A stretch of 31,678 nt of DNA, taken from positions 1 to 31,678 of IMG/VR virus record IMGVR_UViG_3300014882_000002. One strand, given 5' to 3'. Origin of the DNA: a virus. Both the position numbers and the translations under genes were made by a program. Below, one piece after another: positions 1 to 31,678 of the stretch; the first letter of the stretch is position 1, and the number at the start of each line of letters is the position of its first letter. The notes beneath the pieces were generated by a model. It was given only the letters and a program-made list of their open reading frames with translations. It made no database searches and had not been told where the DNA came from.

Positions 1-293
1 AGCCGTTCGATCACGTCGAAATCCGGCCGGACGACGCCACCTGGGTTGCGTATCTCGTCGTGCTTTTCAGCGAGAGCAATTATGCCCAGGTCGTTCTTGA
101 TAGGGTCATTGCGGTTGATGTCAACACTGACGCCCCGGTTTCCTCCCTCGAACACAAAGTTGAGTGGAAAGGGCCGCGCCACAGGTTCGCGGTGATCCGC
201 CTCTCGGACTCCCAGATGCTGCAGAATGGGTGCAAAACCAGGGATGAGGCCGCGGCGTGGCTCAAGAATTACGAAGGCGCCCTGAGACGGTAG
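1..293 (+). CDS. Partial phage structural-region protein, 5' end outside window
   Basis: The reading frame is open from base 3 and ends with TAG at 291-293, directly abutting the next ATG. It therefore continues beyond the left edge; the internal GTG at 60 is not needed as a start. About 96 C-terminal residues are visible. They are acidic and aromatic at first, and end in a small charged module (TRDEAAAWLKNYE) that looks helical. Its place just upstream of tail tubular protein A is where podoviruses keep capsid or small head-tail genes. I do not recognise a family. It could be a head-completion or accessory virion protein, but that rests on position only. Confidence 0.6.
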   Translation, partial: PFDHVEIRPDDATWVAYLVVLFSESNYAQVVLDRVIAVDVNTDAPVSSLEHKVEWKGPRHRFAVIRLSDSQMLQNGCKTRDEAAAWLKNYEGALRR

Positions 294-959
294 ATGGGAA
301 CGTCGCGCCTTGCCATCTACAACAATGCCTTGATGCTGGCGGGGGAGGCATCCCTTGCCTCCCTTACAGAGGAAGGCAAGCGCCGGAGACTTCTCGACCG
401 GGTGTGGGATTCCAACGGCACTCGGTACTGCCTTGAGCAAGGCCAATGGCAGTTTGCGATGCGTACCCAGCGCATCGACTACGACCCCGATATCGAACCG
501 GACTTCGGCTACACGCGGGGATTTCAGAAGCCCACCGACTGGGTTTTGACTTCCGCGTTGTGCTCGGACGAGTTTTTCAACGCTCCTCTCAGGGCATACG
601 CTGATGAACTGGACTACTGGTACGCCGACCTTGACCTGATCTACGTCAAGTTTGTTTCCGATGACGCGGACTACGGCGGCGACCTCGCCAACTGGCCGGC
701 GACGTTCTGTGACTACGTGGACGCCTACTTTGCGTCCAAGGTCATATTCGATCTCACCAGCGACAAGGCCAGGGTTCAATTCCTGCTCGGCGCCCAAGGA
801 AAGGTCGACGGCGGTGAGCTCGGGCGCCGGCTGAAAATTGCGAAGTCCCGGGCCGCTATGACGCAGCCCTCCCGTACCCCTCCTCCGGGTAGCTGGAACC
901 GGGCCAGGTATGGGGGACCGAGGGGCGACCGCGGCAATCGAAACGATTTGACGGGGTAA
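294..959 (+). CDS. Tail tubular protein A (T7 gp11-like)
   Basis: This 221-residue protein matches the podovirus tail tubular protein A family in sequence pattern. The N-terminus MGTSRLAIYNNALMLAGE and the following segment on rebuilding a residue run after a short-loop helix (DRVWDSNGTRYCLEQGQWQFAMRT) are typical, as are the FQKPTDWV motif around residue 75 and the aromatic, acidic centre (ELDYWYADLDLIYVKFVSDD). In T7-like virions this protein forms the adaptor ring between portal and nozzle. Its length is close to the family norm. The ATG directly follows the upstream stop. The next gene, tail tubular protein B-like, follows after 2 nt, as in T7-type genomes. The C-terminal 35 residues are basic and low-complexity. 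Confidence 0.85.
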   Translation: MGTSRLAIYNNALMLAGEASLASLTEEGKRRRLLDRVWDSNGTRYCLEQGQWQFAMRTQRIDYDPDIEPDFGYTRGFQKPTDWVLTSALCSDEFFNAPLRAYADELDYWYADLDLIYVKFVSDDADYGGDLANWPATFCDYVDAYFASKVIFDLTSDKARVQFLLGAQGKVDGGELGRRLKIAKSRAAMTQPSRTPPPGSWNRARYGGPRGDRGNRNDLTG

Positions 960-961
960 TC

Positions 962-3655
962 GTGCCCCGTGAACGCCTCGAACTCGTTGCGTTCAACCGT
1001 GGGCTCATCTCCCCGCTGGCTCTGGCTCGTGTGGACCTCAAGCGGATGGCGTTTTCCGCTGAAACTATGTCGAACTGGATGCCAAGGACTTTGGGGTCGA
1101 TGATGCTGAGAACCGGTCTCGGCTATATCGGAACCCATCTCGGGGCTCCGAAGTCCATTCCATTCGTCAAGCGCACGGATGACACTGCCGTTCTCGAATT
1201 CACCGACTCGGCCTTGCGGATCTGGATCGATGACGTCCTGCTGACTCGCGGGTCAGTTTCAAGTGTTGCGACCAACGGCGGATTCGACGCCAACCTCGAC
1301 AACTGGACGGATAACGACGAAGGCAGCGCGGCTTCCGTATGGGTAGCCGGTGGGTACATGGGGCTTACCGGGGACGGCAGTTCCGCGGCGATCCGCGACC
1401 AGACGGTGACCGTAGCGGCGGCAGATCAAGGCGACGAGCATGCCCTGCGTATCGTGATTCAGCGCGGTCCCGTCGTACTGAGAGTCGGCACCAGCACGTC
1501 GGACGACTCCTACATCAACGAAACCGAACTCGGCACGGGGTCGCACTCACTCGCCTTTACGCCCACCGGTAATTTCAACATCCGGTTCCTGAATCGTCTT
1601 GAGAGGCAGGTTCTGGTTGATTCCTGCAACGTCGAATCTTCGGGCACGGTCTCGCTGACCTCGCCATACGCTACCGCTGATTTGGGGAATATCCGAGCCG
1701 ATCAGTCAGGCGACGTGGTGTTTCTTGCCTGCGAGGATTACCAGCAGAGAAAAGTCGAGCGCAGGGCCGCAAGGTCGTGGTCGATCGTTCTGTATCAGCC
1801 GGAGGACGGCCCTTTCCGCAGCGCAAATACCGGCCCCATCACGATCACGCCGAGCGCGATTGTCGGAAACATCACACTGACTGCTTCCGCGGCTTTGTTC
1901 CGCAGCGCCCATGTTGGAGCGTTGTGGAGGATCACCCCCCAAGGTCAGTCTGTCACGCAGTCCATCACCGCCCAGAACACGTTTACCGACGCCATACGAG
2001 TAACCGGGGTCGACAGCACGCGGGTTTTCACGATCACGCTATCGGGTCTTACCGGCACGAGTTCTACGGTCACATTGCAGCGGTCCTTCGACTCCGATTC
2101 CGGGCCGTGGACGGATGTCCAGAACTATACCGTCGACACGACGACGACCTATGACGATGGACTCGACAATCAGATAGCGTGGTATCGCATCGGGGTGAAG
2201 ACCGGGAACTACTCATCCGGGACGATCATTGCAACGCTCTCTTATGCACAGGGGTCGATTGACGGCGTGGTAAGGATCACCGCTTTTACCAGTTCAACCG
2301 TTGTTGCCGCCGAAGTTCTGAACGACCTCGGCGGGACGACTGCCGCCGATGACTGGGCGGAAGGCGCGTGGTCGGATTCACGGGGCTGGCCGACCTCGGT
2401 TGCCTTCTACGAAGGCAGGCTGGGATGGGCCGGGAAAAACGGGGTCTGGCTTTCCGTGTCCGACGCCTTCGCGTCGTTTGATGGAAACACCGAAGGAGAT
2501 TCCGGGCCGATCAAAAGAATCATCGGGTCTGGTCCGGTAGATGTCGTCAACTGGATACTGCCGCTGCAAAGATTGATTCTCGGCGCCCAGGGCGCTGAGT
2601 TTTCGGTCCGGTCTACGGCTTTCGATGAACCTCTTACCCCGTCCAATTTCAACATCAAACCTGCCTCCAGTCAGGGCTCTGCCGCCGTGGCAGCGGTGAG
2701 CCTCGATTCGAAGGGCATGTACGTGCAGCGTGGAGGAACGCGGGTGTTCGAATTGGCGTTCAACCCTGAAATCTACGATTACAACTCCACCGACCTGACG
2801 CAACTGGTCCCTGAAATCGGGAAGCCGTCCATAGGACGCATGGCCATTCAAAGGCAACCGGATACCAGGCTGCATTGCGTGCGCTCCGATGGGGTAGCAG
2901 GAGTCCTGGTCTACGACAAGCTGGAGAACGTCCTGTGCTGGCTCACCGTTGAAACCGATGGGGATGTGGAGGACGTGGTGATTCTCCCCGGTGAGGACGG
3001 GGATGACGAAGATCGTGTTTACTACTCCGTCGCCAGAACCATCAACGGCGCCACCGTCCACTACTTTGAAAAGTTGGCGATGGAATCCGAGTGTGTCGGC
3101 GGGACTTTGAACAAGCAGGCGGATGCGTTCGTCACGTTCACGCAATCCGCGGCGGCGACGGTCTCCGGGCTCTCGCATCTTGAAGGTGAAAGCGTCGTCG
3201 TATGGGCGGATGGCAAGTGTTTGAGAGATAGCGACGATGAGATAGCGACCTTCACGGTTGCCAGTGGTTCGATCACTCTCACTAATGACGGGTCGAGTTA
3301 TTCGGCGACGACAGGAGTGGTTGGACTTCCCTACGACGGAGAATACGAAACGGCGCAGCTGGGAAGAACACTGGCGCTGGACGGCCGCATTGATCACGTC
3401 GGCCTGATCCTCGCCGATACCCACATGCGGGGCCTGAAAGTTGGCCCCAGCCTCACCGACTCGGAAATGGACTACCTGCCTTTGACGAAGGACGAGGCGG
3501 AGGTTGCGGAGGACACGATTTATTCGAGTTACAAACAGCCGCCGATGACGTTTCCGGGCAAGTGGTCGGTGGATTCCAGGCTGTGCATGAAGGCTTCGGC
3601 CCCGAGGCCCTGCACGATTCTCGCCGCTGTTGTTTCTGGAGAGTGGTATGCCTGA
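962..3655 (+). CDS. Large tail nozzle/tubular protein B-like structural protein
   Basis: This 897-residue protein starts at GTG 962. Its N-terminus (MPRERLELVAFNRGLISPLA, then an NWMPRTLGSMMLRTGLGYIG-type segment near residue 40) is a recurring signature of large podovirus structural proteins that follow tail tubular protein A. The rest is rich in beta-type segments (many T, S, V and G; phrases such as WTDVQNYTVDTTTTYDDG), as expected for a nozzle or propeller protein. It overlaps the next start by 8 bp. By position it fills the role of T7 gp12, the tail nozzle. I cannot show homology to gp12 itself, so the nozzle role is inference; a different tail-stabilising protein is the alternative. Confidence 0.7.
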   Translation: MPRERLELVAFNRGLISPLALARVDLKRMAFSAETMSNWMPRTLGSMMLRTGLGYIGTHLGAPKSIPFVKRTDDTAVLEFTDSALRIWIDDVLLTRGSVSSVATNGGFDANLDNWTDNDEGSAASVWVAGGYMGLTGDGSSAAIRDQTVTVAAADQGDEHALRIVIQRGPVVLRVGTSTSDDSYINETELGTGSHSLAFTPTGNFNIRFLNRLERQVLVDSCNVESSGTVSLTSPYATADLGNIRADQSGDVVFLACEDYQQRKVERRAARSWSIVLYQPEDGPFRSANTGPITITPSAIVGNITLTASAALFRSAHVGALWRITPQGQSVTQSITAQNTFTDAIRVTGVDSTRVFTITLSGLTGTSSTVTLQRSFDSDSGPWTDVQNYTVDTTTTYDDGLDNQIAWYRIGVKTGNYSSGTIIATLSYAQGSIDGVVRITAFTSSTVVAAEVLNDLGGTTAADDWAEGAWSDSRGWPTSVAFYEGRLGWAGKNGVWLSVSDAFASFDGNTEGDSGPIKRIIGSGPVDVVNWILPLQRLILGAQGAEFSVRSTAFDEPLTPSNFNIKPASSQGSAAVAAVSLDSKGMYVQRGGTRVFELAFNPEIYDYNSTDLTQLVPEIGKPSIGRMAIQRQPDTRLHCVRSDGVAGVLVYDKLENVLCWLTVETDGDVEDVVILPGEDGDDEDRVYYSVARTINGATVHYFEKLAMESECVGGTLNKQADAFVTFTQSAAATVSGLSHLEGESVVVWADGKCLRDSDDEIATFTVASGSITLTNDGSSYSATTGVVGLPYDGEYETAQLGRTLALDGRIDHVGLILADTHMRGLKVGPSLTDSEMDYLPLTKDEAEVAEDTIYSSYKQPPMTFPGKWSVDSRLCMKASAPRPCTILAAVVSGEWYA

Positions 3656-4019
3656 CATCGTTCCGGCCACCGCCGAAATGATCGACGAGCTGCACAGGGC
3701 TCCGCTGCCGCGCACCTCGCGAGTGCTCGCGGTGATCGAGGATGATGAAGTGCTTGGAGTCACGGGCTACTACCCGCAGCAGGGGAAGCTCGTGCTTTTT
3801 GCCGGGGTGTCCGATAAAGCCCGCATGGAAATGAATCGCCACAAGCGCACGTTAATCAAGTGCGCGCGGCAGATCATGGACATGGCTTCGGAACACGGCA
3901 TGCCGATACTGGCTTACGCCGATCCTGAAATCACGGGCTCGGAAGTGCTGTTGCTGCACCTGGGGTTTCACCCGATTGGTCAAGGAGTTTGGGAATGGCT
4001 TGGGCAGGCATTGCAATAA
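3648..4019 (+). CDS. gp13-like (DUF2833/GNAT-fold) virion-assembly protein
   Basis: This 123-residue protein has an acetyltransferase-like layout: an N-terminal helix (TAEMIDELHRAPLPRTSRVL), a beta strand pair with VLGVTGYYPQ, then helix, strand (PILAYADPEI) and a closing segment (LLLHLGFHPIGQGVWEW) like the end of a GNAT fold. T7 gp13, encoded between the tail tubular and ejection proteins, belongs to a small family of this kind. I chose ATG 3648 because GGAGAG lies 5 nt upstream; the frame also allows TTG 3630, which has no good ribosome site. It overlaps the upstream gene by 8 bp. The usual acetyl-CoA P-loop motif (Q/RxxGxG/A) is not evident, so catalysis is doubtful. Confidence 0.65.
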   Translation: MPDIVPATAEMIDELHRAPLPRTSRVLAVIEDDEVLGVTGYYPQQGKLVLFAGVSDKARMEMNRHKRTLIKCARQIMDMASEHGMPILAYADPEITGSEVLLLHLGFHPIGQGVWEWLGQALQ

Positions 4020-4573
4020 GTATTGCCAGTGCTGTTCTGGGCGCCGTGGGTCAGGCGAAGGCCGCCAAGGCCCAGAAGCAGCAGGCCGCTCAACTACAGG
4101 TCGCGAAAAACTACGAAGCGGCCCAGATGGAAAGCGCCGCCGGGCAGGAACAGGCCGCGGCGCAACGCAGGGCTCTGGAGGAACGCAGGCGTGCTCAGCT
4201 CGTTGCCTCCCGTGCTCTGGCTGTTTCTGCGGCCAGCGGTGCCGACGCTTCCAGCGAAAGTATCGAGAACATCATTTCCGACATCGCGGGTGAGGGTGAG
4301 TACCGGGCCGGACTCGCTATCTATCAGGGAGAGGAACGGGCGAGGCGGTTGAGAATGGGGGCGGAAGGAGCAAGGTTCGAGGGGTCCAGCATTGCTGATG
4401 CCGGGAACGCTCAAGCCCGCGCTGGGATGATCGGGGCCGCAGGAACGATTGGTGCTGGAGGCGCATCGCTCTATGCGAAATACGGGATGGGGGGGCCTAC
4501 CCGTTCATCGGCTCTTGACGGCTCGATTTACGACAGCCGGTTTACTGATCTTTCGGATCCGCGATTCGGGTAA
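3995..4573 (+). CDS. Internal virion (ejection) protein, T7 gp14-like
   Basis: This 192-residue protein has an N-terminal hydrophobic Ala/Ile/Gly segment (AWAGIAISIASAVLGAVG, residues 2-19) followed by a long Ala/Gln/Lys/Glu-rich helical stretch (about 20-75) and a Gly/Ala-rich tail. This is the layout of T7 gp14, which inserts in the outer membrane during DNA ejection. Position, between gp13-like and the two large internal proteins, agrees. ATG 3995 is chosen because AAGGAG (3982-3987) sits 7 nt upstream; TTG 3989 would leave no spacing. The ATG lies inside the end of the preceding gene, suggesting coupled translation. Function is from synteny and composition, not from catalytic motifs. Confidence 0.7.
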   Translation: MAWAGIAISIASAVLGAVGQAKAAKAQKQQAAQLQVAKNYEAAQMESAAGQEQAAAQRRALEERRRAQLVASRALAVSAASGADASSESIENIISDIAGEGEYRAGLAIYQGEERARRLRMGAEGARFEGSSIADAGNAQARAGMIGAAGTIGAGGASLYAKYGMGGPTRSSALDGSIYDSRFTDLSDPRFG

Positions 4574-4575
4574 AC

Positions 4576-6816
4576 ATGCCGCGTCTTCCCACTGCCGAGA
4601 CCCTGGGCGAACGCCCGACCCCGAGACCCGAGACCGGGGTGGTTTCGTATCGTCCTGCCGGTGGGCAGGAAGCGCCGGGGCTTGCGTTGGTGCGTGTGAG
4701 CCAGCAGTTGAATCAAGCCGGAGACGAAATCTACCGGGCTCAAAAAGTCGAGGAGGACCGGGTAAGCCGGGTGCTGGCTCAAGACGCACTCAACGAATTC
4801 GGACGCATTGAGCAGGAACTGACCTATGGGGAGAAAGACGGATTTCTACAAAAGAAAGGTTCTGACGCGATCAAGACGCCGCTCGTCAAGGATTACACCG
4901 CCAGACTGACGGACGCCGCGAACCTCCTGAAGCAAGGGTTGAAAAGCGAGCGTGCAAAGGAATTGTTCGACGCCCACGCCGCGCAGAATTTCAGCCGCTT
5001 TCGTGGGGCCGTCTATCGTCACGTCGACAAGGAATACGAGCAGTTTGCCGAACAGACCTACGTCAGTTCGCTCGATGTTGAACTGAGAAACGCGGTCTCA
5101 CGGTGGAACGATCCTCCCGCGATCGGCATGACGCTCGAACGCATCTTCGGGCTGATCGACCAGGAGGCCGAAAGATCGTCGCGCCCGCCGGAATGGCGTC
5201 AGGATCAGAAGCTCAAAGCTGAATCGAAGGTGCATACCTCGGTGATCGGTCAGATGTTGGCCACCGACAATTTCCAGATGGCGCAGCAGTATTACGAGCA
5301 GAACAAGGACGGCATCGATGCCGTAACAGCCAAGGCCGTCCTGAAGTCGGTTGAGGACGGCACGCAGAAGCAGCTCACGAATGGCTACAACTCTGCATTC
5401 CTGCAGGCGCGCGACAACCCGAAAGCATTGAAGGCTCTGGAGGCCGCCGTCGCTTCGGACAAGGTGCTCGACGACAACCGCAAGAACGCTTTGCTTGGCA
5501 GGATTTTGAGCAAGCAGGACACGCTGGAGCGGCGCGGGCAGGCTGCTTACGACCGCCATATCCGACAACTCGACAGAGCCATCAACCAGGTCAATCAGAC
5601 AACGCTTGCAGGATTTGAGCCCACCGTTGAGCAGATGACGCCGCTTATTACTGCGGCAAAAGGGACGGAGCTAGAGCCACAAGTGAGGCAAATGGTGGCC
5701 GTTGCCAACGCGACAGGGCAGTTTCGCCGCGCGCCTCCCGTTCAGCAGGAAGCGATGCTGAGGGACGCCGAAGCGCAGGCCCGTAAAGACCCGTCGAAAT
5801 TCGATGTCACGATTCTGTCGCGGCTTCGCACGATCTATAACAACCAGCGAGAGCAGGTGAGGGAAGACCCGATCACCTTCGCGGTGCGGCAGGGCTTCGC
5901 TGAAACGCAGCCATTGGACATGGGCAAGCCCGCGACACTGGGGCCGGCCATTGCCCAGCGGGCAGAAATTGCGCGCGGCATGCGCCAGCAATATCAGGCG
6001 CCGTTCAACGTGTTGACGAAGGAGGAAACCACGCTCCTGCGCGACGCGCTGAAAGACGCACCGGCAAAGACGAAGTCGGATTACTTCTCCGGCCTTGCCG
6101 CCGCCACTGTTGGAAATCGTGACGCCTACTCCGCAATCATGCGCCAGATCGCCCCCGACGATCCGGTGACGGCCATCGCCGGAGTCTACGCGGCGAAGGA
6201 TTTGCGCAGTCCCGAGGGCAAGCGGGTTTCCGATCTGATCCTCAAAGGCCAGTCGATCATGAATCCTCCGACTCGGCAGGATGGGAAGCCGGACACCGGG
6301 AAACTTATTCCGATGCCCGCCGAGACTGAGTTTCGTAGGGAGTTTGACCGCTACGTGCGCGATGCGTATTCCAGCATGCCGCAGGCGCGGAGTGATTTCT
6401 ACCAGACCTCAAAGGCGATCTACGCGGCCCTGGCATCCGAAGCCGGGGACAAGGACACCCGCGTCTTGGAGCGCAGCCGGTTCGAGGACGCTATGAAACT
6501 TGCGACTGGTGGCGTCGATCGCTACAAGGGCCGCAATTTCGTCCTGCCGTGGGGACATACCTACGGGCAGTTCAAGGATGGGGTTAAAGAGCGCATCGAC
6601 CTCCTCGAAAAGTCCGGCGCCTTGTCGAAGGACATGCCGGCGTCGCGGGTGCGCGACCTCCCGGTGCAGAACGTCGGCGATGGCCGCTACGTGTTCACTT
6701 CAGGGGATGGCGTGCTGGTCGGGAAAGACGGACGCCCCATCGTGATTGATTTCTCTCCCGCAGCGCCGTTCAGGACACGGGAGGGCAAGCCCATGGTGGA
6801 GGCCATTCCGAAATGA
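4576..6816 (+). CDS. Internal virion (ejection) protein, T7 gp15-like
   Basis: This 746-residue protein is mostly charged and helical (long stretches rich in E, K, Q, R, A) with no signal peptide and no clear membrane segment. It has an N-terminal Pro-rich leader (residues 1-30) and a distinct C-terminal part from about 640 (residues such as FVLPWGHTYGQFKDGVKERI) ending in a small beta module (GDGRYVFTSGDGVLVGKDGR). In T7-type genomes the gene between gp14 and gp16 encodes a protein of about this size, a component of the ejected DNA-translocating channel. ATG 4576 lies 2 nt after the upstream stop with only a weak ribosome site. I see no lytic transglycosylase motif. The assignment rests on order, size and composition. 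Confidence 0.65.
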   Translation: MPRLPTAETLGERPTPRPETGVVSYRPAGGQEAPGLALVRVSQQLNQAGDEIYRAQKVEEDRVSRVLAQDALNEFGRIEQELTYGEKDGFLQKKGSDAIKTPLVKDYTARLTDAANLLKQGLKSERAKELFDAHAAQNFSRFRGAVYRHVDKEYEQFAEQTYVSSLDVELRNAVSRWNDPPAIGMTLERIFGLIDQEAERSSRPPEWRQDQKLKAESKVHTSVIGQMLATDNFQMAQQYYEQNKDGIDAVTAKAVLKSVEDGTQKQLTNGYNSAFLQARDNPKALKALEAAVASDKVLDDNRKNALLGRILSKQDTLERRGQAAYDRHIRQLDRAINQVNQTTLAGFEPTVEQMTPLITAAKGTELEPQVRQMVAVANATGQFRRAPPVQQEAMLRDAEAQARKDPSKFDVTILSRLRTIYNNQREQVREDPITFAVRQGFAETQPLDMGKPATLGPAIAQRAEIARGMRQQYQAPFNVLTKEETTLLRDALKDAPAKTKSDYFSGLAAATVGNRDAYSAIMRQIAPDDPVTAIAGVYAAKDLRSPEGKRVSDLILKGQSIMNPPTRQDGKPDTGKLIPMPAETEFRREFDRYVRDAYSSMPQARSDFYQTSKAIYAALASEAGDKDTRVLERSRFEDAMKLATGGVDRYKGRNFVLPWGHTYGQFKDGVKERIDLLEKSGALSKDMPASRVRDLPVQNVGDGRYVFTSGDGVLVGKDGRPIVIDFSPAAPFRTREGKPMVEAIPK

Positions 6817-8138
6817 GCCTCGAACTCTACGAAAACGAAGCCGCTGAGAGGCTTTCCGGGTATCGCCCGGTCACCAGCTTCGAGCCCGGCGCGTTCGACG
6901 GCTTCTGGCGGGGCGCTGGTCTCACCGCCATGCAGACCTTAGCCAAAGCTGGGCGGGCGGTGGACCTGCTGGGTTCCGTCGCCCCCATCCTGCTCGACAA
7001 AATGAGTGGGGGCACTGAGGCGCAAGACCGCTATTTTGCCGAGCACGACGAGACTTTCGGGCGTGCCGTTGACTTCTGGACGCCGCGGCCGAACGAAGTC
7101 GGGGTTGCCGGGCAGATCGTTGGCCAACTGGCAGCGACCTTGCCCATGGTCATTGCTTCCCCCGGGTTTACCGTGGGGCAGACGCAGCTTGCCGTGGCCG
7201 AGGACGTGGTCCGAAAGGGCGTGAGTCCCGGAAAAGCTCAAGCCGTTGGCGCCGCTCAAGCTGCCGGACTCGGCCTGGGGATATGGTTCCCGATTCTCGG
7301 GCAGAACCTGTGGCAGCGCCTGTTTCTGGGCGGGGCAGGTTTCAACGTCGCGCAGGGAGTTGCGATGCGGGGAGCATCCGAACTCATCCTCGCCGATACC
7401 GCCGCCGCTGAGGACTTCAAGGCGTTCGACTGGTCGATGGTGACCCTCGACGTGCTTCTCGGATTGGCTTTCGGAGGAATTGCCCACTTGTCGCCTGCCC
7501 AGAGGGCGCAGGGCGCGAAGGTATGGGGGCAGTTGAGGGAATGGGGCATCGGCATGAAGCCTAGCGACGTAGACGCCATAGCGGCGCTTCGGCAGGCGCA
7601 GCACCTGAACGTCGATTCCATGCCCGGGAGACCCGTGGACGTGACCGATATCGAGGCCCATGTCCAGCGACTGCGGACGGCTATCGACCAGCTTGCTACG
7701 GACCGGCCGGTGGAAGTCTCCGACCTCCCCGCCGCGAGGGTTGAGCCTGACGCACCCCGCATGGCGGAAAACGAGATCCGAGCGCGGGAACTCGTTGCCG
7801 CGGCGGAACGGGTGAGGGTTGAGGAAAACCTGCCGCCGATCGAACCCGAAGCCCCGCTGGCCACCCGGCAAGCCGGTACTCCTCCCGGTGAGCCGGAGCT
7901 GGCGCGGGCGTCGGCCTTTGAAGGCGAACCCATTGACCCCGTTGCGGCTGAGGCACAGCGCATTGCCACGGAACAACCTGACGTGGAAATGACGCTCGGT
8001 AAGGATGCTGACGGTCAACCAGTCAAGAAGACGATCCGGCAATTCCTCGACGACTCCGTAGAAGCGGCCCGCTTTGCCGAGGACGACGCGCGCCTGTTTG
8101 AAGTCGCCGCCAACTGCATGATCGGCGGGGGTGCGTAA
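6813..8138 (+). CDS. Ejection-type internal virion protein, probable N-terminal partner of a split gp16-like protein
   Basis: This 441-residue protein begins at ATG 6813, overlapping the previous stop in ATGA. Residues about 90-225 hold several hydrophobic Gly/Ala stretches (GQIVGQLAATLPMVIASPGF; AAGLGLGIWFPILGQ; LDVLLGLAFGGIAHL), able to cross or line a membrane. The last 200 residues are acidic, Pro/Glu/Ala-rich and probably flexible. It ends in TAATG shared with the start of the next large gene. Size, hydrophobic stretches and place after gp15-like suggest that this and the next protein together do the job of the single giant gp16 of T7. There is no visible peptidoglycan-cleaving domain, which gp16 normally carries at its N-terminus. 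Confidence 0.55.
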   Translation: MSLELYENEAAERLSGYRPVTSFEPGAFDGFWRGAGLTAMQTLAKAGRAVDLLGSVAPILLDKMSGGTEAQDRYFAEHDETFGRAVDFWTPRPNEVGVAGQIVGQLAATLPMVIASPGFTVGQTQLAVAEDVVRKGVSPGKAQAVGAAQAAGLGLGIWFPILGQNLWQRLFLGGAGFNVAQGVAMRGASELILADTAAAEDFKAFDWSMVTLDVLLGLAFGGIAHLSPAQRAQGAKVWGQLREWGIGMKPSDVDAIAALRQAQHLNVDSMPGRPVDVTDIEAHVQRLRTAIDQLATDRPVEVSDLPAARVEPDAPRMAENEIRARELVAAAERVRVEENLPPIEPEAPLATRQAGTPPGEPELARASAFEGEPIDPVAAEAQRIATEQPDVEMTLGKDADGQPVKKTIRQFLDDSVEAARFAEDDARLFEVAANCMIGGGA

Positions 8139-10720
8139 TGGCCGGATACGCCAACTGCATCGCGCGCATGGTTCAAGCCGCCGGTCGTCAGCTTACCGAC
8201 GATGAAGTCAATGCCATCTTCACGCGCATCCACAAGGCCGCTCTGGATATCAAGGCCGGCCGGAAGTCGCCGGCTGACGTGACCGCCGGCAGGAAGGTCG
8301 CGCAGATCGCGCCCCAAAATGCCGATGCTCTGATCCAGGCCGCCGCCGCTCGCGCCGCCGATGAGCTTATCCATGAAGCGCAGGTCGCCGCGAAACAGGC
8401 TTACCTGCAAGTGGTGAAGATCGGCGCGCGGTCCGCTGACGTTGCCGGTATGACAGCCGGCGGCTTGAAACCGCTGGAAGCCGTCAAGAACACCATCGCG
8501 CGGGATTACAGGACGAATATCGAAAGCCTTGAGCAGCGCGTTGACGGCCACAAAACGAACCTGTTGCGGAAACTCCTGCCGGCGTGGGATGCCTTGGGCA
8601 ACGACTGGCTGGGATTCTTTCAGAACCGCACGAAACTGCTGAACCTTGTCCGCGAACTCCGCGGCGAGAACTCGGGGGATGCGCTGGCCGCCAAGGGCGC
8701 AAAGGCATTTCACGACGTAGCTGAAGAAGCGCGCACGACGTTCAACGAAGCGGGGGGCGACATCGGCAGGCTGGACGACTGGGGCATGCCGCAACACCAC
8801 AGTCAGGAGCGCGTTGCCTTGACCGGACGCGATGCGTGGGTGGACTCCGTGCTGCCCATGCTGGACCGTGCCCGCTACGTGGACGACCTGGGCCAGCCGT
8901 GGCCGGAAGCGCGGGTCAGGGAATTTCTGGGCAAGGCATGGGACACCATCGCCACCAACGGCCACGCCAACTCGGAGCCCGGTCAATTCACGGGGGCCGG
9001 GAAGCGGGCGAACCGTCACGGCGAACACCGGCAGATTCACTTCAAGGACGCGGATTCCGTCATCCAGTACTGGAACACGTTCGGCGACAGGACAGCCGTA
9101 GAAATCCTGCACGGCCACATCGGCACGATGGCGCGCGACATCGCCTTTATCGAGCACTTCGGCCCGAATCCGAACGTCACCTACCAGACGCTTCGGGAAG
9201 CGGCATTGAAGGCGGCGACCAAAGCCGAACCCACCAAAACGCCCAGCCTTGAAGGACAGGCGGTGAGGCTCGACATGCTCTACGACTACGCCGCCGGCCG
9301 CATGACGCCTACCGCTAACCGGACGGTATCCAAGATCGCGGACGTCATCGCAAACTTGAACGTCGCCGCGAAACTCGGCGGCGCCGCTCTGGCTTCGCTT
9401 TTCGGTGACAAGCCGGTGATGGAAGCCGTTTCCCACATGAACGACCTCCCGGTGTTTCAGCGGTGGCGCACGGAACTGTCCGTCCTCAACCCGTTCAACA
9501 AGGCCGACAGGAGATTGCTGCAACAGCAGGGGTTGATGCTGGACTCCGTGCGCTCCGGCTTGCTGAGAATCTATGAGGGGCTCGGGCAGGGTCAGGGCTT
9601 CACCGGCAAGATTGCCAACGCGGTGATGCGCGTCACCGGCATGCAGGCCATCAACGATCTACGCAAAGGCGCTTTCGGCCTCTCGCTCATGTCGGCGATC
9701 GGCGATCAGATCAAGGCGGGCGTGGACTTCGGGAAGCTGCAGGACTCCGATATCCGCACGCTCAGAAACTACGGGATTACCGAAGCAGACTGGAATACGT
9801 GGAGACTCGCCAAGTTGCAGGACATGGGCGGCGGGAATGATGCCGTGCTGACGCCGGAGAGCATTGCCCGCATCACCGAAGCCGAACTGAAAGCCGCCAA
9901 CATCATCGGGCAAGCGGAAGGCCCGCGAGAGGCACAAGCAGCCCGCCGCAACGCTATCGTCAAACTGCTCGGCGCCGTCAACACGGAATCCGAGTTCGCC
10001 ATCGTCACCCCTGGGTGGCGCGAGCGCGCCATGTTCTACGGCGACCTCCAGCGCGGGACCGTGAAAGGCGAGATTGCAAGGTCGGTCCTGCAATTCAAGT
10101 CCTTCCCGTGGGCCTACCTGCAAAGGGGTATGGATGCCGTCGCCAATCAGGACGCGCCCGCCTCAAAGGCGGCGATGACGGCCTACCTGATCGCGTCAAC
10201 GACTCTCGCCGGGGCGATGATCATGCAGACGCGGGAAATGTTGTCCGGGAAAGATCCGCGCGCGATGGCGGACGAGAACTGGTGGAAGTTCTGGGGGTCG
10301 GCTTTCGTTTATGGCGGCGCGCTTGGAATCTACGGCGACTTTCTCTACGGCACGAATCAGACGCGCTACGGCTCGGGAATCGTCGAAACGCTATCCGGCC
10401 CCACCATCGGGCCGCTCCTGGAGCTCGGGCTCGTGCAGCCGATGAATGCCGCCAAGAAAGCACTCGAAGGCAAGGAGACGCATCTTGCCGCCCAGACTTT
10501 GCAGGACGTGAAGGGTTTCGTGCCGGGCGGGAACATCTGGTACACGAAGGCTGCTTTGGATCACCTGATCTGGCAGCAGGTCATGGAAGGGCTTTCGCCG
10601 GGCTACATGTCGAGCATCCGCCGCCGCACGGAGAAAGATTACAACCAGTCGTGGTGGTGGGAGCCGGGGGAACTCACTCCCGAGCGCGCCCCGGACCTTG
10701 AGGCCGCAATAAGCCGATGA
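8138..10720 (+). CDS. Large internal virion (ejection) protein, gp16 C-terminal-like
   Basis: This 860-residue protein starts in a TAATG overlap with the upstream gene. It is helical and Ala-rich at the N-terminus, has the motif pair GMPQHHSQERVA near 210 and TAVEILHGHIGTMARDIAFI near 325, then a helical region with a hydrophobic patch (VAAKLGGAALASLFGDKP, about 410). It ends with two membrane-like segments (AAMTAYLIASTTLAGAMIMQ, about 680; FVYGGALGIYGDFLYG, about 725). This C-terminal pattern is familiar from the giant ejected proteins of podoviruses related to T7 gp16. It is the last gene of the ejection block. No catalytic motif is visible, so a structural role in forming the DNA conduit is the best reading. 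Confidence 0.65.
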   Translation: MAGYANCIARMVQAAGRQLTDDEVNAIFTRIHKAALDIKAGRKSPADVTAGRKVAQIAPQNADALIQAAAARAADELIHEAQVAAKQAYLQVVKIGARSADVAGMTAGGLKPLEAVKNTIARDYRTNIESLEQRVDGHKTNLLRKLLPAWDALGNDWLGFFQNRTKLLNLVRELRGENSGDALAAKGAKAFHDVAEEARTTFNEAGGDIGRLDDWGMPQHHSQERVALTGRDAWVDSVLPMLDRARYVDDLGQPWPEARVREFLGKAWDTIATNGHANSEPGQFTGAGKRANRHGEHRQIHFKDADSVIQYWNTFGDRTAVEILHGHIGTMARDIAFIEHFGPNPNVTYQTLREAALKAATKAEPTKTPSLEGQAVRLDMLYDYAAGRMTPTANRTVSKIADVIANLNVAAKLGGAALASLFGDKPVMEAVSHMNDLPVFQRWRTELSVLNPFNKADRRLLQQQGLMLDSVRSGLLRIYEGLGQGQGFTGKIANAVMRVTGMQAINDLRKGAFGLSLMSAIGDQIKAGVDFGKLQDSDIRTLRNYGITEADWNTWRLAKLQDMGGGNDAVLTPESIARITEAELKAANIIGQAEGPREAQAARRNAIVKLLGAVNTESEFAIVTPGWRERAMFYGDLQRGTVKGEIARSVLQFKSFPWAYLQRGMDAVANQDAPASKAAMTAYLIASTTLAGAMIMQTREMLSGKDPRAMADENWWKFWGSAFVYGGALGIYGDFLYGTNQTRYGSGIVETLSGPTIGPLLELGLVQPMNAAKKALEGKETHLAAQTLQDVKGFVPGGNIWYTKAALDHLIWQQVMEGLSPGYMSSIRRRTEKDYNQSWWWEPGELTPERAPDLEAAISR

Positions 10721-10910
10721 GCCACCTTGCGAACAGGATTGAACTGGCAACCGCGATGATTCCGATGGCGAACCACGGCCACGTCATGTCGGCGGCTCCG
10801 GGTATGAGACGCAACGCCATCGCCCCAAGCAGCCAGACGACAGCGGCAGCCACGACGTTGACGGCGATGAATAAGGCGTTGACGGCGATGAAGGCGAGCG
10901 CGGTCCGCAC
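10674..10910 (-). CDS. Candidate antisense two-helix membrane protein
   Basis: On the minus strand a 78-residue frame (GTG start) gives two convincing hydrophobic helices: residues about 4-33 (ALAFIAVNALFIAVNVVAAA and on) and about 45-68 (WPWFAIGIIAVASSILFARW), with a basic tail (LRPQGPGRARE). It is convergent with the ejection-protein gene and overlaps its end by 47 bp. The competing plus-strand frame (10717-10938, starting in ATGA) gives a featureless Ala/Met/Thr-rich peptide. No clear ribosome site precedes the GTG, but a TATACT hexamer lies 6 nt before it, so a leaderless message is possible. It could be a holin-like or superinfection protein. It is unproven as a gene, because hydrophobic antisense frames can arise by chance. 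Confidence 0.4.
   Translation of the reverse strand: MRTALAFIAVNALFIAVNVVAAAVVWLLGAMALRLIPGAADMTWPWFAIGIIAVASSILFARWLIGLLRPQGPGRARE
10856..10894. repeat. Two-copy 21-bp direct repeat
   Basis: The decamer acggcgatga occurs twice 21 bp apart with flanking bases conserved (gcgttgacggcgatga). Because 21 is a multiple of three it is in frame; on the minus strand it encodes the repeated block FIAVNAL / FIAVNVV in the first hydrophobic helix of the candidate membrane protein. Confidence 0.6.
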
Positions 10911-10930
10911 GGCACAGTATAGGAGCGTTC

Positions 10931-11512
10931 ATGGCTGAAAGTCTACTGACCGGCGGTAGTGCTGGAGCAAGGATGCGGATCGCCAATGACCGCGTATTGA
11001 AAGCGCTGCCGGAATCCTTCAGGCAACCGCTCGCCGACTTCGAGGCCGAAGTCAATGCCCGCGCCAGGCTGGAGATCGACGCCGCGAACCGGTTTCGCCA
11101 GCAGGCCGAGCAGCGGCTTGAGACGGAAACAGCTGCCCGAGTTTCCGCAGAGGGCAAGCTGCAATCGGCCATCGAAGGCGAGTCCCGCGCAAAGGGTGAA
11201 GCGGTTATCGCCAAGGCAGCGCAGGGCGCAGCGCAAGACGCGGCAAGGGACGCCAAGGCCAAGGCAGCCGAAATGCACGGCATGCACATGGCCGAATGCA
11301 AGAAACGGGAAGCCGCCGAAACCCGGATGAACGAAATGCAGGGGCAGCTCGCCAAGGCCCAAGGCGAGGCGCAGGCGGCGAAAGAGGAAGCGGCAAGGAT
11401 GAAGCGTGAGAAACCAATGAACATGCCCACGCAAAAGCCCGTTGCCTACGACGTGAAGTGGGCGGATCGGGAAGGGCGGGAACGCACGATGACAGTGACA
11501 CCAAGGAGTTAG
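10931..11512 (+). CDS. Coiled-coil, Ala/Glu-rich phage protein
   Basis: This 193-residue protein is almost wholly helical. Residues about 35-165 are a continuous Ala/Glu/Gln/Lys/Arg-rich coiled coil (FEAEVNARARLEIDAANRF through QAAKEEAARMKREK), followed by a short ordered tail (VAYDVKWADREGRERTMTV). GGAG at 10922-10925 sits before ATG 10931. It lies between the ejection proteins and the adhesin genes. No enzyme motif is visible. It might be a virion or tail-assembly protein, or a scaffold or chaperone for fibres; position and composition do not decide. The family is not recognised. Confidence 0.7.
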   Translation: MAESLLTGGSAGARMRIANDRVLKALPESFRQPLADFEAEVNARARLEIDAANRFRQQAEQRLETETAARVSAEGKLQSAIEGESRAKGEAVIAKAAQGAAQDAARDAKAKAAEMHGMHMAECKKREAAETRMNEMQGQLAKAQGEAQAAKEEAARMKREKPMNMPTQKPVAYDVKWADREGRERTMTVTPRS

Positions 11513-11515
11513 ACG

Positions 11516-11887
11516 ATGGCATTCCTGACTGACAACGCAATGGATTTTGGCGTCGATTACATCGACGACAATACTGAAGTATTGCACATCTGCTCGGCGG
11601 CACCGACGAATTACGCCAACGTTGCTGCGGTGACGCTCGGCAACAAAACGCCGCCGACAGTCGGTGTTCCTGAGAATGGAGCGTCAAGTGGTCGCCGCGT
11701 CATTATCTCTGCGATCACGGACGGGGCTGTTACCGGAACCGGAACCGCTACGCATTGGGCCATTGTAAAGGACTCCGCCACAGCGGAACTGCTGGCGTGG
11801 CAGACGCTTTCGGCATCGCAGGCCGTGACCAGCGGTAACACGTTCACGCTGGACGCAATCAGTATCACGATACCAGACCCGGCATAA
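11516..11887 (+). CDS. Small beta-rich tail/adhesin-associated structural protein
   Basis: This 123-residue protein begins MAFLTDNAMDFGVDYIDDNT, then ICSAAPTNYA and a run of Thr/Gly/Ala strands (TGTGTATHWAIVKDSATAEL; SQAVTSGNTFTLDAISITI). I recognise this as a small phage protein repeatedly found beside glycine-rich and fibre genes; its exact function is unknown to me. AAGGAG lies 8 nt before ATG 11516. It opens the adhesin cluster. A beta-sandwich structural or fibre-attachment role is inferred from composition and neighbours. Confidence 0.7.
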   Translation: MAFLTDNAMDFGVDYIDDNTEVLHICSAAPTNYANVAAVTLGNKTPPTVGVPENGASSGRRVIISAITDGAVTGTGTATHWAIVKDSATAELLAWQTLSASQAVTSGNTFTLDAISITIPDPA

Positions 11888-11891
11888 CATC

Positions 11892-12659
11892 GTGTTCAAA
11901 ACGGCCCTCACTGCCTACGAACGCCTTGCGAGGATGCGGTCAAATCTTCGCAGATTCGGCTATTTGCCGTGCCTGCCAAGCGGCATTATCAGCGGGAGTG
12001 TCGCAGTCTGTGGTTTCGGCCCATCGTTGGCCGATACGTGGCGCGATGTGAAGAAGTGCGATGTGGTGATGACGACCAGCGGCGCGCACGACTTCCTGAT
12101 CGGTAAAGGCGTGATTCCGCGATACCACGTCGAGACAGATCCGCGAGAGCACAAGGTCAACTTTGTCCGCAACTCGCATCCCGACGTGACCTACATCATC
12201 AACTCGCAGTGCCACCCCAAGATGTTCGAGGTATTGCTGCCGCAGCGCAACGTGTGGATGTGGCACGGGTTCACCGATGACGACGCCAGGAATCAGGTCA
12301 TGCTGGTGGACAACCTGTCTCCCGGTGGCCGCACGATGAGCGGCGGCACCAATGTGGGGATGCGGGCAATTGTGGTAGCTCGCGAGCTTGGGTTTACCGG
12401 GTTTGAGCTTCACGGCATGGACTGCTCGTACCGAAACGGCGAGCAGTGGGCGGGCGAGCACTACACGAAAAAGAACTATCACATCATGGTCGAAGTTGAA
12501 GGGCGCGCGTTCGAGACCAGCGAGCAGATGCTGCAATCGACCGATGATTTCTTCAATACCATGCGGGCGCTTCGTGGATGCAGCTTCCGTGTCCACGGCG
12601 ACGGATTGCTGGAAGCCCGGATGCAGGCATTCATGCGCGATTATAGGCTGGCCGCATGA
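11892..12659 (+). CDS. DUF115/MptE-like Rossmann-fold protein in the fibre cluster
   Basis: This 255-residue protein carries the signature blocks of the DUF115 (6-hydroxymethylpterin pyrophosphokinase MptE-like) family: a nucleotide-binding-like strand-loop VCGFGPSL (39-46), a block CDVVMTTSGAHDFLIGKGVI ending in PRYHVETDPRE (56-86), and a later GGTNVGMRAIVVARELGF with ELHGMDCSY. Cellular members include archaeal pterin kinases and the Maf flagellin-glycosylation proteins. The start is GTG 11892, 4 nt after the previous stop; no strong ribosome site is seen. It ends in ATGA with the glycine-rich adhesin gene. Its position inside the fibre operon suggests modification of a virion or host surface component, but the substrate is unknown and a pterin role here seems unlikely. 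Confidence 0.75.
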   Translation: MFKTALTAYERLARMRSNLRRFGYLPCLPSGIISGSVAVCGFGPSLADTWRDVKKCDVVMTTSGAHDFLIGKGVIPRYHVETDPREHKVNFVRNSHPDVTYIINSQCHPKMFEVLLPQRNVWMWHGFTDDDARNQVMLVDNLSPGGRTMSGGTNVGMRAIVVARELGFTGFELHGMDCSYRNGEQWAGEHYTKKNYHIMVEVEGRAFETSEQMLQSTDDFFNTMRALRGCSFRVHGDGLLEARMQAFMRDYRLAA

Positions 12660-13846
12660 CTACCGAGACCTTTGTCACCCCGGGGCAAGGGATATGGGAG
12701 TGTCCGGCTGGGGTCACGAGCCTCCAGCGCGAGATGTGGGCGGCCGGTGGCGGCGGCGGCGGGAACTCCGTCAACTCTGACGGCGGCGGTGGCGGCGCTG
12801 GCGGTGGCTACGCTCGAAATGATGCGCTAGTCGTAGTTCCGGGGAATCTCTACACCTATTTCGTCGGCACGGCTGGCGTCGGTGTAACAAGCCTCAACGG
12901 GACCACTGGCGGCGATACGTGGTGGATCGACGCCACCACGTTTAATGTTCCGGGCGGGCCATTCGGTGCGGTTCGCGCGGCTAACGGCGGGGCTGGCGGC
13001 ACTGCGGTCCTCACGTCTGCTGCAGGGTTCGTCGGAACGTTTACTCTCAAGACCTCTGGCGGGAACGGCGGCAATGGGGTCAACAACAACTCCGGTGGTG
13101 GCGGTGGGGGCGGCGGTTCCGGTGGGGATACGACCTCGGGTAGTGCGGGCGCTAACGGCACAGCGGGTGCTGGGGGCGCTGGCGGGGTTGCCGGAACGAC
13201 CAATGGCGGCATCGGTGGTGTGGGTGGTTCAGGCACGGCCAACGGCATTGCGCCGATCTCCGGCAACGGCGGCGGAGGGGGCGGATCTGGCGAGGGCGTA
13301 GTCAAGGGCGGCAACGGCACGGTCGGGAAGATCATCCTTACCTACACTGCGGATACCAGCGACGACCTAACTGCCGATGACCTCGCAACCGGAGCGCCAA
13401 CGCTTACCGCTCCCGTCATCGCGCAAACACAAGTCCTACTGGCGAATGACCTTACCACAGGCACGCCAACACTCGGAACGCCGGTTCTATCTGAAATCGT
13501 CGAGTTGTTAGCGAATGACATCGCGACTGGAGCGCCAACGCTGACCAGCGCAGCCGTGGGGCAAGCACACGTCCTGACTGCTGACGACGTTGAAACAGCG
13601 GCCCCGATGCTTACCTCCCCCGCGATTACAGTGGAGGGCGACCAGCCGGCAACACCTCGCGAAGGCGCCGGCGGCCTTGCGTTGCGCACGCTCTACCGTG
13701 GCCAGCGAGACCGGCAACGCAGGCGCGAACTCACGACTTCCGTGGAGCGCGAACTTGACGACGATGATGAGGACATTCAACTGATGGTGGCCGCGCTCGT
13801 GCCGCTTTTGAACCAAGGACATACCCATGACATCTCCGTCCACTGA
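12656..13846 (+). CDS. Glycine-rich tail adhesin/fibre protein with 23-residue repeats
   Basis: This 396-residue protein starts MTTETFVTPGQGIWECPAGV, a usual head of phage glycine-rich tail proteins. Residues about 35-220 are extremely Gly-rich with Asn, Ser and Thr, like the polyglycine sandwich domains of tail-tip adhesins. A repeat block follows: four 23-residue units of the form L-(T/A)-(A/N)-D-(D/L)-x-x-T-(G/A)-x-P-x-L (about 237-330, 69-bp DNA period). The C-terminus is charged and helical (DRQRRRELTTSVERELDDDD). It overlaps the next fibre start by 20 bp. A role in receptor binding or in carrying the fibre tip is inferred; the ATG is in a 4-nt overlap with the DUF115 stop. Confidence 0.75.
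   Translation: MTTETFVTPGQGIWECPAGVTSLQREMWAAGGGGGGNSVNSDGGGGGAGGGYARNDALVVVPGNLYTYFVGTAGVGVTSLNGTTGGDTWWIDATTFNVPGGPFGAVRAANGGAGGTAVLTSAAGFVGTFTLKTSGGNGGNGVNNNSGGGGGGGGSGGDTTSGSAGANGTAGAGGAGGVAGTTNGGIGGVGGSGTANGIAPISGNGGGGGGSGEGVVKGGNGTVGKIILTYTADTSDDLTADDLATGAPTLTAPVIAQTQVLLANDLTTGTPTLGTPVLSEIVELLANDIATGAPTLTSAAVGQAHVLTADDVETAAPMLTSPAITVEGDQPATPREGAGGLALRTLYRGQRDRQRRRELTTSVERELDDDDEDIQLMVAALVPLLNQGHTHDISVH
13361..13640 (+). repeat. Four imperfect 69-bp tandem repeats inside the glycine-rich adhesin gene
   Basis: The pattern gcgccaacgctnac recurs with a 69-bp period four times, encoding 23-residue units (LTADDLATGAPTLTAPV and variants). Copies differ at many bases but keep the D-x-x-T-G-x-P-T-L core, so this is an old, selected repeat and not a recent slip. 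Confidence 0.75.
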
Positions 13847-15794
13847 CCGGCGCTTCGCGTCGAATTCATCGCTTGCCATCAAGGCCCCCGTGCGGGCCGC
13901 GACGACGGCAAACATCACGCTCTCCGGCGAGCAGACTATTGACGGCGTTGCAATCGTTGCCGACGACCGGGTGCTGGTCAAGGACCAGACCACGGCCAGC
14001 CAGAACGGCATCTACATCGCCGACACTTCCACATGGGAGCGGTCTCCCGACTTCGACGGCAACCGGGATGTCGTTCAGGGAACACAGGTATACGTCAACA
14101 CCGGAGGGTCCGCAAACGGCGGCGCGATGTTCATCGTGACAACGTCAGGCACCATCACGATAGACACCACTTCCATTGCTTTCGGACGCACCAGCGCAGG
14201 CACAATCACTAAAACATCTGGCGTGGCAACGGCCGGACAAACTCTGTTCACTGTATCCACCTACCAGCCAGGGGCAAACTCTCTCGGAGTCTACGTGAAC
14301 GGCTTGCGGCAACGCCTGACCGACGATTACACGGAGACCAGCACGACCAGTATCACGTTCACCTATGCGCTCTCAGCCAGCGATGAGGTTGATACATACA
14401 GCACCGTTCCGACGGTGAGTCTGGTAGCGGCAGCGGCATCCGGCACATCGGTTGCGGATGCTGGCGATTACTACGTCGGCGCTACGGTCGAGGCCATCCT
14501 GCAGGAGATCGCCAGTGCCATCAACGAGGACGCGGGGGATGCGAGCGCGACGCTTACCTACAACTCCAGCAGCCGGGTACAGAGGTGGGATACCGCTCTC
14601 ACCGGCAACAAGACCGTAACGCTTTCCACGTCTAACGCCAAGGAGGGGGCCAGTTTCATCGTCGTCCGGGCTTCTGGAGCCACCGGCAACTTCACCCTCA
14701 CCGTGGGATCACTTGCGACGCTCCGCGCGCCTGGAGAGTGGTGCATGGTCGGCTACGACGCAGGAACGGCGGCATGGGTGCTGCTCATGTATGGCTTCCT
14801 GCCTACCGCGGAAATCGCGGCGATGTCTGCAGACAAGGGAGACGCCGATGCGACCTTGACTGTAGGGACTTCCGAACGTACCTCAAGATGGGCCACGACT
14901 CTTACCGCTGACCGCACCGCAACGCTTTCGACTACCGGGGCATGGAACGGCGCCAAGATGGTCATCGCACGCACCGAGGCCGCTACTGGAAACTTCAGCC
15001 TGAATGTTGTCGTGGGCTCGACCAGACTGCTGCGACTCGCGCCGGGGCAATGGTGTGCAGTCGAATACACCGGCAGCACCTGGATAGTCACCGGATTCGG
15101 CAACACCAGGCCCGGCCTTACTTCCGTGGTTGAACTCCGCGACGACTTTCTCGGCGAAGAGATCGACGGCTACAGATGGCAAAGCCTGATCGGAACTGAC
15201 GCAGAATGCCGGCAGGCCATTGTGCTCGCAGACCAAGCAGGTGGGGTAATCAGACTCACCACAGGGAACGACGCTGGCGCCACCATGGCACTGAATGGGG
15301 TGCAACTGCAGTCACGCCTGAACTGGAAGGCGAACAAGGCGGGATTGGTATTTGAGACCAGCTTGACTCTCAGCGCAATAACCAGCGTCGCGGTATTCGT
15401 CGGCCTGACAGATCAAGTCTCAGCGCTGGAAATTCCGTTCACTCTGGCTGGCGGTGACGTATTGACCAGTAACGCGACCGATGCGGTCGGGGTGCTGTTC
15501 GATACCGCAGCCGACACAGACGACTGGTGGCTCGTCGGAGTCGCTGCAGACGTGGATGCTACGGCACAGGATACAGCGGTTGCCCCGGTCGCTGGAACAT
15601 TCGAAACGTGGCGCATCGAGATCACCACCGCAGGCGTTGCGACGTTCTATCGCAACGGAGCAGTGATCGGCTCAGCCATGAGTGCGGCGCTTACCGCATC
15701 GTCCCTGCTGACCCCTGTGATCGCGACATTTTCGCGTACCAGTTCGAGCCGCAGCGTAGATGCTGACGAAGTCCTGGTGCGGGCACAAAGATAA
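13827..15794 (+). CDS. Long tail fibre protein with duplicated domain and jelly-roll-like C-terminus
   Basis: This 655-residue protein has a tail-fibre N-terminus (KAPVRAATTANITLSGEQTI then DGVAIVADDRVLVKDQTT, residues 19-55) that recurs in many phage fibres, followed by a beta-structured linker with VYVNGLRQRLTDDYTE (about 155). Residues about 235-330 and 335-430 are two copies of one roughly 95-residue domain (DAGDASATLTYNSSSR... and DKGDADATLTVGTSER..., both with RW, TATLST, ATGNF and APGxWC marks). The C-terminal third (from VELRDDFLGEEIDGYRW) resembles a carbohydrate-binding jelly-roll (DWWLVGVAADVDA, TFYRNGAVIGSAMS). It is probably the host-range fibre. The ATG has an AAGGA ribosome site and overlaps the upstream gene by 20 bp. 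Confidence 0.8.
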   Translation: MTSPSTDRRFASNSSLAIKAPVRAATTANITLSGEQTIDGVAIVADDRVLVKDQTTASQNGIYIADTSTWERSPDFDGNRDVVQGTQVYVNTGGSANGGAMFIVTTSGTITIDTTSIAFGRTSAGTITKTSGVATAGQTLFTVSTYQPGANSLGVYVNGLRQRLTDDYTETSTTSITFTYALSASDEVDTYSTVPTVSLVAAAASGTSVADAGDYYVGATVEAILQEIASAINEDAGDASATLTYNSSSRVQRWDTALTGNKTVTLSTSNAKEGASFIVVRASGATGNFTLTVGSLATLRAPGEWCMVGYDAGTAAWVLLMYGFLPTAEIAAMSADKGDADATLTVGTSERTSRWATTLTADRTATLSTTGAWNGAKMVIARTEAATGNFSLNVVVGSTRLLRLAPGQWCAVEYTGSTWIVTGFGNTRPGLTSVVELRDDFLGEEIDGYRWQSLIGTDAECRQAIVLADQAGGVIRLTTGNDAGATMALNGVQLQSRLNWKANKAGLVFETSLTLSAITSVAVFVGLTDQVSALEIPFTLAGGDVLTSNATDAVGVLFDTAADTDDWWLVGVAADVDATAQDTAVAPVAGTFETWRIEITTAGVATFYRNGAVIGSAMSAALTASSLLTPVIATFSRTSSSRSVDADEVLVRAQR

Positions 15795-15804
15795 GGAGAA
15801 CGAC

Positions 15805-17136
15805 ATGGCGAACTCAAAAGCGCTTGGCAGTGTGTTCAAGCTGAACGGTTTCATCAACGTCAAGGATCCGGCATACGGAGCAAAAGGCGACGGCAGCACC
15901 GACGATTCCGCTGCGATTCAGGCCGCTATAACGGCGCTGCCTGCGCGCGGTGGGTTGATCCTCGTGCCATTCGGCACCTACATACTCGACGCCACGATCA
16001 CGCTCACGAAGCCGGTGGTGATCTACGGCATGGGAAATAACCTCGCGCCGTTTCAGGAGTTCCCCACACTGATCGGCCCGACGTGCTTCCTGAAAAAGAG
16101 CACGCTCAATGGTCCGGCATTCAAGACCTCGGGTGGGGAGGGATATTGTGGGTTCGAGAACTTTCACCTCGACGGACAGGCCGGGAACGGCGGTGACGGT
16201 ATTCGAATCGGAGCGCCTAACAACTGGGTGCGAAACGTCGTGGTCACCCGTATGGGAAACGATGGCATCCGCATCGGGCCGAATGTCAACGGTGACCTGT
16301 CGAACGGTTGGCGCCTCGATAATGTATGGAGCAAAACCAACACCCGCCACGGTGTTTTCATCGAGGACGACCAGACTCCGGGCTCCTACGAAGCGAGCAA
16401 CGGAACCTGCACGCACCTGTTCACGCAGACAAACAGCGGTGACGGTATCAGGATAGGTAAATCTACCGGCAACACACACATCGGCGGCCACAACGAGTTT
16501 AACACGGGATTCGGTGTGAGGCTGGTCACAGGCGCCGGCCCGCACTACTTCTTTGGTGTCGGCATGCAGGACGGCAACAATGGCGGAACGTCCAATCCGC
16601 AGTTGCAGATCGACGCAGGCGCCGAAGGTAATTTATTCGTGGCACCCGGGCTGCACCGCAATGTCGTGACCGACAACGGGACGAGAAGCAACTTCCTTTT
16701 TGCCTACGGCAGCAACTCCAGTGCAGCATATGCCGGAGACCAGCCGACGCTGTATACCAAGCAGGACATCGGCGTACGGCGTATCCACGCTACTGGAACC
16801 GCCGTTGTCTCTGGCGATTTCGCGCTCGGGGCGGGATGGGGCGACACGGCATCGATCGCATCCGTTGCCGGAACGGATACATGGTTCGAGGTCAATATCA
16901 CCTCGAACGGCGCATCGATTGCCGCCAATCCCACAGTGGCATTCACCTACAAGGATGGCGCTTTTTCGCAGCAACCCCGCGTGATAGCTACCTGGGACGA
17001 TCCGGCTGGCAGTGTTGCAAGCATTTGCAATGCATCCGTCACGACGAGCATTGCGACACTCACACCCTACATGACACCGACGTCGGGCCGCACCTACACG
17101 CTGCGCGGTTTCATCATGGGCTCGCGCGGTGGATAG
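15805..17136 (+). CDS. Tailspike with right-handed beta-helix (pectate-lyase superfamily) domain
   Basis: This 443-residue protein starts at ATG 15805 (AAGGAG 15793-15798, 6 nt upstream). The N-terminus has the phrase INVKDPAYGAKGDGSTDDSA followed by AIQAAITALPARGG, the hallmark of pectate-lyase-superfamily phage tailspikes. Next comes a run of beta-helix rungs with GDGIRIG, NDGIRIG and SGDGIRIG repeats (about residues 130-225), and then a C-terminal beta domain ending RTYTLRGFIMGSRGG. Such spikes bind and often cleave capsular or O-antigen polysaccharide. Catalytic acids cannot be assigned by eye. It is the last adhesin gene, so it may be the receptor-destroying partner of the long fibre. 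Confidence 0.85.
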   Translation: MANSKALGSVFKLNGFINVKDPAYGAKGDGSTDDSAAIQAAITALPARGGLILVPFGTYILDATITLTKPVVIYGMGNNLAPFQEFPTLIGPTCFLKKSTLNGPAFKTSGGEGYCGFENFHLDGQAGNGGDGIRIGAPNNWVRNVVVTRMGNDGIRIGPNVNGDLSNGWRLDNVWSKTNTRHGVFIEDDQTPGSYEASNGTCTHLFTQTNSGDGIRIGKSTGNTHIGGHNEFNTGFGVRLVTGAGPHYFFGVGMQDGNNGGTSNPQLQIDAGAEGNLFVAPGLHRNVVTDNGTRSNFLFAYGSNSSAAYAGDQPTLYTKQDIGVRRIHATGTAVVSGDFALGAGWGDTASIASVAGTDTWFEVNITSNGASIAANPTVAFTYKDGAFSQQPRVIATWDDPAGSVASICNASVTTSIATLTPYMTPTSGRTYTLRGFIMGSRGG

Positions 17137-17145
17137 GAGGACAGC

Positions 17146-17463
17146 GTGGACGACGATCTGAAAAAGTGCGAACACCCCCGCACACTGCGAAAGGTGCTGG
17201 AGGAGCACGACCAAATGAAACGAACCCTTTATCAATCTGGCCAGGACGACCAGGGGTGGCCGCACACCGAACGGAGAACCCATGGAGGACTTTCAGACGA
17301 GCAAGTCGACGAAATCAAAGAAGCCATCCTCGCTTCAATTTATGAGGACATTGGCCGATCGATTGTTAAAAAGATTCTTTGGGCGGGTGGGGCGGTGCTC
17401 GCTGCGCTGTTTGCTTGGCTGGTCGCCAAAGGATACATCCCGATAGGACAGCTAAAGCCATGA
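17146..17463 (+). CDS. Small C-terminally anchored membrane protein, candidate holin or lysis regulator
   Basis: This 105-residue protein begins at GTG 17146 after a strong AGGAGG. Residues 1-72 are hydrophilic and helical (LRKVLEEHDQMKRTLYQSGQ; DEQVDEIKEAILASI). One membrane segment follows at about 76-95 (ILWAGGAVLAALFAWLVA), with a short tail. It ends in ATGA with the endolysin gene. That position, directly before the endolysin, is where a holin or holin-associated protein is expected, and single-span holins exist. The long hydrophilic N-terminus with a C-terminal span is also like XhlA-type lysis proteins. The holin call is from context only. Confidence 0.6.
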   Translation: MDDDLKKCEHPRTLRKVLEEHDQMKRTLYQSGQDDQGWPHTERRTHGGLSDEQVDEIKEAILASIYEDIGRSIVKKILWAGGAVLAALFAWLVAKGYIPIGQLKP

Positions 17464-17939
17464 ACTTCGACATCGCATTCGACCGGCTGATGGGGCACGA
17501 GGGCGGCTACGTCGACGATCCCAACGATCCTGGCGGCGAGACCAAGTGGGGCATATCGAAGCGGTCCTATCCTGATATCGACGTCAAGAACTTGACCAGA
17601 CTCGACGCCAAGGAAATCTACCGGCGCGACTTCTGGACCCGCATCCATGCCGACGAGATGTATGACGGTGTGGCGTTCCAGGCGCTCGACTTTGCGATTA
17701 ACAGCGGTATCGGGACAGCGGTACGCAAGCTCCAGGCCGCAGTGGGTGTGGCGGACGACGGGTACTGGGGGCCGGTGACGAAGGCCGCCGTCGCCGCGAT
17801 GAGCGAGTCCGACATCATCATGCGCTTCACCGCGGAGAGGTTGGACTTCTGGACGCGGCTCTCGACGTGGCAATCATTCGGCAAGGGATGGGCGCGACGG
17901 GCAGCGCAGAATCTTCGCTACGGAGCGCAGGACTCGTGA
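17460..17939 (+). CDS. Endolysin, GH108 (ZliS-type) N-acetylmuramidase
   Basis: This 159-residue protein carries the GH108 fold: FDIAFDRLMGHEGGYVDDP at the N-terminus with the catalytic Glu at residue 14 in HEGGY, then DPGGETKWGIS (24-33), IYRRDFWTRI (53-62) and AFQALDFAINSGIGTAVRKL (72-91). The last part matches the usual peptidoglycan-binding 3 domain (AVGVADDGYWGPVTKAAVAA). It hydrolyses the glycan strand of murein to end infection. There is no signal peptide or SAR helix, so it needs a holin to reach the periplasm. It overlaps the membrane-protein gene by 4 nt and the next gene by GTGA. Confidence 0.9.
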   Translation: MNFDIAFDRLMGHEGGYVDDPNDPGGETKWGISKRSYPDIDVKNLTRLDAKEIYRRDFWTRIHADEMYDGVAFQALDFAINSGIGTAVRKLQAAVGVADDGYWGPVTKAAVAAMSESDIIMRFTAERLDFWTRLSTWQSFGKGWARRAAQNLRYGAQDS

Positions 17940-18316
17940 ATCGGCCATCGCTTCAGCGCTCGAAGCCCATCGCGCTGCCAATCGCAGTGGCCTTGATCGC
18001 GGGCGCCTGCACGATGATCGACTACAGCACCAAGCCATCGGAAGATTTCCCCAAACTCGAAATCCAGATCGTGGACATGAGTGTGTGGGAGGTTGCGGCC
18101 AAGTGCGGCGGCATTCCAATCATCTACCACGTATTCGCCTGCGTGTTCACGGACTTCGATGAAGTTTTCAACACCAACGTCTGCACGATATACACCCACT
18201 CACGAGCCGAATGGCTCATCGAACACGAAACTGCCCATTGCAAAGGCTACGATCACATCGGATCGTCTGAGTTGCGCGAGGCGTGGGAAGCCTGGAAGCG
18301 GAAGCTTGGCCGGTGA
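17936..18316 (+). CDS. Small HExxHxxGxxH putative metallopeptidase with lipoprotein-like N-terminus
   Basis: This 126-residue protein starts at GTG 17936, in a GTGA overlap with the endolysin stop. The N-terminus is basic then hydrophobic (RSKPIALPIAVALIAGAC, Cys25), resembling a lipoprotein signal, though the residues before Cys are not a classic lipobox. Residues 97-107 read HETAHCKGYDH, an exact HExxHxxGxxH zinc-binding pattern (H97, E98, H101, H107). The C-terminus is a charged helix (SELREAWEAWKRKLGR). It would act in the periplasm or at the envelope. I know of no lysis protein of this type, so the role could be lysis, peptide trimming or superinfection exclusion. Catalysis is predicted from the motif alone. 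Confidence 0.7.
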   Translation: MNRPSLQRSKPIALPIAVALIAGACTMIDYSTKPSEDFPKLEIQIVDMSVWEVAAKCGGIPIIYHVFACVFTDFDEVFNTNVCTIYTHSRAEWLIEHETAHCKGYDHIGSSELREAWEAWKRKLGR

Positions 18317-18726
18317 GCGACCAGATCAAATACCGAGAGGGTTACAAGTACCAGCTCGCCGAGAACTACGGGGTGGCGACGGAGTTGCGCCCGCCGAAGC
18401 CCATCCGCACGCCCTACATATGGCTATCGCTGGACGGAGTGCTCACGGTGCGCAAGGGCTACGCCTGGGACGGCCCGAGTGGGCCGGCGATCGATACCAA
18501 GAATTTTATGCGCGGGTCGCTGGTGCACGACGCGCTCTACCAGTTCCTGCGCGAAGGGAAGTTGCCCCAAGCGCATCGGGAGACCGCAGACCGCCTCCTG
18601 CAGGCAATCTGCATCGAAGACGGCATGACAGCGTTGCGCTCCTGGTGGGTCTACCAGGGCGTGAGGTTCGGCGGCGGCCCGGCGGCAGATCCTGACAACG
18701 ACAACCCCATCCTCATCGCCCCATAG
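18313..18726 (+). CDS. DUF1353-family phage protein
   Basis: This 137-residue protein starts at GTG 18313 in a GTGA overlap. It shows the DUF1353 pattern: a strand-rich first half (YIWLSLDGVLTVRKGYAWDG), the PSGPAID turn, and then the helix LVHDALYQFLREG (about 77-89) with a conserved His-Asp, and HRETADRLLQAICIEDGM. DUF1353 genes are common near phage lysis and tail genes, but their function is unknown; some may be enzymes of envelope or nucleotide metabolism, which I cannot test here. Context keeps it in the lysis cassette. The C-terminal end (ADPDNDNPILIAP) is a short acidic tail. Confidence 0.75.
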   Translation: MSDQIKYREGYKYQLAENYGVATELRPPKPIRTPYIWLSLDGVLTVRKGYAWDGPSGPAIDTKNFMRGSLVHDALYQFLREGKLPQAHRETADRLLQAICIEDGMTALRSWWVYQGVRFGGGPAADPDNDNPILIAP

Positions 18727-18734
18727 GAGGCACC

Positions 18735-18902
18735 ATGCGACTCGCGCTAATCCTCGTCTTATCGCTGATCACCGGCTGCACCGGGCTCGTCGGCTACGCG
18801 CCGAGCGTGTTTCCGAGCCTGGAATACTGCGATTCTGTCGTGTACGTAAGGAAGGGCAACCAGGTGGACGTGCAGGCCCAATGTCGAGCTCCGGTGAAGT
18901 AA
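18735..18902 (+). CDS. Small lipoprotein, candidate o-spanin (Rz1-like)
   Basis: A 55-residue frame follows a strong AGGAGG (18725-18730), with ATG 18735. Residues 1-15 are a lipoprotein signal (MRLALILVLSLITGC, lipobox ITGC, Cys15). The mature part has about 40 residues with Cys32 and Cys50. Size, lipobox and place at the end of the lysis cassette fit an outer-membrane spanin subunit. It is not very proline-rich, unlike typical Rz1, and I find no separate inner-membrane spanin gene upstream or overlapping. A phage-encoded envelope lipoprotein with another role is the alternative. Confidence 0.65.
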   Translation: MRLALILVLSLITGCTGLVGYAPSVFPSLEYCDSVVYVRKGNQVDVQAQCRAPVK

Positions 18903-19099
18903 ACGACAAGCCCCGCCGTCTGTTCGACTTCATGACGGCGCTTTCGGTCCTGTCGCGGGAGCATGGGGTTATCGTCGTCGGCGGAGACTTGGAGTTCACC
19001 GACAACCGGATAGGCTTGTACTGCCTGAACCCCAACAACGACGGGCCGGAATTTGGTTGGAGCAACGCTTCGGAGGTATCACGATATCGGCAGGATTGA
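18881..19099 (+). CDS. Small hypothetical phage protein at the end of the late operon
   Basis: A 72-residue frame starts at ATG 18881 inside the lipoprotein gene (22-bp overlap) and ends 13 bp before a terminator-like hairpin. It contains a helix (FDFMTALSVLSREHGVIVVG) and a beta-type stretch (DNRIGLYCLNPNNDGPEFGW). I see no recognised motif. It has no strong ribosome site of its own, so expression would depend on coupling with the lipoprotein gene. The reading frame is plausible by composition, but its function is unknown. Confidence 0.5.
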   Translation: MSSSGEVNDKPRRLFDFMTALSVLSREHGVIVVGGDLEFTDNRIGLYCLNPNNDGPEFGWSNASEVSRYRQD

Positions 19100-19111
19100 G
19101 GCGATCCTGCA

Positions 19112-19131
19112 GGGCTGCGTGCGGCCCTTTT
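19112..19131 (+). terminator. Rho-independent terminator of the late operon
   Basis: The bases 19112-19127 (gggctgcgtgcggccc) fold to a 6-bp stem (one G-T pair) with a 4-nt loop, followed by TTTT. It lies between the last rightward stop (19099) and the convergent XRE gene end (19130), so it ends rightward late transcription. On the other strand there is no T-run, so leftward termination is less likely. Confidence 0.65.
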
Positions 19132-19336
19132 AGGGCCTCGCGTTAAACGGCATCCTCTCCAACCCGGCCGCGTGCAGCCAGTAGATCCACGCCCGGGAGC
19201 CCATCGATTGCGCGCCGATCTCGTATCTCGCCCATGTTACGCGGTTCACGCCGGCGAGATCAGCGGCCTGCTGCTGCGTCAGGCCGGCGCGTTCGCGGGC
19301 GGCGCGGATGTCAGCGGGGGCGGGGTTTGCGGCCAT
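19130..19336 (-). CDS. XRE-family helix-turn-helix regulator
   Basis: This 68-residue protein (ATG 19336) has a clear XRE helix-turn-helix: IRAARERAGLTQQQAADLAG then VNRVTWARYEIG (about residues 10-41), with the Q-x-x-A recognition pattern. It lacks the cleavage or dimer domain of a full CI repressor. It is the last gene of a leftward three-gene unit whose promoter region holds two palindromic operator-like sites, so it may regulate its own unit. It could be a Cro-like protein or an anti-repressor. The start at MAANPAP is chosen over an upstream in-frame ATG because the extra leader is Arg/Cys-rich and lies over another gene's frame. Confidence 0.75.
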   Translation of the reverse strand: MAANPAPADIRAARERAGLTQQQAADLAGVNRVTWARYEIGAQSMGSRAWIYWLHAAGLERMPFNARP

Positions 19337-19505
19337 CCTGATATCCGGCGAGGTACGCCAGGCGGACGCGCTCACGCAGGCCCTTGGTGCGCGCCGGCTC
19401 GTCGTGGCGCAGCGGCATCTCGTAGAGCACACTCGCTGCGCTGGATAGCCACTGGTCGGCAGCCTGTTGCATGCGCTGCCGCCAGTTGCGGTTGGGGTGA
19501 TTCAC
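19311..19505 (-). CDS. Small hypothetical protein upstream of XRE gene
   Basis: A 64-residue frame starts at GTG 19505 in a GTGA overlap with the gene before it, and ends inside the XRE gene (26-bp overlap). It is helical and basic (NWRQRMQQAADQWLSSAASV; RERVRLAYLAGYQDGR). I recognise no domain. The tight stop-start overlaps on both sides argue that it is translated. It may work with the XRE protein; the basis is only adjacency. Confidence 0.55.
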   Translation of the reverse strand: MNHPNRNWRQRMQQAADQWLSSAASVLYEMPLRHDEPARTKGLRERVRLAYLAGYQDGRKPRPR

Positions 19506-19684
19506 AACGTCCAGACCAGTTGGCCCGCTTCGCCGCGCTTGGCGACCAGATCACCCGCTTGGTTGTAGACCTCGATGTTTCCTGCACTCAACTTTTTGGC
19601 CCATGCATTGACGTATTTTTTTGTGTTTGCCGAGCACTCGGATTGTACAAAGTTAGGCGATGTATGGACAGCTTGATATTTCAT
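19502..19684 (-). CDS. Small hypothetical protein, first gene of the XRE unit
   Basis: This 60-residue protein starts at ATG 19684 with an AAGGA ribosome site and follows the operator-covered promoter. It has KYQAVHTSPNFVQSECSANT then KYVNAWAKKLSAGNIEVYNQ and a beta tail (AGDLVAKRGEAGQLVWTL), giving an alpha/beta small protein. An upstream in-frame ATG at 19744 is rejected because it lies within the predicted promoter -10 region. Function is unknown. Confidence 0.6.
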   Translation of the reverse strand: MKYQAVHTSPNFVQSECSANTKKYVNAWAKKLSAGNIEVYNQAGDLVAKRGEAGQLVWTL

Positions 19685-19742
19685 TTTTGATCCTTGGTGC
19701 CCCTGATCCCGAGGCGCGGTGTGATCAATTGACCACATAATC

Positions 19743-19770
19743 ATTGTAGCACATTGCTACAGGATAGCAA
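19743..19770 (-). promoter_or_regulatory. Sigma70-like leftward promoter overlapped by an operator
   Basis: On the minus strand, TTGCTA (19770-19765) and TACAAT (19748-19743) are spaced by 16 bp, a fair sigma70 -35/-10 pair facing the 19684 start. The spacer and -10 lie within palindromic operator site 1, so a bound regulator would block RNA polymerase. This is read from sequence; no start site is known. Confidence 0.55.
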
Positions 19771-19797
19771 CAGGTAAATTGTAACATATTGTAACAG
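19744..19797. promoter_or_regulatory. Paired palindromic operator sites (O1 and O2)
   Basis: O1 (19744-19762) contains TGTAGC-N5-GCTACA, a perfect 6-bp inverted repeat. O2 (19779-19797) is a variant with TGTAAC-N4-TGTAAC, matching O1 at 15 of 19 positions, and is centred 35 bp away, about three helical turns. A third half-site-like TAGCAACAG lies between. O1 overlaps the leftward promoter. The XRE regulator three genes downstream is the natural candidate binder, although another phage repressor outside the window could bind. Confidence 0.6.
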
Positions 19798-19844
19798 TTA
19801 CCCGGCAGGCCAAGCGCGGCAGGGGCGCGGGGGTGGGAGAGGCG

Positions 19845-20756
19845 TCATGCGGGAAATTCCCTGACCCTGATATCCTCCGGCCATTCGGATGGATCTGCGC
19901 CGGCACGGTCTTTCCATCGCCCGTAGTACGATACCGGAAACGTCTCTTCGTCACGCGCCCGCATGAAATGAGCGCCATATTCGCAGGCTCGGCCGTGCGC
20001 GTCAAAACAAGCTGCCCCGGTTCCTCCGATCCAAGATTTTGCCTTGTTCACCCACTGATCGAATGACGTGAACTCCCCGGCCTTGTGGAGCGACCCGGCT
20101 TGCTTCACAAATGGCACTGCCCCAATCTCCCGGCACTGCCTCACAACCGAACGCGCCCATTCGATGCTGTAGGGCCGCGCCTTCGCCCCGGACTCCCCGC
20201 CCGTAACAACCCAATTCACGTCCTCCGGTATCCTGATTTCCTCAAGCTGCGGCTCGACCGATAGCCAGCGCACCCGCGCCGGGATCGCCCGGAGCTTGCC
20301 GATATCCCGGTCAACTTCATCCTGCGTGACCACGGTCATGCCTACCCATACGTTCGGGTAGGTATCCGGCCCGAAGTCGGCCGGCAGCATTCCGGGCGCG
20401 TTCCCGATTCGCTTGGTGAGCAGTTGCCACGTCAGGTTAGGCGTCTCCAGGATCAAGGACCACAGCCGTTCCCGGTGTTCCTGCCCTACTTCGTTGTCGA
20501 ACACGTCGGCCATAGACGCGCAGAATACCCGGTGCGGCTTGCCATTCTTTTGCGCGGCCCGCTCCCACTTCAACGGCTCCTGCCAGTGCTTGTCTCCGAA
20601 GTAGCGCCGCGGCGCGCCGGCCCCCCATACCCTGTGCCCGTAGGCTTTCGCAATCGACTCCGCGTAGCAGTGATCGCAGGCCGGGGAAACCTTCGTGCAG
20701 CCCCACCACGGATTGAACGTGCTGTGGGTCCATGCGATCGCGGTTTCAGTGCCCAT
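19845..20756 (-). CDS. DUF5131 / Gp37-Gp68 family cysteine-motif protein
   Basis: This 303-residue protein matches the DUF5131 (phage Gp37Gp68) family. TAIAWTHSTFNPWWGCTKVS is the classic N-terminus, with Cys20, Cys27 and Cys30 in a C-x6-C-x2-C pattern like an iron-sulfur or radical-SAM-like site. It also has VFCASMADVFDNEV (about 78-91), LTKRIGN, and WVVTGGESGAKARPY (about 180). The family is common in phages and near TcmP methyltransferase-like genes; no TcmP partner is visible here. It stands between attP and the operator region. The ATG at 20756 has a strong AGGAGGG. Its reaction is unknown; a nucleic-acid or nucleotide modifying role is speculative. Confidence 0.85.
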   Translation of the reverse strand: MGTETAIAWTHSTFNPWWGCTKVSPACDHCYAESIAKAYGHRVWGAGAPRRYFGDKHWQEPLKWERAAQKNGKPHRVFCASMADVFDNEVGQEHRERLWSLILETPNLTWQLLTKRIGNAPGMLPADFGPDTYPNVWVGMTVVTQDEVDRDIGKLRAIPARVRWLSVEPQLEEIRIPEDVNWVVTGGESGAKARPYSIEWARSVVRQCREIGAVPFVKQAGSLHKAGEFTSFDQWVNKAKSWIGGTGAACFDAHGRACEYGAHFMRARDEETFPVSYYGRWKDRAGADPSEWPEDIRVREFPA

Positions 20757-20850
20757 GCTTTACCCTCCTCGTCTGCCCCGCCCCTGCCCCGCCCAGGTGC
20801 CGGATTTGCCCTGCCCTGTCCCGTCCCGCCCTCTGTGGCAATGTTGCCAG
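20757..20850. other. Non-coding stretch with two G-quadruplex motifs
   Basis: The plus strand is C-rich here, so the minus strand has G-runs. Runs at 20776-20794 (four G3+ tracts, loops of 1-2 nt) and 20809-20831 (five G3 tracts, loops of 1-3 nt) each meet the usual quadruplex rule. They lie between the attP core and the DUF5131 gene, upstream of the latter on its coding strand. There is no coding frame in this stretch. Confidence 0.6.
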
Positions 20851-20861
20851 CCGTGGACGGG

Positions 20862-20920
20862 GGGACTCAAAATCCCGCGGTCGCGAGATCGTAAGGGTTC
20901 GACTCCCTTTCCCGGCACCA
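20862..20920 (+). other. Likely attP core: 3' part of tRNA-Leu(CAA)
   Basis: From about 20862 the sequence reads as the 3' portion of a bacterial tRNA-Leu: anticodon loop CTCAAAA (20866-20872, anticodon CAA), a Leu-type long variable arm (about 20878-20892), a T arm with GGGTTCGACTCCC (20894-20906), and a 3' acceptor strand TCCCGGC, A, CCA ending at 20920. No matching 5' acceptor GCCGGGA or D arm lies upstream at the right distance, and the base at 20861 breaks the anticodon stem, so the match should begin about 20862. The integrase gene lies just downstream. This is the standard layout of an attP that restores a host tRNA on integration. Confidence 0.8.
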
Positions 20921-20949
20921 TAGACAAATCAGCTACTTAGCGCCACCGG

Positions 20950-21897
20950 TTATTTCTTCCGCGCCCCGCGCCTGCCCCGCAGGCTTAATCCCTGCACCGC
21001 CTGCCACAGATCACGTCGCCCGAGGTGCGCGTACCGGGACGTGACGGCCAGGCTGGAATGCCCGAGCAGGTCCCGCACGGCAGTAGGCATGGCGCCGCCC
21101 TGGATCAACCAAGAGGCATACGTGTGTCGTAAATCGTGGTAGCGCACCCCGGACAGCCCGGCCCGTGCTCTGGCGGCCTCGTAGCCATTCCTGAGCTCGT
21201 CCCGGGTGATACCGTGGGGGAAACGCTTGGGGTCGAGTTCCGGGGGTAACGGGATGATCCGCGGCCGGCCGGATTTGCTGGTCGACAGCACAATCGCCCC
21301 ATCCCGAAAGCTCTCTGGCGTCACGGCCAGCAGCTCGCCCCGCCTCAATCCAGTCAGCAGCGTCCAGCGTATTGCCTCCCGGGCCCGGCCTCGTGCCGCG
21401 GCGATCAGCCGGCGAGCCTGTGGGAGAGTCAGATAGACGTGCCGCTGTGTCTCCCCCGGTAACATGGTGACCCTGCCAGCGAGATCCTGATCGAGCCAGC
21501 CCCACACCCTGAAAGCCAGCCTGGCAACCCGGCGCAGGATCGCCAGCCTGCGATTGAGTGTGGCCGGTTTCAGCCCCTCCCCCGCCCGCTTGATCGACTC
21601 CGCGGCCTCCCCGACGTCGACCAGCATGCGCCCCTGAATGTGCGGGTAGATCACCCGCGTTTTTTCCAGCAGGTTGTCGTAGGAGCGCAGCCCCTTGGCT
21701 TCCCCGGTCAGCCAACGGTTGACGGCTTCCGTGAGCGAGTAGCGCGGGCTTCGGCCAACTCGACTATCCGTGATCCTTGATCGGTAGCGGGCCTCCCACT
21801 CCTGGGCATCACGCTTAGACGCAAAAGTTTTGCCAAATCGTCGGCCGGCAAACTGCACGCGGGCCTCCCATCCTTCGCCGTGGCGACGTACTGGCAT
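20950..21897 (-). CDS. int: Tyrosine-type site-specific integrase
   Basis: This 315-residue protein has a full tyrosine-recombinase active site: Arg185 (TGLRRGEL), Lys208 (STSKSGRPR), His254 and Arg257 (YHDLRHTYASWL), His280 (LLGHSS) and Tyr289 (SRYAHL). The N-terminus (HGEGWEARVQFAGRRFGKTF) is an arm-binding-type domain, followed by a core-binding helical domain (about 55-150). The gene's 3' end points to the attP core 29 bp away. The start region overlaps the excisionase frame by 190 bp. It catalyses phage integration at the tRNA-Leu site. Confidence 0.93.
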   Translation of the reverse strand: MPVRRHGEGWEARVQFAGRRFGKTFASKRDAQEWEARYRSRITDSRVGRSPRYSLTEAVNRWLTGEAKGLRSYDNLLEKTRVIYPHIQGRMLVDVGEAAESIKRAGEGLKPATLNRRLAILRRVARLAFRVWGWLDQDLAGRVTMLPGETQRHVYLTLPQARRLIAAARGRAREAIRWTLLTGLRRGELLAVTPESFRDGAIVLSTSKSGRPRIIPLPPELDPKRFPHGITRDELRNGYEAARARAGLSGVRYHDLRHTYASWLIQGGAMPTAVRDLLGHSSLAVTSRYAHLGRRDLWQAVQGLSLRGRRGARKK

Positions 21898-22058
21898 GTG
21901 TGGGTACGCTTGTAGTTTTCGAGTTCGTCGGAGTCGATTCTAATACAGCCGCCGACCTTGATGGTCTTGAGCTTCCCCGCCGCGATCTCCCGGCGAATGG
22001 TGCGCGTGCTGACCTTGAAGCTCGCGGCCACGTCCTTGAGCGTGAGCAGGGTACTCAT
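21708..22058 (-). CDS. Excisionase-like MerR/HTH_17 protein overlapping int
   Basis: This 116-residue protein (ATG 22058; GTG 22061 is an alternative in GTGA) has a winged-helix excisionase domain: LTLKDVAASFKVSTRTIRRE then IAAGKLKTIKVGGCIRIDSD and ELENYKR (residues 6-51). It probably directs excision by bending DNA at the att site. The remaining 60 residues lie in the 190-bp overlap with the integrase N-terminus, in another frame, and are low in recognisable features; they may be tolerated read-through of int coding sequence. The ATG overlaps the upstream Ea22-like stop, so xis and int are in one operon. Confidence 0.8.
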   Translation of the reverse strand: MSTLLTLKDVAASFKVSTRTIRREIAAGKLKTIKVGGCIRIDSDELENYKRTHTCQYVATAKDGRPACSLPADDLAKLLRLSVMPRSGRPATDQGSRIVELAEARATRSRKPSTVG

Positions 22059-22372
22059 CACTCCCCCTCGTCCAGCGCCTTGAGCGCTTCGCGTAGCGCG
22101 GTTAGATCGGCCAATCCAAGATCGCCCATCAGGCTTGCGTCTGTCACGGACTTTGCTTTGGACACCAGCGCCAGTATCGCGGCGGCGTGGTTGCGGAGGA
22201 GGGCCGCAAGCTCAAGGTCCTCGCCGTGGTCGTCTGAATTGTGCGCAATCATCTTGTTGGCATAGCCATATAAAACCCATAGCCAATCACCAAACGCATA
22301 GCGCATAGCCTTCCACGGCCCAGGCGTCGCTTTCTCCATCAGTTCCCGCAGCCGTGTCGCGAAGTCAGGCAT
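22058..22372 (-). CDS. Ea22/Ead-like small phage protein
   Basis: This 104-residue protein follows the early-region pattern LRELMEKATPGPWK... and ends in LAALLRNHAAAILALVSKAK, a frame found in many lambdoid-type early regions (Ead/Ea22-like). It is acidic with Trp-rich first half and helical second half. It is encoded upstream of xis, with a stop that overlaps the xis start. The function of the family is unknown. Confidence 0.6.
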   Translation of the reverse strand: MPDFATRLRELMEKATPGPWKAMRYAFGDWLWVLYGYANKMIAHNSDDHGEDLELAALLRNHAAAILALVSKAKSVTDASLMGDLGLADLTALREALKALDEGE

Positions 22373-22381
22373 GGTTGATCC

Positions 22382-22684
22382 TCACGTCAGATTCGTTACT
22401 TTCACTACATCTTCTCGACGCATCACTACAGAATGGCCTAGCATTATGTAAGCCTTGCCAGATGGCACTATGCTCCGCGCGCCGAACACTGATAACAGCC
22501 ATCGGTTCATGTCGCGGCGGAATTCGTCGCCACACCACCGAAAGTCAGCGCTGAGTTGCAGCACTGGATGTTCTGGGGCCTCAATTACTTTCATCCCTGC
22601 AAACTCAAATGCAAAGGGGTAAACGGGTGGGCACTCAATCGTTCGCATTAGCTCTCTAACTGACGCAAGTGTTAAGTCACCCAT
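22382..22684 (-). CDS. Hypothetical early phage protein
   Basis: This 100-residue protein is not recognised. It has an N-terminal helix (LTLASVRELMRTIECPPVYP), a strand (FEFAGMKVIEAPEHPVLQLS), and a helical/strand C-terminus (MNRWLLSVFGARSIVPSGKA). The start overlaps the upstream stop by 8 bp, consistent with an operon. Base composition is a little more A+T-rich than the late genes, as for other genes in this block, which may mark recent acquisition. Confidence 0.6.
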   Translation of the reverse strand: MGDLTLASVRELMRTIECPPVYPFAFEFAGMKVIEAPEHPVLQLSADFRWCGDEFRRDMNRWLLSVFGARSIVPSGKAYIMLGHSVVMRREDVVKVTNLT

Positions 22685-22952
22685 TCCCGTCTCCCGCGCT
22701 CACCCGTAAATCTTCGAGAACGATTATGCTCCCGTCTTTGTTGACCGTTACCTTCCCTGCAATCCACCCTTGGACGAGGGCAGCAACAACCAAGTAGCGA
22801 TCACTTGGAGTCTTTGTTTTCTCCTGCCCAGGCATGTATTCTTTCCAAATCGCATCGCGCAACGGCTTGGGCAACTTAAACCAATGCTCTCTACACCCCC
22901 ACATTGCAGGAGGAACGGGCTTGCCGCAACCGGGCCAATGACAAGTGTGCAT
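22677..22952 (-). CDS. Small Cys/His zinc-binding phage protein
   Basis: This 91-residue protein begins MHTCHWPGCGKPVPPAMWGC then REHWFKLPKPLRDAIWKEYM. The arrangement C4-x4-C9-x10-C20-x2-H23 is a likely zinc site. The phrase WPGCGKxVPPAMWGC recurs in early-region phage proteins. The C-terminus is a short beta hairpin (AGKVTVNKDGSIIVLEDLRV). The start directly follows the upstream TAG. It may bind nucleic acid or a host protein; I cannot tell. Confidence 0.65.
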   Translation of the reverse strand: MHTCHWPGCGKPVPPAMWGCREHWFKLPKPLRDAIWKEYMPGQEKTKTPSDRYLVVAALVQGWIAGKVTVNKDGSIIVLEDLRVSAGDGNG

Positions 22953-23309
22953 CTATCCGTCTTCCGCGCTCGCGGCGAGCGTGTCACGTAATTCCCTGCA
23001 CACCGCAATCATTAGCTTACCGTTTGGTGTTGCCGCGTTGAACAGCCGCGTTTCCTGCCGAGTCTCATAGCCATACTGAGGGGCTAGACGTTCGTAGGTA
23101 TCGTGGAACAACACCGCGAGTTTGATTGCACCGAGCAACTGCACCACGCACACTTCCCCGCTGCGGATGCGGGAGAGGATTGTGTCAATCTGAGATTCTG
23201 CGGAGCAGCCCGGACACTTGGAGGCATCGTCGTCAACGCAGCGAGTGTGTTTCAGGTTATCCCGCGAATACTCCAGCACATCCACCAGTTCCGTCGTGAG
23301 ATCAGCCAC
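22953..23309 (-). CDS. Hypothetical early phage protein with Cys pair and conserved C-terminal block
   Basis: This 118-residue protein starts at GTG 23309, with GAGG 9-12 nt upstream, overlapping the upstream stop by 8 bp. It has an acidic helix (TTELVDVLEYSRDNLKHTRC), a zinc-like CxxC (DASKCPGCSAES), then helices (IDTILSRIRSGEVCVVQLLG) and a C-terminal block YERLAPQYGYETRQETRLFN ... LMIAVCRELRDTL that is repeatedly seen in phage early proteins. The start chosen drops 21 unsupported upstream residues. Function is unknown. Confidence 0.6.
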   Translation of the reverse strand: MADLTTELVDVLEYSRDNLKHTRCVDDDASKCPGCSAESQIDTILSRIRSGEVCVVQLLGAIKLAVLFHDTYERLAPQYGYETRQETRLFNAATPNGKLMIAVCRELRDTLAASAEDG

Positions 23310-23679
23310 GTTGCACCTCGCGGGCGAGTGTCTCTCGCCATGTGGCAACAGTCTGCGGTGCAACTGCTTCAATCATTCGTAGTATTTCCGCATCCTTCAT
23401 GTCCCGTACCAGAGATTCCGCGTTCTGGTGAGTGAATCCCATCTGATTCAGTTCCTTGATTTCAGCCATCGCCGCCGCCAGCCGCTCGCGCAGGGCGTCC
23501 CTCGTCGTCTTACCTGTTTTCATGTCAGGTGGATCGGCAAAGCGTTCGAGGAAAGCAACCTGTTCGCGCAGGGCGTTGGCCTCGCGGGCCTGGGCGCAGA
23601 GCATCCGTTTCTCTGGTGAAAAACATAGTTCAGGGTAGGAAAGTTCAAGAGAATCAATATCAGAGTCACTCAGCGGCAT
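23302..23679 (-). CDS. Coiled-coil hypothetical early phage protein
   Basis: This 125-residue protein starts at ATG 23679 with AGGAGG upstream; the longer upstream frame is not used. It is acidic at the N-terminus (LSDSDIDSLELSYPELCF) then helical and charged (AQAREANALREQVAFLERFA; RDALRERLAAAMAEIKELNQ). It ends in a helix (TVATWRETLAREVQRG). There is no recognised motif. It is transcribed with its neighbours, with a 14-bp overlap upstream. Confidence 0.6.
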   Translation of the reverse strand: MPLSDSDIDSLELSYPELCFSPEKRMLCAQAREANALREQVAFLERFADPPDMKTGKTTRDALRERLAAAMAEIKELNQMGFTHQNAESLVRDMKDAEILRMIEAVAPQTVATWRETLAREVQRG

Positions 23680-23911
23680 TTGCGCCTCCTGCTTCAGTCT
23701 CCAGCTTGTAGCGGTGCAGATTTGCCCGCAGTCGATCAAGCCACATTTTGCTGTTCGGATTTTTCATAACGCCTGGGTGTCGTTGCAGTAAGCTGATTGC
23801 CCACTCAATTGCTTCTACATCCAGAGTTCCGGTATATTTCTTTCGGCGGAACGGGCTGTTCAAATACTGATCAAACGCAGCGGCCAATTTTCTGCTATGA
23901 AACGGAAACAT
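23666..23911 (-). CDS. Small hypothetical phage protein
   Basis: This 81-residue protein starts at ATG 23911, within the end of the Zn-ribbon/coiled-coil gene (17-bp overlap). It is basic and helical (LAAAFDQYLNSPFRRKKYTG; AIEWAISLLQRHPGVMKNPN). No motif is recognised. Good spacing and coupling with its neighbours favour a real gene. Confidence 0.55.
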   Translation of the reverse strand: MFPFHSRKLAAAFDQYLNSPFRRKKYTGTLDVEAIEWAISLLQRHPGVMKNPNSKMWLDRLRANLHRYKLETEAGGANAAE

Positions 23912-24932
23912 TTGCGCCTCCTGCGAGGACTGCTCTCACTCGTCTATGCCAATCCTCAGTAGCAGCATACGACTTGTTGCTACCGTTCTGGGTCTCCCGA
24001 AGAAGGCCCTCCAACTCCGCGACGCGGCGCTCGGCGGACTCTTTCAGTAGCCGCAGTTCGTCGGCGTGAGTCTTTTCCTCTTTGAGCGCGGCCTTCCCGT
24101 TGTCAATGATGCGCTTGCACTCGGCTACAGTGCGCTCGGCGGACTCGGCGCGTTCCTCTGCCGCAGCACATTTAGCACCCAGTTCTCGGTATCCCTCCAG
24201 TTTCTCGTTTGCGGCTCGTTCGACCATGAATCTATAGTTTTGTTGCGCCTCATCCCGCTCCCCCGCTACGCGCACCGCCCTCTCGTGCTCGGCGAGGGCG
24301 ATGGTATGGAGCGCGTCGATGTAATCGAGTGTTGGGAACTTTCCCCCCGGCTTAGCAAACCTTGCATCGCGCCATAGCCTTATGAGTTCTGGCTCCTCCG
24401 GCATCCCCGGTGCCGCGTCCGGGGCAGGCGTTCTTACGGCCTCAGCCGTTTCCACGCTCGCGCCAATGGCAACCTGCCCCGGAGCTGCATTCTGTTGGGT
24501 GCCCGCACGATGGCTTTCGCAGTGAGAATACCCGCCATCACCGGGGCCAAACTCAGCGCCGCATTGAGAGCACGCTGTTTTATCAAAACGAGCCTTCTTG
24601 GGCAATCGAGTTCTGCAAAACCCGCACCATGAAAACCCAACCTCGCCGTTCTCGTTGGGCTGTTTCCACACATACCGCTCAAGGAACAGATGCCCACATG
24701 AGCATTGCGCGGGCCAGACCAAGGTTCTGTATTGGACACCCGTGATCTCCATCGTATTCGGAGAGTGAATCTCGCTGCCTGTCGCCATGAGGCTGGACGG
24801 CTCCTTCGTCGGCAGGGCGCGGATGGCGACGGCACACTGTCTCTGCGGACTCATAGCAGTATCACTAGTGCTCATCCACAGTCCCTCGCAAACCGCTGCC
24901 GCCACTTCCTTGCAGTCGGGACACATGCTCAT
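23895..24932 (-). CDS. Zinc-ribbon plus coiled-coil early phage protein
   Basis: This 345-residue protein has an N-terminal part with paired cysteines (CPDC at 4-7, CSCG about 77-80, WCGFC about 102-106, ACSQC about 119-123 with nearby CESH), suggesting one or two zinc ribbons. A Pro/Ala/Thr linker (about 145-180) leads to a long coiled coil (about 210-325; AEERAESAERTVAECKRIID, ADELRLLKESAERRVAELEG). The ATG at 24932 overlaps the DUF1643 stop by 4 nt. This layout is common among mosaic early-region proteins of temperate phages; its partner and role are unknown. Confidence 0.65.
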   Translation of the reverse strand: MSMCPDCKEVAAAVCEGLWMSTSDTAMSPQRQCAVAIRALPTKEPSSLMATGSEIHSPNTMEITGVQYRTLVWPAQCSCGHLFLERYVWKQPNENGEVGFSWCGFCRTRLPKKARFDKTACSQCGAEFGPGDGGYSHCESHRAGTQQNAAPGQVAIGASVETAEAVRTPAPDAAPGMPEEPELIRLWRDARFAKPGGKFPTLDYIDALHTIALAEHERAVRVAGERDEAQQNYRFMVERAANEKLEGYRELGAKCAAAEERAESAERTVAECKRIIDNGKAALKEEKTHADELRLLKESAERRVAELEGLLRETQNGSNKSYAATEDWHRRVRAVLAGGANVSVS

Positions 24933-25417
24933 TTGGCAATCTCCATCGGTGTCAGGCCGCCCGGCAAGTAGAGAGGATGCGCCGGTTGCAGCGACTTCGC
25001 GTTGATCCGTAGAGCTTTCGGGACTACACCTTGCGCTCGGATCAGGTCCAGCACTGCCTTGTTACGCCCGCCATACGTGCCGTGATTCCCCCACGCGCAG
25101 ATTACGAGCGTGGCTGCGTTCACAGCCTCGACAATATGCCGGTCATTCTCCGGGCCGATGATGTCGATCCCGGCCTCGCACGAGTCGATCAGGTCGCGCG
25201 GATTCGTCGCGCGCCACGCAAACAGGTTCACCACTTCCAGCGTCCCGCGACCGAACCGCGCAGCGAAGCCCTTGCACCGCCGGATAGTCGGATCGTCTTG
25301 CGTCTCATCCGCCGTGGATGGATTGAGCATGATGAAGCAACACGAGTCACCTAAATGTCCGAACTCCCGCGTCAGCCGGTAGCGATACTGGCGGTTGTCC
25401 GACAGGACTGCGGTCAT
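24929..25417 (-). CDS. DUF1643-family protein
   Basis: This 162-residue protein matches DUF1643: an N-terminal strand region (YRYRLTREFGHLGDSCCFIM) then LNPSTADETQDDPTIRRCKG (the family's landmark, about 34-53), VVNLFAWRATNPRDL, DIIGPENDRHI and a Rossmann-like strand VICAWGNHGTYGGRNK, ending in a pocket-type SLQPAHPLYLPGG. The function is unknown; the NPSTAD and H/D residues look like a ligand site. The start at ATG 25417 has a GGAG-type site and a 4-nt overlap upstream. DUF1643 is found in bacteria and phages. Confidence 0.85.
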   Translation of the reverse strand: MTAVLSDNRQYRYRLTREFGHLGDSCCFIMLNPSTADETQDDPTIRRCKGFAARFGRGTLEVVNLFAWRATNPRDLIDSCEAGIDIIGPENDRHIVEAVNAATLVICAWGNHGTYGGRNKAVLDLIRAQGVVPKALRINAKSLQPAHPLYLPGGLTPMEIAK

Positions 25418-25704
25418 CCTCTCGTCTCCTTCATGGCGTCGATTATTGTCTGTCGTGCCGATGGATATTGTTGCTTGCCATGCCACTTGTGCGCGTAGTA
25501 TCGGTAATCACCGTATCCCACGTGGCAGAACCCGTGCCCTTCCTCGCGCCCGGTCTTGTCCAGCCAGTCCAGCAGCGCCTTCTCCGTCGCAAGCTCGGTC
25601 GCCAGTTCAGCGGCAACCGCAACGTGCCGGGCGATGTCAGCCTTGATGGCGGCGAGTTCGCGTTGCAATTCGTCAATGTAATCCTGCCCATCACGTATGC
25701 TCAT
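25414..25704 (-). CDS. Helical/aromatic small phage protein
   Basis: This 96-residue protein starts at ATG 25704 with AAGGAG upstream. The first half is a helix (YIDELQRELAAIKADIARHV; AELATELATEKALLDWLDKT), and the second is aromatic and His-rich (GFCHVGYGDYRYYAHKWHGK), followed by a helix. It overlaps the 48-residue gene upstream and DUF1643 downstream by 4 nt each. Not recognised. Confidence 0.6.
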   Translation of the reverse strand: MSIRDGQDYIDELQRELAAIKADIARHVAVAAELATELATEKALLDWLDKTGREEGHGFCHVGYGDYRYYAHKWHGKQQYPSARQTIIDAMKETRG

Positions 25705-25847
25705 TTCCTCTTCTCCTTCTTCGCGGCGGCGCAGGCTTTGACTAATCTTACGCATTTCTTGCATGTCCACGGCTCGCTTAGGTCTCCGTGTTCTCTGGCC
25801 CACCGCATCGCTGCCCGCGCGATCCGGTCCCGCTGCGGAGGGGTCAT
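25701..25847 (-). CDS. Tiny basic Cys-rich phage protein (48 aa)
   Basis: A 48-residue frame starts at ATG 25847 in an ATGA overlap with the gene before it, and ends in an ATGA overlap with the 96-residue gene. It begins MTPPQRDRIARAAMRWAREH, then WTCKKCVRLVKACAAAKKEK, a CxxC with basic tail, possibly a small zinc or nucleic-acid-binding protein. Both 4-nt overlaps strongly support translation despite its size. Not recognised. Confidence 0.6.
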   Translation of the reverse strand: MTPPQRDRIARAAMRWAREHGDLSEPWTCKKCVRLVKACAAAKKEKRK

Positions 25848-26062
25848 GTTGGCTTCACTCCTTTCCAGTGCTTTTCCAATCGTCCTAGCGCGTGGCTGAT
25901 ACCAGCACGAGAGATGGACATATCGGGCGCATAAAACAGCACAACCATACGCTTTGCTTCCTCAATTGACCTCGCGCCAGACGTGCTGACCGCAGTAAAC
26001 ACCATATCCGAATCACGCCTCCAATTCACTTCGCTGGTCATGTCACGCTGCTTGGCGGTCAT
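25844..26062 (-). CDS. Small helical hypothetical phage protein
   Basis: This 72-residue protein starts at ATG 26062 one base after the upstream stop. It has a hydrophobic strand (MVVLFYAPDMSISRAGISHA) followed by a helix (LGRLEKHWKGVKPT), which could hold a helix-turn-helix-like end (SISRAGISHALGRLEKHW). I cannot confirm DNA binding. It lies in the middle of the early operon. An in-frame ATG 7 codons later is an alternative start. Confidence 0.5.
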   Translation of the reverse strand: MTAKQRDMTSEVNWRRDSDMVFTAVSTSGARSIEEAKRMVVLFYAPDMSISRAGISHALGRLEKHWKGVKPT

Positions 26063-26063
26063 G

Positions 26064-26294
26064 TCACGCCCCCAGGTTGTCGAACAGGAAACCGAGTTGT
26101 TCAGCCTTCTTCGCCTGCGCGTCCAACTTGTCCTGCATGCGGGCGCTGATGTAGGTCTTGAGCACAGACGGCTCGCACTGCGCCTTGACGGCTACCGCCT
26201 CGCACAGCGTTTTGAAGTCCTCGCCAGCGTCGTGCTTTTTCGTCCACGCCGTTTCAAGTTCAGACATCGACACGCTGATGGCCTCGGTGTTCAC
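26064..26294 (-). CDS. Small helical phage protein
   Basis: The chosen start is GTG 26294, in a GTGA overlap, giving 76 residues (NTEAISVSMSELETAWTKKH then FKTLCEAVAVKAQCEPSVLK). The longer upstream frame is rejected because it runs over the previous gene with Arg/His-rich shadow residues. It is helical with two Cys and a basic C-terminus (QAKKAEQLGFLFDNLGA). Unknown function. An inner ATG at the tenth codon is possible. Confidence 0.5.
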   Translation of the reverse strand: MNTEAISVSMSELETAWTKKHDAGEDFKTLCEAVAVKAQCEPSVLKTYISARMQDKLDAQAKKAEQLGFLFDNLGA

Positions 26295-26512
26295 TGCGGC
26301 TTGCCTACTGATGGCGGCGCCAACACGCCGAGATTCTTGCGCGGCTTCCGTGGCTTCTTCTCCGGTGATGCGTGCGCAGGGGCATAGTCGTGCTCGAAGT
26401 CTTCGAGCGGGACGTTGCTGATTAATCCGTCCGGCCACTGCACCGTGTAATGGCTCGCTCCCTTGAGCGCATCGACGAGCGTGCGTTCGACTGGCTTGCG
26501 GCGAAACTTCAT
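26291..26512 (-). CDS. Small basic hypothetical phage protein
   Basis: This 73-residue protein starts at ATG 26512 with AGGAG upstream. It has a beta-type N-terminus (KFRRKPVERTLVDALKGASH; YTVQWPDGLISNVPLEDF) and a Pro/Lys-rich, probably disordered tail (PEKKPRKPRKNLGVLAPPSV). It sits just downstream of the annealing-protein candidate. Not recognised. Confidence 0.55.
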   Translation of the reverse strand: MKFRRKPVERTLVDALKGASHYTVQWPDGLISNVPLEDFEHDYAPAHASPEKKPRKPRKNLGVLAPPSVGKPQ

Positions 26513-26597
26513 TGTCGTCTCCTGTTAAAAAGTTTCCGGTGATACCCGCGCCGGCACGGGACTCCTGTGGACACACGGGCCGGTGTCCGGTCGGCTA

Positions 26598-27785
26598 CTA
26601 CACCAGCTTCCCGTCGATCTCAGCCGCCGCGTTCGCAATCAACTGCTCGGCTTCCGCCTTGTCGCCGCCCGTAAAATCCTTCGCCTCGAATCGGGCATCG
26701 TAGAGGCGCAACTGCGCGACCTCCTTGTCCTTGATCGCCGCGGCATCGGCGCAGATCCGGCGCACGGTGTCGAGAGGGGAGATTTCGCCGGTCTCCTTGT
26801 TGACGGCCGGTTGATCCTTCTTCCCCTTGCCGGTGGCCGCGGTCTTCAACCCGGCGGCGCCGGTCTGCGGTTTCTCGGTGCCTTCTCCCGCGTCCCCCGT
26901 CTGTGATGCCTTGTTATCCATCACAGTTTTCCACGTCGCCTCGCCATCACGCAGCGCACCGTAGAGTCCTCGAAGTTCGACCAACTCCATCGGCGTGCAG
27001 ATGTCCAAGCTGTGGCCGAGGTACTTCTCCAAGTCGGCAGCCCTGACGTTCACTCCGGCAAATGCATCGGCGATCTTCTTGCGCTCGGCGTCCGGGTCTT
27101 TGGCCGCAGAATCCAGCCTGATCTCGCGGATGATTTCCTCCGCTTCGTCCTGCAGGTCGCCGGGGATTACGCGCAGCCCGGATGTCCGCAGCGCCTTGGA
27201 AATCAACGCAAGCCTCTTATTCAGAAGATCATCATCGGTCGCCGGCACGGTGTAGGACTTCTTGCCGTAGCTGTTCGTCCTAACGCTGATGTAGCTGCCG
27301 TCGTCCAGCGGCTTGCTGCGCTCTACGGTCTTGTTCACCGTGACATCCATCGGCCAGGTGTTGTTGTTTTCCAGATCGGTCACGCTGACCCGGTGAATCT
27401 CGCGCTCGTCGTCTGAGTAGACCATCACCGATTCGCACAGCACGTTAGTCATGCAACGCAGCGCGACTTCCACGAACCGGATGCCGAGTCCTTCGACGCC
27501 CTTGCCGATAGGCTTGTTGTAGAGCGCGGACTTGTTGTGCGCGAAGCTCGGGCGCCGGCATTCTTTCAGCAGGTCTTGGCGCACCTGGTCCCAATTGCGC
27601 GGCCGGCGCAATGCCATGACGTAGCGGGATTCGACCATCGCTTTAGCTTGGGCCGCGACCGCCGTCGCCGCAGTTTCATTGCGCGCCTGTAACGCCTCGA
27701 CCGCGCTGAATTCCTTGCGGGCAAGGGCTGGGGCGTTAAACGGGTTCTGCGTGTCCTTCTCGTTCAGTACTGCTGACATCGTCAT
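26598..27785 (-). CDS. Putative single-strand annealing recombination protein, partner of YqaJ exonuclease
   Basis: This 395-residue protein is encoded directly downstream of a YqaJ exonuclease, overlapping it in ATGA, the usual place of a phage annealing protein (RecT/Bet/Erf role). The conserved-looking core is AMVESRYVMALRRPRNWDQV (about 49-68), then LLKECRRPSFAHNKSALYNK and GLGIRFVEVALRCMTNVLCE (about 99-118), with a later basic/helical part and a flexible Gly/Thr-rich linker before a final acidic region. I see no match to RecT, Bet, Sak or Erf motifs. The start may be the second ATG (27779), which is better spaced from the AAGGAG. The annealing role is inferred from position. Confidence 0.6.
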   Translation of the reverse strand: MTMSAVLNEKDTQNPFNAPALARKEFSAVEALQARNETAATAVAAQAKAMVESRYVMALRRPRNWDQVRQDLLKECRRPSFAHNKSALYNKPIGKGVEGLGIRFVEVALRCMTNVLCESVMVYSDDEREIHRVSVTDLENNNTWPMDVTVNKTVERSKPLDDGSYISVRTNSYGKKSYTVPATDDDLLNKRLALISKALRTSGLRVIPGDLQDEAEEIIREIRLDSAAKDPDAERKKIADAFAGVNVRAADLEKYLGHSLDICTPMELVELRGLYGALRDGEATWKTVMDNKASQTGDAGEGTEKPQTGAAGLKTAATGKGKKDQPAVNKETGEISPLDTVRRICADAAAIKDKEVAQLRLYDARFEAKDFTGGDKAEAEQLIANAAAEIDGKLV

Positions 27786-28762
27786 GCTCCTTTGGGTTTG
27801 GGGAATCGGAGCACGCGGTAAAAGTGCTCCTTGGTGAATTGCTTGATGATCTCCGGTCTTTCAATGCCGAGTCGCTTCTGATCGAGGAACGCACCGCGCT
27901 GCTTGGCCCACGTCGCCACCTTCTGCCCGCCAAACAGCAACACGCAGTCTCCGGGTTCAACGTCGGGCCGCGCCCATTGACGGCGCACGTAGTCGCCTAC
28001 CTCGAAAGCGAGCGCTTCTTCCTCGCTCTCCATAGCTTTGATGCCCTCTCGCACCTGACGCAGCTTGTCGAGCTTGGCGCGCACTTCGGCCTGCAACTCA
28101 ACCGGGCATCCACGTTGGCGTTCCATGATGCGCTTCAGGTCGCTCATCGATTGCGGATCAGGCGGCGCGCGGGCGAGCACGTTCTGCGTCCAGAACTCCA
28201 CGGCGGCGGCGCGCATCGCCGCGATCGTCTCGTCGTCGCGCTCGATCCGATAGAAGATCATGTTGTCCAACCCGACCATCGCGGCAACAATGCAGGTCTG
28301 CCGGCCGGTGATCATCAGTCCGTACATGACTTGGGCCGCGTAGTGCACCGGAACATCGGACGTCCCGGGCTCGCCCCACCCGAAGCGCTCGCCGAATGCG
28401 AAGGGGGAAACCGTCTTGATCTCGATATTCTGCGTGGCACCATCGGCGTCGATCCACTCGGCGTCGATCTCGGACGCCATGAAGTCATGCTCGGGGTCGA
28501 TGTAGCGCTGATTGATGCCGGTGATCTCGCCACCGAATTCCTCGCGCAGCATTTCGACGATCGGTCCCTCCCAGCGCTTCCTGCGCTCAAGAAACTTCCG
28601 GTCGCTCGCGTCCATTTCAGTGACCGCCTCGCCGATCTTCGCGCAGTAGGTGGTATAGGCGGTGCGGCCGTAGGCGCCGAGTCCCATGATGGAGGCGATA
28701 TCGCTGCTGCCAAGATAGGTCTTGCGATCGAGCTCGCCGACGTTCTGTAAGGTTGTATTCAT
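27782..28762 (-). CDS. YqaJ-type viral recombinase (5'-3' exonuclease)
   Basis: This 326-residue protein has the YqaJ/lambda-exonuclease fold. YLGSSDIASIMGLGAYGRTA (16-35), then WEGPIVEML with Glu70, SEIDAEW with Asp100, NIEIKT with Glu114 and Lys116, and HYAAQVMYGL with Gln144 form the PD-(D/E)xK metal site. The C-terminal half is a helical charged region (LDKLRQVREGIKAMESEEEA). It degrades one strand of duplex DNA for recombination with the annealing partner. ATG 28762 is chosen: it overlaps the upstream stop (ATGA); the upstream leader of 23 residues is Arg/Gly-rich and unsupported. Confidence 0.9.
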   Translation of the reverse strand: MNTTLQNVGELDRKTYLGSSDIASIMGLGAYGRTAYTTYCAKIGEAVTEMDASDRKFLERRKRWEGPIVEMLREEFGGEITGINQRYIDPEHDFMASEIDAEWIDADGATQNIEIKTVSPFAFGERFGWGEPGTSDVPVHYAAQVMYGLMITGRQTCIVAAMVGLDNMIFYRIERDDETIAAMRAAAVEFWTQNVLARAPPDPQSMSDLKRIMERQRGCPVELQAEVRAKLDKLRQVREGIKAMESEEEALAFEVGDYVRRQWARPDVEPGDCVLLFGGQKVATWAKQRGAFLDQKRLGIERPEIIKQFTKEHFYRVLRFPKPKGA

Positions 28763-28944
28763 CCCACCCTCAGCGCCGCGTCCAGCCCGACCAGCGACGC
28801 CTCGATTGCCCGGTACTCGGCGAGTTCGCATTCCTTCTCCCGGCGCGTCAGGGTGTCACCGGGACACACGGCTAAGAATTTCTCAAGCTGCGCCACGCGA
28901 GAGGCGATGCGCTGGATCTGGATGGAGAGGGGGACAGCGGTCAT
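28759..28944 (-). CDS. Small helical phage protein upstream of YqaJ
   Basis: This 61-residue protein starts at ATG 28944 (ATGA overlap with the previous gene) and ends in a further ATGA overlap with the YqaJ gene. It is helical (PLSIQIQRIASRVAQLEKFL; EYRAIEASLVGLDAALRVG) with a C/D-rich turn between helices. It could be a small cofactor of the recombinase or unrelated. Unknown family. Confidence 0.6.
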   Translation of the reverse strand: MTAVPLSIQIQRIASRVAQLEKFLAVCPGDTLTRREKECELAEYRAIEASLVGLDAALRVG

Positions 28945-29120
28945 TTCGCCACCACGATCTGCGGCTGATCTGCCAGTTTGCGGAACGTCTCCCGGATATC
29001 CGTGCCCGCCGAATCCGCCAGCGGTTGCGCGAGACGCTTGACCTGCCGCGACTTGTGGCAGATATACTTGTCGCCCATCGCGTCGCGCACGGATTTCAGG
29101 CGTTGCTCGATTGGGGTCAC
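28941..29120 (-). CDS. Tiny basic phage protein (59 aa)
   Basis: A 59-residue frame starts at GTG 29120, in GTGA with the DHH-protein stop, and ends in ATGA with the next small gene. It is basic and helical (MTPIEQRLKSVRDAMGDKYI; CHKSRQVKRLAQPLADSAGT) with a single Cys/His. The two exact 4-nt overlaps support it as a real gene. Function unknown. Confidence 0.6.
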   Translation of the reverse strand: MTPIEQRLKSVRDAMGDKYICHKSRQVKRLAQPLADSAGTDIRETFRKLADQPQIVVAK

Positions 29121-29938
29121 TTTATTACCTCAAATGTCTGCGCTTGTTCGTATGACACCTTAAATCCGCTTGCGTCCTTGTGACCGCCGCCACCGTATTT
29201 CTTGGCGATTGCCGACACGTCCAATCCCCCGTTGCTTCGCAAGCTGAAAATGCGACCGTCAGGTGTATCCCAATAGCAGCAAGCAAACGGCTCGCCCTTC
29301 GCCAACTTATGCCCTGCGTCGCTTGTGAGCGTATAGGGCAAGTTTGCAACCGGGACATTGTGACCACCGATCACCATGCGTCTTGTGACAACGGTAATCA
29401 GTTCATCAATGTCCTTAAAGTGCTTGCGCTCGATGGCGGCACCTTCCTCGCGCAGGATTTCAGGGTTCGTGTTCATCAGCCTGTCCCACACAGCGAAGTC
29501 GTAGGGATAACTGAACACGTTGGCCTGTATCTCCCGCGTCCCCGGCAGGGCAAAGCGCCACAAGTCGCGGTCCTCGATGTGACGCAATAGGGGCGGTGGT
29601 TCCTCATCCTTGAAGTAGTGCAGCCAAGTCAACATTGCGCCACTGTGCTCCATGTCGAACACTGTCAACACGTTACCCGGCAGGTCGATCAAGTCTTCTG
29701 CCGCTGTTTTGTGGTGGTCGATGATGCAGACTGTATTGGCCACCTTCGCCATTTCTAACAGCACTGGACGCTTGTAACTGAAATCCACCATCAGCACGTT
29801 GCGACCTTCGACTGGTGGCGGTTGCGTCTGGTAAACACCAGCATGGAATTCGACGCTTTCCCGAAGTGCGCGTCGCACGACCCAAGCAGCTCCAAATCCG
29901 TCCGCGCAGTTTCCGTGATAAATGCAAAGTGTTTTCAT
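29117..29938 (-). CDS. DHH/DHHA1-family phosphoesterase
   Basis: This 273-residue protein carries DHH-family motifs: HGNCADGFGAAWV (8-20), VDFSYKRP (about 51-58), IIDHHKT (72-78), the HSGAMLTWLHYF block, HIEDRDLWRF (about 121-130) and the C-terminal DHHA1 signature KYGGGGHKDASGF (about 252-264). Relatives (NrnA, RecJ) are metal-dependent phosphoesterases that trim oligonucleotides or cyclic dinucleotides. ATG 29938 has GGAGGA upstream. In this operon it could degrade nano-RNA, cyclic-oligonucleotide signals or DNA ends; sequence alone does not choose. Length is near that of the small, two-domain DHH phosphoesterases. Confidence 0.85.
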   Translation of the reverse strand: MKTLCIYHGNCADGFGAAWVVRRALRESVEFHAGVYQTQPPPVEGRNVLMVDFSYKRPVLLEMAKVANTVCIIDHHKTAAEDLIDLPGNVLTVFDMEHSGAMLTWLHYFKDEEPPPLLRHIEDRDLWRFALPGTREIQANVFSYPYDFAVWDRLMNTNPEILREEGAAIERKHFKDIDELITVVTRRMVIGGHNVPVANLPYTLTSDAGHKLAKGEPFACCYWDTPDGRIFSLRSNGGLDVSAIAKKYGGGGHKDASGFKVSYEQAQTFEVIK

Positions 29939-30120
29939 GCTTCCTCCCTCAACTTGATCTCCGGGCATTCCCGTTCCAGCGCCCGTTTCAAAGCGAACGA
30001 TCTAATGGAACAGTGATTGGCGACGCGCATTTGCTCGTCAACGCTACCCATGCCGGTTCGCAATATCCGCCGCGCCTCGTCCAGCGCGTCGATGGCGTCC
30101 AGGATCAGGCGGACGTTCAC
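29935..30120 (-). CDS. Small helical phage protein
   Basis: This 61-residue protein starts at GTG 30120 in GTGA with the upstream stop and ends in ATGA with the DHH gene. It is all-helical and charged (LILDAIDALDEARRILRTGM; RSFALKRALERECPEIKLRE). No motif is recognised. Coupling on both sides supports it. Confidence 0.6.
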   Translation of the reverse strand: MNVRLILDAIDALDEARRILRTGMGSVDEQMRVANHCSIRSFALKRALERECPEIKLREEA

Positions 30121-30299
30121 TTGATCTCCCTGATCTCGACGCGGGCGATGCGAAACTTACCATCATCTGCATTCGCTTGAGCCTGTCTCATGTCAGCCCT
30201 CGCTTGAGAGCGCGTATGAAACACGTATGGCTCATAAATTCCAGCATCGTCTATCGTCGCCCACGCCTTCACCGGCTCCATGCGCTTCGGCTTGGTCAT
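30117..30299 (-). CDS. Small phage protein
   Basis: The start at ATG 30299 (MTKPKRMEPVKAWATI) gives 60 residues; the longer frame upstream is the shadow of another gene. It is alpha/beta (VKAWATIDDAGIYEPYVFHT; SQARADMRQAQANADDGKFR). The C-terminus is basic. The 28-nt gap upstream holds a modest ribosome site. Not recognised. Confidence 0.55.
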   Translation of the reverse strand: MTKPKRMEPVKAWATIDDAGIYEPYVFHTRSQARADMRQAQANADDGKFRIARVEIREIK

Positions 30300-30327
30300 T
30301 TCTTGCCCCTGCGCTCGGAATTCTCGA

Positions 30328-30558
30328 TCATGGCCGTTCCTCCAAAAATACAGTTGACGCAGCAGGGTAGCTCCAAAACTTCCCGTTGCCGTCCGTGAGT
30401 TCGTAAAAGGTGCCGTGGTTGAGTCGCCCGGTGCGGGTAATGGTGCGGACATACATGCCATCCCGAATAGGATTTGTTTCACTCGCATAGATGCCCCTCA
30501 TCCACTCACCGAATCGAGGAGTCCTGTCGCTCATTTCACTCGCCCCAAGGAATGTCAC
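30328..30558 (-). CDS. Small beta-rich phage protein
   Basis: The start GTG 30558 is in GTGA with the previous stop; ATG 30534 (MSDRTPRFGEWMRG) is a good alternative eight codons later. The product (76 or 68 residues) is beta-rich (ETNPIRDGMYVRTITRTGRL; GTFYELTDGNGKFWSYPA). It could be a small SH3-like or single-strand-binding-type fold, but I cannot confirm. Unknown function. Confidence 0.5.
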   Translation of the reverse strand: MTFLGASEMSDRTPRFGEWMRGIYASETNPIRDGMYVRTITRTGRLNHGTFYELTDGNGKFWSYPAASTVFLEERP

Positions 30559-30956
30559 TTGCCGAAGAAATACATCCAGTCGTCATGCTTGAGTTTCAGC
30601 CGCGCTTCTGGATTGGCGCGCAATACCTGAATCCATCCGTTGTAATCAGTCACCGCCTGTCTGTGCGTTTTGATCTTGGTGGCGCACTCCGTCAGGTCCT
30701 CTTGCATGGTGGCGTCTATAGTTATTTGCGGCCCGAAACCGTGCGCAGCGTTGCTGTAGCTTGCCATCTTGTCCGAGACACCCTCATGTATGCCAATGCC
30801 GCTTTCCCTGATGCGCGTCATAACTTCGGTTTTCTTATCCTCCCATGCCTTGACACGGGATTCCCGGTAATCTCGCTGCGCTTCCGCTGCCACGGCAATG
30901 GTGATTGCCGTGTATTCAAACTGCCATTCATTACGGTTCATATTGCTATCCATCAT
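30555..30956 (-). CDS. Hypothetical early phage protein
   Basis: This 133-residue protein starts at ATG 30956 with a good AGGAG site. It is helical, with a mostly charged first half (FEYTAITIAVAAEAQRDYRE; SRVKAWEDKKTEVMTRIRES) and a second half with YSNAAHGFGPQITIDATMQE and a basic end (EARLKLKHDDWMYFFGK). No domain is recognised. It follows a tiny membrane-protein gene by 6 nt. Confidence 0.6.
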   Translation of the reverse strand: MMDSNMNRNEWQFEYTAITIAVAAEAQRDYRESRVKAWEDKKTEVMTRIRESGIGIHEGVSDKMASYSNAAHGFGPQITIDATMQEDLTECATKIKTHRQAVTDYNGWIQVLRANPEARLKLKHDDWMYFFGK

Positions 30957-30962
30957 CGTCTC

Positions 30963-31097
30963 CTATAAGTTACGTCCAAGGTCACGCCGCGCCCTTTCCC
31001 ACGCCGCATCCTCCCGGCGCTTCCTGCGCTTGCTGAGGCAGTCCACGATCAGGATCGCCAGCGCGCCCGCCATCAGGATCAGCGACCAGTCGGTCAT
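30963..31097 (-). CDS. Tiny single-span membrane protein (44 aa)
   Basis: A 44-residue frame starts at ATG 31097 in ATGA with the upstream gene. Residues 4-19 are a membrane span (WSLILMAGALAILIVD), followed by a strongly basic tail (SKRRKRREDAAWERARRDLG). A short single-span protein with a basic cytoplasmic end is common in phage early operons and often acts on host membrane proteins; that role is inferred. It is too short for most annotation cut-offs but has exact stop-start overlap. Confidence 0.6.
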   Translation of the reverse strand: MTDWSLILMAGALAILIVDCLSKRRKRREDAAWERARRDLGRNL

Positions 31098-31312
31098 AGC
31101 GGCAATGCCTCTTGCTTGTTATGCGAGCAAAAGTGTAGGTTCTCGCGCACCCACCCGACCGTCTTACGTTCGATTGTCAGCCCGCCATTCACCCATTCGC
31201 CAAGCGTTTTTGCCGTTTCCTTCGCATACTCTGGCCCGTCAACGCAGGCAGCGACAGCGCAGCCGCAAGATTTGAAACCGACGTAGCACGGATGATTCGT
31301 CTTGTCGGTCAT
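31094..31312 (-). CDS. Small Cys-rich phage protein
   Basis: This 72-residue protein starts at ATG 31312 in ATGA with the gene upstream. It contains YVGFKSCGCAVAACVDGPEY (four or five cysteines overall) and a closing HFCSHNK, a possible zinc site, with GEWVNGGLTIERKTVGWVRE between. It resembles small Cys-rich early phage proteins of unknown role. The ends overlap both neighbours by 4 nt. Confidence 0.6.
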   Translation of the reverse strand: MTDKTNHPCYVGFKSCGCAVAACVDGPEYAKETAKTLGEWVNGGLTIERKTVGWVRENLHFCSHNKQEALPL

Positions 31313-31398
31313 ATCGTCGATCCCAGCATGAACGTGAACAGCGCAAACTCAACCGCGCAGCCGATGCCGAGCGCGAGGAGGATGAGGGCGGTTGTCAC
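31309..31398 (-). CDS. Tiny hydrophobic peptide (29 aa), single membrane span
   Basis: A 29-residue frame starts at GTG 31398 (GTGA with the upstream repeat-protein stop) and ends in ATGA with the next gene. It is almost wholly hydrophobic (TTALILLALGIGCAVEFALF then TFML). Very short membrane peptides exist in phage early operons, and the double 4-nt overlap is unlikely by chance. It is not predictable from length alone, so confidence is moderate. Confidence 0.5.
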   Translation of the reverse strand: MTTALILLALGIGCAVEFALFTFMLGSTI

Positions 31399-31678
31399 TT
31401 GACTTCCTTAAGTTTTCCGTTATCGTCCACGCGATATGGCACGTCCGGCTTGATGCCATTTTCTCCGGGCGTTCCAACAATCAATCTGGCGCGTTTCTCC
31501 ACTTTGTCATACCACGCGACAGCGAATGATCCGGTGGCCGATGCCTTCGCGGTGCCACCGAATCCAGAAAATGCACAGCCGGAGTTGCCCGTTGCCGCCG
31601 CGTGGCCGTAGTTGCCCGTTGCCTCCGCGTGGCCGGAGTCGCCCGTTGCCGCCGCGTGGCAGGAGTTGCCCGTTGCCG
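31395..31678 (-). CDS. Partial repeat-rich phage protein, 5' end outside window
   Basis: The frame is open to the right edge, with 94 C-terminal residues visible. It opens with 9-residue repeats of the form (G/C)HA(A/E)ATG(D/N)(S/Y), several copies, then GCAFSGFGGTAKASATGSFA, followed by a non-repeat end (KVEKRARLIVGTPGENGIKP ... RVDDNGKLKEVK). Such ATGxxGHAxATG arrays occur in early phage proteins and suggest a regular beta structure. The stop overlaps the next start (GTGA). The rest, including the start, is beyond the window. Confidence 0.7.
   Translation of the reverse strand, partial: ATGNSCHAAATGDSGHAEATGNYGHAAATGNSGCAFSGFGGTAKASATGSFAVAWYDKVEKRARLIVGTPGENGIKPDVPYRVDDNGKLKEVK
31581..31678 (-). 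repeat. 27-bp tandem repeats in the repeat-rich protein gene
   Basis: Three full units (31581-31607, 31608-31634, 31635-31661) and 17 nt of a fourth share the pattern ggagttgcccgttgccgccg; adjacent units match at about 25 of 27 positions. The high identity suggests recent expansion or continuing length change. The array runs off the window. Confidence 0.8.

Follow-up and report, generated by a model that had tools for sequence, protein, structure and literature searches.

In Listeria prophages, a secreted metzincin (Mtz) and a TIMP-like lipoprotein (Tim) are encoded downstream of the holin-lysin genes (PMC8235301). Mtz-Tim raises sensitivity to phage lysis, and this effect depends on the activity of Mtz (PMC8235301). 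The C-terminal domain of VgrG2b in P. aeruginosa is a small HExxH domain, the toxicity of which needs the periplasm together with the Glu and His of HExxH (PMC6899460); in the periplasm, it wrecks cell morphology via these residues (PMC6899460). Here, we describe P0001, a lipoprotein-like phage protein with an HExxHxxGxDH motif that is encoded directly after an endolysin gene. The first-pass annotation of this DNA held that known lysis functions include no protease of such a sort, which is too strong a statement in light of the Mtz-Tim precedent (PMC8235301).

The stretch analyzed comprises 31,678 nt (IMGVR_UViG_3300014882_000002, positions 1-31,678) and is referred to as a whole as the window. 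It is a fragment of a temperate phage, carrying head and tail genes as well as a tyrosine integrase, on which the assignment as temperate is based. The genes relevant to P0001 are as follows:

17146..17463, plus strand: 105-aa protein that resembles holin/XhlA in architecture alone, having a single membrane segment at the C-terminus (PF23987 weakly matched, E 0.012)
17460..17939, plus strand: GH108 endolysin (PF05838, 2.7e-25; phrog_315 endolysin, 5e-52)
17936..18316, plus strand: P0001, 126-aa lipoprotein-like protein with HExxHxxGxDH (translated from GTG; N-terminus in agreement with relatives)
18313..18726, plus strand: DUF1353 protein (PF07087, 3e-5; phrog_1158, 4e-21)
18735..18902, plus strand: 55-aa small lipoprotein with lipobox ITGC and two further cysteines (71% in the syntenic phage L003)
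18881..19099, plus strand: 72-aa protein with which the conserved block closes (50% in L003)
20950..21897, minus strand: tyrosine integrase (phrog_1, 1.3e-45)

Beside the integrase, positions 20855-20921 resemble the 3' part of a tRNA-Leu (from the CAA anticodon loop to CCGGCACCA); this segment, not called by ARAGORN, is probably the phage attachment site.

The GTG start of P0001 at 17936 lies inside the endolysin stop, with the four bases GTGA (17936-17939) shared by both genes, and the 3' end is a second GTGA (18313-18316) at the start of the DUF1353 gene, again a 4-base overlap. The GTG start is backed by the relatives, in which MNRRQQQSKP corresponds to VNRPSLQRSKP in the window protein. 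The earlier description of a 126-residue protein overlapping a GH108 endolysin and preceding DUF1353 is thus borne out by the overlaps on both sides and by the PF05838 and PF07087 matches. Given these exact 4-base overlaps in a late lysis operon, P0001 is probably made with the endolysin, the two being translated together.

In L003, the closest syntenic contig examined, the endolysin (75%), DUF1353 protein (70%), 55-aa lipoprotein and 72-aa protein are kept in the same order, and DUF1353 directly follows the endolysin, with the P0001 gene absent. Since L003 has the endolysin-DUF1353-lipoprotein series without it, the P0001 gene appears to be cargo that is either there or missing as a clean unit. 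At 56.7%, its GC content is below that of the neighboring genes (62.1% and 64.0%) and falls within the lowest 5% of 380-base windows in the late region; this fits a cargo gene, as weak evidence. The window endolysin resembles that of Bordetella phage BPP-1 (48.5%), where no HExxHxxGxxH gene was found beside the endolysin, the flanking genes being bbp3 and bbp1. No family match was obtained for the 55-aa lipoprotein, and no i-spanin partner was recognized near it. On a further contig, L030, DUF1353 is directly followed by a small HExxH protein of another kind (HELIH; 2458-2784), which has no signal peptide.

Searched alone, P0001 gave no significant match in Pfam, PHROGs, NCBIfam, PDB, IMG/VR, GenBank phages, plasmids, or genome contigs (profile and BLAST searches). 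A family was uncovered by a degenerate HExxHCxGxDH pattern in IMG/VR, after which all ORFs were read. It includes proteins of 90-145 aa that are 22-39% identical, from ~20 distinct phage loci, together with six copies in betaproteobacterial genomes. Since the motif was the criterion by which the IMG/VR set was picked, finding it conserved there is no evidence. Similarity between the window protein and the motif-selected set in phmmer (E down to 4e-28) spans the entire protein (WPxL, C, AC, CxIY, the motif, and a WK tail), beyond the motif alone. A second scan without the Cys requirement revealed no family member lacking that Cys, and a search by peptides from the non-motif part returned eight contigs, each of them previously known and carrying the motif. 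With no motif filter, an HMM search of bacterial genomes recovered six strong members (L163-L168), and the HExxHxxGxDH residues are intact in five of these. Poor conservation of the motif had been named in advance as a ground for giving up the first reading; the relatives keep it, including those found by the whole-protein HMM.

Family members are rare, occurring in 4 of 98 genomes of one betaproteobacterial family, and members at E<=1e-4, weaker hits included, occur in 5 of 399 genomes of its order. Searches for phage kin via DUF1353 and the endolysin showed synteny and no further P0001 family member, and GenBank phages yielded no match to the relatives L069, L078, and L079 as queries. Only one PHROG, phrog_27783 (88 aa), matches members along the full length, weakly (L054, 4e-5; L068, 1e-3); judging from these matches it is likely a branch of the P0001 family, although it has no match to the window protein itself. 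Its profile found nothing in the 98 betaproteobacterial-family genomes, nor in controls, and that search is uninformative. In Pseudomonas phage Dobby, L054 had a weak hit that was rejected, since it is a frame of a tail protein and lacks the motif; also rejected were Streptomyces proteins (L109-L113) that have HExxHCxGYDH in common and lack the remainder of the family features.

Among the bacterial members, L165 and L167 have extra CxxC/CTC cysteines and lie near response-regulator or sigma-54-type genes, perhaps as a domesticated branch. Two betaproteobacterial small lipoproteins (L169, L170) with a longer or altered motif spacing (HExxHCxxGxFH) form a possible sister family. Larger phage matrixin-like proteins (L040, L090, L091, L050, L058, L097) were also found; they carry HExxHCxGLDH and a Met-turn-like SIM/IM, and the Cys upstream is invariant in them. 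Some of them are lipoprotein-like or membrane-anchored.

In several phages, the family member adjoins lysis genes: a phrog_7 endolysin and an Rz-like spanin in L079, a phrog_181 endolysin and an Rz-like spanin in L045, and a phrog_3427 holin and a phrog_894 endolysin in L081. With the GH108 endolysin of the window, four endolysin types are therefore found next to members. Other members are located amid early or replication genes or near tail genes, and some are in bacterial contigs without obvious phage genes. The association with lysis genes is thus recurrent across unrelated endolysin types, yet not general, and the function need not be lysis, since many members come from early or unrelated regions, and some from bacterial contigs. 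P0001 was also considered as a spanin (Rz/Rz1) and rejected, as it has no PHROG match and the weak phrog_812 match of its relative L039 is at the N-terminus only.

Within the P0001 gene, an alignment of 27 members and the translation define the following features:

17936..18010, plus strand: predicted lipoprotein signal peptide with lipobox AGAC (residues 22-25); C25, codon 18008-18010, would be lipidated (from the sequence; C25 aligned with Cys in 26/27)
18104..18142, plus strand: C57 (18104-18106) and C69 (18140-18142), Cys pair invariant in 27/27 (alignment; putative disulfide)
18182..18241, plus strand: C83 (18182-18184) and C102 (18239-18241), Cys pair lost jointly in L165 and L167 (alignment; putative disulfide from the last strand to the active-site helix)
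18224..18256, plus strand: zinc-type motif HETAHCKGYDH, with H97, E98, H101, G104, D106, and H107 (translation and codon-pattern scan)

A single site in the window (18224-18256) fits the codon pattern for HExxHxxGxxH, and none of 100 dinucleotide shuffles contains one, which argues that the motif is not due to chance. The exact extended zinc motif noted earlier (H97, E98, H101, H107) accordingly stands, at residues 97-107. Residues 1-25 (VNRPSLQRSKPIALPIAVALIAGAC) read as a lipoprotein-type signal, with a basic n-region, a hydrophobic core, and AGAC, and P0001 thus has both the predicted signal peptide and the lipobox Cys of bacterial lipoproteins. What had been called an exported-looking N-terminus can be sharpened to that of a lipoprotein by this lipobox and its aligned Cys. 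Two relatives (L047 and L076) have AxA-type signal peptides instead of the lipobox. The lipobox, the signal peptides, and the paired cysteines all agree in pointing to P0001 as an exported protein.

Residues C57, C69, E98, H101, G104, D106, and H107 are invariant in all 27 members, H97 is kept in 26, and C83 and C102 are kept in 25. L166 has Glu at the position of the first His, and L165 and L167 have HG in place of HC. The last two are the members without both C83 and C102; this joint loss suggests a C83-C102 disulfide and an oxidizing compartment, with the two proteins being close relatives, so that the loss may be one event. If C83 pairs with C102, a C57-C69 disulfide would follow by exclusion. 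Among the phage ORFs collected for their HExxHxxGxDH, 39 of 60 HC ORFs also have a Cys on the strand before the motif, vs. 1 of 30 non-HC ORFs (Fisher p 4e-9, with rows that are related rather than independent and a first scan that had selected HC). Purifying selection acts on close family members (dN/dS 0.09-0.15).

Given the family alignment, AlphaFold2 produced a confident, compact model (pLDDT 87 for the full length and 90 for the mature protein; pTM 0.76 and 0.81), the core order of which is plausible for a metzincin catalytic domain. From the N-terminal side, it comprises strand 42-47, helix 50-57, strand 68-73, strand 82-87, helix 92-102, a turn at G104, H107, and helix 112-123. H97, E98, and H101 lie on predicted helix 92-102, which ends just before G104, and the model has the broad zincin-like features of an HExxH helix after a small sheet and a conserved Glu. 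A fold search of the PDB returned nothing at E<=0.001, with snake-venom metzincins/adamalysins appearing only at E ~3-4 (adamalysin II at E 4.1, TM 0.35), and a search of BFVD returned three uncharacterized proteins of uncultured phages (probability 0.87-1.00). The active-site segment aligned by hhalign with phage matrixin-like proteins over 31 columns (probability 75%), a higher probability than for YbeY. No Met follows H107 in P0001, and none is conserved there across the family. Three relatives (L045, L053, L068) end 3-7 residues past the third His, so that hardly any C-terminal subdomain is left from which a substrate cleft could form. The initial designation as a putative metalloprotease is therefore supported by the conserved motif and the confident predicted fold, and weakened by the lack of a significant structure match, the lack of a Met-turn, and the members ending near the third His; P0001 should be called a reduced zincin-like protein and not a proven metzincin. 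That the family is exported and zincin-like is highly probable, and that it is an active metallohydrolase is somewhat favored.

In our proposal, P0001 would be an exported, lipid-anchored, disulfide-stapled minimal zincin of ~100 mature residues, in which a strand, a helix, and two further strands are followed by the active-site helix and then a short C-terminal one. The zinc would be bound by H97, H101, and H107, and E98 would act as the general base, making a metallohydrolase, probably a peptidase, the most likely identity. The invariance of E98 in 27/27 members favors catalysis, and predicted export and lipidation would place the protein on the periplasmic side. As accessory cargo of a temperate phage, sited in its late lysis operon and presumably produced with the endolysin, it might cleave one or more envelope proteins late in infection and thereby render lysis faster or more complete, comparable to the boosting of phage lysins by Mtz-Tim. 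This best explanation, taken as a whole (a lipid-anchored minimal zincin serving as an accessory envelope peptidase that aids lysis), stands at about an even chance. By analogy, a lysis role for P0001 is plausible but tentative and less likely than not, and the nearest syntenic lysis operon (L003), which does without the gene, counts against it. Rather unlikely is the wider proposal that an outer-membrane-anchored mini-zincin is a new lysis accessory of Gram-negative phages, gained repeatedly by unrelated phages and cutting, e.g., outer-membrane-to-peptidoglycan tethers as the endolysin acts.

Other explanations were weighed against the envelope peptidase. P0001 might instead serve in lysogenic conversion or superinfection exclusion, as a lipoprotein produced in the lysogen or at an early stage of infection and located in the outer membrane, where it would clip or occlude the receptor or DNA-entry machinery of incoming phages. 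Small outer-membrane lipoproteins with a superinfection-exclusion role are known (Cor and Llp), the phage is temperate by its integrase, and several relatives (L042, L051, L056, L069, L078, L085, L088) are in early regions, where HTH regulators or replication genes accompany them. However, the window gene is inside a late lysis operon with 0 sigma-70-like promoter hits, there is no PADLOC match, and the match to Cor (phrog_1119) was rejected because it covers only the signal peptide (residues 1-21), so we consider exclusion improbable. To a similar degree, we doubt that P0001 is a non-proteolytic zinc or structural lipoprotein, one that would retain its fold and metal site in order to be stable or to bind, with no peptidase activity. 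The nearly absent C-terminal subdomain, the three members ending just after the third His, and the lack of a significant match to known peptidases would all suit such a protein, but the invariant E98 would be hard to explain without catalysis. In HExxH enzymes, this Glu is the catalytic base, not a metal ligand.

It is very improbable that P0001 is a secreted metal hydrolase resembling YbeY, with nucleic acid rather than protein as its substrate (e.g., incoming phage DNA or RNA). There is a weak profile likeness over HxxxHxxGYDH (PF02130, E 0.14; TIGR00043, E 0.11; hhalign probability 23% for the active-site segment), but the match covers 22 columns only, YbeY proteins are cytoplasmic and have HG, not HE, at the first ligand, and the P0001 family is predicted to be exported and is Cys-paired. 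Membership in YbeY was rejected given the HE, the lipobox, and the sub-threshold scores. We therefore prefer an accessory, lysis-aiding envelope metalloprotease, in view of the invariant Glu, the predicted export, the probable co-translation with the endolysin, and the Mtz-Tim and VgrG2b precedents. Whatever the activity, the family is a coherent set of phage and bacterial lipoproteins without a Pfam or NCBIfam match, with E98 and the putative disulfides as testable residues.

Compared with known systems, P0001 resembles YbeY (PF02130) in having HxxxHxxGYDH near the C-terminus, whereas YbeY is a cytoplasmic endoribonuclease with HG rather than HE at the first ligand, and essentially one helix is aligned. 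Metzincins (astacin, matrixin, adamalysin, snapalysin) share HExxHxxGxxH and a helix ending just before the Gly, and the active-site profile is similar to that of phage matrixin-like proteins; P0001 differs in having no Met-turn, almost no C-terminal subdomain, and no significant fold match. VgrG2b, likened here by description and not by sequence comparison, is a T6SS effector domain fused to VgrG, with an immunity protein. Mtz-Tim is closest in setting, as a phage-borne exported HExxHxxGxxH protein coded beside holin-lysin genes, although Mtz is Gram-positive, with a Sec/SPI signal, a Met-turn, and a separate lipoprotein substrate, whereas in P0001, likened by description and not by homology, the zinc-motif protein is itself the predicted lipoprotein and lacks a Met-turn. 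If active, P0001 would be among the smallest zinc peptidases and would be a phage lysis component outside the holin/endolysin/spanin scheme; lysis by Gram-negative phages would then include envelope proteolysis as an optional module, in line with what Mtz-Tim suggests for Gram-positives.
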